Below, piece after piece: positions 1 through 51,849 of a DNA stretch of 51,849 nucleotides. Position numbers and translations under genes: made by a program. The stretch lies in assembly GCA_001510295.1 (NCBI GenBank), contig LFEZ01000019.1, forward strand, positions 1 to 51,849, in the 5' to 3' direction. Positions within the stretch are counted from its first letter, which is position 1, and the number at the start of each line of letters is the position of its first letter. The notes under the pieces were generated by a model, which was given only the letters and a program-made list of their open reading frames with translations, was not told the DNA's origin and did not search any database. Origin of the DNA: Thaumarchaeota archaeon casp-thauma4 (lineage in GTDB: Archaea > Thermoproteota > Nitrososphaeria > Nitrososphaerales > Nitrosopumilaceae).

Positions 1-759
1 TCCTTCACTGGCAATGAAAACATTCTTAATTTTTTTGGGTATCAACGATTTGGTTCAAAACGACCAATAACACATTTAGTAGGAAAATCAATCATTAAAG
101 GTGATTATGAAGCAGCACTTGAGTATCTACTAAGTTTCTCATCCAAATATGATTCAGAAAAAAATAATGAAATGCGGAAATTAATATCTGAACGTAAATC
201 TGAATCTGAAGTAATTGAATTATTACCATTTTCTATGGATATTGAGAGAAATTTACTAAAACAACTTTCTAATGACCCTGATCCTAAAAATGCAATACGT
301 TCAATTCCTCTTGCGTTGAGAAGATTTTACATTCAAGCCTATCAATCGTTTCTATTCAACAAAACTTTGAGTCTTGCACATGAATTTAATGAAGAATTAT
401 TTTTGCCTACAACTGATGATGTTTGCTTTGATAAAAATTACATATTGGGAAAATTTGAAAATGATCCTGTCCAAAAACTTGCCATTCCGCTTGTAGGTCA
501 TTCATATTATAAAAAATCAAGATTTGATTATTACATTAAAAAAGTTCTTGAAGAAGAACTACTTACTCCAAAAGATTTTTTCATAAAAGATTTTCAAGAA
601 ATTTCTATTGATGGTGGATTTCGTAATGCATCACTTAATTATGTAAATTTCAAGATTGATGAAAATGTAATAAAATTTCAATTATCTCGTGGTTCATATG
701 CAACAATTTTACTGCGCGAAATTCTAAAACCTTCAAATCCTCTAAATTGTGGCTTTTAA
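1..759 (+). CDS. truD: tRNA pseudouridine synthase TruD, C-terminal part (5' end outside window)
   Basis: The reading frame is open from base 1 and gives 252 residues. It is the C-terminal two thirds of TruD, the enzyme that makes pseudouridine 13 in tRNA. Seen in the sequence: the family block FFGYQRFGSKRP near the left edge, GGFRNAS, and the terminal block GSYATILLRE about 15 residues from the end. The catalytic-Asp motif lies upstream of the window, so this is truncated by the window and not a broken gene. A seven-T run follows the stop. Family assignment is from motif recognition; confidence is high because both conserved blocks are present in the right order. Confidence 0.93.
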   Translation, partial: SFTGNENILNFFGYQRFGSKRPITHLVGKSIIKGDYEAALEYLLSFSSKYDSEKNNEMRKLISERKSESEVIELLPFSMDIERNLLKQLSNDPDPKNAIRSIPLALRRFYIQAYQSFLFNKTLSLAHEFNEELFLPTTDDVCFDKNYILGKFENDPVQKLAIPLVGHSYYKKSRFDYYIKKVLEEELLTPKDFFIKDFQEISIDGGFRNASLNYVNFKIDENVIKFQLSRGSYATILLREILKPSNPLNCGF

Positions 760-771
760 AATTTTGAAAGC

Positions 772-778
772 TTTTTTT
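772..778 (+). terminator. oligo-T terminator after truD
   Basis: Seven consecutive T residues 13 nt after the truD stop. Archaeal RNA polymerase commonly terminates at such runs. The same AT stretch also lies about 26 nt before the chosen msrA start, so it may double as the msrA TATA element. Confidence 0.4.
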
Positions 779-800
779 ATTGTTTAACATGAATAAGTGT

Positions 801-1259
801 ATGGAGAAAGCAACTTTTGCTGCAGGATGTTTTTGGCATGTTGAAGAAGTATTCTCTAAAACAAATGGTGTAAAATCAACTGCTGTAGGCTATACAGGTG
901 GTCATACAAACAATCCTACTTATGAAGATGTTTGTACTGATAAAACTGGTCATGCTGAAGCTATACAAGTTGAGTTTGATCCTACTGAAATTTCATATTC
1001 TGATCTAGTAAAGATATTTTTTGAAAACCATAATCCTACTACTCCTAACAGACAAGGTCCTGATATTGGCATTCAATATCGCTCTGCAATATTTTGTCAT
1101 AATCCTGAACAAGAAAAGACTGCCAAAGAAGTGAAAGAAAAATTAAATTCATCTGCACAAAAGACATTCGGGAGTGATATTGTTACTGAGATAAAATCTG
1201 TCTCTACATTTTATCGTGCTGAAGAATATCATCAAAAATATTTTGAAAAAAACTATTAA
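801..1259 (+). CDS. msrA: peptide-methionine (S)-S-oxide reductase MsrA
   Basis: Reduces methionine-S-sulfoxide in proteins and free methionine in the cytosol, using a catalytic cysteine. The active-site block GCFW is at residues 9-12 (Cys10), followed by GYTGGHTNNPTYEDVC, TGHAEA and DIGIQYRSA, all in family order; about 152 aa is a normal length. In-frame starts also exist at 780 (TTG) and 789 (ATG). I chose ATG 801 because it places GCFW at the usual distance from the N-terminus and because an AT-rich TATA-like stretch lies about 26 nt upstream. It ends tail-to-tail, overlapping by a few bases, with the next gene on the minus strand. Confidence 0.92.
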   Translation: MEKATFAAGCFWHVEEVFSKTNGVKSTAVGYTGGHTNNPTYEDVCTDKTGHAEAIQVEFDPTEISYSDLVKIFFENHNPTTPNRQGPDIGIQYRSAIFCHNPEQEKTAKEVKEKLNSSAQKTFGSDIVTEIKSVSTFYRAEEYHQKYFEKNY

Positions 1260-1462
1260 CTTAACTTCTTCTTCTCTACAATATAGCCAATTAATATCAA
1301 AATTACTCCTATCATGCTGATAAATATTCCATTATCAATCCATTCTTGATTTTCATACATGAATGATGATTCGGGTCCTACTACTCCTTGTCCTTGAAAA
1401 CTGAATATGATTCCAAAAATTATAATAATTACTCCTGGAATTACAATTGACAATGATCTCAT
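1256..1462 (-). CDS. small two-helix membrane protein, unknown function
   Basis: A 68-aa protein with two hydrophobic segments (about residues 5-22 and 45-61), a short polar loop between them and a basic C-terminus (EKKKLS), which suggests that the tail is cytoplasmic. No family recognised. An AT-rich box at about 1479-1488 lies about 26 nt upstream of the ATG, consistent with a leaderless mRNA. It is divergent from the next membrane protein gene and overlaps the msrA stop by 4 bases. Confidence 0.6.
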   Translation of the reverse strand: MRSLSIVIPGVIIIIFGIIFSFQGQGVVGPESSFMYENQEWIDNGIFISMIGVILILIGYIVEKKKLS

Positions 1463-1516
1463 TATGTAAAGTTGTTTTAGTTAAAATAAAAATGCAATGT
1501 TCTTTGAAAATGATGA

Positions 1517-1531
1517 TTTGTTAGTAACAAA
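1517..1531. promoter_or_regulatory. 15-bp palindrome upstream of membrane-protein gene
   Basis: TTTGTTA-G-TAACAAA is a perfect inverted repeat with 7-bp arms. It sits 10 nt before the TTG start at 1542 and about 35-45 nt after an AT-rich TATA-like region (1475-1490), which is where a repressor bound just downstream of the transcription start would lie. No regulator is known to me; operator function is inference. Confidence 0.35.
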
Positions 1532-1541
1532 TTGAAAAGAA

Positions 1542-2297
1542 TTGATTAATTGGGTTAATCAATTTTTACTCGGTTTTTTAATCCAAATTCAAAAAGAATT
1601 TTCTGTGTATAGCTGGAATAGTTCTGATGAGAATGTGCCAAAAATATTCAAATATTCAAATTTGATTGTTTTTGGAACTGCTGCTGGAATCGCATTATTG
1701 ACAGCATTTTTACTTAATACATACTATGGTGAATTATTTCTTGAGCATCCATATCTTATGAATATTTTATTTGCTCCTGCATTTGGAATTGGATTTTTGT
1801 ATGGTCTGAAAATATCTGAAAAAGCATTACAACCCTCTGAAACTAGAAGTGCGTTCAAAAGAAAAATTATGAAATTATTTGTTTTCTTCTTAGTAATTGG
1901 TGGTTTGTTTAGCTCTGTAAATTTTGCACTCCATGGTGGTGCAATGATGCCAGATTCATCTTTAGTTGATGACGGTGTAGTTGCTTGGACTACTGATATG
2001 ATCACTCTAAATGGTGGTGCAACATTTTTGATTGTATCAAGTATTACAATTATGGCTGCAGCAACAAGAAGAATTGTTGGACTAAATGGTGGTATGATTG
2101 GAAAAATAATTACATTTTGTGGAACATTTGTTTTCTTTTCAATGATAAGTATGAGTTTAACACAAACTGACCCTAGTGAATCTCAAATTTATCTATATGC
2201 CTGTTATAATGCTGGAATTATTGGTGGCGCAATGTACCAAATGAATCGTTTTACTTCTAATCTTAACGCCTGGGAAGATTACATGAATGGGCAGTAA
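1542..2297 (+). CDS. multi-spanning membrane protein, unknown function
   Basis: A 251-aa protein with five or six hydrophobic segments (about residues 38-62, 70-95, 110-132, 160-178, 187-207 and 216-233) separated by short polar loops. An in-frame TGA at 1533-1535 rules out an earlier start, and no ATG occurs in the first 70 codons, so TTG 1542 is the only reasonable start. I do not recognise a family or catalytic motif. It ends one base before the convergent cupredoxin gene. A palindrome lies just upstream. Confidence 0.7.
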   Translation: MINWVNQFLLGFLIQIQKEFSVYSWNSSDENVPKIFKYSNLIVFGTAAGIALLTAFLLNTYYGELFLEHPYLMNILFAPAFGIGFLYGLKISEKALQPSETRSAFKRKIMKLFVFFLVIGGLFSSVNFALHGGAMMPDSSLVDDGVVAWTTDMITLNGGATFLIVSSITIMAAATRRIVGLNGGMIGKIITFCGTFVFFSMISMSLTQTDPSESQIYLYACYNAGIIGGAMYQMNRFTSNLNAWEDYMNGQ

Positions 2298-2918
2298 TTA
2301 TTCGACTGTAACTGTTCCAATCATCCAAGGATGAACAAGACAATAATATGCAAATTCGCCTTTATCTAAAAATTCAAATTCATATGTGGCTCCGGCCATG
2401 ATCATTCCTGAATCAAAAGATCCATCTGGTCCCCCATCTGGTGTTCCACTTGTTGCAAAATGTGCAGCGCTATCATTATTTTTCCAAACTACTATGGTAC
2501 CAGTTGAAATGTTTAGTGTTGAAGGAATATAACATTCGTTTGTCTCTTCACATCCTGGTACACCTGTTCCTTCTTGAATTGAAACAATCTCTGCATCTTT
2601 TATCACGTCTTCTGCTGTTTCTATACCTGGTTGTTCCATAACTATAGTTACATCTTCTTCTGTATCGTCTAATGTCATTCTAGGGATTTCATACAATGTG
2701 TTGCCTTTTTTATCAAACTTATCACATCCTTCACCTAGATAATTTCCTGCTTTACACATCTCAAAGAATGCAGTATTGTCTCTTTGCATTTGATCTGCGA
2801 AAAGAACATTTGGTCCAATTCCTACTTGAACTATGCCAATTGCTGCTAATGATGCCGCAACTAATATCATTGAGTAGCCAACTTTTCTATAATTGTGTGG
2901 ATCTTGCATTTCTGACAT
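2298..2918 (-). CDS. membrane-anchored cupredoxin (plastocyanin-like)
   Basis: A 206-aa type 1 blue-copper protein on the outer face of the membrane. Residues about 14-36 form an N-terminal transmembrane anchor, followed by an acidic linker. The C-terminal ~90 residues are a cupredoxin fold, with the His ligand in SAAHFATSG and the Cys-His-Met cluster in YYCLVHPWMIG. Thaumarchaea use many such proteins in place of haem cytochromes for electron transfer; the specific partner cannot be told from the sequence. A degraded relative with the same C-terminal block lies at 44812-44940. Confidence 0.9.
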   Translation of the reverse strand: MSEMQDPHNYRKVGYSMILVAASLAAIGIVQVGIGPNVLFADQMQRDNTAFFEMCKAGNYLGEGCDKFDKKGNTLYEIPRMTLDDTEEDVTIVMEQPGIETAEDVIKDAEIVSIQEGTGVPGCEETNECYIPSTLNISTGTIVVWKNNDSAAHFATSGTPDGGPDGSFDSGMIMAGATYEFEFLDKGEFAYYCLVHPWMIGTVTVE

Positions 2919-2973
2919 TTACTTTGTGGCAAAATTAGGCAAATTTAAAACTTGAGTCCTCTTAATTTTGTTA

Positions 2974-3297
2974 GTGACAATTCAAATTATTCATTATGAA
3001 TTTCTTGGACCTATCAAGCTCTCTGAATGGGGGCCTCCTATGGATAAAGTAATTTACATAATATTCGACCAGAACAAATCTGGCTTTATTCCTCTCTACG
3101 TCGGTGAATCTGACAAAACTGAACAGAATGACTTTTTTACAAAAAATGATAATTTCAAGTGCTGGATTCAACATTCTGGTAATGAAGAACGTCTTTATCT
3201 TGCAATTTTGCCTCTATGGGAATCAGAAGAACCAGAAAGAAAACGTATTGTAGACAAAATCATATCGAAATATCGTCCACTATGTCAGATTGAATGA
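2974..3297 (+). CDS. small protein with GIY-YIG-like N-terminal pattern, function unknown
   Basis: About 107 aa. The segment VIYIIFDQ...PLYVGES resembles the two short strands of GIY-YIG nuclease domains (strand, then YVGxS), and the C-terminal EERLYLAILPL...ERKRIVDKIISKYRP fits the later helix. I do not see a complete catalytic set, so nuclease activity is not claimed. GTG 2974 is preferred over TTG 2968 because AAATTTAAAA at 2941-2950 lies about 26 nt upstream. It ends next to the convergent gene at 3298. Confidence 0.6.
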   Translation: MTIQIIHYEFLGPIKLSEWGPPMDKVIYIIFDQNKSGFIPLYVGESDKTEQNDFFTKNDNFKCWIQHSGNEERLYLAILPLWESEEPERKRIVDKIISKYRPLCQIE

Positions 3298-3534
3298 TTA
3301 TTTTGAATTTATTTTATCTTTAACTTCAAATAATTGCATTGTGAGAAGATCAATTGCTTTTTTCAAGTGATCAAATTCATTAATTGAATGAATTTGCCCT
3401 TCAGTGAGTTTTCTTAAAATTTTAACATTAGCTTTTGCCTCTTCATCCTTAGCCGTTATCTCTAAAGCATTGATTTTTGCCAAGATGTTTTCAAAATCTT
3501 TAATCATTTCTTCTTTTGGCGCATGTTTATCCAT
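3298..3534 (-). CDS. small helical protein, unknown function
   Basis: A 78-aa, highly charged, almost entirely helical protein with heptad-like spacing of Leu/Ile, probably a short coiled coil or helical hairpin. No membrane segment and no cysteines. Not recognised. It lies 30 bases downstream of the 50-aa zinc-type ORF on the same strand and could share its transcript. Confidence 0.55.
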   Translation of the reverse strand: MDKHAPKEEMIKDFENILAKINALEITAKDEEAKANVKILRKLTEGQIHSINEFDHLKKAIDLLTMQLFEVKDKINSK

Positions 3535-3564
3535 GTTTTTGAAATACTTTTTTCCTATATATGA

Positions 3565-3717
3565 CTAGAGTTGTTCATCATCGATCTCTTCAAATGCATC
3601 TAAAAATTGGTTACACGTGCAATCTGGAATTTGGCAAGATCCTCTTCTTAACATTGACTCTGATGATGTAGTAGTTTTGTGAATCTCATCAGTATGATGA
3701 CAACGTCTACAAATCAT
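3565..3717 (-). CDS. 50-aa Cys/His-rich microprotein, likely zinc-binding
   Basis: Translating the minus strand gives an open frame of 50 codons from ATG (3715-3717) to TAG (3565-3567). It starts MICRRCHHTDEIHK and later has GSCQIPDCTCNQF, that is CxxCHH ... C-x5-C-x-C. This spacing fits a small zinc-binding fold, and the Cys and His content is far above chance. Very acidic C-terminus (EEIDDEQL). It fills an otherwise empty gap between two minus-strand genes. Function unknown; expression not shown. Confidence 0.6.
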   Translation of the reverse strand: MICRRCHHTDEIHKTTTSSESMLRRGSCQIPDCTCNQFLDAFEEIDDEQL

Positions 3718-3741
3718 GTTTGTAAAAATATTCTTAGTAAT

Positions 3742-4779
3742 TTAAGGAATTAGAACTGCTCGTGCTTCAATATTTGAATTTTTTAATCTCTCAAGTACTT
3801 CATTTGCTTGTTCTAATGGAAATGATTCTGTAACAACCTTGAAATCATTTTTTTGAGCAATCTCAATTACTTTCTCCATATCTTTCATTGAACCAATTAG
3901 TGTCCCTCTTACTGTTTTTTCTTCAAACGCTAAGAAGTTTGGAATTTTACCTATTGTGGCAATTATCACTGTTCCTCCTTTTTTCACTGATTTTATGGCA
4001 GTATCTGTAACAATATCTGATGGTGCAAAGACAATTGCCGCATCAAATAATCCATAATTATCTTTAACTGTATTCAAAAATTCATCTTGAGATTCTGTAA
4101 ATTGGAATGTTTTTTTTGCACCAAGTTTCTCTGCAACATTTAGGTGCTCTTTCTTTCTTGATATGCCTATTACTTCACATCCTTCTACTTTGGCAAATTG
4201 TATTGCCATATGTCCTACTCCTCCAATTCCATAAATTGCAATTTTTTTATTTTTTTTAGGTTCTGCAGCTTTTACTGCTTTGTATGCAGTTATTCCAGGA
4301 CAAAATAACGGTGCTGCATACTCTGATGACATACTATCTGGAACTTTTGTTAGAAAATTTTCTGACGCATTAATAAATTCTGCATAACCTCCACGTAATG
4401 TTTCTCCTGTTATTTCATTATCTTCACAAAGGTATTCTTTTCCTTCATTACAGTATGTACAATTCATACATGATTTCAAAAGCGGTGTTATTCCGACTCT
4501 ATCTCCAATTCTAAACTTTGTAACTTTATCGCCAATTTCAATAATTTTTCCAACCACTTCGTGTCCTGGCACTGTTGGAAAAGATGGTGGAATTCCTATA
4601 TCCTGCCAATCTCCTTCTATTGCGTGTAGTTGAGAATGGCATACACCACATGCTTCAATCTTGATTAAAACTTCATCAGGATTATTTATTGAATGTCTTT
4701 CAATATTTGTTAATTTTAGTGGCTTGTCTTCAATTTTTTTACATTCTGAAAGAACCATCGCACGCATCATTTCTGTCAT
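3742..4779 (-). CDS. zinc-dependent alcohol dehydrogenase (MDR family)
   Basis: About 345-aa medium-chain dehydrogenase that oxidises an alcohol or reduces an aldehyde with NAD(P). Catalytic zinc region CGVCHSQLHAIEGDW and GHE near the N-terminus; structural zinc lobe CMNCTYCNEGKEYLC with the classic four cysteines; Rossmann motif GIGGVGHMAIQFAKV in the second half. ATG starts exist at 4803, 4779, 4770 and 4767. I prefer 4779 because the AT box at 4803-4812 would put the transcript start at about 4784. The substrate cannot be deduced. It is divergent from the next gene across a shared promoter. Confidence 0.9.
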   Translation of the reverse strand: MTEMMRAMVLSECKKIEDKPLKLTNIERHSINNPDEVLIKIEACGVCHSQLHAIEGDWQDIGIPPSFPTVPGHEVVGKIIEIGDKVTKFRIGDRVGITPLLKSCMNCTYCNEGKEYLCEDNEITGETLRGGYAEFINASENFLTKVPDSMSSEYAAPLFCPGITAYKAVKAAEPKKNKKIAIYGIGGVGHMAIQFAKVEGCEVIGISRKKEHLNVAEKLGAKKTFQFTESQDEFLNTVKDNYGLFDAAIVFAPSDIVTDTAIKSVKKGGTVIIATIGKIPNFLAFEEKTVRGTLIGSMKDMEKVIEIAQKNDFKVVTESFPLEQANEVLERLKNSNIEARAVLIP

Positions 4780-4802
4780 AATTATGCCTAATCTAACACA
4801 CA

Positions 4803-4812
4803 TTTATTTTTA
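4803..4812. promoter_or_regulatory. AT-rich TATA-like box between divergent genes
   Basis: TTTATTTTTA reads as a TATA-like element on either strand. Its centre is about 26 nt from the plus-strand ATG at 4835 and about 28 nt from the minus-strand ATG at 4779, so one AT box could serve both divergent genes as leaderless or near-leaderless transcripts. Inference from spacing only. Confidence 0.4.
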
Positions 4813-4834
4813 GTAGGATGTCAATATGGCATGT

Positions 4835-5068
4835 ATGGCTGAAATTTTAAAAAAAGATGATTTCCAACGTGTTGAACTCTTAAATTTAGTAACTAAAAAT
4901 GGCAGCTTCAAAAATCTAAGTGATGATCAGCTCATTCTGTTAGACAAGTTATTAAAAAAGAAAGATTACAGTAATGAAAAAAAGGCAGAAAAATCAAAGC
5001 AAAAACTACTAAACCAGATTAACATAGAAATTTACAGACGTAATGATACGGCAATCTGGAAAATCTAG
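4835..5068 (+). CDS. small charged helical protein, unknown function
   Basis: A 77-aa soluble protein, very rich in Lys, Leu and Asn, predicted as three helices. No recognised domain. Alternative ATG at 4826; 4835 is preferred from the TATA spacing. It stands alone 36 nt ahead of the thioredoxin-domain gene on the same strand and may be co-transcribed with it. Confidence 0.55.
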   Translation: MAEILKKDDFQRVELLNLVTKNGSFKNLSDDQLILLDKLLKKKDYSNEKKAEKSKQKLLNQINIEIYRRNDTAIWKI

Positions 5069-5104
5069 ATTACATACAAATAATCAAAACTCTGTATTAT
5101 CATA

Positions 5105-7129
5105 ATGCCAAATAATTTATCTGAAGAAACAAGTCCATATTTACTTCAACACAAGGATAATCCTGTTGAATGGTATTCTTGGAATGATGAATCATTAAAA
5201 AAAGCAAAGGATGAAAACAAGCCTATTTTTCTATCTGTTGGTTACAGCTCCTGTCACTGGTGCCATGTTATGGCTCATGAATCATTTGAAAATGATGATG
5301 TGGCAAAAATCATGAATGAAAATTTTGTTAATATCAAAGTGGATAGGGAAGAAAGACCTGACTTGGATGATATTTATCAAAAAATATGTCAAATGTCGAC
5401 TGGTCAAGGTGGGTGGCCACTAAGTGTATTCTTGACACCTGAACAAAAACCATTTTACGTTGGAACATACTTTCCAGTTCTTGATTCCTATGGAAGACCT
5501 GGCTTTGGTAGTTTATGCCGACAGTTAGCACAAGCATGGAATGAAAAACCAAAAGATGTTGTTACTTCTGCTGAACAATTTATGTCAAATCTTACTAAAT
5601 TAGAACGAGTTTCTAATGGTGGAGAAATTGAAAAAGCCGTATTAGATGAGGCTGCAGTTAATCTTTTACAAGTTGCAGATACTCACTATGGTGGATTTGG
5701 TCAAGCACCTAAATTTCCAAACGCTGCAAATCTTTCCTTCATGTTTCGATATTCTAAACTTTCAGGAATCCGAAAATTTCAGGAATTCGCATTAATGACA
5801 TTAAAGAAAATGGCTAAAGGTGGAATCTTTGATCAAATCGGTGGTGGATTTCATAGATATTCCACTGATGCAAGATGGCTTGTACCTCATTTTGAAAAAA
5901 TGCTATATGATAACGCACTTTTACCTCCAGTTTATGCTGAAGCATATCAAATTACAAAAGATCCTTTCTACCTTGATGTTGTCACAAAAACTCTTGACTA
6001 TGTGATGCGTGAAATGACCTCTACTTCTGGTCTATTTTATTCTGCTCAGGATGCAGATACCAATGGTGAAGAAGGACAAACTTTTGTTTGGAAAAAACGT
6101 GAAATTCAAAACATCTTAGGTGATGATTCTGAAATATTTTGTATTTACTATGATGTCACTGATGGTGGAAACTTTGAAGGAAATACAATTCTTGCAAATA
6201 ATATCGGTATTTCACCTCTTTCCTTCAAATTTAATAAAACTGAAGATGAAATCACTCAACTTTTGAAGCGTTCATCAAAAAAATTACTTGATGTAAGAAG
6301 TAAACGTGACCAACCTGGAACTGATGATAAGATTATCACGTCATGGAATTCTATGATGATTTCGGCATTCGCTAAAGGCTATCGAATTTCGGGAAATGAA
6401 GCATATCTTAATGCAGCTGTAAATGCAGCTAAATATTTTTCAAAACAATTCTCTAAACATGGTTTCATACATAGAACCTTCAAAAATGATATTCCAAAGT
6501 TAAACGGATATCTTGATGATTATTCTTATCTTGTAAATTCTCTCATTGATGTTTTCGAGATAACATCTGATGCATATTTTCTTGATATTGCTCAGAAAAT
6601 TACACATTATATGATAGAGCACTTTTGGAATGAACCTGAAAAATCATTTTATTTTACAGCTGATACGCATGAATCTTTGATAATTCGTCCAAAAAATTAT
6701 TATGATTTATCTGTACCATCTGGAAATTCCGTTGCAGCGAATGCCCTACTAAAATTACATCATATTACAAATGATGAAAAATTTCTTCAAATATCTAAAC
6801 AAATTTTGGAGCTAAATGGTACATCTGCTGCAGAAAATCCATTTGCGTTTGGATATCTACTCAATGTGATGAATCTATATCTAAAACATCCTACAGAAAT
6901 TACAATAATTAATTCTGAAAATTCTAAAATTATTAATTCTCTGTATAAACAATTCATTCCTGAAGGAATTATAATTCAAATCAAAGATGAAGAAAATCTA
7001 AAATTATTATCTAAATATCCATTTTTTGAAGGAAAAAAATTTTCAGATAAAACAACTGTAACTATTTGTAAAAATTTTACTTGTTCTTTACCGTTAACTG
7101 AATTATCTAAAATAGAAGAAAATCTCTAA
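5105..7129 (+). CDS. thioredoxin-domain / six-hairpin protein of the YyaL (DUF255, SPATA20) family
   Basis: A 674-aa cytosolic protein. N-terminal DUF255 thioredoxin-like domain (about residues 1-165) with [12 protein letters not shown] and the CxxC active site in [14 protein letters not shown] (Cys50, Cys53), then [13 protein letters not shown]. The remainder is an alpha/alpha six-hairpin domain like that of sugar epimerases and glycosidases, with GGFHRYSTD and [10 protein letters not shown]. This architecture and length are typical of the family found from archaea to mammals; its reaction is not established. It overlaps the tail of the convergent gene by 4 bases. Confidence 0.9.
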
Positions 7130-7446
7130 ATTCTTTGTATATCTATTCTTAACACATGTCCAACTTGTGGTCTACCAAGTTTTTCATATCTATTTTTTGG
7201 CATAGTAATTGAGATATTTGTTTGTGCATAACTTTTTATTTTGATGGTTGGTTGTGCTTGAAGCATTGCTTCAAGTAATGGCATAACTTGTTCTTTTGTA
7301 TCTTTATCAAGTTTTTTTGAAACATTTTCCATAATCAATTGTTTCTGTGAAATTGGTTCTGTTTGAACATCTTCTGCAAGCGACATTTGAATTGCTTGAC
7401 CATTGTCAACAATTTGGTGAATTTTGTATCCAATTATTTCTGACAC
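7126..7446 (-). CDS. conserved-looking hypothetical protein
   Basis: A 106-aa soluble protein, N-terminal half helical, C-terminal half with beta-like segments ending in [12 protein letters not shown]. No cysteines, no membrane segment, no family recognised. Its stop overlaps the stop of the upstream plus-strand gene. Confidence 0.55.
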
Positions 7447-7480
7447 AAGTCATCGTCTTTCTATTTAGATTTATTCTTAC

Positions 7481-7765
7481 CTATAGGTTCTTTTTATCTA
7501 ATGCATTAGTGATTTTTTCAATGTTATCTCTCACAAATTCATGGAATTCTTGTATGTCGTCTAATCTCACTTCCAATTGTTGATTTGAATATGTCTGCAA
7601 AAACGCTGAATATACTGTACCTACTATCACTCCGAACGCTATCTCTCTTTTAGAACTGGAAAATTTATTGTATTCATTTGCAAATTGATTATAAGAATCA
7701 GCCTGGTCAATATAGTATTGTAATAATCCTTCTAAAAATTTTTTGTTCTCATCTGAAATTGTCAT
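7481..7765 (-). CDS. hypothetical helical protein
   Basis: A 94-aa protein dominated by amphipathic helices rich in Gln, Asn, Tyr and Phe, with one moderately hydrophobic stretch (about residues 43-60) too weak to call a membrane segment. Not recognised. It lies between two other minus-strand genes. Confidence 0.5.
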   Translation of the reverse strand: MTISDENKKFLEGLLQYYIDQADSYNQFANEYNKFSSSKREIAFGVIVGTVYSAFLQTYSNQQLEVRLDDIQEFHEFVRDNIEKITNALDKKNL

Positions 7766-7800
7766 TTAACATTCTTGATTGTATCTGTGTATAAGAATTA

Positions 7801-8562
7801 TTATCGAGCTAGAATCTTTGAACATCTGCCAAGTGCATTAGTAATTCTTTCAGGGTTTCTTGAAAAAACGACATATGATGACACTGAAATTATTAGTAGT
7901 GCTCCTGAACCTAATGGAAATTCTGGAACTACTGAATATTCATCTGATTCTGCAATTATTGTATAATCTACTGCATTCATTGACTGACTCTTTTCATAAA
8001 TTGGAATTACAAAATGCCTTTCTTCACCGGCCCTCAAAAAATCTGGCTTGGTTTGAATCTTTGAAACTGTTAGCACTTTACCCTCTCTGTCATATAATGT
8101 TGCAACAATGTTTATCATATTGGCAGTAATGTCTCCGTTATTTTCAATAGTTCCTGAAATTATTAAATTATTTAATTGGTCTCTTGTCATTTCTGATGAA
8201 ATAATTTCAATTACTTGATTTTTTGGTGTTGCAAGTTTGTACTCAAATTTTAAATTATAATCTAAAATATTCTCAATCTTTTTTTGATTTGTAATTATGT
8301 CAAAACTACCTTTCATTCCTGGCATTATTATGTTTGATACAACATTCCCATCTATCGTGTCTACTACTTTTCCATTCTCATCAATTAGTGTAACTATAAC
8401 TTTTATTTTGTTCACTGGAAATTTTGAATCATTTTTAATCTCCCCTACAATATGTATTATTCCATCATTTCCAATGTATGTTTGATCATTTTCAACTACT
8501 ATCTCTCCAAATGCTGGTTGTATCAAAAACAATAATGGAATTAAAAATACTAATTTTTTCAT
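7801..8562 (-). CDS. secreted protein with repeated FxLYD-like domains and PEFP-CTERM-type sorting signal
   Basis: A 253-aa exported protein. Signal peptide at residues 1-19 (basic start, hydrophobic core, AFGE cleavage-like site). Two similar beta-sandwich repeats of the FxLYD type follow (about 22-110 and 120-205), the first with GIIHIVGEIKNDS and the second with NLIISGTIENNGD. The C-terminus has PEFP (residues 213-216), a hydrophobic segment and a basic end, the layout of PEFG-CTERM proteins handled by thaumarchaeal archaeosortase; the probable enzyme is encoded at 14974-15900. The tail after the helix is longer than in most such signals. Probably a surface protein of unknown role. Confidence 0.75.
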   Translation of the reverse strand: MKKLVFLIPLLFLIQPAFGEIVVENDQTYIGNDGIIHIVGEIKNDSKFPVNKIKVIVTLIDENGKVVDTIDGNVVSNIIMPGMKGSFDIITNQKKIENILDYNLKFEYKLATPKNQVIEIISSEMTRDQLNNLIISGTIENNGDITANMINIVATLYDREGKVLTVSKIQTKPDFLRAGEERHFVIPIYEKSQSMNAVDYTIIAESDEYSVVPEFPLGSGALLIISVSSYVVFSRNPERITNALGRCSKILAR

Positions 8563-8593
8563 AAAATAGATATAATTTTAAACCCTTAAAGAT

Positions 8594-9100
8594 TTATTGT
8601 TCAATTTCTACTTTTGCATCATTAAACGATTTCAATCCTGCTTGTTCTGCTTCAAATGATAATTGCGTTAATTCTTGTGATCTAATTAATTCTAATTTAT
8701 CTCCATTTTTAATCCAGCCTAATCGATGTTCATGTGATTCAATCTGATACTCTAAAGATAATTTTAGTAATTTTACAGATCTTGAGAATGTATCTGGTGG
8801 TTGCAATTGATCATATTTGTTTAATAATTCATTAAATGTATCAAGATGTTTTTCTCCAATTTTAATCATTTCATCATCGGATATTGTATTCTCATTCCAT
8901 TTTGCTATGCTTGAAATGAATCGTTCTTGTTCATTTTGGACTTCTTCTTGCAGTGATTGAATTTCATTTCCAAACGCAAATCCGCGAATTTTTGCTTGTT
9001 CAGCTGAATAGAAGTAAAAGACAATGATTCCTATTATGACTGCTCCTATTATGATACTTGGAAATTTACTTTTAGATTTTTCTGCCTTGCGTTTTTTCAA
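8594..9100 (-). CDS. membrane-anchored helical extracytoplasmic protein
   Basis: A 168-aa protein with a strongly basic N-terminus (MKKRKAEKSKSK), one transmembrane helix (about residues 14-31) and a long outside-facing helical domain with coiled-coil-like heptads (EIQSLQEEVQNEQERF). Not recognised. Its start is 32 nt from the secreted PEFP protein gene downstream on the same strand, so the two may be co-expressed. Confidence 0.6.
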   Translation of the reverse strand: MKKRKAEKSKSKFPSIIIGAVIIGIIVFYFYSAEQAKIRGFAFGNEIQSLQEEVQNEQERFISSIAKWNENTISDDEMIKIGEKHLDTFNELLNKYDQLQPPDTFSRSVKLLKLSLEYQIESHEHRLGWIKNGDKLELIRSQELTQLSFEAEQAGLKSFNDAKVEIEQ

Positions 9101-9103
9101 TTA

Positions 9104-9394
9104 CTAATCGATATATTTTCCTGATGCATCTGATTTTAATTCTATGTTGAGTTCTGTTCCGCTGATAAAAGATTCACCTCTAATAGTTCTAATTCTAGCA
9201 ATAATTAGCTCATGTGGCCATATCTCTACTACTATCTGACCAACTTCAGGGTTATCTGGTGCATCAACTATCTTAATATCTTCTTTTTTTATTCCATATT
9301 CTTGTAATTTTTTTATACTGTGGTCAATTAGCGGCTCTGGGTCATTGTGACTTAATGCCCACACTGTTCCAGAATATTCAATTTGCTGCAACAC
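9104..9394 (-). CDS. hypothetical protein
   Basis: A 96-aa soluble alpha/beta protein with IVVEIWPHELIIARIRTIRG in its middle. No motif that I can assign. It ends four bases before the start of the membrane-anchored protein on the same strand, suggesting an operon that runs from here through 7801. Confidence 0.55.
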   Translation of the reverse strand: MLQQIEYSGTVWALSHNDPEPLIDHSIKKLQEYGIKKEDIKIVDAPDNPEVGQIVVEIWPHELIIARIRTIRGESFISGTELNIELKSDASGKYID

Positions 9395-9421
9395 AGTTTC
9401 ACTTTTTTTTTCGTATAAGTG

Positions 9422-9658
9422 TCATTCGCCTTTAATGACATTTAGTGTCATTGTGCTTACTATTCTTGATAGACGTCTTATCTTCAACGAAACTGTTTTT
9501 TCAAAATCTTGTTGTGTTTCTGCATGAATTTCTGCTATTATGTCATATGCACCAAAAGTAACATATGCATTTTTTATTTCATTCATTTTTTGTAATTCCT
9601 CTAAAATGTACTCTTCCGCACCTAAATCGCAATTTAATAAAACAAATCCAATATGCAT
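9422..9658 (-). CDS. stand-alone Lrp/AsnC ligand-binding (RAM) domain protein
   Basis: A 78-aa protein matching only the C-terminal effector domain of Lrp/AsnC regulators: MHIGFVLLNCDLGAEEYIL, then a central AYVTFGAYDIIAEIHAE block, the usual strand-turn-strand that binds amino acids in dimeric rings. The DNA-binding helix-turn-helix is absent, and the ATG start gives a complete small domain, so this is a normal single-domain member and not a truncation. Likely modulates full-length Lrp partners or senses small molecules; target unknown. Confidence 0.8.
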   Translation of the reverse strand: MHIGFVLLNCDLGAEEYILEELQKMNEIKNAYVTFGAYDIIAEIHAETQQDFEKTVSLKIRRLSRIVSTMTLNVIKGE

Positions 9659-9703
9659 TTTTTCTTACACTTTTCTAATTAATCCTTATCTTTAAGTGTT
9701 AAA

Positions 9704-11083
9704 CTACCACTTCTTCTTTGTATCTCGACCTTGTCTTCCATACGATGAACGTGTGCTGCTACTTCTTTTGTATTGGTCTCTAGCTGGTACATCTCTGCTG
9801 TGTCCGCCACCATAACTTGATCTTCCACCTCCGCCATAACTTGATCTTCCACCTCCACCATAACTTGGTCTACTTCTACCACCATAACTTGGTCTACGTC
9901 CATATCCTGAACGCATTGGTTGTGCAATGCGTCGTCCAACCTCACGTTTCAATGGGTCTGGAATGTGAACTTCAATTCCCATCGTTTTATTTAGATCAAT
10001 TAAATCTGATTTGATTTGTTTTTTAATAAATTTCCAATCTGCAATTGACGAATATGATACCAGTGTAATTGCTTTTCCTTTTGCTCCTGCCCTTGCGGTA
10101 CGGCCAATTCTATGGAAATAGATCATGTCTTGGTTTGGAACGTCATAGTTTACTACTAAGCCTACTCTTGGAACATCTATTCCTCTTGCTGCAACATCTG
10201 TTGCAACCAATATGTCTGCTTGATTTTTTCTAAATTTCATCATTGAATATTCTCGTTTATTTTGTGACATGTCTCCTTCAATTGCAACTACTTTGTATCT
10301 GGATTTTTGTAAATCTCTTGCAACATTTCGTGTTCGAATTTTTGTTGAACAAAATACTATGACTTGACCTCTGTTTTGATTAATAAAATCTGTAAGGTAC
10401 TTGTGCTTGTCTCTATCTTTTATTACTAAAAATGCTTGATCAATTCCATCTCCACTTAAATCATCTAAATCAATTAGAATATGCTTTGGATTGTTTAGAT
10501 ACCTGTCTGAAAGTCTAAGAATTTCAGGTGGCATTGTTGCTGAAAATAATGATGTAATTCTATTTCCTGGAACCTTTTGTAAGACATATTCTATGTCTTC
10601 TATGAATCCCATATCCAACATTACATCTGCTTCATCTAACACAACATGTTTGATATCGTTAGTTCTGATTGAACCATTATCCAAATGATCAATTAATCTT
10701 CCAGGTGTTGCAACTACTATCTCTGGTTTTCTACGTAGTGCGTCTAATTGGATTCCAATTCCTTGTCCTCCGTAAACAGTTACTACTTTGATTTTAGTAT
10801 ATTTTCCGACTTTTTTTATCTCTTCTGTGATCTGTATTGCCAATTCTCTTGTTGGGGCAATGACTAGTCCTTGAATTCCTCCTCCATGAATGATGTTTTG
10901 TAGCATTGGTATTCCAAATGTAGCTGTCTTTCCTGTTCCTGTATGTGCTTGACCAATTACATCATTTCCTTGTAAAAGTTCAGGTATTGCTTGTGCTTGT
11001 ATTGGAAAAGGTGTAGTAAAGCCGAGCTCCTTTATGGATCTCATTATGTCTTCATTAATTTTTAATTCTTCAAATGTGTTCAT
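9704..11083 (-). CDS. DEAD-box RNA helicase with glycine/arginine/serine/tyrosine-rich tail
   Basis: A 459-aa ATP-dependent RNA helicase. Motifs in order: GFTTPFPIQ (Q motif), AHTGTGKTAT (I), PTRELA (Ia), TPGRL (Ib), DEAD (II), SAT (III), VFCSTK (IV), ATDVAARGIDVP (V) and HRIGRTARAG (VI). The last ~60 residues are low-complexity repeats of GGRSSYGGG type, like RGG tails that bind RNA non-specifically. Probably remodels rRNA or mRNA. A hairpin lies in the mRNA just before the ATG (11089-11109). Confidence 0.95.
   Translation of the reverse strand: MNTFEELKINEDIMRSIKELGFTTPFPIQAQAIPELLQGNDVIGQAHTGTGKTATFGIPMLQNIIHGGGIQGLVIAPTRELAIQITEEIKKVGKYTKIKVVTVYGGQGIGIQLDALRRKPEIVVATPGRLIDHLDNGSIRTNDIKHVVLDEADVMLDMGFIEDIEYVLQKVPGNRITSLFSATMPPEILRLSDRYLNNPKHILIDLDDLSGDGIDQAFLVIKDRDKHKYLTDFINQNRGQVIVFCSTKIRTRNVARDLQKSRYKVVAIEGDMSQNKREYSMMKFRKNQADILVATDVAARGIDVPRVGLVVNYDVPNQDMIYFHRIGRTARAGAKGKAITLVSYSSIADWKFIKKQIKSDLIDLNKTMGIEVHIPDPLKREVGRRIAQPMRSGYGRRPSYGGRSRPSYGGGGRSSYGGGGRSSYGGGHSRDVPARDQYKRSSSTRSSYGRQGRDTKKKW
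9806..9898. repeat. short tandem repeats encoding the helicase Gly-rich tail
   Basis: Imperfect repeats of about 24 bp, read on the minus strand as GGRSSYGGG-like units, within the 3' end of the DEAD-box helicase gene. The frame stays open, so the repeats are coding. Confidence 0.7.
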
Positions 11084-11088
11084 TTTTT

Positions 11089-11109
11089 TCTGTCTAAAGC
11101 AATGACAGA
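11089..11109 (-). promoter_or_regulatory. hairpin in the helicase 5' untranslated region
   Basis: On the minus strand TCTGTC, a 9-nt loop and GACAGA form a 6-bp stem ending five bases before the helicase ATG. The nearest good AT box is at about 11130-11140, which predicts a leader of roughly 25 nt carrying the hairpin. A structured leader is unusual where most mRNAs look leaderless; control of translation is inference. Confidence 0.35.
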
Positions 11110-11259
11110 GAAAGCGAAGCTAATCCATCATTATTTTCTATTCTGACTCGATTCGATCGTCTAATAAACCCATGCTTAGAATTAATTGATTCCTATGGTG
11201 AATAGTGTAATTATAAAATCTGTCAAATTGTTTATAACCTATTTTTGATTATTGAATAT

Positions 11260-11385
11260 ATGGATGAGAAAAAGCAAAACGATGTGGATGCACATATTGA
11301 GGCTGAAAACTCTGATGTCTCTTGCAGCTCCTGCCCTATTGATTCTGTTGCTCAAAAAATTATGAGTTTGTTTAGACGCAAATAA
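11260..11385 (+). CDS. 41-aa microprotein with CxxC
   Basis: An open frame from ATG 11260 to TAA 11383-11385 encoding 41 aa: an acidic N-terminal half, then SCSSCPIDS (CxxC) and a basic C-terminus ending FRRK. A clear TATA-like box (TTTATAAC, 11231-11238) lies about 26 nt before the ATG, as expected for a leaderless transcript. Function unknown; it lies just ahead of the DsbA-like gene. Confidence 0.5.
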   Translation: MDEKKQNDVDAHIEAENSDVSCSSCPIDSVAQKIMSLFRRK

Positions 11386-11439
11386 TATCGTTTTAGATGT
11401 AATGCAAGGTTTTTTAATTAAATTTGTCTTCTAAAATTC

Positions 11440-12117
11440 ATGGTAGATATGAAGAAAATTGCAGTTGCTGGTGCAGCAGTAGTATTAGTTACAATACTTT
11501 CAATTTTTGCTACATCATACATGTCTGACTTTGATACTGCTCGAACTTCTACTACTGAAGATGAACTTAAGAAATTTGAACTAAAGCAAGCACCTGTATT
11601 AGGTTCTCAAACTGCAACTGTGACAATTATTGAAATTGGTGATTATCAATGTCATATGTGTAAACTTTGGTTTGAAGAAACTCGACCACAAATTATTGAA
11701 AATTACATTAACACTGGAAAAGTAAACCTTGTTTTTGTGGACATGCCATTTTTAGGTAGTGATTCAGCTCCTGCTTCTGAAGCCACATATTGTGCAGATG
11801 ATCAAGGAAAATATTGGGATTATCATTCAATGCTTTACAGATATCAAGAAGAAATAGATGATGGTTGGGCAAACGCAAACAGATTACAAGCATTTGCATT
11901 TAACTTAGATCTTGATATAGAACAGTTTGACAAGTGTATGACTGCTGATGATCATTATAAACGAGTTAATTATAACAAAAAAGTAGCTGCCACTGAATTC
12001 CAAGCAAATAGTACTCCTACTTTTGTAATTGTCAATACATTATCCGGAGATGCAAAAAGAATTGCAGGTGCACATCCCTACTCCACATTTGAAGACATTA
12101 TTAATTCCCTACTCTAA
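11440..12117 (+). CDS. membrane-anchored DsbA-family thiol oxidoreductase
   Basis: A 225-aa protein with an N-terminal transmembrane anchor (about residues 5-27) and an extracytoplasmic thioredoxin-fold domain with a helical insertion. The active site is CHMC (Cys71, Cys74) in GDYQCHMCKLWF, and the cis-proline loop is NSTPTFVIV near residue 190, both normal for DsbA/DSBA_oxidoreductase proteins. It should form or isomerise disulfides in exported proteins. The next gene starts one base after its stop and encodes a membrane protein with a CxC, a candidate redox partner. Confidence 0.88.
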   Translation: MVDMKKIAVAGAAVVLVTILSIFATSYMSDFDTARTSTTEDELKKFELKQAPVLGSQTATVTIIEIGDYQCHMCKLWFEETRPQIIENYINTGKVNLVFVDMPFLGSDSAPASEATYCADDQGKYWDYHSMLYRYQEEIDDGWANANRLQAFAFNLDLDIEQFDKCMTADDHYKRVNYNKKVAATEFQANSTPTFVIVNTLSGDAKRIAGAHPYSTFEDIINSLL

Positions 12118-12118
12118 A

Positions 12119-12595
12119 TTGAACAATACTTTTGGGATTGTTTATTCAAATTCATATTATATTCTAATTGCAATTGGAGTTTTTTTCTCATTATTCATAC
12201 CCTTAATTATAATTTCAGAATTTTTATTTTTTGAACCGTTTTTAGTATTCTCTATGTTTCCTGAAACCACATTGAGCTTTTTTTTAATTGTAACATTATC
12301 GTTTCTTTCAGCTCTTGCAGTATCGATGAATATCTATCGTGTTAAATTAATCAAAGAAACTAAAAAAATAGGTTCAAGTATTTTTGGAACTATTATTGGG
12401 GCATCTGCAGGTGTATGTTCTTGTGGACCAATTGCATTTTCAGTTATTGCCACATTTGGGATAGCTGGAAGTATAGCAAGCTCATTTCTAACAATTTATG
12501 AAATTCCAATCCGTTTAACATCTATTGGAATTCTTACAATTGTAATTTTTGTCACTACAAAGTCTCTTTCACGTGAATGTAATGTGAAATCATAA
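12119..12595 (+). CDS. membrane protein with VCSCGP motif, possible DsbA redox partner
   Basis: About 158 aa from TTG 12119, which lies one base after the DsbA stop. An earlier in-frame start (12029) would overlap the DsbA gene heavily and is less likely. Four hydrophobic segments (about residues 10-35, 45-65, 90-115 and 125-147). The block GASAGVCSCGP, with Cys-Ser-Cys at the membrane surface, is the only obvious functional motif. It is not DsbB, VKOR or CcdA by sequence pattern. Tight coupling to the DsbA gene suggests that it passes electrons to or from it; this is inference. Confidence 0.65.
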   Translation: MNNTFGIVYSNSYYILIAIGVFFSLFIPLIIISEFLFFEPFLVFSMFPETTLSFFLIVTLSFLSALAVSMNIYRVKLIKETKKIGSSIFGTIIGASAGVCSCGPIAFSVIATFGIAGSIASSFLTIYEIPIRLTSIGILTIVIFVTTKSLSRECNVKS

Positions 12596-12673
12596 TTTAG
12601 TTCAATTTTGTTAATGTAAGAAACAATTTTTTATAACCCACTAAAATTACTTTCAAAATTGTAATCTACCATT

Positions 12674-12754
12674 ATGTCACGATTCTTCGTTCCAACTCGT
12701 CCGTCTAAACGAGCATATGATGCTGATGAATTAGACGAGACAGACGATCAATAA
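12674..12754 (+). CDS. 26-aa microprotein
   Basis: An open frame from ATG 12674 to TAA 12752-12754: a basic/aromatic front half (MSRFFVPTRPSKRAYD) and an acidic tail (ADELDETDDQ). A good TATA-like box (TTTATAACCC, about 12630-12640) lies upstream, giving a predicted leader of about 14 nt. It fills the gap between two genes. Being so short, it needs expression or conservation data. Confidence 0.4.
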   Translation: MSRFFVPTRPSKRAYDADELDETDDQ

Positions 12755-12766
12755 TACACGTTCTTT

Positions 12767-13687
12767 CTATATTTTCAAAAATGAATTATTTGGTACCTCG
12801 AAATCTGTAAATATCTCTGAATGCAAAATTTTTGCTAAAATTTCAATTCCACTTACTACTCTGATACTTGGTTTACTAAAAAATGAATTTGCATCAACGG
12901 CAAAAACTTTCTTTCCTTTAACCGCTCTTAATTGGTTCCATTTTATATCATTTCTAAGATACTTTTCATACTCTAAGACTGTTCTTTGAACATCAAAACC
13001 ACATGGCATCAAAATCAATACATCTGGATCTGCTTTTTCAATTTCTTCAATGTTAATTTTTCTTGAATGCTCTCCAGTTTTTGTTATCATGTTAATACCT
13101 CCTGAACATTCAATCATTTCTGGTACCCAATGTCCTGAGGTAAAAAATGGCTTTATCCATTCTATTGCTAAAACTTTAGGTTTGTTTGAAATTTGTACAT
13201 TTTTTATTTTATTTATTCGTGAATTAAGTAAATTAATAATTTCTACCCCTCTTTGCACCTCATCAATTTTTTCTGCAATGTCAGTCACACATTTCAAAAT
13301 ACCTTGTATATCATGAGGACTCATTGAATAAATTTCTGGTTTCTCATCGAGAATTTCGATTGCATTTTTTACTTGATTAGTATATGCTGAACACACCTCA
13401 CAAATTTCCTGTGAAATAATTAGATCTGGTTTTGCAATGGACACATTTTGTGTTACTAATTTGTAAATATCCTCTCCTCTCTCTGAGAGACTACAAATTT
13501 TATCATCAATTTCTTGGCTTGACATATTTTCTGGGTCAAAGACACTTTCTATTACTCTTGGTTTACTTACTGCATCGATAGGATAATTGCATTCATGAGT
13601 CACACCGAATAATTTTTCTTGTGCTCCTAATTCATAAATTAATTCTGTTGCGCTAGGCAAAAATGAAATAATCCGTTTACACTTCAT
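12767..13687 (-). CDS. BtuF-like cobalamin/siderophore-binding protein without signal peptide
   Basis: A 306-aa member of the periplasmic-binding TroA/BtuF superfamily. Typical blocks: RIISFLPSATELIYELGA at the N-terminus, VTHECNYP, SQEICEVC, GHWVPEMIECSGG in the second lobe and a long central helix (about residues 125-165). No signal peptide or lipobox: the N-terminus MKCKRIISF leads straight into the first strand. Such leaderless members occur in archaea and bacteria and may act in the cytosol. No ABC permease is adjacent. Confidence 0.8.
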   Translation of the reverse strand: MKCKRIISFLPSATELIYELGAQEKLFGVTHECNYPIDAVSKPRVIESVFDPENMSSQEIDDKICSLSERGEDIYKLVTQNVSIAKPDLIISQEICEVCSAYTNQVKNAIEILDEKPEIYSMSPHDIQGILKCVTDIAEKIDEVQRGVEIINLLNSRINKIKNVQISNKPKVLAIEWIKPFFTSGHWVPEMIECSGGINMITKTGEHSRKINIEEIEKADPDVLILMPCGFDVQRTVLEYEKYLRNDIKWNQLRAVKGKKVFAVDANSFFSKPSIRVVSGIEILAKILHSEIFTDFEVPNNSFLKI

Positions 13688-13777
13688 TTGAAATTATTGC
13701 ATCTCTAGTTATTTTTAACTTTGTGTCAATTTTTTACTAGATGAATTATTTATTATTCATAAATTTCTTGGAAATAT

Positions 13778-14935
13778 GTGTCTAGAACAGGTTCTGATAT
13801 TAGAAAAGGTATTGAACAAAATTGGCATGAATATCTTTCAAAGTATGCTAATCTTTTCTCTTCTAATGAAATACATGGCTCTAGTCCACCCTCTGTTTTT
13901 GTAGGCTCATACGGGTACCCAAAAGTTGGTATTGGTCCTATGTTACCTCCTGTTCATGGGGATACTACACTTTTAGATTCACCTGAAAGATGGCTTGGAA
14001 AAAATCTTGAAGAAATTGTTAATTATAGATTAAATCTTGTACGTGGAATACAAAAAGCAAGAATTGAAGATACCTCTGGTCGTTATATCGAAAGTCTTCA
14101 TGAATTAGCAATGTCATCTGGTTCTATTGATTCAGAAATAAAATTCTTGAAAAAACCTACGCCAATTCCATCTATTGATGGACAAAATCCGCCTTTTGGT
14201 CCTATTGGTGAAATAAAGAGTGCAAAATTTTCTCCAAACTCAGCTATCAAGTCAATAGAAAACGCATACTATGACACTGATTTAAAAGCTGAAGATGCAA
14301 TAATGAAACTTTATAATTCTGGAATTGAAATTTCTAAAATTCAAAAATGTTTCAGTATTGGGATGTTTGGAAAAAATAGAAAATTAGTTCCAACAAAATG
14401 GAGTATCACTGCAACAGATCAAATAATATCTAATGATTTAATGCATAATATACTTGAATTTGATCTAATTGACAAATATGATGTATTCAGTTTTGATCAT
14501 CTTGGAAATTTATTCTCAGTAATATTATTTCCTCATAGATGGATTTTTGAAATGCAAGAAGCATGGAATGACAAAAATTCTATAGGATTTGGAACTGACT
14601 ATGAAAATGCAAATGGAATTGATCATCCACCATCTATTGCAGGTGCATATTTTGCAGGTAAATTGGCAGTAACAGAGTATTTGCAAAAAATTAAAAAACA
14701 ATCCGGTGTTATGATATTGAGAGAAATTCAACCTGAATATGCTGTACCTGTTGGTGTTTGGCAAGTACGTGAAGGAATTAGGGAAGCAATGAAAAAAACT
14801 CCTCAAGAAACAAATTCATTGAATGAAGCAATTATTCTTGCAACAAAACGTATGAGTATTAGTAAAAATGAATGGATTGCTCATGGAAATATGCTTAAAC
14901 TTTTAGATCAAACAAACATGTCTGATTTTTTCTAA
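13778..14935 (+). CDS. nreA: NreA-family DNA repair protein with PIP box
   Basis: A 385-aa member of the archaeal Nre family, which acts with UvrABC-type repair in a PCNA-dependent way. Diagnostic blocks: PPSVFVGSYGYPKVGIGPM near the N-terminus, DSPERWLG and RIEDTSGRY. The C-terminus QTNMSDFF matches the PCNA-interacting consensus Qxx(M/I/L)xx(F/Y)(F/Y). The start is GTG 13778, with an AT box (13746-13755) about 26 nt upstream. The N-terminal four-cysteine finger that I recall for euryarchaeal members is absent here. The DNA polymerase IV gene lies one gene away. Confidence 0.88.
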   Translation: MSRTGSDIRKGIEQNWHEYLSKYANLFSSNEIHGSSPPSVFVGSYGYPKVGIGPMLPPVHGDTTLLDSPERWLGKNLEEIVNYRLNLVRGIQKARIEDTSGRYIESLHELAMSSGSIDSEIKFLKKPTPIPSIDGQNPPFGPIGEIKSAKFSPNSAIKSIENAYYDTDLKAEDAIMKLYNSGIEISKIQKCFSIGMFGKNRKLVPTKWSITATDQIISNDLMHNILEFDLIDKYDVFSFDHLGNLFSVILFPHRWIFEMQEAWNDKNSIGFGTDYENANGIDHPPSIAGAYFAGKLAVTEYLQKIKKQSGVMILREIQPEYAVPVGVWQVREGIREAMKKTPQETNSLNEAIILATKRMSISKNEWIAHGNMLKLLDQTNMSDFF

Positions 14936-14973
14936 TATTTGCATATTTATTGAGAGACTACAAAGCACATTCA

Positions 14974-15900
14974 ATGGAAAACAAAAGTGTCATGATAGCA
15001 ATTCTTCTTGTTTTATCTCCAATCCTATTCACAATGGCAATATATCCTGACAGTTTCAGTCTTAGCTGGAATCAGGGTAGAGGTGGATTTCTTTTTGCAG
15101 CCGCATTCATTGCAGCAGAATTAATTGGTTTAAAATTCATAATTCCAAAAAAGCGTTTCTTTTACTGCATTCCGTTAATTGGACTTACAATAACGTATTT
15201 CATATCTCTTCAATTTGGTGTTAGAGACTATATCATGAGTTTAGTTGATGTTTTTGGTGTCTTAGAATATTCTTGGGAATGGTTATTTGATTTCACAGTA
15301 ATGACAATTTTTGTTACCGCTTCACTTGCAATCTTATTTGGAAGAAAATGGATTAGAATAGGACCTGCTGGCCCAATATTTTTAGCTGGTAATGCCATAA
15401 TCTTGGCATTAGACTCATTCTTTCCATATGATACACTTGGACCATTACAATACATTGTACCCTATTTTGTACAAGCCAATGTTTGGGTAATCAATGTACT
15501 TGATCTTGGGGTTGCAACTGGACGTGATAACTTAATGTTCCTTAATGGTGACTTTGGTCCATTTGCATTACAAGTATTTTGGCCCTCTGCAGGCGTACAT
15601 AGTATAATCATCTATTCGCTAGTAATGATGGCATTTCTCATAAAAATGAGAATTCCACGAAATCGTAAAATTATATATTTTGTTTTAGGTATTCTTGGAA
15701 CTATTTTTGTAAATATGATTCGAATATTTTCATTATCTGTTTACGCACTAAAAGTAACTACTGATCCTCAAGCTTGGGAAGAATTTCATTCCGTAGCTGG
15801 GGAAATAATGTTCCTTCCTTGGCTATTCATATTCTTATTGGTTGTTACCGCAATTGAAACAAAAAGACTCAAGAAACTAGAATCTAAAAATAATTTGTAA
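14974..15900 (+). CDS. archaeosortase/exosortase-family protein (thaumarchaeosortase-like)
   Basis: A 308-aa multi-spanning protein (about eight membrane segments). Exosortase/archaeosortase enzymes process C-terminal tripartite sorting signals using a Cys-Arg-His triad. Here the corresponding blocks are FWPSAGVHSI (Ser205 where Cys is expected), FVNMIRIF (Arg250) and FHSVAGEIMF (His272). The start at ATG 14974 is preferred over TTG 14950 because of an AT box at 14941-14949. The PEFP-CTERM protein at 7801-8562 is a plausible substrate. Its end overlaps the convergent polymerase gene by 17 bases. Confidence 0.8.
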   Translation: MENKSVMIAILLVLSPILFTMAIYPDSFSLSWNQGRGGFLFAAAFIAAELIGLKFIIPKKRFFYCIPLIGLTITYFISLQFGVRDYIMSLVDVFGVLEYSWEWLFDFTVMTIFVTASLAILFGRKWIRIGPAGPIFLAGNAIILALDSFFPYDTLGPLQYIVPYFVQANVWVINVLDLGVATGRDNLMFLNGDFGPFALQVFWPSAGVHSIIIYSLVMMAFLIKMRIPRNRKIIYFVLGILGTIFVNMIRIFSLSVYALKVTTDPQAWEEFHSVAGEIMFLPWLFIFLLVVTAIETKRLKKLESKNNL

Positions 15901-16975
15901 TACTACTTTGACCTTCAACGTCTGAAAACTCTGAAATTCTTACTCCAATTCTTCTAACTAGCATTACTTGTTCAACTAATGCGTCCTCTAGTAATTGATT
16001 TACAACTTTTTTCAGTTCGAGTTCACTGTTTACTGGATTTTTTAGCATTCTTGATTTGGTTTTTGTTGTTAAATCTTCATTCACAAATTGAATTCCAATT
16101 GAGCGATACATTTTATTATTTTCAATTGCAATACTGTTCAATTGTACGCATAACTCGATTACATTTTCTTGTAGAAATTTAATTTCTTTAGAATTTTTCT
16201 TTAAAGTAACAATCTTACTAAATTGAATTGTTGGAGGTCTTTCTTTAACTATTTCTGTGTCTATTCCTTTCGAAGAATTAAAAATATACCCTCCAGTTTT
16301 TCTTCCAAACATTTTATTCAAATCAAAAACATTAATTTTTCTTAATTCTTCTATTGTATGAACATTCATTTGTGTAAACACCTCTTCTGTTTTTTTACCT
16401 ATTCCTGGAATTTCTCTAATTTTAAGTGGTGATAAAAACTCCTCAATCTGTTCTGGTCTCACTGTTGTCAATCCATCTGGTTTCTTATAATTTGAAGCAA
16501 TTTTTGACAGTAATTTGTTTGGCGTAATTCCAACAGAACATGTAAGTTTTAAATTATTTCTTATTTCATTTTTTAATTGTTGTGCGAGATGTTCTGCATT
16601 ATGAAAATTCATTTCAGTTTTTTTTGTAACATCTAGATATGCTTCATCTCTACCAACATATTCAAACACATCTGCATACTTTTCAATTATTTCCATTGCT
16701 TTTGATGACATGTCTGAATAATAATCAAAATCTGCTGACAAAAACACTGCATCTTCTTCTTTTAATTTATTTTTTGCAAGCATAATAGGTATTCCAGATT
16801 TCACTCCAAATTTTCTTGCATTGTAGTTTGCTGTAGCTATGGCTCCACTATCTCCTCCTCTATCTGAAAAAATACAAACTGCGACACATTTTCCTTTTAT
16901 TTTTGAATCTCTAATTTCTTCACATTGTGCATAAAAATAGTCAAAATCAACATGAAATACAATCCGTTTTTCCAT
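15884..16975 (-). CDS. dinB: DNA polymerase IV (Y-family, Dpo4/DinB)
   Basis: A 363-aa translesion polymerase. Catalytic residues are visible: HVDFDYFYAQ near the N-terminus (Asp10, with Tyr15 as steric gate by alignment with Dpo4) and the GRDEAYLD motif in the palm. Helix-hairpin-helix thumb block IREIPGIGKKTEEVF, then the little-finger domain. The C-terminal QSSITNYF is a PIP box for PCNA binding. Length and domain order are normal. Confidence 0.95.
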   Translation of the reverse strand: MEKRIVFHVDFDYFYAQCEEIRDSKIKGKCVAVCIFSDRGGDSGAIATANYNARKFGVKSGIPIMLAKNKLKEEDAVFLSADFDYYSDMSSKAMEIIEKYADVFEYVGRDEAYLDVTKKTEMNFHNAEHLAQQLKNEIRNNLKLTCSVGITPNKLLSKIASNYKKPDGLTTVRPEQIEEFLSPLKIREIPGIGKKTEEVFTQMNVHTIEELRKINVFDLNKMFGRKTGGYIFNSSKGIDTEIVKERPPTIQFSKIVTLKKNSKEIKFLQENVIELCVQLNSIAIENNKMYRSIGIQFVNEDLTTKTKSRMLKNPVNSELELKKVVNQLLEDALVEQVMLVRRIGVRISEFSDVEGQSSITNYF

Positions 16976-17047
16976 AATTTGTTTTAAAACTCAATTCTTA
17001 TTACAATTACGTAATTTTATATCTGAATCTGAACTAAGCATCTATTG

Positions 17048-17296
17048 ATGGATTCGGCAATTGAAGTAAACGACGATGGTGTTAAAGTAAATCCTGAAAT
17101 TATGGAAAATGAAAAATTTTACCATTGTATTTTCAAGGACAAAGTGATTTTAGTTTTCAAGGATCACCAAGAATTTTTGAATTGTTTTGAAATAGAAGAA
17201 AAGGAAATAGTCGACAAAATCAAATCTTCAAAAGATGATGATGTACATTCTATACTTGAATCTTATATTGAAAAAGAGAAGCTTAAAAAACAATAA
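17048..17296 (+). CDS. small acidic protein, unknown function
   Basis: An 82-aa soluble protein with many Glu, Asp and Lys; the central FYHCIFKDKVILVFKDHQEF looks like two beta strands followed by a helical acidic tail. ATG 17048 is chosen; TTG 17045 precedes it directly. A TATA-like TTTTATAT lies about 30 nt upstream. It ends 18 nt before the Alba gene and may be co-transcribed with it. Confidence 0.6.
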   Translation: MDSAIEVNDDGVKVNPEIMENEKFYHCIFKDKVILVFKDHQEFLNCFEIEEKEIVDKIKSSKDDDVHSILESYIEKEKLKKQ

Positions 17297-17314
17297 ACTT
17301 GCCTTAATGTATTA

Positions 17315-17839
17315 ATGAGTTCAAATTCTGATGCATCTGACATTCTTGATGAAATATTGGAGTATTCAAAAAAACCTACAAGCACACCTGAACCACAATC
17401 TGAACCACAATCTACAAGCACACCTGAACCACAATCTGAACCACAACCTACAAGCACACCAGAACCACAACCTACAAGCACACCAGAACCACAACCTACA
17501 AGCACACCTGAACCACAATCTGCAGATGACACAAACTTTACAAAAAAACCATTTACTCGAGAAGAAAAACCTACGCGAAAATTAATTTTGGTAGGCATGA
17601 AACCTTTGATCACATATGTCAATTCAACATTAATGCAATTATCGACTTTGCCTACTGTAACAATTAAAGCAAGAGGCCAACTTATTACTCAGGCTGTAGA
17701 TGTATCCCAATTCATTATGAAACGTATGTATTCTATTGGTTATCATATATCTGATGTAAGAATTTCATCTGATGCACTAGAATCTAGAGATGGAAAAACC
17801 CGTAATGTTTCTACCATTGAGATTGATATCTCCAAATAA
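17315..17839 (+). CDS. alba: Alba-family chromatin/RNA-binding protein with Pro-rich N-terminal arm
   Basis: A 174-aa protein. The C-terminal ~90 residues are an Alba domain: TRKLILVGMKPLITYVNST, then VTIKARGQLITQAVDVSQF and a closing strand STIEIDIS; the basic loop and dimer helix are recognisable. Alba binds DNA and RNA as dimers and is a main nucleoid protein. Residues about 24-70 are repeats of the type TSTPEPQ(SEPQ), an acidic, disordered extension absent from the usual ~90-aa Alba proteins. The repeat is also visible in the DNA (17378-17520). Confidence 0.88.
   Translation: MSSNSDASDILDEILEYSKKPTSTPEPQSEPQSTSTPEPQSEPQPTSTPEPQPTSTPEPQPTSTPEPQSADDTNFTKKPFTREEKPTRKLILVGMKPLITYVNSTLMQLSTLPTVTIKARGQLITQAVDVSQFIMKRMYSIGYHISDVRISSDALESRDGKTRNVSTIEIDISK
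17378..17520. repeat. coding tandem repeats (TSTPEPQ units) in alba
   Basis: Units of about 24 and 36 bp, built from ACAAGCACACC(T/A)GAACCACAA plus an optional TCTGAACCACAA, are repeated five times within the reading frame. Little synonymous change between units suggests recent expansion or frequent length change. Confidence 0.8.
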
Positions 17840-17842
17840 TCG

Positions 17843-18457
17843 CTACAATTTTAATAGAAATTCTATTCCAAAATAGATTAAAACTATGCTTAATCCTACA
17901 ATTATAATCTTAAAATTTCTTTTTGAGAGATAATTTTTTGCTTTTGAAGAAAAAGATGCGACAGTAAATAACCACGCATAATCCATCCAGATATGAAATA
18001 AAAACAGAATTACAATTCCGATAATTCCAAAAATTTGTATTGATTCTGAAATTAGTACTAAACCAATTGTTAACCACCATATAATGAAAAATGGATTTAA
18101 TGCACTAAGAAGAATTCCTGTAACAAATGGTCCTTGACCTGGATTTGTTTCTAAACTAAATTTCTGTTTTGTTACTGCTCTAATTTGTAATAAAGCAAAT
18201 CCAAATAATCCTATGGCGCCTAATGCTGTAATTGAAGTTCTAATCTCTGGAATATTTTCAATAGAAAAAAATCCTATCCCTAACAAAAGTATTAATGGAA
18301 ATTCTACAAGTGTATGTCCTACAGCTATTTTTATCCCAGATATTTTTCCTTCACGTAATCCATACATCACATTTGCTGCAAATAATGGACCTGGTGACAT
18401 CACACCTGATGCAGAAATTATTATCACCAATCCTAAAAAACTAAATATTTCTTGCAT
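17843..18457 (-). CDS. LysE/RhtB-family amino-acid exporter
   Basis: A 204-aa membrane protein with about six transmembrane segments. The family signature SGVMSPGPLFAANV is near the N-terminus, followed by GIKIAVGHTLVEFPLILLLG, and LNPFFIIWWLTIG in the middle. LysE proteins export amino acids or similar small molecules by proton exchange; the substrate cannot be read from the sequence. It is convergent with alba and separated from it by three bases. Confidence 0.9.
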   Translation of the reverse strand: MQEIFSFLGLVIIISASGVMSPGPLFAANVMYGLREGKISGIKIAVGHTLVEFPLILLLGIGFFSIENIPEIRTSITALGAIGLFGFALLQIRAVTKQKFSLETNPGQGPFVTGILLSALNPFFIIWWLTIGLVLISESIQIFGIIGIVILFLFHIWMDYAWLFTVASFSSKAKNYLSKRNFKIIIVGLSIVLIYFGIEFLLKL

Positions 18458-18481
18458 ATTAAATTGAATTTAATGTAAATA

Positions 18482-19192
18482 TTAACGATAGATGTGGTCG
18501 CCTAAATCTTTTGTATTTTGCATTGCTTGTTGTAATTGTTCTTCAATAATTTTTGATTCATTCTCTAGTTTTGTCAAGTTACAAGATATGCCTGGGATAA
18601 TCTTAGAAAATGTTTCACATAAATTAGATGTAGCCTTGAAATCTGGAATCTCTTTATTTGAACTTACTAATAATACGATGACATCTAACCCTCGTGTTGC
18701 TCCTTCATTCAATAATATTCCTGATATACCTGGAATTGTTGCATGATCTGCCAATGTGATTCCACTCTCAACAAGTTTTCCTCGTGCATTTCCTGTTGAC
18801 GCAACTCCAAATACATCTAGTTCGTTTGAACCTTTGATTGTTATACTACTGATAATAGTTGAACATTTTTTTTCTTCTGCCCAATCTAACATCATTCTTG
18901 CAGCAGCTCTGTGCATTGTTACATCAAGTGCTAGATACGATGAAAATATTCCGACCTTTAAAGCCTTATTTACAAATATATTGGTTGCATAATATGGCAT
19001 GCCATTTTTAATAATACTAATTGGTGGAAATTTGTCTGAATCAATATTTGCCTGTAGCTCAAAATTATCTGTATTAATCAAAGATTCTGTAGCTATTGCA
19101 CTTGTCATTCCAGATGATGGGAATCCGTTAACGAGTGTACCTCCTTCCAAATTTATTGGTACAATCTCTTTAATTTCTATATCATTACTCAT
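18482..19192 (-). CDS. PAC2-family protein (proteasome assembly chaperone-like)
   Basis: About 236 aa, soluble. Recognised by the PAC2 pattern: GGTLVNGFPSSGMTSAIA near the N-terminus, a central IISSITIKGSNELDVFGVAS and a GISGILLNEGATRGLDVIVL block; the last 35 residues are a coiled-coil helix. Archaeal PAC2 relatives resemble proteasome assembly chaperones, but their role is not firmly established. Start ATG 19192 is preferred over 19213 because a TATA-like ATTTTATATG sits about 26 nt upstream of it. Confidence 0.8.
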   Translation of the reverse strand: MSNDIEIKEIVPINLEGGTLVNGFPSSGMTSAIATESLINTDNFELQANIDSDKFPPISIIKNGMPYYATNIFVNKALKVGIFSSYLALDVTMHRAAARMMLDWAEEKKCSTIISSITIKGSNELDVFGVASTGNARGKLVESGITLADHATIPGISGILLNEGATRGLDVIVLLVSSNKEIPDFKATSNLCETFSKIIPGISCNLTKLENESKIIEEQLQQAMQNTKDLGDHIYR

Positions 19193-19272
19193 ACTATACT
19201 CAATATATCGCATATAAAATAATTTATCTTTCTAGGAAAACTTTAAACTACAAGTAATTCACAATTTGACGA

Positions 19273-20367
19273 ATGCCTGAAAAAATTAAAGTTGGATTAG
19301 TTGGTTTGGGAAACTGTTTTTCTGGGCTTATTCAAGGAATTGAATATTATTCTAAAAACCCTTCTCAGAAGGTAACTGGTATAATACATGAAAATTTATG
19401 TGATTATACTATTCATGATATTGAATTTGTTGCTGGATTTGATGTCGGTGCAAATAAGGTTGGAAAACCAATCAATGATGCCATTTATGAATCGCCAAAT
19501 ATGGTAAATTGGATTGATAAAAATGACATGCCTAAAGCAAACGGAAATGTCTATGAAAGTCCTGCTCTTGACGGTGTTGGCATATGGGTGGAAAACAAGG
19601 TCAAACCAATTGAAAGTGGAAAATCTGACTCTGAATTACGTGAAGAAATAATCAAAATTTTAAAAGAAACTGGTGTTGAAATTATAGTTTCATATCTTCC
19701 TGTAGGGTCTGAAAAGGCAACTCAATTTTGGGCTCAAGTTTGTTTGGATACAAATACTGCATTTGTTAATTGCATGCCTGCATTTATTGCATCTGATAAG
19801 GAATGGGCTCAGAAGTTCACTGATAAGAATATTCCAATTATTGGTGATGACATTAAAGGTCAGGTTGGAGCAACTATTGTTCATAGAACTCTTGCACGAT
19901 TATGTGTTGAACGTGGAACGAAGATAGAAAAAACTTATCAAATTAACGTTGGCGGAAATACGGATTTTTTGAACATGAAAGAACAAGAGCGTCTTGTTAG
20001 TAAAAAAATATCTAAAACCGAGAGCGTTCAAAGTCAACTGATTGATAGATTAGATGATGATAATATCTATGTAGGACCTTCAGACTTTATTCCTTTCTTA
20101 GGTAATACAAAACTCATGTTCATGAGAATTGAAGGTAGACAATGGGCAAATATTCCGTATAATATGGAAGTCCGTTTAGAGGTAGATGACAAGGCAAATT
20201 CTGCTGGAATAGTTATTGATGCTATAAGACTTGCAAAAATCGCTCTTGATCGTGGTATGGGTGGTCCAATCATATCTGCATCTGCATATCTAATGAAACA
20301 TCCAATACAACAAATGACAGATCCTGTTGCAAAAACTGAAGTCGAAAATTTTGTAAAAGGCAAATAA
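19273..20367 (+). CDS. ino1: inositol-3-phosphate synthase
   Basis: A 364-aa NAD-dependent enzyme that converts glucose 6-phosphate to inositol 3-phosphate, the first step toward archaeal inositol phospholipids and solutes. NAD-binding motif VGLVGLGNCFSG at residues ~8-19; further family blocks are AFVNCMPAFIASD, IPIIGDDIKGQVGAT and SPALDG-type segments; the catalytic KxQ/N-like region (GGNTDFLNMKEQERLVSKK) is near residue 235. The length matches the short archaeal form. Confidence 0.93.
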   Translation: MPEKIKVGLVGLGNCFSGLIQGIEYYSKNPSQKVTGIIHENLCDYTIHDIEFVAGFDVGANKVGKPINDAIYESPNMVNWIDKNDMPKANGNVYESPALDGVGIWVENKVKPIESGKSDSELREEIIKILKETGVEIIVSYLPVGSEKATQFWAQVCLDTNTAFVNCMPAFIASDKEWAQKFTDKNIPIIGDDIKGQVGATIVHRTLARLCVERGTKIEKTYQINVGGNTDFLNMKEQERLVSKKISKTESVQSQLIDRLDDDNIYVGPSDFIPFLGNTKLMFMRIEGRQWANIPYNMEVRLEVDDKANSAGIVIDAIRLAKIALDRGMGGPIISASAYLMKHPIQQMTDPVAKTEVENFVKGK

Positions 20368-20463
20368 CTCATCTAATCTTATTCACAACACTACAAAGTT
20401 TGTTAGCAAAGTCAAAATTACTTGTTAATGTAAATTATGCAACTCTACATGCTAAGATCTGTA

Positions 20464-23400
20464 ATGGTTCATGTGGAAAAAGTTGAGATCTTTGGTTTCA
20501 AATCATTTGGATTCACGAATACGATTATAGATTTTGAACCTGGTTTGGTATCCATTTCTGGACCTAATGGTTCCGGTAAAAGTAACATATTAGATGCAAT
20601 TACTTTTGCACTTGGAGAAAATAGAGCAAAGGTAATGCGTGCACCAAATTTACGTGGTCTTATACATGATGTTGAAGGCACAACAAGACGCGGACCAAAA
20701 ATTGCTAGAACTAGTGTTCATTTTAATAATCTAGATAGAAAAATTCCAGTTGATTCGGATATTGTTACAATTACAAGAGAAATGAATGAAAAAGGAGATA
20801 GCATTTACTATCTTAACAAAAAGCAAGCCATACGTTCAAAAATTCTCGATCTTATGGAAATTACAAATGCTGGTTTAAATCAAATTAACAACGTCCAACA
20901 AGGAACTGTTACCAGAATTTCTGAAATGACCTCTGAAGAAAAAAGAATTGTAATAGAGGATTTAATTGGTCTTTCTACTTTTGATGAAAAGAAAAAGGAC
21001 GCCGAAAAACAATTGACAGATGCAGATCATAAACTAGAGATTGCAATGGCTAAGATGGGTGAAGTAAAGAAAAGAATTGATGAATTAGAAGAAGAACGAA
21101 ATAAAAAACTTCGACACGACTTACTTGAACGTGAATTAAATCGTTATCGTGCGATATCTGCTGCAGCAAACCTAAAAACAATCCAATCTGAAAAAATATC
21201 TAAAGATAAGACCCTAAACTCATTAAATTCTGAAATAAAACACCTTGAAGAAGAACGGGCTGATCTTAGAAAAGACGCCGCAGAAATTAGAAAACAAAAA
21301 ACTGAATTCATGGGTGAAGTTAATGCATATAATAAATCAAAATCTGAAATAGAGACAAAATTAAGCCATGAACGACGAAACTTTGATGACGCAGACAGTT
21401 TAATCAAAACAAGTACAAATCGTTTAACTGTAATTGACAGTAATCTGCCAAATCACAAAGCGAATCTTGATAATTTACAAATACAAAAATCATTTTCTGA
21501 ATCTCAAATATCATATTTTAAAGATAAAATAAATAATCTTCGTGAAACTGAAAAATCTTTTGATGAGAAAACAAACCATCTCAGAATTCAAAAAACTGAA
21601 GCGTTACGAAAACAATCTCAAGTTATAACTCAAAAACATGACGTTGATCAAAAAATCCAACGCTTAACTGATAAAATAACTGAAACAAAATTGGGAGTTG
21701 GAGAATTTGTATCTGCGTCTACAAATATAACTGAAAAACTTTCATCTAATAAAGAAAAATATAATACACTTTTACAGAGTTTTGAAACATTAGAAAAACA
21801 AAAAATAAAACTTGAACGTATAATTGAAAATCATAAAAATTCTATATCTGAAATCAATTTACGAATAAAAAAATTCATTGATGATAAAGCAAGATCTGAA
21901 CATGACATAAATGAACTGTCTGAATTAATAGATGCATCATCTAAAGGTGCAAACAAATATGAAACAAAAATTAAGTTTGCAAAAGGAATAATGCATGAAG
22001 ACTATTCAATCTCAAAACTTAAGCATAGTACACAAGATTTCGGAATAGAAGGTTTAGTTTATGAAATACTTTCTTGGGATAAAAAATATGAGCGTGCATC
22101 TCTTGCAGTTTGTTCTAATTGGATAAAAGCTGTAGTTGTAAAAGATTTTGAATCTCTTATTTCTCTCGCTGAATTTGTTACAGACAAAAAACTACCAAAA
22201 CTCAAAATTATTCCATTAGGATCAATTCCTGAAGTACAAATTGAATCTCCAAAACAAACTGGTGTGTTAGGTATCTTGTCTGATTACGTTAAATGTGAAC
22301 CAAAATTTCTGCCGCTCAAAAATTTCCTTTTTGGAAATGTGGTATTGGTTGAATCACGAAATACTGCAATTCAATTATCAAAATCTGGATTCAAAACAAT
22401 TACTATCTCTGGCGAATATTTTGAAGCAAAAATAACTGCTGTTACTATTGACAATAACTCAAAAATCTCAAAATTGACCAAAATTATCAACATGAGTGAT
22501 TCAGTTGAAGGACTTCAACAAATGATTGCTGCATTAAGGCAAACAGTCACAAAAAAGAAAAATCGTGCAATAAAGCTGGATTTACTCGTAAAAAATTATG
22601 AAAAAAGACTTTCTTTATCTGAAGTTGGACTGGCAACTACTATCGATAGTCTTTCTGAATTGAAAACTCGAATGTCTCAAATATCGAATAACCAAAAATC
22701 ATTTGAATCTAGAATTAATCACCTGCAAAGAACACAAGAACGATTTTCCAGAGAATTAATTAATCGCAAATCTCATTTAGAATCTTTGCAATCTCAAACT
22801 AAACTTGTTAAAGATAATTATGCAGAACCTCAAATGGATAGAATTGCAAATGAACTTACATTTGTTAATGAGGAAATTGTTGAACAAGACACAAAACTAG
22901 CTCCAATACAAAGTGAACTAAAACAAAAACAATCTCATCTTGCTGAGTTGATGGCACATGATACAAAAATTACTACGGAAAAGAAAAATCTCCAACATAC
23001 ATGTTCATCGATGAGCCAAGAAAAATATCATTTAGAAGTTGATATACGACGGGCAACAAAAGATAAAGAAACTGCTGAATCTGAACTTGTCAAACTACGT
23101 GATGAGGAACAAAAACTTATTTTGACTTCCGGTACTTCTGTAGAAACAATGTCTAAATTTGATAATAGTCTTGATAATTTGAATTCTAAGGAACGTGATT
23201 TGACAAAAGAAATTACCTCTCATGAACGAAACACTGATGCCTTGAATCGTGATCTTACTGATCTACGTCAAAAAGAATCTAAAATAACCTCACTTCTTGC
23301 TACATTTGGATTTGATAATACTATAGATGTATTTGATGTTGAATCCACCATTTCCTCTCTCGAATCTGAACAAAATCGTATAAAAAATTCTCTTAATGCT

Positions 23401-24000
23401 GGTGCACCATTACAATATGTAGAAATTTCAAATGGATACAAATCCTCATCATCTAAAAAGAATATGCTTGAAAGGGAACGTAATTTTATAGTTGCATTTA
23501 TTGAATCTGTTGAAAAGGACAAGAGACAAACATTTTTGGATGCATTTGATACGGTTGACACTCAAGTAAAAGATGCATTCTCAAAGATGACTGGTGGAAG
23601 TGCATGGCTTGAACTTGAAAATGAAGATGATATCTTTAATTCTGGATTAAATTATATGATTCAATTCCCTGGAAAACCAAAAAGAGAATCCACATCAATT
23701 AGTGGTGGTGAAAAAACTCTTGCCGCAACTGTCTTTATATTGGCACTTCAAAAATTAAATCCCTCTCCATTCTACCTGTTTGATGAAGTTGATGCACATC
23801 TTGATGCACCAAATACTGAAAAATTATCTAATATAATTAAAGAAAGATCTGAAGGTAGTCAATTCATTATGGTTTCACTTAAGGATTCTGTTGTAGAAAA
23901 AGCACGTCTAATTTATGGTGTATTCCCAAAACATGGTGTATCACATGTTGTAAAATACAAAGATAAGCGATTATTATCTTCTCTAGAAAGTCAGCAATAG
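20464..24000 (+). CDS. smc: chromosome segregation protein SMC
   Basis: About 1178 aa, a complete SMC ATPase. N-terminal Walker A (GPNGSGKSN), two long coiled coils (about residues 165-490 and 660-1000), a hinge domain between them (about 500-640, with GIEGLVYEILSW and WIKAVVVKDF), then the C-terminal signature SISGGEKTLAA and Walker B FYLFDEVDAHLD. It forms condensin-like dimers that organise and separate chromosomes. ATG at 20437, 20449 and 20464 are in frame; 20464 fits an AT box at 20431-20437 and starts directly with the SMC N-terminal strand. ScpA/ScpB are not adjacent. Confidence 0.95.
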   Translation: MVHVEKVEIFGFKSFGFTNTIIDFEPGLVSISGPNGSGKSNILDAITFALGENRAKVMRAPNLRGLIHDVEGTTRRGPKIARTSVHFNNLDRKIPVDSDIVTITREMNEKGDSIYYLNKKQAIRSKILDLMEITNAGLNQINNVQQGTVTRISEMTSEEKRIVIEDLIGLSTFDEKKKDAEKQLTDADHKLEIAMAKMGEVKKRIDELEEERNKKLRHDLLERELNRYRAISAAANLKTIQSEKISKDKTLNSLNSEIKHLEEERADLRKDAAEIRKQKTEFMGEVNAYNKSKSEIETKLSHERRNFDDADSLIKTSTNRLTVIDSNLPNHKANLDNLQIQKSFSESQISYFKDKINNLRETEKSFDEKTNHLRIQKTEALRKQSQVITQKHDVDQKIQRLTDKITETKLGVGEFVSASTNITEKLSSNKEKYNTLLQSFETLEKQKIKLERIIENHKNSISEINLRIKKFIDDKARSEHDINELSELIDASSKGANKYETKIKFAKGIMHEDYSISKLKHSTQDFGIEGLVYEILSWDKKYERASLAVCSNWIKAVVVKDFESLISLAEFVTDKKLPKLKIIPLGSIPEVQIESPKQTGVLGILSDYVKCEPKFLPLKNFLFGNVVLVESRNTAIQLSKSGFKTITISGEYFEAKITAVTIDNNSKISKLTKIINMSDSVEGLQQMIAALRQTVTKKKNRAIKLDLLVKNYEKRLSLSEVGLATTIDSLSELKTRMSQISNNQKSFESRINHLQRTQERFSRELINRKSHLESLQSQTKLVKDNYAEPQMDRIANELTFVNEEIVEQDTKLAPIQSELKQKQSHLAELMAHDTKITTEKKNLQHTCSSMSQEKYHLEVDIRRATKDKETAESELVKLRDEEQKLILTSGTSVETMSKFDNSLDNLNSKERDLTKEITSHERNTDALNRDLTDLRQKESKITSLLATFGFDNTIDVFDVESTISSLESEQNRIKNSLNAGAPLQYVEISNGYKSSSSKKNMLERERNFIVAFIESVEKDKRQTFLDAFDTVDTQVKDAFSKMTGGSAWLELENEDDIFNSGLNYMIQFPGKPKRESTSISGGEKTLAATVFILALQKLNPSPFYLFDEVDAHLDAPNTEKLSNIIKERSEGSQFIMVSLKDSVVEKARLIYGVFPKHGVSHVVKYKDKRLLSSLESQQ

Positions 24001-24873
24001 TTATTTTTCTGATAATTTTGCAATGTATGCTATAATTCCTGTGTAATCTATATCCCCAAATCCTGCATCTTTTGCATCTGCGTAAACTTTTCTTGCAAGT
24101 TTGGCCATTGGTAGTTCTGCATTACATGAATCTGCTGTATCGTTAATTGTATCGAGATCTTTTTTCAAATTAGCAAGTGTAAATGTTGGTTCATAACTCT
24201 CTTTGATCATCTTATAGGCTTTGCCTTCACTCATACCTGTTTTAAAATAAGTTGAATTCAAAATTTTCAAAAATATTTCTGGATCATACCCTGCTTTCTT
24301 TGTTAATGTAATTCCTTCTGAAAGCGATAATGCAAGCATAGAAATTTGTAAATTCATTGCAAGTTTAATTGAATGCGCCGTACCTGTATTTCCCAAGTAA
24401 AACGTTTGTTCTGCTATTGAATCAAAAACTTTTTTAAATTTTTCAAAAATTCTTTTCTCTCCTGATGCCATTAATACTAATCTTCCATCAATTGCAACAT
24501 TTGGGCCTCCCATGACAGGAATTTCCAAGTAATCTGTGCCTGTTATAGTAACTTTTTCTGAAATCTCTTTGGTTGAATTTGGATTTACTGTACTCATATC
24601 TGCAATACACATTCCATCATGTCTTCCTGCTATTATTCCAGAATCACTAAAAATTACATCATTCAGCGCATCTCCATCTTTCACTACTGTTATCACTAAA
24701 TCTGAATTCTCCGCAACATGTTTGGGGGATTTAACAACTGTCGCTCCATTTTTTTTAAGATTTTCAGTTTTTTGCTTAGTTCTGTTAAAAACTACCACCT
24801 CGTAACCTACATCAAGTAAATGCAACCCTACCGCTTCTCCTAAAATTCCTGTTCCTACAATGCCTATTTTCAT
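24001..24873 (-). CDS. NAD(P)-dependent beta-hydroxyacid dehydrogenase (HIBADH/GLYR family)
   Basis: A 290-aa member of the 3-hydroxyisobutyrate / 6-phosphogluconate dehydrogenase superfamily. N-terminal Rossmann motif GIVGTGILGEAVGLHLL, substrate-loop block DYLEIPVMGGPNVAIDGRL and the catalytic-lysine helix GTAHSIKLAMNLQISML. Reduces or oxidises a short beta-hydroxy acid or a succinic/glyoxylic semialdehyde; the exact substrate is unknown. The ATG shares one base with the stop of the upstream gene (TAATG), which fixes the start and implies translational coupling. Confidence 0.88.
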   Translation of the reverse strand: MKIGIVGTGILGEAVGLHLLDVGYEVVVFNRTKQKTENLKKNGATVVKSPKHVAENSDLVITVVKDGDALNDVIFSDSGIIAGRHDGMCIADMSTVNPNSTKEISEKVTITGTDYLEIPVMGGPNVAIDGRLVLMASGEKRIFEKFKKVFDSIAEQTFYLGNTGTAHSIKLAMNLQISMLALSLSEGITLTKKAGYDPEIFLKILNSTYFKTGMSEGKAYKMIKESYEPTFTLANLKKDLDTINDTADSCNAELPMAKLARKVYADAKDAGFGDIDYTGIIAYIAKLSEK

Positions 24874-25259
24874 TATCTTCTTTCTTCCTCTACTAGTTCC
24901 CAATCGCCTTTTCCAATTCTTGGTGCAGTGAATTTCAAATGACCTATAATTCTATCTCCTTTTCTGACCATTGCAAAATCAGCTTTTTTTGTACTGTAAA
25001 CTTTCTCTTTAGCCTTGTATCCTCCTTCTATGACTTTAACTCTAAATTTTTTACTTGCTTTAACGATTAAACTTCTTGCTGTCTTTACATCTCCCATCCA
25101 TGCAAACATTTCAAATGTACCAAAATTTTCTGTTTTAATCACGTAATCGTACAATCTAGCTTCAAATTTCATTTTTCGTTTCTTTGCTTCTTCGTTAAGC
25201 CATTGTACAAGTTCATCTCCAGAACCATTTTCTGAACCAAAAGTTTCTGATTCTCTCAT
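24873..25259 (-). CDS. hypothetical soluble protein coupled to dehydrogenase gene
   Basis: A 128-aa, basic, mixed alpha/beta protein; N-terminal acidic residues, then a helix rich in Lys and Glu (WLNEEAKKRKMKFEARL) and several strands. Not recognised. It overlaps the dehydrogenase start by one base and follows the zinc-ribbon gene, so the three genes 25502-24001 probably form one operon. Confidence 0.6.
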   Translation of the reverse strand: MRESETFGSENGSGDELVQWLNEEAKKRKMKFEARLYDYVIKTENFGTFEMFAWMGDVKTARSLIVKASKKFRVKVIEGGYKAKEKVYSTKKADFAMVRKGDRIIGHLKFTAPRIGKGDWELVEEERR

Positions 25260-25289
25260 GATTTATCATTAATTTTACTATACATGAAG

Positions 25290-25502
25290 TTATCTTGGAG
25301 GTCCCCATGTTTCTTCAATAGTGGTTTTTCCATTTTCAGTGTAAACAAAATATTTTTTTCCACATCTAAAACACTGCCAAACAAATTTTCCTTTTTCTTT
25401 ATTTTGATATTGCATGGGCAAAAAACAGGTAGTACAATCAAGTGATTCTGGAATCTCTCTAGAATCGATTACAGGTAATTCTTTTCTCTTTTTTTCTTGC
25501 AT
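25290..25502 (-). CDS. small zinc-ribbon protein
   Basis: A 70-aa protein with CTTC ... CFRC (two CxxC knuckles about 20 residues apart, in LDCTTCFLPM and WQCFRCGKKYF), a classic zinc ribbon, followed by YVYTENGK-like strand residues and GPPR at the end. Such small ribbons bind nucleic acid or act as subunits of transcription or translation complexes; the specific role is unknown. A second open frame on the same strand is a shadow. Confidence 0.75.
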   Translation of the reverse strand: MQEKKRKELPVIDSREIPESLDCTTCFLPMQYQNKEKGKFVWQCFRCGKKYFVYTENGKTTIEETWGPPR

Positions 25503-25596
25503 TCTCTTCTAATTGTGATTTTTAGATGTAGATATCTGATTTGTATAAGAAATATACAATTGGGATTGAAAGTTAACTCAATTCACATATTTGTAA

Positions 25597-27039
25597 TTAG
25601 TATCCTCTTGCAAATAGGGGTCTGACGATACTCTGATTTGAACATTTTATACATTTTGAACTTGTGTCGCTTGCATCTTCAGTAATCACTCTCACATCTG
25701 CACTTGTTTCTTCCTTAATCTTCTCTTCACACTCTGGGTTATTACAAATTGGAGCCTTAATCAGTCGTCCTTTTTCCAATTCCATCTTGAAGTCATCATA
25801 TGTGTTGACTTCTACTGTTCTATCTTCTAAAATCTTTTTAGCATCTGAAAACATATCTTGATGAATTCTATCTAATTCTGAAACTACTCGCTCCACAAGA
25901 CCTATAATCATTTGTTCGTCTTTCTGACGATTATGTCTTCTTGCAAATATCACTTGATTTTTTTCTAAATCTTTTGGCCCGATTTCAATTCTTAATGGAA
26001 TTCCTTTCATTTCCCAATCATTAAATTTGAAACCAGGCGTAAGCTGTTCTCTATTATCAACTTGAACTCTAATTTTGGCATCTCTTAATTTATCTTCAAT
26101 TTCTTTTGATATCTTCTGAATTTTTTCTTTATCTTCATCTGAATAATAAATTGGAATTATAATTACTTGAATTGGTGCTACTCTTGGTGGTAAAACTAAT
26201 CCTCTATCATCTCCATGAACCATAATCATACCTCCGATCAATCTCCATGAAACTCCCCATGATGTTTGCCATGCATAACTCTCTACATTTTGTTTATCTG
26301 CAAATTTGACCTCAAATGGTTTTGAAAAATTTTGTCCAAGAAAATGTGATGTGCCCATCTGTAATGCCTTGCCATCTGGCATTAGCGACTCCATAGTGAA
26401 AGTGTAAACCGCACCTACAAATTTTTCTTTTTCTGATTTTTTTCCGATAATTACGGGAATTGCTAATTCGTCTTCAACTGTTTTTTTATATAATTCCAAA
26501 ATATCCATAACTTCTTTTTCTGCTTCATCGCTGTTTGTGTGAACTGTATGTCCTTCTTGCCATAGAAATTCTGATGTTCTCAAAAATGGTTTTGTTGCTT
26601 TAATTTCTGCTCTTAGTGCTGTATTCCAAAAGTTAATTTTCAATGGTAAATCTCTCCAACTTCTAATCCATTTTGAAAATAATGTATAAGCTAAAGTTTC
26701 TGAGGTTGGTCTTAATGCTAATCTATCTCCTAGTTCACTTTCACCTGATTTAGTTACCCAAAATACCTCAGGATTAAATCCTGCAAAATGATCCTTTTCT
26801 TTTGTTAAGAGTGATTCTGGAATTAAAGTTGGCAAAAATCCATTTCTATGACCTGTCGCTGCAAATTTTTTATCAAGTGATGATTTTATTGATTCCCAAA
26901 TTGAATACCCATCTGGTCTTAGAACAATGAATCCTTTGACTGGAGCATAATCCACAAGCTCTGATTTTATGACCGTTTGTGTATACCATTCACTGAAATC
27001 CTCTGATTTTTTTACAGTTATTCCAATCTCTTTTCCCAT
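25597..27039 (-). CDS. proS: prolyl-tRNA synthetase (archaeal/eukaryotic type)
   Basis: A class II synthetase of about 480 aa that charges tRNA-Pro. Motif 2 region RPTSETLAYTLFSKWIRSW and FLRTSEFLWQEGHT, motif 3 in GMIMVHGDDRGLVLPP, an anticodon-binding domain (VIIIPIYY..., VDNREQLTPGFKFNDWE) and the C-terminal zinc-binding domain of this type with CNNPEC and CIKC, ending in Tyr. ATG 27039 is chosen because TATA-like ACTAAATAATT lies about 26 nt upstream; a TTG four codons earlier is less likely. Confidence 0.96.
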   Translation of the reverse strand: MGKEIGITVKKSEDFSEWYTQTVIKSELVDYAPVKGFIVLRPDGYSIWESIKSSLDKKFAATGHRNGFLPTLIPESLLTKEKDHFAGFNPEVFWVTKSGESELGDRLALRPTSETLAYTLFSKWIRSWRDLPLKINFWNTALRAEIKATKPFLRTSEFLWQEGHTVHTNSDEAEKEVMDILELYKKTVEDELAIPVIIGKKSEKEKFVGAVYTFTMESLMPDGKALQMGTSHFLGQNFSKPFEVKFADKQNVESYAWQTSWGVSWRLIGGMIMVHGDDRGLVLPPRVAPIQVIIIPIYYSDEDKEKIQKISKEIEDKLRDAKIRVQVDNREQLTPGFKFNDWEMKGIPLRIEIGPKDLEKNQVIFARRHNRQKDEQMIIGLVERVVSELDRIHQDMFSDAKKILEDRTVEVNTYDDFKMELEKGRLIKAPICNNPECEEKIKEETSADVRVITEDASDTSSKCIKCSNQSIVRPLFARGY

Positions 27040-27129
27040 TTGAAAAGACAAGAATTTTGTAATTATTTAGTCTTGTTTCTATACATTTGAAACCTAGAAT
27101 TATATTGAAAATCATGGGTTAAATTAGAT

Positions 27130-27501
27130 ATGACAAAACAAGATCTTCTTAGTATAGTTGAAAAAATTATTTCTTTAGATTCTCAAATGAGGTTTGCATC
27201 TATAATTGATCTAAAAGGTAACATTGTTGAAGGAATTATGAAATCTGGTAAGACTTCACTTGAAACACAACGTCAAGAAGAACATTTTTGCCAACAGGTA
27301 TCCCAAAGACGTAAAATGAGAAAAGAGTTTGATCGTCCTCTTGGAAAAGTGAGATATGTTCATGTTGAACGTGAAAAAGTCACTCAGTTTGTTATCTACA
27401 CTCCAAGAAAAACCATCTTCGTTACGATGGAACCTGAATTAACAATACAACGAAAAATGAAAATTGTTTCTCAGATTAAGCAAATTGCTATCAATCTTTG
27501 A
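27130..27501 (+). CDS. small roadblock-like protein, thaumarchaeal paralogue family
   Basis: A 123-aa soluble alpha/beta protein. The core MRFASIIDLKGNIVEGI followed by a helix and the strand pairs FVIYTPRKTIFVTMEPE resembles small roadblock/LC7 or profilin-like folds. A second protein with the same layout is encoded at 48633-49031. Function unknown. Its end overlaps the convergent gene by 11 bases. Confidence 0.6.
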   Translation: MTKQDLLSIVEKIISLDSQMRFASIIDLKGNIVEGIMKSGKTSLETQRQEEHFCQQVSQRRKMRKEFDRPLGKVRYVHVEREKVTQFVIYTPRKTIFVTMEPELTIQRKMKIVSQIKQIAINL

Positions 27502-27784
27502 GTTCATCGCCTTTACACAAGACGCTTCCCATAACTCTACTTTGAAAGTTTGGGCATACAAAACATTGAATGAAATTAACATCATCTTTTAAGACTGGGC
27601 ATTCAACAAATTCCTGTTTCATTTTTTTCAGCATTTTTGGGCTAACTCCTTTCAACTTCAATTTTCCTTTCTCGTCCATCATTCCGCCTTCTTTCAGAAT
27701 TTCTTTTACATCGTTTGGAATCTTTTGTAGTTCTTCTTTTGCTTGAATTTTTACTTCGTATTTATGTTCTAATTCATCAACCAT
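27491..27784 (-). CDS. small cysteine-containing protein, unknown function
   Basis: A 97-aa protein: N-terminal 65 residues charged and helical, then VECPVLKDD, IQCFVCPNF and VLCKGDE, giving C-x(13)-CxxC-x(14)-C, a likely zinc or FeS site. No family recognised. It overlaps the 3' end of the plus-strand gene at 27130. Confidence 0.6.
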   Translation of the reverse strand: MVDELEHKYEVKIQAKEELQKIPNDVKEILKEGGMMDEKGKLKLKGVSPKMLKKMKQEFVECPVLKDDVNFIQCFVCPNFQSRVMGSVLCKGDELKD

Positions 27785-27886
27785 GTTGCATTTTCTATGA
27801 AGGCTGATTTATTAATAACTATTGCAGATCGGAGTATCTTGTTCAACTTTTATATGCTGACCTTTTTTTGTCAAAATAGAAAATAA

Positions 27887-28537
27887 TTGCTAGCGATTTT
27901 TGATGTTGAAGGGGTTTTATATGATGCAGAATATTTGCCAACTCTTGCTAGAACAATAAACAAAGAAGAGGAGATTTGGGCTATTACGAAAAAAGGTATT
28001 CAAGGTTCAATAAATTGGGAAGAAGGATTGACTAAAAGAATTGAACTTTTGAAAGGTATTGATTTTGAAACTTGTAAACAAGTTGCTGATTCCTTACCCA
28101 TAATGCCTGGTGCACGAAAAGCATGTAAAACTTTGAAAGATGCAGGATGGAAATTAATGGCTGTATCTGGAGGGTTCACTATTATGACTGATAGATTAAA
28201 AGACGAACTAAATCTTGATCATATTTATGCAAATGAATTAATTTTTAAAGATGGAAAATTGGATGGTGTAAAAATTAATGTTGATTCAGATAAAGCAAAA
28301 TCAGCTAGAGTTAAAATTGAAGAATGGAATATTCCTAAAGATCAAATTTTAGTTATTGTTGATGGCGCTAATGATATAAAATTATTTGATATATGTAATC
28401 TTGGCATTGCATATTGTGCACAAGAATTAGTCAAAAATCTTGCAACCACTATTTTAGATGAAAAAGATCTCACAAAAATAATTCCTATAATTAATGAACA
28501 TTTTTCTATCAGTCTCTCTACACCTGCATTTTCATAG
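27887..28537 (+). CDS. serB: HAD-superfamily phosphatase, phosphoserine phosphatase-like
   Basis: A 216-aa HAD hydrolase of the SerB type. Motif I is FDVEGVLY (Asp6 nucleophile, Glu8 where most family members have Asp, as also in ThrH-type enzymes), motif II is AVSGGF, motif III a Lys in the helix DSDKAKSARV, and motif IV is VDGANDIKLFD. Probably dephosphorylates phosphoserine in serine synthesis, but the substrate is not certain. The TTG start is supported by a TATA-like TTTTATATG about 35 nt upstream and by the frame beginning directly at the first strand. Confidence 0.8.
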   Translation: MLAIFDVEGVLYDAEYLPTLARTINKEEEIWAITKKGIQGSINWEEGLTKRIELLKGIDFETCKQVADSLPIMPGARKACKTLKDAGWKLMAVSGGFTIMTDRLKDELNLDHIYANELIFKDGKLDGVKINVDSDKAKSARVKIEEWNIPKDQILVIVDGANDIKLFDICNLGIAYCAQELVKNLATTILDEKDLTKIIPIINEHFSISLSTPAFS

Positions 28538-28581
28538 TATTGGAAAAACTCAATTATAGCAAATTTCTCTCTTAATTGTTA

Positions 28582-29316
28582 ATGTTACAAATAATGCCAA
28601 TTCATATAAAAAATGATATTCAACCTAATGATGATTTGGTTGGCCTTTTACTATCCTCTTCAAAAACATCTCTTGAAAATGGGGATGTACTAGTAATTTC
28701 ACAAAAAATTATATCAAAACATGAAGGACGTGTTGTAAATCTAGACTCTATCATTCCATCTGAATTATCTATTGGTATTGCATCTGCATATGATAAGGAT
28801 CCAAAACTAGTTCAAGCTATTTTATCTGAATCTAAAAGAATTGTTAGGATGGAGCATGGTGTAATAATTGTTCAAACTAATCATGGTTTCATTTGCGCAA
28901 ATGCAGGAATAGATGAAAGCAATGTAGAAAATGGTTATGCCACATTACTTCCAAAAGATTCTGATAAATCTGCACAAGAAATACGATTGAAAATTTTACA
29001 GCAAACTGGGAAAAAAATAGCGGTAATAATTTCAGATACATTTGGTCGTCCTTTTAGACTGGGGCAAACTGATCATGCCATCGGTGTATCTGGTATTGAT
29101 ACATTATTACATTATGAAGGTACACCTGATACTTTTGGTAAAATTTTACGAGTTACTGCAATTGCTATAGTTGATGAACTTAGTTCTGCTGCAGAACTTG
29201 TAATGGGTAAAACCAAAAAGTGTCCTGCCGCAATCATCAAAAATTTTGAATTTAAAGAAAATACTGGAAATATTCAGAGCATACTTCGTTCAAAAGAAGA
29301 CGAATTATTCCGATAA
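28582..29316 (+). CDS. cofE: coenzyme F420:L-glutamate ligase
   Basis: About 244 aa. CofE adds gamma-linked glutamates to F420-0 using GTP. Family blocks are clear: GDVLVISQKIISKHEGRVV, RMEHGVIIVQTNHGFICANAG, ISDTFGRPFRLGQTDHAIG and AELVMGKTKKCPAAII. ATG 28582 fits the upstream AT box; ATG 28594 is an alternative. The archaeon therefore makes F420; other cof genes are not in the window. The PHP gene follows 28 nt later. Confidence 0.95.
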   Translation: MLQIMPIHIKNDIQPNDDLVGLLLSSSKTSLENGDVLVISQKIISKHEGRVVNLDSIIPSELSIGIASAYDKDPKLVQAILSESKRIVRMEHGVIIVQTNHGFICANAGIDESNVENGYATLLPKDSDKSAQEIRLKILQQTGKKIAVIISDTFGRPFRLGQTDHAIGVSGIDTLLHYEGTPDTFGKILRVTAIAIVDELSSAAELVMGKTKKCPAAIIKNFEFKENTGNIQSILRSKEDELFR

Positions 29317-29344
29317 TTATAAAAAAAGTAAAATCTTATACAAA

Positions 29345-30265
29345 ATGTTAGAAATGTTACGTGCAGAACTTCATTGTCATAATGTTTACTCAAATGGGCA
29401 TGTAGGTAATTTGGAACCTCCTTTTGATTCTAATGTCACAATAAATGAACAATTAGAAAAATCCTTAAAATCTAAACTTGATATATTATTTGTTACAAAC
29501 CATAACACGTTAGATGGGTTTAAACAAATAACCGATTATAAAAATAACCATGAAAAATTTTCAAATCTAAATGTGTATCCTGCTGTAGAAGTAACTACTG
29601 ACAAAGAAGCACATGTTCTTGTGTATGGTCTACAGGAGGAAATTAAATCCTTTCAAAGTATAGATGAAATTATTGATGCTGCAAAATCACAAGATGCTGT
29701 AACGATCGCTCCTCATCCTTTTAGTTTGGTTGATGCTTTACGTAATGATTCATCAAAATGTGATTTATTTGAAGTTTTTAACAGCTCAAACGTTGATATC
29801 TATTCTAATAAAAAGGCAGAAATTTTTGCAAAGGAAAATAATTTGTTAACCACTGCTGGGAGTGACTCTCATATTGCATCTACTATCGGGCGATGTACTA
29901 ATTTGATAAATTCTGAAAATAATCTTGACGACATACTATATGCAATGAAAAAAGGAAAAATCTCAATTGAAAAAATGGAATACGTAACCCCCAGTGAGGT
30001 TTTAGAACATATCCAGTATAAAATTGAAAATTCTAAAGAATACATAGATTATTACGTGAAGGAATTTTATCCCAAGTACTTCTCATTATTCAATTCAATG
30101 TACAAATTTTACATGTTTACTAAAAAATCACTCATTTGGAATATTACTTTTAAGCTTGCTTTATTTGGTTTAAAACGAATTTCTTATAAGATTAATTTTG
30201 AAGGATATGATCCATATGCGTTTAGGACCCGTGATATTCCGGCAATAACTAAAATGATATTTTAA
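29345..30265 (+). CDS. PHP-domain metal-dependent phosphoesterase-like protein
   Basis: A 306-aa protein. The N-terminal 210 residues are a PHP domain: AELHCHNVYSNGH, VTNHNTLDGF, PAVEVTTDKEAHVLVYG, PHPFS and GSDSHIASTIG carry the His/Asp/Glu metal ligands. The last ~80 residues are a basic, aromatic-rich extension (KFYMFTKKSLIWNITFKLALFGLKR) that could contact membrane or nucleic acid. Hydrolyses an unknown phosphoester. It starts at ATG 29345, with TTATAAAAAAA about 26 nt upstream, suggesting its own promoter despite closeness to cofE. Confidence 0.85.
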   Translation: MLEMLRAELHCHNVYSNGHVGNLEPPFDSNVTINEQLEKSLKSKLDILFVTNHNTLDGFKQITDYKNNHEKFSNLNVYPAVEVTTDKEAHVLVYGLQEEIKSFQSIDEIIDAAKSQDAVTIAPHPFSLVDALRNDSSKCDLFEVFNSSNVDIYSNKKAEIFAKENNLLTTAGSDSHIASTIGRCTNLINSENNLDDILYAMKKGKISIEKMEYVTPSEVLEHIQYKIENSKEYIDYYVKEFYPKYFSLFNSMYKFYMFTKKSLIWNITFKLALFGLKRISYKINFEGYDPYAFRTRDIPAITKMIF

Positions 30266-30331
30266 TCTCTACAGGCAAAGCTAAAAAGAATTAGATTTTA
30301 ATATAGACATGATAATTTTTATTAGTATAAA

Positions 30332-30565
30332 ATGTTAAAACCAGAAAAAACACTAGATGTAAGAGGATTGTATTGTCCATCGCCTGCAATGCAAACTGTA
30401 GTTGAATTATCAAAAATGCAGGTTGGTCAAATACTTCTTGTATTAGCTGATGATCCTGCTGCTGAAGATGATATTTCAGATTTGTGTAGAACACGTGGCC
30501 ATGAACTAATGGAATTGAAAAAAAATGGCAGTGATTTAGAATTTACAATTAAAAAGATAAAATAA
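30332..30565 (+). CDS. TusA-family sulfur carrier/sulfurtransferase
   Basis: A 77-aa two-layer alpha/beta protein with the family signature LDVRGLYCPSPAMQT, in which Cys of the CPxP motif carries persulfide, followed by LLVLADDPAAEDDI and FTIKKIK. TusA proteins relay sulfur in thiolation, cofactor synthesis or oxidation. A TATA-like TTTTTATTAG lies upstream. It is close to thioredoxin reductase, Thi4, siroheme reductase and rhodanese genes, all sulfur or thiol related. Confidence 0.92.
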   Translation: MLKPEKTLDVRGLYCPSPAMQTVVELSKMQVGQILLVLADDPAAEDDISDLCRTRGHELMELKKNGSDLEFTIKKIK

Positions 30566-30567
30566 TT

Positions 30568-31575
30568 CTATTTTTGTTCTGATAGATATTTGTCAACATC
30601 AATTGCTGACATGCATCCAAATCCTGCTGCTGTAACTGCTTGTCTGTATCTGTGATCATGAACATCCCCTGCGGCAAAAACTCCTTTTACACTTGTTTCT
30701 GTATTTTCTTTCTGAATGATGTATCCGTTTTCATCCATTTCTAATTGACTCTTAAATAATTCTGTGTTTGGCTCATGACCTATTGCTACGAAAACGCCTC
30801 CCATTCCCAGAGTTTTATTCTCTCCAGTTTTTGTATCTTTTAAAATTATTTGCTGTACTTTTTGGTCCCCTTTGATATCTTCAATTACACTATTCCAATG
30901 AACTTCAATATTCTTATTACTTAGTGCACGGTCTTGCATTATTTTGCTTGCTCTGAATGCATCTCGTCTGTGAATAATGTGAACCTTTGATGCAAACTTA
31001 GTTAGAAATATTGCCTCTTCCATACATGTATCTCCTCCTCCTACAACTGCAATGTTTTGATTTCTGAAAAATGCACCATCGCATGTTGCACAATACGAAA
31101 CTCCTTTCCCACTAAATGTCTGTTCCCCTTCTATCCCGATTTTTTTTGGTGTTGCACCAGTACAAACTATCACAGCTTTTGCTTCATACTCCTCCGAGCC
31201 TGTTAAAACCTTGAATGGTTTTACACGAAAATCAACATTCACAACTACATCGTCAATAATTGTGGTGTTCATTCTTTCTGCTTGTTTTCTCATGGTCAAC
31301 ATTAAATCTGGCCCCATTATGCCTTCTTCAAATCCTGGATAATTTTCAACATCTGTTGTATTCATTAGTTGGCCCCCTGGTAAAAGTCCTGAAATTATTA
31401 GCGTATCATGTCTTGCTCTTGAACAATAAATTCCTGCAGTGTATCCTGCAGGTCCTGCACCAATTATAATTACATCATATGATATCTTTGATTTTTTTGG
31501 AAAATCTGGAGTCTTTGGTTCATCATTTGAACCTCTATCTTCCATAACGAGTGAACTATCATCACCTGACATCAT
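30568..31575 (-). CDS. trxB: thioredoxin reductase
   Basis: A 335-aa FAD- and NADPH-binding enzyme. FAD motif GAGPAGYTAGIYCSRA, redox-active CATC in SYCATCDGAFF, second Rossmann motif VVGGGDTCMEEA with HRRDAFRA (fits NADPH 2'-phosphate), and the C-terminal FAD block FAAGDVHDHRYRQAVTAAGFG. There is an unusual N-terminal extension of about 27 polar residues before the first strand. Supplies electrons to thioredoxins. It ends two bases after the convergent TusA gene. Confidence 0.95.
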   Translation of the reverse strand: MMSGDDSSLVMEDRGSNDEPKTPDFPKKSKISYDVIIIGAGPAGYTAGIYCSRARHDTLIISGLLPGGQLMNTTDVENYPGFEEGIMGPDLMLTMRKQAERMNTTIIDDVVVNVDFRVKPFKVLTGSEEYEAKAVIVCTGATPKKIGIEGEQTFSGKGVSYCATCDGAFFRNQNIAVVGGGDTCMEEAIFLTKFASKVHIIHRRDAFRASKIMQDRALSNKNIEVHWNSVIEDIKGDQKVQQIILKDTKTGENKTLGMGGVFVAIGHEPNTELFKSQLEMDENGYIIQKENTETSVKGVFAAGDVHDHRYRQAVTAAGFGCMSAIDVDKYLSEQK

Positions 31576-31604
31576 AATAACTTACTCTATGATTATAATT
31601 TAAA

Positions 31605-32399
31605 TCAATTTAGATTTATCAAGATCTCATTGTGTTTTTTACATAGTTTACTTATTTCGAGTTGTGAGAACAAAAGATCCTTTTGCCAATGCGCGTTATT
31701 CAATCTGCATTTGATATCTTCACAAAATGATTCTCCTGTTAAATTATAAAAAATGATTTGTAAGAGATATCCTTCTAAAATTACAGTCAATCTTTTATCG
31801 TTATATTCTAAAAATTTATCTTTGTACTTTTCTTTAGCATATTTTATATTCAAACCTTGGGTTTTCAACTTCATTACCTCGAAGTAGTATTCTTTTGGTT
31901 TTGCAGGGGCTTCTACTATTCCTGTAGTAGAAATAATTGAAGGATTGGCACAAATTACTGCTCTTGCATGATACCTTTTATCATTTTCATCAAATGTACA
32001 TGTTAATCTATTTGTCAGGACTACATGCAATGTTTGATTATCTTCATTAAGATATCTTAGAATTCTTTGTAACTCAAAACCATCGTACATGAAAACCTGA
32101 CTTATTTCTTGTGCATCTTCTACTTTTGTTGTTGAATCCATCAGTGAGGAGTTTCTACATAATTGCGCTTCAAATTTAATCTCATTATCACTTGACTCAT
32201 ATCTTAAAAATTTATTTTTAATATCTGTAATTCGAATGTTTGATAATTCTTTAATATTTTTGAGGCTAAATTCTTTGAAAATATTATCTTTTATTTCAAC
32301 TTCAAACGGAAAGTTATCTTCTAAAAACTTGATTAATTTCTCAATATTAATTTCTGAAATTGCTGGTTCTTTGTATAATATAATTTTTTTAAAGTTCAA
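31605..32399 (-). CDS. conserved-looking protein, possibly a putative metallopeptidase (DUF6775-like)
   Basis: A 264-aa soluble alpha/beta protein. N-terminal strand/helix pairs, a central LHVVLTNRLTCTFDENDKRY and a C-terminal SFCEDIKCRLNNAHWQKDLL block, reminiscent of thaumarchaeal proteins labelled DUF6775 putative metallopeptidase; I am not certain of this, and no HExxH is visible. It starts six bases after the thi4 stop, so it is probably translated from the same mRNA. Confidence 0.55.
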   Translation of the reverse strand: MNFKKIILYKEPAISEINIEKLIKFLEDNFPFEVEIKDNIFKEFSLKNIKELSNIRITDIKNKFLRYESSDNEIKFEAQLCRNSSLMDSTTKVEDAQEISQVFMYDGFELQRILRYLNEDNQTLHVVLTNRLTCTFDENDKRYHARAVICANPSIISTTGIVEAPAKPKEYYFEVMKLKTQGLNIKYAKEKYKDKFLEYNDKRLTVILEGYLLQIIFYNLTGESFCEDIKCRLNNAHWQKDLLFSQLEISKLCKKHNEILINLN

Positions 32400-32404
32400 A
32401 TAGA

Positions 32405-33259
32405 TTATTTTGGAATCTTATTATCAAATTCTTTAATCTTTTGATCAGTTATCTCTGCTGCCTTTTTTCCAGAGTATAACATTGAACCAAATGTTGGTCC
32501 CATTCTCGCTAATCCATAAGTCTCTGTAACTGACATTCCTGCAACAACTAATCCTGGATACACTTCTCCTGTTTTGTGTACTACGTGTTCTTCTCCATCT
32601 TCTACCCACATTGGGTCCATTCCTTTCCATTCTACTAGTTGTCTGTCAACTAGTCTCTTAACTGCAACTGAATCGTGGCCTGATGCATCAATAATCATTT
32701 TTGCTTCTAATGCAATAGGATCTACACATGTGATGTTTCTTGGTAATGCTGAAACTGGCATCCAGTTGACGACAATTCCTGCAACTCTTCCGTGTCTCAT
32801 AACCAAGTCATCAAATTTCGTTAGATTCAAGAATTTTACTCCTGCATCACATGTCGCTCCAATTAATTTAGAAACTGCATGTGGACCTGGTGTGAGGTAT
32901 AGTCCTTCTCCTACCTTTTTGTAAGGAATTCCTAATTCATCCCAAATTTTTTGTGCTGGTGCACGTACTGTTACAGGGTTCATCATGTAACCTCCAAGCC
33001 AATATCCTCCGCCTAGATAATTATTTTGTTCAATGACTAAAACTTTGTACCCCATTAATGATAATTCTCTAGATGCAGTTAATCCTGCAGGTCCAGCGCC
33101 TATAACTATGATATCACTTTCTGCTCTATCTTGTAAAACATCGTAAAATTCTTTTGCTATTGCTCTGGTAATTTCTACTTCTTTTGCATCTGCAAAAATT
33201 TTGTCAGGTCTTTGTTCATTAACTGATTCTTGCATGAATTTTTTCATTCTCAAACTCAT
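32405..33259 (-). CDS. thi4: thiazole synthase Thi4
   Basis: A 284-aa enzyme that makes the ADP-thiazole precursor of thiamine from NAD and glycine. Rossmann motif IVIGAGPAGLTASRELS, then EQNNYLGGGYWLGGYM, and the C-terminal ETYGLARMGPTFG block. In ITCVDP the residue before VDP is Cys178 (numbered from the first Met), the position of the suicide sulfur donor in yeast and haloarchaeal Thi4, where sulfide-dependent methanogen enzymes have His. A start at 33247 (MKKFMQ) fits TATA spacing equally well. No TPP riboswitch-like sequence is visible upstream. Confidence 0.92.
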   Translation of the reverse strand: MSLRMKKFMQESVNEQRPDKIFADAKEVEITRAIAKEFYDVLQDRAESDIIVIGAGPAGLTASRELSLMGYKVLVIEQNNYLGGGYWLGGYMMNPVTVRAPAQKIWDELGIPYKKVGEGLYLTPGPHAVSKLIGATCDAGVKFLNLTKFDDLVMRHGRVAGIVVNWMPVSALPRNITCVDPIALEAKMIIDASGHDSVAVKRLVDRQLVEWKGMDPMWVEDGEEHVVHKTGEVYPGLVVAGMSVTETYGLARMGPTFGSMLYSGKKAAEITDQKIKEFDNKIPK

Positions 33260-33364
33260 TAATAGCTTTGGGTATTATTATTCAAAATTAGGTTATACTA
33301 ACATAAACCGGCAAAAATGTATACTTTGTTTAATCGATGTGTGTAACATTACCTATATCAAAAA

Positions 33365-33372
33365 CTTATAAC
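33365..33372 (+). promoter_or_regulatory. TATA box of siroheme reductase operon
   Basis: CTTATAAC is centred about 28 nt before the ATG at 33397, predicting a leaderless or two-base leader transcript. The divergent interval 33260-33396 holds this promoter and the thi4 promoter and no gene. Confidence 0.5.
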
Positions 33373-33396
33373 TACACTGCGATCAAAATTAAGTAG

Positions 33397-35199
33397 ATGG
33401 CACAACAGCTAAGACCATCAAAACCGGCTGATAAACAGTCAAAGATTGATTGGTCAAGAAGACAAGAAGCAGAAAATTTTGCTGAAACTGTGAAGTTATT
33501 CAGGCAAGGCAAGATTAATGATGACATGTTTCGTAGATATCGTCTACAACATGGTGCATATGGTACACGTATGACTGATGATTATGCAATGGTTAGAATC
33601 AAAGTTCCTGCAGGGCAAATATATCCATATCAATTAGAAAAAATTGCTCAGTTAAGTGAGATGTACTCTATAGGTAGTGCACATTTTTCAACTCGTGAAA
33701 ATATTCAACTTCATTGGGTAATACTAGAAGATGTTTCTGAAATAATGCAATCACTTGCTGATGTTGGAATGACCTCTCGTGAAGCATGTGGCAACAGTGT
33801 AAGAAATGTAATGTGTAGTCCTATGTCTGGTGTTTGTAAAGATGAAATTTTTGATGCAACTCCATACGCATTAGCAATTGCAAGATTTCTGCTTAGAAAT
33901 CCAATTTGTCAAGCACTTCCACGAAAATTCAAATTTAATTTTACGTGCTGTGAAAAACACGGAATGATACGAATTGTTGATGTTGGTCTTTTACCTCAAA
34001 TCCAAGAAATTAATGGAGAAAAAAGAAAAGGCTTTAAAATTTTCTTAGGTGGTGGATTAGGAAATCGTTCATTTGTTGGTCATCAATTAGAAGATTTCAC
34101 TCCTGTTGAAGATTTACTTTACACCTCGATGGCTGTAATCAGAATTTTTGATAGAATGGGTGACAGAAAAAATATGTCACGAAATAGAATGCGTTATCTA
34201 GTAAATGATTTGGGTTGGGAAAAATTTCAAAACCTTGTCTTAAAAGAAAGATCTGTTGTAAAAGCAACTCAATCTGTGATTGTTAAATTAAACCTTGATG
34301 ATAGTGTAAATGAAATTCAAAGACCAATATCTATCACTGATGAATCTGCTTCTGTTCCTGATGGGTATGCAAGATGGGAAAAAACTAATGTTGAAAAACA
34401 ATCTCAATCTGGTTTTAATTCTGTATTCATTGGATTGGAGGCTGGTGATATTACAGCTAATCAATTACGAAGTGTTGCAGAAATAATTCGTGATTATTCA
34501 GCTGAGGGTTTTGCTAGAAATGGATTTTCACAAAATATTGTAATTCGCTATGTTCACGATGATGATCTCAAATCAATGTACTCAAAATTACTTGAAACAG
34601 GTCTTGCTAAAACCGGCTCATTGACAATGGCATCTGCAGTAGGATGCTCTGGCACGACATCGTGTAATCTCGCATTAACCAATTCTCATAGGTTGGCAAA
34701 AGAGGTACAAAGAAAATTCTTAGAGTTGAATTTTGATGAAGATGATGACTTGAAAGATTCTACCATTAAAATTAGTGGATGTCCTAACTCTTGTGGACAA
34801 CACCAAATTGCAACAATTGGATTCTATGGTGGTGGTGGTAGACATGGAACTAACATGTTTCCAAATTATACTATGTCGTTAGGAGGTAAATTTGATGAAG
34901 ATACAATGCTTGGTCACCACACAACTCGTGTTCCTGTAAAACGTATAATTCCTGTAATTCTAAAAATCATTGAATTGTTTAAAGAAAATAAACAGTCTGA
35001 TGATACACTTGCTAAATGGGTTGACAGAGTTGTTAATGGAAATGAATCTTCAAAAATTACAGGAGTTGAAGATATCAAAAAAGCACTGGCTCCTCTTATA
35101 GTTCCTCCAAATATTGAAGATGAACCTGATTTCTATATGGATTATGGAAGCGATACCAATTATCATACTGTAACTGGAAAAGGTGAATGTGCTGCATGA
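33397..35199 (+). CDS. assimilatory siroheme sulfite/nitrite reductase (ferredoxin type)
   Basis: A 600-aa enzyme that reduces sulfite to sulfide or nitrite to ammonia by six electrons. Two-fold repeated ferrodoxin-like half domains with HFSTRENIQLHWV in the first, and the siroheme-Fe4S4 ligands CSGTTSC (C-x5-C) and CPNSC (C-x3-C, in SGCPNSCGQHQ) in the C-terminal half. Sulfite versus nitrite cannot be settled by eye; the overlapping rhodanese gene and nearby sulfur genes favour sulfite. The last base pairs of the stop overlap the rhodanese ATG (ATGA). Confidence 0.92.
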   Translation: MAQQLRPSKPADKQSKIDWSRRQEAENFAETVKLFRQGKINDDMFRRYRLQHGAYGTRMTDDYAMVRIKVPAGQIYPYQLEKIAQLSEMYSIGSAHFSTRENIQLHWVILEDVSEIMQSLADVGMTSREACGNSVRNVMCSPMSGVCKDEIFDATPYALAIARFLLRNPICQALPRKFKFNFTCCEKHGMIRIVDVGLLPQIQEINGEKRKGFKIFLGGGLGNRSFVGHQLEDFTPVEDLLYTSMAVIRIFDRMGDRKNMSRNRMRYLVNDLGWEKFQNLVLKERSVVKATQSVIVKLNLDDSVNEIQRPISITDESASVPDGYARWEKTNVEKQSQSGFNSVFIGLEAGDITANQLRSVAEIIRDYSAEGFARNGFSQNIVIRYVHDDDLKSMYSKLLETGLAKTGSLTMASAVGCSGTTSCNLALTNSHRLAKEVQRKFLELNFDEDDDLKDSTIKISGCPNSCGQHQIATIGFYGGGGRHGTNMFPNYTMSLGGKFDEDTMLGHHTTRVPVKRIIPVILKIIELFKENKQSDDTLAKWVDRVVNGNESSKITGVEDIKKALAPLIVPPNIEDEPDFYMDYGSDTNYHTVTGKGECAA

Positions 35200-35993
35200 T
35201 TGATTCTGATGTTCCTATAATTAATTCAAAACTTCTTCGTGAAAAAATTCAAGAAAACTCAATTAGAATTATTGATGTTAGGCGAGAACAAGAATATCAG
35301 CAAGGTCATATAACAAATGCTGTAAATCTCCCTCTAGCAAAACTTCTTGCTGATGATAGTTCAGAATCTATACAAAAAATTGCACAGGATTTAGGAATCT
35401 CCGATGAAACTCCTACCGTAATTTATGATGACACATTTGGTGCATTATCATCTAGAGTTGTTTGGGCTTTACAATACATAGGACATGTAGATGTAAAATT
35501 GTTGGATGTAACATTTTCACAATGGACAGATCTTGGATATGAAATCTCCACTGAAGTACCGAAGATCGAACCTGCAATTCATTCTGTGAAAATTAATTCT
35601 GAAATTATGGCTACTGCAGAATATCTTGAAAAAGTAAAAGAAAACAAAAATGTGGTAATCATTGATAATCGTGAACGTCTAAATTATCTTGAGCAACATA
35701 TTCCTGGTGCAATAAACATTCCATACAGAACACTTGCAACTGAAGGAAAAATTATTAGAACAAAAGAGGGAATGAAAACCCTTCTAAAAAATAGAGGTAT
35801 TTCTGAGGACGCAGAAATAATTACATATTGTGGAAGTGTAGGGACATTGTCTGGATTAGCATATTATGCTCTAAAATCAATAGGAGTGCAAAACGTCAAA
35901 CTTTACGTTCACTCCTTTAAAGAATGGAAAAGTCTTGAAAAACCAATTGTTAAACAAGAAAATGCCAATTATTGGGATCTTTCTGCAGAGTGA
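35196..35993 (+). CDS. tandem-rhodanese sulfurtransferase
   Basis: A 265-aa protein with two rhodanese domains (about 1-120 and 130-260). The second has the catalytic Cys212 in the loop YCGSVGTLSG; the first has YDDTFGALS in that place and is catalytically silent, the usual arrangement of thiosulfate or mercaptopyruvate sulfurtransferases. ATG 35196 overlaps the reductase stop in ATGA; this decides the start over ATG 35187. Transfers sulfane sulfur to thiol acceptors, probably metabolically linked to the reductase. Confidence 0.92.
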   Translation: MIDSDVPIINSKLLREKIQENSIRIIDVRREQEYQQGHITNAVNLPLAKLLADDSSESIQKIAQDLGISDETPTVIYDDTFGALSSRVVWALQYIGHVDVKLLDVTFSQWTDLGYEISTEVPKIEPAIHSVKINSEIMATAEYLEKVKENKNVVIIDNRERLNYLEQHIPGAINIPYRTLATEGKIIRTKEGMKTLLKNRGISEDAEIITYCGSVGTLSGLAYYALKSIGVQNVKLYVHSFKEWKSLEKPIVKQENANYWDLSAE

Positions 35994-35999
35994 TATGAA

Positions 36000-36206
36000 A
36001 TGAGAGATATCAATGATGTAATGCCAAAGGTTCAAAATATGAAATGGGGTGCATTACTTAACAAAAAACCTACTAATAAAAAAATTGAAGAATTAAACAA
36101 TTTATTTCCTCATAATGGACGTTGGCATACCATCTATGAAGCAGACGATGTATCAATAATTGATGGAATTCCAATTATCAAAAAAGAAAAAGATTCTATG
36201 ACTTAA
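36000..36206 (+). CDS. small protein, third gene of reductase operon
   Basis: A 68-aa soluble protein with a conserved-looking NMKWGALLNKKPTNKKIEEL and HNGRWHTIYEADDVSIIDG, likely a small beta domain at the C-terminus. It starts six bases after the rhodanese stop and is therefore probably co-expressed with sulfite/nitrite reduction. Not recognised. Its end overlaps the convergent TPR gene by 4 bases. Confidence 0.6.
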   Translation: MRDINDVMPKVQNMKWGALLNKKPTNKKIEELNNLFPHNGRWHTIYEADDVSIIDGIPIIKKEKDSMT

Positions 36207-37309
36207 TTTTGTGGAACGCTTGCTCTTAATTTCTTTGTAACTGTAATTTCTATATTTTCAAATAACTCTAACATTTTCTTTTTGTTATCGATTAGGTAAT
36301 CTTTACCTTTATCATCTAATCTAATTTTAAATAATCTAATCTCTCTATGTTCATCCAGAAATTCTTCAATCATTCGTGTACCGCATTTTGCCGGATTGAT
36401 ATATGTATCAAAACTGTCAACTACTTTCTCTAAATCTTCATTTTCTATTGCAGACATTGTTGTTTGAACGGCCAATCCAATCTCTTTTAGACTTTTAACA
36501 GGTGTTGGAATTTTTCCCATTTCTTTTGGACCAAGTAATCCTCTTCTCTTTGCACCAAGTTTTTTTGCAACATCTGGAATCAAATCATAAATTGGTATGA
36601 TCTGGTTGAATCCTTGTCTCTTTTCATTTTTAACAACTACGCCTTTCAAAATTAATTCATCTAATCCTTTGATAGTGTCTTCTTTTCCTAGGAATGTTGT
36701 CCACACAATTGCTCCAATCGTATGATACCCTTGTCTTAATGATTCAATTAACACAACTTCAATAATTCGTTTAAAACCTTCTTCTGATCTTACATTTGCA
36801 AAGTCTTTGTCTTTAACTGCTTTTCTTGCATTTTTAACATCAATCTCAATTGAGCGTTTTAATGCTTCTAATGACTCTGTAACTTGATTTAACATTGAAA
36901 GATAACATCCTTTGTTATACCATGCCATGCCGTACGTTGGGTCTGAATCTATTGCTTTCTCAACACAGTCTAATGCTTTAGCATAATTCTTTTTTTCATA
37001 ATTTACTAATGATTTTAAGTTCCATGCTTCTGGATTTGTTATATCGATATCTAAAATTTTATCATAAACTCTCATTGCTTCTGAATGGTCGTCTAAATGA
37101 AATCGTGAATATCCTAGTTTGAGCATAGCTTCTACATCATTTGGGTCTGCTCTTAATATCATTTCAAAATTTATCACAGCTTCTTCTAATTTTTCATCTG
37201 CCATCAGATTGATGCCTTTTTTGAAAAGTCTATCTCGTTGATAATTTACATTTGTTAAACTCGTCTCATTTTTTTTACTTAGAGATGTATCATTTTTTTC
37301 ATCCTTCAT
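36203..37309 (-). CDS. TPR-repeat protein with C-terminal unknown domain
   Basis: A 368-aa soluble protein. Four tetratricopeptide repeats occupy about residues 25-165 (for example ADEKLEEAVINFEMILRADP, and AWYNKGCYLSMLNQVTESL). The remaining 200 residues are mixed alpha/beta, with GYHTIGAIVWTTFLG and a long helix, perhaps a winged-helix-like region followed by a dimer helix. TPRs mediate protein contacts; partner unknown. Confidence 0.8.
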   Translation of the reverse strand: MKDEKNDTSLSKKNETSLTNVNYQRDRLFKKGINLMADEKLEEAVINFEMILRADPNDVEAMLKLGYSRFHLDDHSEAMRVYDKILDIDITNPEAWNLKSLVNYEKKNYAKALDCVEKAIDSDPTYGMAWYNKGCYLSMLNQVTESLEALKRSIEIDVKNARKAVKDKDFANVRSEEGFKRIIEVVLIESLRQGYHTIGAIVWTTFLGKEDTIKGLDELILKGVVVKNEKRQGFNQIIPIYDLIPDVAKKLGAKRRGLLGPKEMGKIPTPVKSLKEIGLAVQTTMSAIENEDLEKVVDSFDTYINPAKCGTRMIEEFLDEHREIRLFKIRLDDKGKDYLIDNKKKMLELFENIEITVTKKLRASVPQN

Positions 37310-37420
37310 AAATTAGATTACTGAATTTAACGGATAAATATCAAGCTGCTATTAGTGCTAAATCTATGCCTAATGTATCTGTAAAACGTAAATAAATACT
37401 AGATATTGAAAGAAATGATT

Positions 37421-38524
37421 ATGCCGTCATCTGCGCACTTTGCTGTTAAAGGTCAATCACCATACAAACAAAAAAACGGTGTCTTTGAGGTGGAGTTTGC
37501 TATTACTGCTGCAAAACCTACTGATGAACAAATTTCACAAAAATCCTTTCTTCCAATCTGGCGTGAAAAATCTCATCTAAATATTAAAAATGGAGAATTT
37601 GAAGCAACGTTAGGCTCTCAATCAAATCCATTACCTGAACAAATTTCCACATTTACCACTGTTTGGATAATACTAGTTGATCAATTCTCATCAGTCGGTT
37701 CATCATTTGAATTTCAAGTTCCTGAAACAATGAGGCCGGTTTCTCAAATACCAAAATTCGATCAAACTAATTCAAAAACAAAACATATGCCACGTTCTTC
37801 TAGTAACGGTGACAAAGGTGTTCCTGGTCCTCCTGGTGACAAAGGTGACAAAGGTGACAAAGGTGTTCCTGGTCCTCCTGGTGAAAGAGGTGACAAAGGT
37901 CCTCTTGGTGTTCAAGGTCTCTCTGGTGATAAAGGATTAACTGGGCTACGTGGTGTTTCAGGTGACAAAGGTCCTCTTGGTGTTCAAGGTCTCTCTGGTG
38001 ATAAAGGATTAACTGGGCTACGTGGTGTTTCAGGTGACAAAGGTCCTACTGGTCCTCCTGGTGACAAAGGTGACAAAGGTGTTCCTGGTCCTCCTGGTGA
38101 CAAAGGTGACAAAGGTGTTACCGGACCTATTGGCGACAAAGGTCCTATTGGTCCACAAGGTCCACAAGGCGAAAAAGGAATAATTGGAATCACAGGTCCT
38201 ATTGGTGATAAAGGCACACGCGGTCCACAGGGTATTCCTGGTGACAAAGGAATAACTGGTATTCCAGGTCCACAAGGAATTCAAGGTCCACAAGGCGAAC
38301 AAGGTAAACAAGGATTACAAGGTTCTCCTGGTGATAAAGGTCCACAAGGTCCTGTTGGTGATAAAGGCCCACGCGGTCCACCTGGTATGCCTGGTGACAA
38401 AGGTCCAACAGGTGGAATGTCTGAAGAGCAAAAACAGTTGTTTAAAGATATGCTTTACATCTTAGTTAGAAAAGGAATAATTTCTGCTGAAGAACAAATT
38501 GACTTACAAAGTCATCTGTATTAG
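37421..38524 (+). CDS. collagen-like triple-helix protein
   Basis: A 367-aa protein in three parts: an N-terminal beta-rich domain (about residues 1-105, with the [18 protein letters not shown] type seen in surface and fibre proteins), about 200 residues of uninterrupted Gly-X-Y triplets (very rich in GDKG, GPPGDKG and GPQG), and a C-terminal 37-residue helical segment ([20 protein letters not shown]) that may start or lock a trimer. No signal peptide or membrane helix is visible from this start. ATG 37421 is preferred by TATA spacing; TTG 37406 is possible. Contains a perfect 72-bp duplication. Confidence 0.9.
37889..38032. repeat. perfect 72-bp tandem duplication in collagen-like gene
   Basis: Bases 37889-37960 and 37961-38032 are identical by direct comparison. 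Each encodes 24 residues (eight Gly-X-Y triplets, [12 protein letters not shown] plus [12 protein letters not shown]). Identity at every synonymous site indicates a recent event or ongoing gene conversion. Confidence 0.9.
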
Positions 38525-38528
38525 ATAA

Positions 38529-39254
38529 TTAGTACAAACTTTCTGCAACCGTTCTGTAAGGTTGAAGCCATCTTTCATGATTACATTCTACACATTTGAA
38601 TAACCATCTTCGTTTTCTTGTGACCACTTTTGGCATAACTACCACCTCGTGTTTTGTTTTAGACATACAGTAATCACATCGTCTTTCTTCATACTGTTTT
38701 GGTTGGTCTTTCGTTGCTAGAAACTTTGCTAATTTTCTAAAATCATTTTTTAATTCCTCGACTAGTTTTTGATTGTAAATTGTTGCAGCAGGATGAAATG
38801 TAACAAAAAACTTTCTTCCATCTTTTTCTACAATTTTACCGTGATTCTTTGTTATCTCTTTTCCATCCAATAAAGTACCGTATGCGGTATTTCCCATAAC
38901 GCATATGATTTTTGGATTAATTATCTCGATTTCTTGATTGATAAAATCATTACACGATTCCTCTTCTTTTTTTGATGGAACTCTATTTTTTGGAGGTCTA
39001 CACTTTACGATATTTGTGATATAGACATCTTCTCTATTTATCCCAGTATCTTTTAAAATCATATCAAGTCTTTTTCCAGCCGCGCCAACAAATGGTTCAC
39101 CATAAATATCCTCATTTTTTCCTGGTGCTTCTCCTACAAAAATTACATCTGCATTAAAATTTCCTTTACCTGGAACTGCCTTTGTTCTTGTTTCACACAA
39201 TTCACATTTTTGACACTCTTTGACATTTTCTGCAATTGAATCCAGCTTGTGCAT
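38529..39254 (-). CDS. type-4 uracil-DNA glycosylase with zinc-finger tail
   Basis: A 241-aa base-excision repair enzyme. Residues 1-185 are family 4 UDG: CQKCELC and later Cys in IVKCRPPKN and EESC as the four FeS ligands, motif GEAPGKNEDIYGEPFVG and the HPAATIYN motif. The last ~50 residues add CDYC ... CVEC (YEERRCDYCMSK and LFKCVECNHERW), a zinc-ribbon extension beyond the ~190-aa archaeal and bacterial enzymes. Removes uracil from DNA. Confidence 0.92.
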   Translation of the reverse strand: MHKLDSIAENVKECQKCELCETRTKAVPGKGNFNADVIFVGEAPGKNEDIYGEPFVGAAGKRLDMILKDTGINREDVYITNIVKCRPPKNRVPSKKEEESCNDFINQEIEIINPKIICVMGNTAYGTLLDGKEITKNHGKIVEKDGRKFFVTFHPAATIYNQKLVEELKNDFRKLAKFLATKDQPKQYEERRCDYCMSKTKHEVVVMPKVVTRKRRWLFKCVECNHERWLQPYRTVAESLY

Positions 39255-39282
39255 ATGTATAATTTGAGGAACTACTGAATAA

Positions 39283-39509
39283 TTAATCTAAACTCATTTG
39301 AGATATTGCAGGTAAAGTAAAGAAATACTCATCTTCAAACTCAAAGTCAGTTTCACCCTTTTCTCTTAATGAATTAAAGTAATTACCGCAATCTGAGTGA
39401 AATTGTAAATTGGTATTATTTTGACCTGGCATACATGCCGATCTAAAACAATTCTTATGTTTGGCTTTGTGAGAATAATTTGTTAAACAATGTAGATTGT
39501 TTTACGCAT
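39283..39509 (-). pseudogene. small Cys/His protein gene with apparent one-base frameshift
   Basis: From stop 39283-39285 an open minus-strand frame runs back through NYFNSLREKG, FHSDCGNYF, KNCFRSACMPG and HCLTNYSHKAKH to about 39495, rich in Cys and His in a zinc-site-like pattern. That frame has no ATG, GTG or TTG upstream of ATG 39432. In a different frame a good ATG (39509, MRKT) lies with an AT box about 26 nt upstream. One extra base near 39490-39500 would join them into a ~75-aa protein. Either a recent frameshift, a sequencing error, or a 49-aa protein starting at 39432. Confidence 0.5.
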
Positions 39510-39548
39510 TAAAAGAATACATAATAGAACCAAGCCTAAATTTCAATT

Positions 39549-41021
39549 ATGAGTGATTTACAAAAATCTGGATCAGAGTTTATTATCCATGAACAAAAGA
39601 CCCCTGATTTAGAGTTCCTGAAATTCTTTGACCCTACTACAATGAGCATTCATCTCAAAGAAAATCAAAAACCTCTTGGCAAGAAAGGAATGCCTGGAAG
39701 TTTTGAGTTAGTGGAACTTGATACAAAAACACTTGACCGTGATTATCTTGAAATTATAACAAATCAAATTTTATCGGTAATAGATGATGAAACTCTTGGA
39801 AATACCGAAATATCAAAACATGGTGCTTTAGTAATACAGTATAGAGACTATAGAATTGTCATAACGAGACCTCCGTTTTCTGAACTTTTAGAAATCACAA
39901 TAGTTCACCCAATTAAACAAATGTCATTAGAGGATTATCATCCATCTGAGAAACTGATGAATAGATTGAAACAACAAGCCGAAGGAATTCTTATTTCTGG
40001 TGCTCCTGGTTCTGGAAAAAGTACACTTGCATCAGGAATTGCAAACTTTTTTAATCGCTCTGGAAACATTGTTAAAACATTTGAATCTCCCCGTGATTTA
40101 CAAGTTGATCCTGGAGTAACTCAGTACAATAAGTTAGATGGAAGTTTTGAAAATTCTGCAGACATCTTGTTGCTTGTTAGACCAGATTATACAATATTTG
40201 ATGAGGTTAGACGAAGAGAAGATTTTAGAATTTTCAGTGATCTTAGATTGACTGGAGTTGGCATGGTTGGAGTTGTCCATGCAAATGCCCCAATTGATGC
40301 AATTCAGAGATTTATTGGAAAAATTGAACTTGGAATTATTCCAAATATACTTGACACTGTAATTTATGTAAAAGATGGAGGCATTTCCAAAGTTTACCAA
40401 CTTGAATTAAAAGTAAAGGTTCCATCTGGAATGGTTGAACAAGATTTAGCACGACCTGTAATTATGATATCTGATTTTGAAACAAACACTTTGGAATATG
40501 AAGTTTATACCTTTGGTGAGGAAAACATCATAATTCCTGTAACTGAAAATGGTTCACAAAAAACTGGACTAGAACATTTAGCTGAAGAAAAAATTCTAGA
40601 CCGATTATATAGATTTGATTCTCACCCTAAAGTTGAATTTCTCAGTCCTGGCAGAATCAAAATTTTTGTTTCAAAAGATTCTATTCCTGCACTAATTGGA
40701 AAAGCAGGGAAAACTATTCAGGAATTAGAAAAATCTCTTGGTTTACACATTGATGTTGAAGAACATGGAGCACAACAAGTTCTTCCATCTCAATCTTTAT
40801 CATATGATTATGGTGAATCTGGAACTGCTCTAATATTTGAGGTAGATAGACAGTATACTGGAAATATTGCAAACTTTGTTGTAAATGATGAATTTCTATT
40901 TTCGTCTAGGATTGGCAAAAAAGGCAAAATCAAAATTCTGAAGCGTTCTACTGAGGGTAAGCGTTTTTCTAGATTTGTTAATCATGATGATAATATGGAA
41001 ATATTTCTAAAAAGAGATTAG
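39549..41021 (+). CDS. PilT/VirB11-like ATPase with C-terminal KH domain
   Basis: A 490-aa protein. Central P-loop ATPase (Walker A GAPGSGKST at about residue 152, VRPDYTIFDEVRRREDF and HANAPIDAI in the T2SS/PilT pattern) followed by a KH RNA-binding domain (about 355-410, with SKDSIPALIGKAGKTIQEL, GxxG = GKAG). Euryarchaeal relatives carry an N-terminal PIN nuclease domain; here the protein starts in the linker (FLKFFDPTTMSIHLKENQKP), so PIN is absent. Probably an RNA-linked ATPase and not a pilus motor, since no pilin genes are nearby. Confidence 0.85.
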   Translation: MSDLQKSGSEFIIHEQKTPDLEFLKFFDPTTMSIHLKENQKPLGKKGMPGSFELVELDTKTLDRDYLEIITNQILSVIDDETLGNTEISKHGALVIQYRDYRIVITRPPFSELLEITIVHPIKQMSLEDYHPSEKLMNRLKQQAEGILISGAPGSGKSTLASGIANFFNRSGNIVKTFESPRDLQVDPGVTQYNKLDGSFENSADILLLVRPDYTIFDEVRRREDFRIFSDLRLTGVGMVGVVHANAPIDAIQRFIGKIELGIIPNILDTVIYVKDGGISKVYQLELKVKVPSGMVEQDLARPVIMISDFETNTLEYEVYTFGEENIIIPVTENGSQKTGLEHLAEEKILDRLYRFDSHPKVEFLSPGRIKIFVSKDSIPALIGKAGKTIQELEKSLGLHIDVEEHGAQQVLPSQSLSYDYGESGTALIFEVDRQYTGNIANFVVNDEFLFSSRIGKKGKIKILKRSTEGKRFSRFVNHDDNMEIFLKRD

Positions 41022-41064
41022 AATTCAGCTAATTTTTTTCATAATGACATCACAAGATTTGAAA

Positions 41065-41187
41065 TCACACAAAAAGTTTGATCAAAAGCATTGACAAATA
41101 TGCAACTCCAGCACTTGCAGGGATCGTAACAATCCATGCCCAAACTATTCTTTTGCCTATTCCCCACCTAACTACAGAAATACGCCT
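41065..41187 (-). pseudogene. 3' remnant of a second PiT-family transporter gene
   Basis: Directly after the stop of the intact PiT gene, in another frame, the minus strand encodes AVRRISVVRWGIGKRIVWAW, then about 20 more residues and a stop (41065-41067). This matches, residue for residue at many positions, the end of the intact protein (RRAVRWEVGKRIVFAWLITI). Only the last ~41 codons remain, with no start, so it is a relic of a tandem paralogue. Confidence 0.8.
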
Positions 41188-42179
41188 TACTGCACAAAAT
41201 ACTGAATAATCATTGTAACCACATATGCAATTGCAGCAGCACCAGGAATAGTAATCAACCAAGCAAATACAATTCTTTTTCCAACTTCCCAACGTACTGC
41301 ACGTCTTCTCTTAACTGCACCTGCACCCATAATTGAGCCGGTAATAGCATGAGTTGTACTAGCAGGTATTCCAAGGAATGCAAATATTGCCAACACAATT
41401 CCTCCACCAGTTTCTGCTGCAAAACCCTGATAAGGCCTCAACCTAGCAATTTTCATCCCTAGCGTCTTGATTACTTTGTAGCCACCAAAGAACGTTCCAA
41501 GTGCAATGGCAGATGCAGCCGCAAGTATTACCCATACAGGTACATCTGTAACGTCAGTTACCAATCCCTCAGAGAATAAAATTAAAACGATTATGCCCAT
41601 TACTTTCTGCCCATCGTTTGCACCATGAGTTAATGCAAACCATGCAGATGATATCAGCTGTAATTTTCCAAACGAGTAATTTACTTTTTGAGGAGGTTTT
41701 GATGCAAACACTGCAATAATTATTCCAGCAAAAAGAAATCCAATGGCCATACCTCCCAGAGGAGACACTATAATTCCGGTCAGTGTTTTAGTCAATCCAT
41801 CTAAAATTAAGTTTTCAATTCCCACTCCGGCAATGCCCGCTCCTATTAATCCTCCAATCAAAGAGTGGCTGTTTGAAATTGGCAAACCCAAATGAGTACA
41901 GACAGCACCCCAAGTAATTGCTGCAGATAGTCCACCAAGAATCATGTAGATGGTAACATCGTCAGGATTGATTATTCCCTTTGATATTGTCATGGCAACT
42001 GCAACTCCAAAAATAAAAGGTCCTGCAAAATTTGCTATTGCAGACAACATAACGGCGTGTATTGGTTTTAAAACTCTAGTACCAATAACAGTAGCTACAG
42101 AATTAGCAGCGTCATTAAAACCATTTACAAAATCAAAAATTAATGCTGCTATTATTGCACCTATAGCTAATTCATACAT
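41187..42179 (-). CDS. PiT-family inorganic phosphate transporter
   Basis: A 330-aa membrane protein with about ten transmembrane segments and the two inverted family signatures: GFNDAANSVATVIGTRV near the N-terminus and THGANDGQKVMGI in the second half. Low-affinity phosphate (or metal-phosphate) uptake by cation symport. The DUF47/PhoU-like gene ends seven bases upstream on the same strand, the standard pit partner. A remnant of a second copy follows its stop. Confidence 0.93.
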   Translation of the reverse strand: MYELAIGAIIAALIFDFVNGFNDAANSVATVIGTRVLKPIHAVMLSAIANFAGPFIFGVAVAMTISKGIINPDDVTIYMILGGLSAAITWGAVCTHLGLPISNSHSLIGGLIGAGIAGVGIENLILDGLTKTLTGIIVSPLGGMAIGFLFAGIIIAVFASKPPQKVNYSFGKLQLISSAWFALTHGANDGQKVMGIIVLILFSEGLVTDVTDVPVWVILAAASAIALGTFFGGYKVIKTLGMKIARLRPYQGFAAETGGGIVLAIFAFLGIPASTTHAITGSIMGAGAVKRRRAVRWEVGKRIVFAWLITIPGAAAIAYVVTMIIQYFVQ

Positions 42180-42186
42180 AACATCA

Positions 42187-42816
42187 CTAAGTGTATTTTA
42201 GAACTATATCTTCAATGACGTCTGCCACATCCACACATCTATCAGATGCAGTTTCCATTGTTTCGTAAATATCTTTTAATTTAATTATGTGAATTGCGTC
42301 ATTGCTTTCAAAAAGTTTTTCAATAGATTGTCGATACAAGTCATCAACGGTATGCTCAATTTTACTTGTTGTTCTGCAATGCAATATCATATCTTGAGCA
42401 TTTTTAAAATTGTTTAATTTTGATACTATATAATGAACTTCTTTTGTTGCGTTAACTAGCTCTCTTGCCATTTCTAGTGCATACGGTGGGGTAGTTGTAA
42501 TTTTGTAACTATGGGTTCTTGAAGAAATTCCATCCATGAAATCAATCACATCGTCTATTTTTGAGGCTATTCTTTGCATGTCTTCACGATCTAAATAAGT
42601 GATGAATGTTTTATTTAATTCAGCAAAAATATCACGAGTAAGAACATCAGCTTCGGTTTCAAGTTGTTTGATTTTTGCATGTTGTTCCACATTGCTAAGA
42701 TCTGAAAACAAAACAACTAGTGCTTCAGCAGTTTCAACTGCTTTTTTACCTAAATTATCAAGAATCAATAAAATTTCTTTATCATTTGATTTTACCCAAG
42801 AAAACATGTTTGCCAT
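42187..42816 (-). CDS. DUF47 (PhoU-like) phosphate transport regulator
   Basis: A 209-aa all-helical protein of the DUF47 family: KIKQLETEADVLTRDIFAELN, then REDMQRIASKIDDVIDFMDG and the C-terminal DIYETMETASDRCVDVADVIEDIV, the repeated metal-binding three-helix pattern shared with PhoU. It is cotranscribed with pit and probably gates it. The start may be ATG 42816 or 42807. A TTCTA-T-TAGAA palindrome lies upstream of its TATA box. Confidence 0.92.
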   Translation of the reverse strand: MANMFSWVKSNDKEILLILDNLGKKAVETAEALVVLFSDLSNVEQHAKIKQLETEADVLTRDIFAELNKTFITYLDREDMQRIASKIDDVIDFMDGISSRTHSYKITTTPPYALEMARELVNATKEVHYIVSKLNNFKNAQDMILHCRTTSKIEHTVDDLYRQSIEKLFESNDAIHIIKLKDIYETMETASDRCVDVADVIEDIVLKYT

Positions 42817-42878
42817 AAATTAAATCAAATAAGGCATGAATTAAAACCATTGACAATGAAACAAGCCCATCTATATAG

Positions 42879-42889
42879 TTCTATTAGAA
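42879..42889. promoter_or_regulatory. palindrome upstream of DUF47-pit operon
   Basis: TTCTA-T-TAGAA is an 11-bp perfect palindrome. On the minus strand it lies directly before a TATA-like CTATATAG (42868-42876). The half sites are the same as in the larger palindromes near phnD and phnC. It overlaps the 3' end of the DtxR-type gene. Confidence 0.45.
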
Positions 42890-43345
42890 TTTTTCAAAAC
42901 TATTCCTTATCTTTGGATCTGCTTTGAAAAATGTCACAAATTTTCTAATCTGTCTAATTGTTTTTGGATTAAGATGGTGTTCGATTCCTTCTGCATCTTG
43001 ATTTGCAATTTCTTTACCAATTCCTAAAATCTCGAAAAACTCTAGTAAAATTCCATGTTTTTGTTTTATCATGTCCGCAATTTTCTGACCTTTTTCTGTT
43101 AGCTTAATTCCATAATATTTCTCATATTCCAAATATCCATCTGCATCCAATTTCTTGAGCATTTTTGTTACACTTGGTGCACTGACGTTCATGTATCTTG
43201 AAATATCTAGCGTTGCAGCATATCCTTTCATATCTACTAGTTCTGAAATGACCTCCAAATAGTCTTCAACTCTTGAAGAAATGGGTCTTTCAGATTCATG
43301 TGCTGCTTTGATTGAATCTAATCTACGTGAAGTCTTGTTTTTCAT
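42884..43345 (-). CDS. DtxR/MntR-family metal-dependent transcription regulator
   Basis: A 153-aa regulator. N-terminal winged helix (about residues 22-85: VEDYLEVISELVDMKGYAAT, VSAPSVTKMLKKLDADG, LTEKGQKIAD) and a metal-binding dimerisation domain with EGIEHHLNPKT, the His/Glu ligand region of DtxR. Expected to repress iron or manganese uptake genes when metal is bound; its target is not known. It may control the pit operon downstream. An inverted repeat around its own TATA box suggests autoregulation. Confidence 0.9.
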   Translation of the reverse strand: MKNKTSRRLDSIKAAHESERPISSRVEDYLEVISELVDMKGYAATLDISRYMNVSAPSVTKMLKKLDADGYLEYEKYYGIKLTEKGQKIADMIKQKHGILLEFFEILGIGKEIANQDAEGIEHHLNPKTIRQIRKFVTFFKADPKIRNSFEKF

Positions 43346-43357
43346 TATGGCAATAAG

Positions 43358-43384
43358 AATTTCCTTTTATATAAATTGGAAATT
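43358..43384. promoter_or_regulatory. inverted repeat flanking the TATA box of the DtxR-type gene
   Basis: AATTTCC (43358-43364) and GGAAATT (43378-43384) are exact inverted 7-bp arms around a 13-bp spacer that contains TATATAAA-like sequence, about 15-35 nt before the regulator ATG. A dimeric repressor bound here would block TBP, so autoregulation is likely. Confidence 0.5.
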
Positions 43385-43461
43385 ATTGTGATAAAATCTT
43401 GACTTGAATGTAGTGTATTTTGATCACTGGCTGTTAACTATATTTCCTAAAACATCAATAA

Positions 43462-43809
43462 ATGACTGATTCACTCAATGAAAAAATCGGAAGATTACGA
43501 ATAGTGAGAGAATCCGTATCTAGACGTTCTGATTTGTATAGTGATATGGGAAAATTGGATGATAAAAAAACTGCACAATCCATGCATGCATTAAATCATG
43601 CATCTGCTCCTGGTAAAAAAATGCAAAAACTAGGATTTATCCTGATATGGATCCCTGAACCTACCGGAGTAACAATTGCAGCTGGGGCTCCAATGGTATT
43701 GGCAGGTAGATATTTTGATAAAAAATACAATGGCGCTACATTGAAAGATATTGGTCAAAGTACTCGTGAAACAATATCCTCGATTAATCAATTCACAACG
43801 TCATTCTAA
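43462..43809 (+). CDS. hypothetical protein with one hydrophobic segment
   Basis: A 115-aa protein: charged N-terminal 50 residues (RIVRESVSRRSDLYSDMGKL), then LGFILIWIPEPTGVTIAAGA as a moderately hydrophobic segment, possibly peripheral or single-span membrane. Not recognised. The next gene, a DUF192 protein, begins 39 nt later on the same strand. Confidence 0.6.
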   Translation: MTDSLNEKIGRLRIVRESVSRRSDLYSDMGKLDDKKTAQSMHALNHASAPGKKMQKLGFILIWIPEPTGVTIAAGAPMVLAGRYFDKKYNGATLKDIGQSTRETISSINQFTTSF

Positions 43810-43847
43810 TTGCTTTAGTTTTTATTTTATCTCATATTACATAAGAT

Positions 43848-44351
43848 ATGCCAACACGTCTTCAAGTTTTGATCCCAATTGGTGTTGCTGCTATAATAGT
43901 TGGTGCTGCAGGAATGATATCACTTCCTTCTGAAGTAAAACTTGACGCAAATTCAAATTTCCTAATGGGCGTTGTACAATTAGATGATGAAATTATTCAA
44001 GTATACATTGCGGATAATGATCCACGTAGAATGCGTGGTCTGATGTGGGAGACTCAGAGTTTCCTTGCTGATGATAAAGGAATGCTGTTTGTATTTGATG
44101 AACCTGGAAATCGTTCAATGTGGATGAAAAATATGCAATTTCATCTTGACATCATTTGGTTTAATGAAACTGGTGCCGTGGTTGAAATTAAAAAAAATGT
44201 TCCTCCATGTATAACTCCTGTTGAAGTAATGAGCTGTAAATCCGATGGTGTTTCTGCTGATAATGCACAATATGTTCTTGAAATGACATCTGGATATGTT
44301 GATGAACATTCTATAACTGAAAACTCACAATTACAGATAATCTCAATCTAG
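43848..44351 (+). CDS. exported/membrane-anchored DUF192 protein
   Basis: A 167-aa protein with an N-terminal hydrophobic segment (about residues 8-24) and a DUF192 domain: RRMRGLMWETQSFLADDKGM, NRSMWMKNMQFHLDIIW and VPPCITPVEVMSC. DUF192 proteins are small beta-barrels, often secreted, of unknown function. One base separates its stop from the ATG of the next gene. Confidence 0.88.
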   Translation: MPTRLQVLIPIGVAAIIVGAAGMISLPSEVKLDANSNFLMGVVQLDDEIIQVYIADNDPRRMRGLMWETQSFLADDKGMLFVFDEPGNRSMWMKNMQFHLDIIWFNETGAVVEIKKNVPPCITPVEVMSCKSDGVSADNAQYVLEMTSGYVDEHSITENSQLQIISI

Positions 44352-44549
44352 ATGAATCTATTTTATCAAAGAACGTATCTTGTTCTAGGAATGTTTTTTA
44401 TTTTTGTTGGAGCTTATTCAGCATACGATGCTGGAACTAGTTATCAAACTACTACTACTGTAATAGTTATTGTTTCAAGTATTGGATTCGTCTTAGGTGG
44501 AATTTATTTACTTATCACATATCTGAAAAACCGAAAGATCTTAAAATGA
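44352..44549 (+). CDS. small two-helix membrane protein
   Basis: A 65-aa protein with two transmembrane segments (about residues 8-26 and 36-57) and a basic tail (KNRKILK). Its ATG follows the DUF192 stop immediately, so the two are very likely co-translated. No function recognised. Confidence 0.65.
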   Translation: MNLFYQRTYLVLGMFFIFVGAYSAYDAGTSYQTTTTVIVIVSSIGFVLGGIYLLITYLKNRKILK

Positions 44550-44568
44550 GTTGATTAATTCGTATAGT

Positions 44569-44736
44569 ATGACTGATTTTAAAAAAATAGCAGCAGATGG
44601 ATTTGAAATTAACGCCAAAACCTTAGATAATAATCCTGATGATGCAGCAGCACGTTCTTACATGCTTGGGGTGATGATGGCTAAACATCTTGATGAACAA
44701 CATGTACAGCGTGCAAAACGATACGTGATTGATTAA
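44569..44736 (+). CDS. 55-aa soluble protein, unknown function
   Basis: A short helical protein; residues 10-45 (FEINAKTLDNNPDDAAARSY, then MLGVMMAKHLDEQH) look like a single helix-turn-helix pair of TPR type. ATG 44569 is preferred to TTG 44551. It is 19 nt downstream of the membrane protein gene, possibly the last gene of that cluster. Confidence 0.55.
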   Translation: MTDFKKIAADGFEINAKTLDNNPDDAAARSYMLGVMMAKHLDEQHVQRAKRYVID

Positions 44737-44811
44737 AAAAAATACTATGATTAATTATCACAGTTATTGAGATGCCACTTCTAATTTTGTAGATGCTGTT
44801 GGTTTAGATAC

Positions 44812-44940
44812 CCAAATGGATTTGATAATGGTTTCATGTCTTTTGACGATACATTTGAGAATACATTTGATGTTACAGGATCGTATGACTAGTATTGTCA
44901 ATTACATCCTTTGATGCAAGGATCAGTAACTATAGAATAG
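44812..44940 (+). pseudogene. plastocyanin-like (cupredoxin) gene remnant
   Basis: The frame reads PNGFDNGFMSFDDTFENTFD, VTGSYD, a TAG stop (44890-44892), then YCQLHPLMQGSVTIE and a second TAG (44938-44940). This is the C-terminal third of a thaumarchaeal cupredoxin, including the Cys-His-Met ligands, broken by an in-frame stop and lacking the N-terminal part and the first His. A complete relative is encoded at 2298-2918. The rest of 44737-45030 holds no gene other than the phnD promoter. Confidence 0.8.
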
Positions 44941-44959
44941 AGTTTTATCAGTTAATCTT

Positions 44960-44977
44960 ATTCTAAATTATTAGAAT
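44960..44977. promoter_or_regulatory. 18-bp palindromic operator-like site at phnD promoter
   Basis: ATTCTAA-ATTA-TTAGAAT has perfect 7-bp arms. It abuts and overlaps the TATA-like ATATAAAATA (44976-44985), which predicts a transcript start near 45007. A nearly identical 18-mer lies upstream of phnC. Confidence 0.55.
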
Positions 44978-45030
44978 ATAAAATAAGAATTCAGTATTAG
45001 TTTAATTAGCTTTGACTAAGTAAAATTTTC

Positions 45031-46038
45031 ATGTCTAGTGGAAAAATTGCAGGAATTGCCATTGGTACACTTGCCATTGGTATTGCAATAGGATTTTTCA
45101 TACCAAATGATTCTGGAATTGAACAAACTGTACCAGTGCCTATAATGCAGACTGAATCAGTAGATTATGGCATTGACAAAATAACAATTGGATTCATTCC
45201 TTCTGAGAACGCAGATGAACTCACGTCAAAAGCTGAATCACTTGCACGTTTCTTAGAATCTGAATTTGACGGTAAAGTCGATGTTGATATTGTCGTTCCA
45301 TCTAACTATGAAACAATAATTGAAGGATTAAGATTTGGACATATCCATGCAGCATTTATGGATACTGGACCTGGCTGGATTGCACATGATAGAGCAAATG
45401 CTGAAGTTGTAATGGCTGAAGTAAAGAATGGCAAAGTCGGATATTATGCAACAGTTTGGCAGAGATCTGATTCTAATTATTCATCTATTGATGAAGCAAT
45501 TGGAAATAAGGTTGCATTTACTAGCATTACTGGCTCCTCCGGATTCATCAGACCACTCGGAACTCTAGTCGATCGTGGATTAATCGATGTCGAAGGCGAT
45601 GATATTATTGCATTGAAACAAGCATTGGATAACTCATTTGAGTATCATACATTTGCTGGTGGATACAAAGCAGCCTTGGAATTGCTTTTGAATGGTTCTG
45701 TTGAAATGGCTTTCGGCTCTGATATCGCACCTGAACAATATCTAACCACTGATCAACAATCTCAACTCAAAAAAGTAGAAACACTTGGATTAGTTCCATC
45801 TCATGTATTTGTCGTATCTAATGATTTATCATCTGAGACAAAACAACATTTGGTAGATTCCATGGTCAAACTTAATCATCAAGATAACAATCAAATTCTC
45901 AAAGACGTTTATGGCGCTGATGCTTTGTTACCAACAACTGCTGAAATGCACATAGGAAACTTTGGGCAATATCTTGATTTGTTGCCTGGAATTGAAAAAG
46001 CAACATTTGATGAGAAAAACTACGACGCACCAAAATAG
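45031..46038 (+). CDS. phnD: phosphate/phosphonate ABC transporter substrate-binding protein PhnD
   Basis: A 335-aa membrane-tethered binding protein. N-terminal hydrophobic anchor (about residues 5-25) and then a two-lobe domain: ITIGFIPSENADELTSKAES, FGHIHAAFMDTGPGWI, FTSITGSSGFIRPL, AGGYKAALELLLNGSVEMAF. This is the PhnD/PtxB/HtxB pattern, which binds phosphonate, phosphite or hypophosphite; in thaumarchaea the ligand may simply be phosphate. First gene of phnD-phnC-phnE. Confidence 0.93.
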   Translation: MSSGKIAGIAIGTLAIGIAIGFFIPNDSGIEQTVPVPIMQTESVDYGIDKITIGFIPSENADELTSKAESLARFLESEFDGKVDVDIVVPSNYETIIEGLRFGHIHAAFMDTGPGWIAHDRANAEVVMAEVKNGKVGYYATVWQRSDSNYSSIDEAIGNKVAFTSITGSSGFIRPLGTLVDRGLIDVEGDDIIALKQALDNSFEYHTFAGGYKAALELLLNGSVEMAFGSDIAPEQYLTTDQQSQLKKVETLGLVPSHVFVVSNDLSSETKQHLVDSMVKLNHQDNNQILKDVYGADALLPTTAEMHIGNFGQYLDLLPGIEKATFDEKNYDAPK

Positions 46039-46041
46039 TTA

Positions 46042-46054
46042 TTTTTCTTTTTTT
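46042..46054 (+). terminator. oligo-T terminator after phnD
   Basis: T5-C-T7 within 4-16 nt after the phnD stop. It could separate phnD transcripts from the phnC-phnE unit, which appears to have its own promoter. Confidence 0.45.
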
Positions 46055-46087
46055 ATCTTAATTTGTATTTGTCACGCATAAATTCTC

Positions 46088-46105
46088 ATTCTATATTCTT
46101 AGAAT
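46088..46105. promoter_or_regulatory. 18-bp near-palindrome upstream of phnC
   Basis: ATTCTAT-ATTC-TTAGAAT differs from the phnD site at only two of 18 positions and has one arm mismatch. It lies about 20-30 nt before the AT-rich AGATTTATTTT (46124-46133) that would serve phnC. No gene lies in 46055-46161. Confidence 0.5.
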
Positions 46106-46161
46106 AAGAATCAATTTGATGTAGATTTATTTTCTAGATTTTTTGATGAATCTTGTTCGTT

Positions 46162-46974
46162 ATGGATATGTCGAAAACTGCTTCTTTTTCATCTATTGCA
46201 ACTTTGTCGATTATTCAAATGAGAAATGTGTCAGCTTCGTATGATTCGAAAAGTTTCGTTCTGAAAAACGTATCGATGAATGTTAAACGAGGTACAAATT
46301 ATGCAATTGTCGGTGCTTCTGGTTCTGGCAAATCCACGTTATTAAAATTGATGAATGGGATGATGATCCCAAGTGGTGGTGTTGTGTTGTATAACTACCA
46401 AAAACCAGATCTAAAAAATAGGCAATACCGAAAGTCAATTTCAAAAATTGGATATATCTCACAAACGTTGGGATTGGTAAAAAATTCTAGTGTATTGGAT
46501 AATGTGATGATTGGCGGTTTGCCAAGACTAAGTTTTTTTAATTCATTTTTCAAATTATTTCCAAAAGAAGAACTTGAACATGCGCATAAAGTTTTAAAAT
46601 TAGTAGGATTGGATGAGAAATCTAATCGTAAGGTTCACATGCTTAGTGGTGGTGAAAAACGTCGTGTTGCAATTGCACGTGCATTAATGCAAAAACCTGA
46701 TATTTTATTGGCAGATGAAATTGTATCCGAGTTAGACTCTGTAACTGCTAGAGAAATAATGGACGTAATAAAAGATGCACAAAAAAAATTCAATCTAACT
46801 GCAATAATGATACACCATGACATGAATTTGGCTTTAGAATACGCAAATCGAGTTGCAGTAATCAAAGATGGTGATAAAGTACTTGAGATTGGTGTTGAAG
46901 GTGAACAAATTATAGATTTTCAAACAGGTAATCTAACACAAGAAGAAATTTTGGAGATGTATAATGAACCCTAA
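46162..46974 (+). CDS. phnC: phosphonate-type ABC transporter ATP-binding protein PhnC
   Basis: A 270-aa ATPase. Walker A GASGSGKSTLLKLMNGM, Q-loop region IGYISQTLGLV, signature LSGGEKRRVAIARAL, Walker B ILLADEIVSELDS and the H-loop IMIHHDMNLAL. About 20 extra polar residues precede the first strand. It energises PhnE transport. ATG 46162 is used (46153 is a weaker TTG). The last 11 bases overlap phnE. Confidence 0.94.
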   Translation: MDMSKTASFSSIATLSIIQMRNVSASYDSKSFVLKNVSMNVKRGTNYAIVGASGSGKSTLLKLMNGMMIPSGGVVLYNYQKPDLKNRQYRKSISKIGYISQTLGLVKNSSVLDNVMIGGLPRLSFFNSFFKLFPKEELEHAHKVLKLVGLDEKSNRKVHMLSGGEKRRVAIARALMQKPDILLADEIVSELDSVTAREIMDVIKDAQKKFNLTAIMIHHDMNLALEYANRVAVIKDGDKVLEIGVEGEQIIDFQTGNLTQEEILEMYNEP

Positions 46975-47755
46975 AAATAATCTCTTAATTGGTGCAGTAA
47001 TTGCTGTTGTTGTTGTAATGTCTTATGACGTTGGTGTAGATCCTATTGCATTTGTTGAGGGGTTACCAAATCTTGGAATTGTTCTTAAAGAAATGACTGA
47101 GTTTGAATCTGAGCATTGGGGAACTGCATTTTGGGCAATGCTTGAAACAATTGAGATGGCGTTTATCGGTACTATTCTTGGTGTTGTAATATCTTTACCA
47201 CTAAGTATCTTTGCCGCAAGAAATGTCTCAAGCAAATATGTCTATGGACCATTACGTGCATTACTAGCTGCAACTAGAACATTTCCCTCAATCTTATGGG
47301 CAATTCTTTTTGTAATTGTAGTTGGTCTTGGATCTTTTGCAGGAATTCTTGCTATCACATTATACACAATTGGATTCATAAGCAAATTACAATACGAATC
47401 AATTGAGGCTATAGATTATGATCCTGTAGAGGCAACCACCGCAATAGGTTTATCAAAAATTCAATTAATCAGATATGTAATAATTCCTGAATCTGCACCC
47501 CATCTTCTAAGCCAGATACTGTACATGTTTGATTATAACGTCAGACAAACAAGCATTCTTGGAATTGTCGGTGCAGGCGGAATTGGATTTTACATTATCA
47601 ATTATATCAAATTCTTTGAATATGGAAAAGCTGCAGTCTTTATGCTTGTAGTGTTGATTGCTGTTCTTGCAATTGATTGGGCAAGTGTTAAAATTCGTGA
47701 TCGTTACATCATGAAAGCGCAACATGGTCAGCAAGTGAAAGTTGTAAAAAATTAG
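46964..47755 (+). CDS. phnE: phosphonate-type ABC transporter permease PhnE
   Basis: A 263-aa membrane protein with about six transmembrane segments, binding-protein-dependent permease fold: FWAMLETIEMAFIGTILGVV, RTFPSILWAILF, the coupling loop YDPVEATTAIGLSKIQLIRYVIIPESAPHL, split here by position 145-175, and GIVGAGGIGFYI. It overlaps phnC by 11 bases and so is translationally coupled to it. Confidence 0.93.
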   Translation: MNPKNNLLIGAVIAVVVVMSYDVGVDPIAFVEGLPNLGIVLKEMTEFESEHWGTAFWAMLETIEMAFIGTILGVVISLPLSIFAARNVSSKYVYGPLRALLAATRTFPSILWAILFVIVVGLGSFAGILAITLYTIGFISKLQYESIEAIDYDPVEATTAIGLSKIQLIRYVIIPESAPHLLSQILYMFDYNVRQTSILGIVGAGGIGFYIINYIKFFEYGKAAVFMLVVLIAVLAIDWASVKIRDRYIMKAQHGQQVKVVKN

Positions 47756-48004
47756 AATTAATTCATGTGGTCTGGGTTCAATCTTGCTTCCCTCTATGTT
47801 TGCGATAAAAAATAAAATTATTGGAACTCCTTGTTATGAAAATTCCTCATGTATCTGCTATACAATCGTGTATCACTTTGATTAGCATATGGGATATATC
47901 GTATTCTGACAAGAAATTTGAGTAAAAAAGGATGAAGAGATGCGCTTTTCAAGTTCTTTTTCAGAGACGCCAAAAATTAAATACATACGAGTTAGACGAC
48001 AATT

Positions 48005-48376
48005 ATGCCTGAATTTATTGAAGAAGAAACTGGAAGACGTTTGTACCATGAAAATGAAACCACTTTAGATATTGAAAAGGAAATAGCCAAGAAATTTATT
48101 CCAAAAAAAGGTGTGGTAACATCCAGTTACATGCATCGAGATATGGATGAAGAAGAACCATTTGATGTGGACCGTGCTATTGACGAAGTAGGGGTTCCGG
48201 TTTTACAGGAAAAAACAAAATTATCACTTTTTGATGTAGAGTACAAACTTTATGGAATGAAAGTGGTCCCAGTTGATAAAAACACAGGTAAAGCTCTAGA
48301 TGAAAAACAAGTTGAAACATTGCGAAAACAATTAATGAAAAACTGGCAATTCGTAGATGAAGATGAAGATGGGTAG
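48005..48376 (+). CDS. hypothetical acidic protein
   Basis: A 123-aa soluble acidic protein: GRRLYHENETTLDIEKEIAK, DEEEPFDVDRAIDEVGVPV and a C-terminal helix, ending in a run of Asp and Glu. No membrane segment and no cysteines. A TATA-like ATTAAATACA lies about 23 nt upstream. The upstream interval 47756-48004 shows no convincing gene. Its 3' end overlaps the start of the next small gene. Confidence 0.6.
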   Translation: MPEFIEEETGRRLYHENETTLDIEKEIAKKFIPKKGVVTSSYMHRDMDEEEPFDVDRAIDEVGVPVLQEKTKLSLFDVEYKLYGMKVVPVDKNTGKALDEKQVETLRKQLMKNWQFVDEDEDG

Positions 48377-48485
48377 CGTTTGTGAAGATTTAGAAGCAAT
48401 CCAACAACAAATGCTTGCAAATGTAATTGCAAAAATGAGAAGAGAATCTAAAGACAAAAAAGAAAAATTAATCGCTGTTCAGTAA
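48363..48485 (+). CDS. 40-aa basic microprotein overlapping the previous stop
   Basis: From ATG 48363 (or ATG 48369) to TAA 48483-48485: MKMGSVCEDLEAIQQQ followed by a helix rich in Lys, Arg and Glu. Its start overlaps the end of the upstream acidic protein (stop TAG inside the codon GGT-AGC), as in translationally coupled pairs. Acidic and basic partners encoded together suggest a possible complex; function unknown. Confidence 0.55.
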   Translation: MKMGSVCEDLEAIQQQMLANVIAKMRRESKDKKEKLIAVQ

Positions 48486-48493
48486 TGCTTTAC

Positions 48494-48502
48494 TTTTTAT
48501 TA
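48494..48502 (+). promoter_or_regulatory. TATA-like box of candidate structured RNA
   Basis: TTTTTATTA is centred about 26 nt before 48523, the first base of a long stem. That spacing is exactly what archaeal promoters show. Confidence 0.45.
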
Positions 48503-48522
48503 GAGACACGATCAATGTAATT

Positions 48523-48600
48523 TAGTGAGGGGCAACTTTGCTTAAAATCCAATACGCGTTAACTCCTGCGTAAACGGCAGATGCCACTCTGTCCTCACTA
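48523..48600 (+). ncRNA. candidate 78-nt structured RNA
   Basis: The interval folds by eye into one extended arm: TAGTGAGG (48523-48530) pairs with CCTCACTA (48593-48600); GGCA pairs with TGCC (48531-48534, 48582-48585); TTTGCT pairs with GGCAGA (48537-48542, 48576-48581, one to two G-U pairs); TACGC pairs with GCGTA (48553-48557, 48568-48572). The apical loop is GTTAACTCCT and the 3' side has a 7-nt bulge ACTCTGT. A TATA-like box is correctly placed. It is not a tRNA, and no C/D-box pair is visible; H/ACA geometry does not fit well. Confidence 0.5.
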
Positions 48601-48632
48601 TAATTATTATACTCAATAGTCTTAGATCCATT

Positions 48633-49031
48633 ATGACCGATTCAGTTTTTGATCCAAGATGTAAAGAAATTCAAAAACATAAAGGTGTTAGATTTGCAGC
48701 AATCATTAATCATAATGGAGAGAAAATTGCTGGTGGCTTTACCGAAGGTGTTACTCCATATGAAGGAAATGAAACAAAGTTACATGACTTTTACAAATTT
48801 GCACTAACCGTTTCTCTAAGAACTGACGAATTAAAAAATTCACTTGGTGCATTAAACTACATTGCGTCAAGACGGGACAAAGTAATTTTAATCAGTTTTC
48901 CATTTCCTGTTACGACTAACATACTTTTGATATCTGCTGAACCTGGTCTTGATATAGAAAATTTAGCTCAAAATGTAGTTAAAATTTTCTCAGATTCGTC
49001 TGGATTCACAAAGACGCTTGCTGACGACTAG
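48633..49031 (+). CDS. small roadblock-like protein, paralogue of 27130 gene
   Basis: A 132-aa soluble protein with GVRFAAIINHNGEKIAGGF at the N-terminus, a long central helix and a strand pair VILISFPFPVTTNILLISAE. Layout and the first block match the protein at 27130-27501. Thaumarchaeal genomes carry several such proteins (I recall DUF6659); function unknown. A TATA-like ATTATTATA lies about 26 nt upstream. It overlaps the convergent nitroreductase gene by 4 bases. Confidence 0.65.
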   Translation: MTDSVFDPRCKEIQKHKGVRFAAIINHNGEKIAGGFTEGVTPYEGNETKLHDFYKFALTVSLRTDELKNSLGALNYIASRRDKVILISFPFPVTTNILLISAEPGLDIENLAQNVVKIFSDSSGFTKTLADD

Positions 49032-49681
49032 TCTTTTTTCTCTACTACGTGAATAAGCTCTTTTAATTGTCTTCTTTGTTTTGCAGGTCTTTTCTTAATT
49101 GGATATCCAACACACAGAAATGATGTAGGTCTGAGATCTGTTCCTATGATTTCCTTTACTCTATCTTCATCAAACATACCTATCCATATACTGCTTAATC
49201 CTAATGCTGATGCGGCCAATTGAGAATATGCTGCAGCAAGTGTTGCATCCTGCATTGAAAATTTCATTATAACTTTTGCAGGAAAGTCAAGTTTTACCCT
49301 TGATGGGTTCATACAAAATACTAGTACTAGTGGCGTATTGACATAGGATTGGTTGTTTGCCGCTTTAACAAGCTCTTCTTTCGTATCTTTATCGCTAATG
49401 TAAAAAATCTCAAATCCTTGAAAATTACCTGCTGTTGGTGCAGTATCTGCAGCAGCTAAAATTTTATCAATTTTCCATTTTTCTATAGGATTTGTGGAAA
49501 ATTTTCTAGTTGATCTTCGAGTTGCCATGACCTTGAAGATATCTGTATTTAGCTTTTTCTCTGTTTTTTTGTTTAGAATACTTGTCATTAATCCTAGCCT
49601 AACCGACAAATCATTGTCTGACTCTTCCACTGGCTCGTATCCTTTAGGCCACGCACGTGTGGTGTCTATTTTCTTATCCAT
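49028..49681 (-). CDS. nitroreductase-family flavoprotein
   Basis: A 217-aa FMN enzyme. RRSTRKF at the phosphate-binding loop, AAADTAPTAGNFQGFEIFYI, then the core helix DATLAAAYSQLAASALGLSS followed by WIGMF. The family reduces nitro compounds, quinones or enones, or destroys flavin (BluB); the substrate is not deducible. There is an N-terminal extension of about 45 residues before the core. Confidence 0.9.
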   Translation of the reverse strand: MDKKIDTTRAWPKGYEPVEESDNDLSVRLGLMTSILNKKTEKKLNTDIFKVMATRRSTRKFSTNPIEKWKIDKILAAADTAPTAGNFQGFEIFYISDKDTKEELVKAANNQSYVNTPLVLVFCMNPSRVKLDFPAKVIMKFSMQDATLAAAYSQLAASALGLSSIWIGMFDEDRVKEIIGTDLRPTSFLCVGYPIKKRPAKQRRQLKELIHVVEKKD

Positions 49682-49715
49682 AATTTTCCTATAATCATTG
49701 GGATAAAAAATTTCC

Positions 49716-51029
49716 CTATCTTTTTAAATTTGATACGAAACTTTCTGTAGCCTTTTTCATATTTTTTACATCTGCACTTGAATGTGCATCTGAAAATGCT
49801 CCAAGTTTGCCTGGTAAGAAGAATATGCCATTTCTTGCTATCATCTCAAAATGATAATTGAATAGTTTTTTAGAATCACATTTTGCTGCATCTGCTGCAT
49901 TGTTAATTTCAGTCACCCCATTTCTTGGGAAATGTGTCATAAATAATGACCCTTTTCCTGTAACTATTACTTCTTCTGAAAAGATTTTTTTCAACATTTT
50001 TGTTGTTTCATTTCCAAGTCCATCTAGTTTTTTGTAAAGTACATTCTTTTTATTTTTCAAAATATCAAGTGTTGTATCTCCTGCAATCATTGATAATGGA
50101 TTTGCAGAAAATGTACCTCCTCCGATATACGTTCTACTTTTTTTAGAGTTTATCGATGTGTTGGCATGTTCCATAATTTCATCTTTTCCGCAAATTACTC
50201 CAATTGGAAATCCTCCCCCAACAATTTTTCCAAGTGTAACAATGTCTGGGTCAAGTTTCATAGTTGGATAAATGCATCCATATCTAAATCTAAATCCTGT
50301 TACAATCTCATCTAGCATGAATAATGCGTTATTTGATTTCGCCATCTCTTGTATTCCTTTCAAGTATTCTTCTGTTGCAGGAATTGCACCACCCCCTCCT
50401 AATACCGGTTCAACTAAAACTCCTGCCAAATCTTTTTTCACTGACTCTAAAATTCTTAATGATTCTTCCAAATTATTTAACGGTAACGATACGATATATT
50501 TTTCATCTATTAATCCTTGACTTTCAGAAACATCAAATGGCCAGTTTACTGTTTTGAGTAAATCGGTTGTATATCCATGCCATCCTCCATCAATTTTTGC
50601 AATAATTCTTTTACCTGTCACTGCACGTGCTAATCTGACTGAATACATTGTAGCTTCGGTACCTGTTGACGCATAACGAATTTTCTCTGCTACTGGAACT
50701 ACTTTTGAAATTTTTTCTGATAGCAAAATTGCATTTTCATTTGATGTTCCATACATCCATCCTTTTTTCAATTGTATAGCTGCTTTTTTCTGAACTTTTT
50801 TTTGAGCATGCCCTAAAATTAAACTCCAATGCCCCATCCAATAATCTACATATTTGTTCGAATCAACATCTTTGAGAAATTTACCTTCTGCAGATTTTGT
50901 GATAAATGGGTATGGCTCAAAAAATCTAATATTGTGATGAACCCCGTTGATGTGAATCTTTTTTGATTTTGCAAATAGTTTGAAAGATTTTCTGGTGTTA
51001 CCCTTGTAAATTTCTTGTATGCTGCTCAT
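49716..51029 (-). CDS. class III aminotransferase, glutamate-1-semialdehyde aminomutase-like
   Basis: A 437-aa PLP enzyme. N-terminal PFITKSAEGKFLKDVDSNKY, STGTEATMYSVRLARA for phosphate binding, DEIVTGFRFRYG with the conserved Asp, and the PLP lysine in TLGKIVGGGFPIGV. The pattern is nearest to HemL, which makes 5-aminolevulinate from glutamate 1-semialdehyde, but the family has non-HemL members; I do not assign the symbol. A TATA-like TAATATAATG lies about 26 nt before the ATG (leaderless). Confidence 0.82.
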   Translation of the reverse strand: MSSIQEIYKGNTRKSFKLFAKSKKIHINGVHHNIRFFEPYPFITKSAEGKFLKDVDSNKYVDYWMGHWSLILGHAQKKVQKKAAIQLKKGWMYGTSNENAILLSEKISKVVPVAEKIRYASTGTEATMYSVRLARAVTGKRIIAKIDGGWHGYTTDLLKTVNWPFDVSESQGLIDEKYIVSLPLNNLEESLRILESVKKDLAGVLVEPVLGGGGAIPATEEYLKGIQEMAKSNNALFMLDEIVTGFRFRYGCIYPTMKLDPDIVTLGKIVGGGFPIGVICGKDEIMEHANTSINSKKSRTYIGGGTFSANPLSMIAGDTTLDILKNKKNVLYKKLDGLGNETTKMLKKIFSEEVIVTGKGSLFMTHFPRNGVTEINNAADAAKCDSKKLFNYHFEMIARNGIFFLPGKLGAFSDAHSSADVKNMKKATESFVSNLKR

Positions 51030-51104
51030 AACTTATTTATTTTATTTTCTTTCATTATATTACTGATCGCCAATAACGATTGTTTACGCCTACTTTTTGA
51101 ATGG

Positions 51105-51112
51105 TTTATAAT
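51105..51112 (+). promoter_or_regulatory. probable rRNA operon TATA box
   Basis: TTTATAAT is the best TATA element in the 306-bp gap before 16S. The predicted start is near 51134, giving a leader of about 200 nt. The rest of 51030-51335 holds no gene, only this promoter, the aminotransferase promoter and the leader repeats. Confidence 0.5.
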
Positions 51113-51130
51113 GTCTTCTGTAACTCAAAT

Positions 51131-51217
51131 TTACGCATACGTAACGCTTTGGCGGCGCCTTTGATGAAGTATGGCAAGATGCCATTTTGTGATTTAGAGG
51201 CCTCCAGTTACGCATAC
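51131..51217. repeat. direct repeat TTACGCATAC in the rRNA promoter/leader
   Basis: TTACGCATAC occurs exactly at 51131-51140 (at the predicted transcript start, where it also begins TTACG-CATA-CGTAA, a short inverted repeat) and at 51208-51217 in the leader; a variant TTACGCCTAC occurs near 51083. It may be a processing or regulatory element. Confidence 0.4.
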
Positions 51218-51335
51218 AAAATGAGGATCTGATCAAAAGATCAAATCTGAGATGTGAAGATTATGTGCATTCCGTTAATTCCAATAATAAAAATTAGTTG
51301 TGCAAAAAATGTACTTTGAAAATAAAATAATATAG

Positions 51336-51849
51336 AATCCGTTTGATCCTGACGGACCTGACTGCTATCAGATTGATACTAAGCCATGTTAGTCGTTGTA
51401 GTAATACAAGGCAGACGGCTCAGTAACACGTAGTCAACCTAACTTATGGACGGAGATAACCTCGGGAAACTGAGAATAATACCCGATAGGTCATTATGCC
51501 TGGAATGGTTTATGACTCAAATAATTTATTGCCATAGGATGGGACTGCGGGCTATCAGCTTGTTGGTGAGGTAATGGCCCACCAAGGCTATTACAGCTAC
51601 GGGCTCTGAGAGGAGTAGCCCGGAGATGGGTACTGAGACAAGGACCCAGGCCCTATGGGGCGCAGCAGGCGAGAAAACTTTGCAATGCGCGAAAGCTCGA
51701 CAAGGTTAATCTGAGTGGTTCCTGCTAAAGGAACCTTTTGTTAGTCGTAGAACCACTATTGAATAAGGGGTGGGCAAGTTCTGGTGTCAGCCGCCGCGGT
51801 AAAACCAGCACCTCAAGTGGTCAGGATGATTATTGGGCCTAAAGCATCC
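51336..51849 (+). rRNA. rrs: 16S ribosomal RNA, 5' 514 nt (cut by window end)
   Basis: Recognised by archaeal 16S landmarks in order: a 5' end of TTTGATCCTG type, GGCAGACGGCTCAGTAACACG, GGTAATGGCCCACCAAGG, GGCGCAGCAGGCGAGAAAAC and GTGTCAGCCGCCGCGG (the 530 loop) close to the window edge. The overall sequence is of the Nitrosopumilus group type. Helix 1 reads TCCGT...ACGGA in place of the usual TCCGG...CCGGA. The 3' part and any 23S gene lie beyond the window. Confidence 0.96.

Follow-up and report, generated by a model that had tools for sequence, protein, structure and literature searches.

A probable free-standing small RNA gene with a conserved bulged-rod fold in the Nitrosopumilaceae

A 78-nucleotide (nt) block on the forward strand of Thaumarchaeota archaeon casp-thauma4 (contig LFEZ01000019.1, positions 48523 to 48600 of the 51,849-nt stretch analyzed, here called the window) is very probably a free-standing gene for a structured RNA, as judged from its homologous loci. 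Comparison of these loci has shown a conserved rod, a promoter at a fixed distance, independence from neighboring genes, and the absence of a conserved reading frame. According to the genomes searched, the RNA family is confined to the Nitrosopumilaceae and is present as a single copy per genome. Members of this archaeal family rank with the most abundant cells on Earth, and much of the ammonia oxidized in the sea is oxidized by them. Our overall explanation, namely, that the block represents a new family of trans-acting small RNAs, is one that we consider rather probable, its uncertain mode of action included.

A bulged rod conserved among homologues

The conserved block was delimited by three covariance models (R1 to R3) and by covariation, and its length is 78 nt in the window and 70 to 79 nt in relatives. 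The four nested stems of 8, 4, 6, and 5 bp that had originally been predicted, along with a 7-nt bulge and a 10-nt loop, were found exactly at 48523 to 48600, all elements lying on the forward strand. The outer stem, P1, pairs TAGTGAGG (48523 to 48530) with CCTCACTA (48593 to 48600), and it is perfect in the window copy as predicted, with 8 of 8 bp paired. P2a is formed by GGCA (48531 to 48534) and TGCC (48582 to 48585) and is separated by a bulge of 1 to 2 nt (48535 to 48536) from P2b, in which TTTGCT (48537 to 48542) pairs with GGCAGA (48576 to 48581) in 6 bp, two of them G-U. The 3′ strands of P2b and P2a together read GGCAGATGCC (48576 to 48585) and were assigned by pairing and covariation. 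On its 5′ side, the internal loop consists of TAAAATCCAA (48543 to 48552), which together with the bases before it makes up the conserved CUUAAAAUCC. The innermost stem, P3, pairs TACGC (48553 to 48557) with GCGTA (48568 to 48572), the latter strand being supported by covariation, and it encloses the 10-nt apical loop GTTAACTCCT (48558 to 48567; GUUAACUCCU as RNA), which was placed by alignment. The 7-nt bulge, ACTCTGT (48586 to 48592), follows the consensus A-N-N-C-U-N-N.

Forty-six distinct homologues were aligned with MAFFT without the use of structure, yielding alignment A7. On this alignment, 96.3% of the pair cells of the rod are paired in the 46 sequences, double-sided compensatory changes occur in 16 of the 22 rod pairs, and none of 500 shuffles equaled the covariation of the rod. 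When the partners were slid by 1 to 3 columns as a control, pairing fell to 35 to 47%. RNAalifold yielded the rod unprompted from the alignment. For the individual stems, 97.6% of the cells are paired in P1 (6 of 8 pairs covarying), 97.7% in P2a (2 of 4), and 95.7% in P2b (3 of the 5 counted), and P3 exhibits covariation in all five pairs, occurring as TACGC/GCGTA, AGGAT/ATCCT, AGAGC/GCTCT, and GAAC/GTTC. The first three of these variants are found within Nitrosopelagicus, where they flank a constant loop, GUUAACUCC. The AACUCC of the apical loop is invariant (46 of 46 aligned sequences), and UAAAAUCC, the motif of the internal loop, is almost as constant. Three short forms of the Cenarchaeum type, L124 (G031), L175 (G257), and L176 (G065), have lost UAAAAUCC but retain the loop UAACUCC as well as P1 and the 7-nt bulge. 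The covariance check suggested along with the original prediction was thus borne out, the stems being conserved in relatives with paired substitutions, and folding of the RNA as a bulged rod, P1-P2a-P2b-P3, is confirmed by comparative analysis.

Alternative folds of the RNA

Folded as a single sequence, the window copy stands out only a little (z = −1.92 for 48494 to 48602), and its minimum free energy (MFE) structure is a tRNA-sized cloverleaf with four arms, at −23.5 kcal/mol, the rod reaching −23.2 kcal/mol. A covariance model for the cloverleaf (R1) and one for the rod (R2) were built from identical training sequences. On the divergent copies in G029 and G023, R2 reached 45.6 and 60.4 bits versus 28.0 and 40.6 bits for R1, and the rod was therefore chosen. 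The cloverleaf was rejected, since its T-arm-like fourth helix is paired in just 57% of the cells and R1 scores lower.

The RNA resembles a tRNA in its length, in the distance from its TATA-like box to its 5′ end, and in the cloverleaf MFE of the single sequence. It differs from a tRNA in its comparative structure, which is a rod, and in having no conserved T arm and no match by ARAGORN or Rfam at the locus. Moreover, in all 46 sequences, the two local hairpins are less stable than the rod duplex. Together with the weakly paired T-arm-like helix, these data leave next to no chance that the locus encodes a degenerate or unusual tRNA or a tRNA-like RNA.

The four P2 segments, GGYA/YGCC/GGYA/URCC, are mutually complementary in all copies, so that a cruciform isomer is possible on paper. 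This raises the idea of a two-state switch, in which the RNA would alternate between rod and cruciform by means of these segments. The cruciform pairs are satisfied at 96.6%, with covariation, and a branched structure is the MFE in 18 of 46 sequences. Nevertheless, we regard such switching as distinctly improbable: a column pair of P2b that is specific to the rod (16-62) is paired in 41 of the 46 sequences, with 24.6 expected upon shuffling, the 3′ local hairpin would require a loop of 2 nt, and the rod duplex is always the more stable. As the main fold, the cruciform was rejected; it equals the rod in pair counts but is less stable in every sequence and does not contain the discriminating 16-62 pair. 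A pseudoknot between GGCA and the loop of the last hairpin, considered on the first alignment, turned out to be P2a of the rod.

Promoter and genomic neighborhood

A TATA box, TTTTTATTAGA (48494 to 48504, +), was recognized by its sequence and by its equivalents in relatives, and transcription of the RNA is predicted to start at about 48520 to 48525. Of 45 readable loci, about 40 have the box some 30 nt ahead of P1, in varying gene contexts. Its sequence is TTTTTATTAGA in Nitrosopelagicus, whereas most other genera have AATATATTAGA, and it resembles the TATA-like boxes ahead of tRNA genes of the same genus. Since the box is constant while the neighbors change, we reasoned that it is the promoter, rather than any single gene, that accompanies the RNA. 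At the sequence level, the recurrence of the box at a nearly fixed distance in some 40 loci with differing neighbors is in line with the original prediction that the RNA has its own promoter.

The gene that follows in the window encodes a DUF6659 protein (48633 to 49031, +; PF20364, 1.1e-14); it lies outside the RNA gene and is a neighbor of the RNA only in Nitrosopelagicus. Because an AT-rich TATA-like box, identified by sequence, is present about 25 nt before it (48604 to 48612, +), this gene probably has its own start. No strong terminator was found after the RNA, and read-through into the next gene is therefore possible. In Nitrosopelagicus, 17 genomes contain both the RNA and a close orthologue of the DUF6659 gene next to it, 14 contain neither (G001, G002, G004, G005, G008, G010 to G012, G015, G017, G019, G024, G026, and G030), and joint loss or gain of this RNA/DUF6659 locus (48523 to 49031 of the window) splits the genus. 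In G023, the RNA gene (L156, 2449 to 2525) immediately follows the 23S rRNA gene and still carries its own TATA-like box.

Loci of the Nitrosopumilus type have a divergent Polyketide_cyc2 gene upstream of the RNA and, downstream of it, a 71-amino-acid (aa) open reading frame (ORF) and a tRNA_bind gene. At L131, L128, L108, and similar loci of this type, a stable cluster was observed in the order glycosyltransferase-like gene, Polyketide_cyc2, RNA, 71-aa ORF, and tRNA_bind, often followed by a gene for TATA-binding protein on the other strand. The 71-aa ORF yielded no Pfam match, and it also occurs elsewhere without the RNA. In G061, G066, and G031, representing three genera, the gene after the RNA is convergent and no same-strand gene directly follows, which indicated that the RNA is not simply an mRNA leader.

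A cis-acting leader or riboswitch controlling the downstream gene would account for the same-strand gene that both Nitrosopelagicus (48633) and the Nitrosopumilus type have about 30 to 50 nt downstream of the RNA, with no strong terminator in between. We nonetheless hold this to be very unlikely, since the downstream gene varies by genus and is convergent in the three genera above, so that the same regulated gene, as expected for a riboswitch or an mRNA leader, is not found downstream in cis; furthermore, the 71-aa gene also occurs where the RNA is missing, and gene 48633 has a TATA-like box of its own. The idea of a coding gene was also rejected. One reading frame is open in 36 of the 46 copies and none in all of them, which, together with the lengths of 70 to 79 nt, disfavors coding, although the 75-nt subset may contain a short ORF.

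Distribution in the family

Among the 31 genomes of Candidatus Nitrosopelagicus, the genus of the window, BLAST detected the RNA block in 15, and two further divergent copies were found in G029 and G023, adjoining the orthologues of the downstream gene. The rod model R2, trained solely on nine sequences of this genus, gave matches in 142 of 250 Nitrosopumilaceae genomes, mostly single ones. Beyond Nitrosopelagicus, the E values were mostly about 1e-8 to 1e-13, and the loci found with R2 exhibit the TATA box, an element outside the model, at the same distance. One R2 match (G232, E = 0.37) was discarded, as it lies inside a 391-aa ORF. A final and broader model, R3, was run on 400 genomes of the order, with weak matches (E of 0.08 to 10) counted as chance. 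It yielded matches in 138 of the 400 genomes, distributed over 11 genera and normally at one copy per genome, and none outside the Nitrosopumilaceae. The viral collection searched contained no match to the RNA.

The RNA was missing from 14 of the 31 Nitrosopelagicus genomes and from about 10 other genera of the family; thus, it is not universally essential. Several genomes lacking the RNA are 85 to 95% complete, so incompleteness alone cannot explain its absence. The RNA is present in a streamlined Nitrosopelagicus genome of 1.23 Mb, and an RNA that occurs once per genome, has an invariant loop, and is retained despite genome streamlining provides a concrete experimental handle. R3 matches include genomes of 2,045,086 bp (G031), presumably that of Cenarchaeum symbiosum, and of 1,645,259 bp, which we take to be that of Nitrosopumilus maritimus SCM1. 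In the 1,645,259-bp genome, the RNA is predicted at about 533,500 to 533,574. Since N. maritimus SCM1 is cultured, the expression, partner, and function of the RNA would be directly testable. Alignment A7 and the covariance model are ready for use in genome annotation.

Comparison with known RNAs

The window and homologues from about 15 other genomes were compared with the 4,227 families of Rfam 15. No match was obtained at the locus at gathering scores, and a search over 48380 to 48700 with E values up to 10 gave a single chance match to an unrelated family, ending before the RNA. Homologues of other genera did not yield any credible match to Rfam either, including SRP, RNase P, 5S, and known riboswitches. 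With no Rfam family matching and no tRNA reported by ARAGORN at the locus, the view that the RNA is not a tRNA, C/D RNA, or SRP RNA has held up.

We also considered an unusual RNA-modification guide of the C/D or H/ACA type, given that the RNA is small, archaeal, and has internal loops. The GUGAUGG that occurs in some copies is part of the covarying P1 and varies to GUGAGGG or GUAAGGG, with no CUGA partner seen, and the 3′ flanks are UAUAAU or UCAAUU, with no ACA box. Since the RNA lacks a C/D pair, an ACA box 3′ of the hairpin, a recognized kink-turn, and an Rfam match, and since its complementarity to rRNA is at chance, a guide RNA is to be regarded as extremely improbable. Taken together, tRNA, C/D, H/ACA, and riboswitch identities are disfavored.

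A search of the open PMC literature found no earlier description of this RNA and no described small-RNA family in the Nitrosopumilaceae. Given this and the lack of a credible Rfam match, the RNA appears to form a new family of free-standing archaeal small RNAs, a broad kind that is already known, in agreement with the novelty originally proposed for it. The nearest comparable case is Tan1 (Thalassoarchaea ncRNA 1) of marine group II Euryarchaeota, also a lineage-specific orphan structured RNA of planktonic marine archaea (PMC5069720). Tan1 is 229 nt long and its transcript has been seen, in contrast to the 70 to 79 nt of the Nitrosopumilaceae RNA, which is known here from sequence alone. Regulatory small RNAs have been studied experimentally in other archaea, including sRNA162 of Methanosarcina mazei (PMC3510493) and sRNA132 of Haloferax volcanii (PMC6560208). 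Our RNA is likewise an archaeal small RNA that would be encoded by its own gene and is proposed to act on mRNAs; it differs from these two in being a sequence-derived family conserved across 11 genera, and no kinship in sequence or structure is claimed.

Possible modes of action

We propose that the locus is a free-standing noncoding RNA gene, from whose own TATA promoter an RNA of about 80 nt would be transcribed and fold into one bulged rod. As a stable handle, the rod could present the invariant, single-stranded UAACUCC apical loop to a partner, with the conserved 7-nt bulge displayed alongside this loop, and the RNA would presumably act in trans. As to how it acts, we tentatively favor a regulatory role in which it base-pairs with one RNA or with several.

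Some bacterial small RNAs bind Shine-Dalgarno sites through C-rich seed loops. The RNA described here resembles them in exposing CUCC, and pairing of the CTCCT in its loop with Shine-Dalgarno-like sequences had been suggested in the original prediction. This suggestion did not gain support: in 380 crudely called genes of Nitrosopelagicus G025, enrichment of GGAG upstream of start codons was not observed, the counts being 21 genes there and 25 for sites inside genes. The RNA thus differs from the bacterial ones in that such sites are unenriched before genes here, and there is no homology between them. When the loops were compared with 16S and 23S rRNA, complementary matches were no longer than those of shuffled loops.

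Alternatively, the rod with its loop and bulge may bind an RNA-binding protein, the RNA working as the core of a ribonucleoprotein (RNP) or as a sequestering decoy rather than by base pairing. The invariance of AACUCC in 46 of 46 sequences is stricter than expected of a seed drifting with its targets, and no rRNA or Shine-Dalgarno complement stands out. However, no candidate protein matches the distribution or the neighborhood of the RNA across genera, and DUF6659 co-occurs with it within the one genus only, where the two are adjacent. Protein binding is our second choice behind RNA pairing and, taken by itself, unlikely. Still less probable is that the RNA serves marine ammonia-oxidizing archaea as a global regulator or an RNP core through an unprecedented mechanism, for example, by binding a general expression factor via UAACUCC, possibly with switching between rod and cruciform.

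Genes upstream of the RNA in the window

A 38-aa ORF, MGSVCEDLEAIQQQMLANVIAKMRRESKDKKEKLIAVQ (48369 to 48485, +), overlaps the stop of a 123-aa gene (48005 to 48376) and looks conserved in Nitrosopelagicus; no family match was obtained for either of the two. The region from 46153 to 47755 (+) contains phosphonate-type ABC transporter genes, of which the PhnC-like ATPase scored below its NCBIfam cutoff and the PhnE permease above it (TIGR01097, 251.9 bits).
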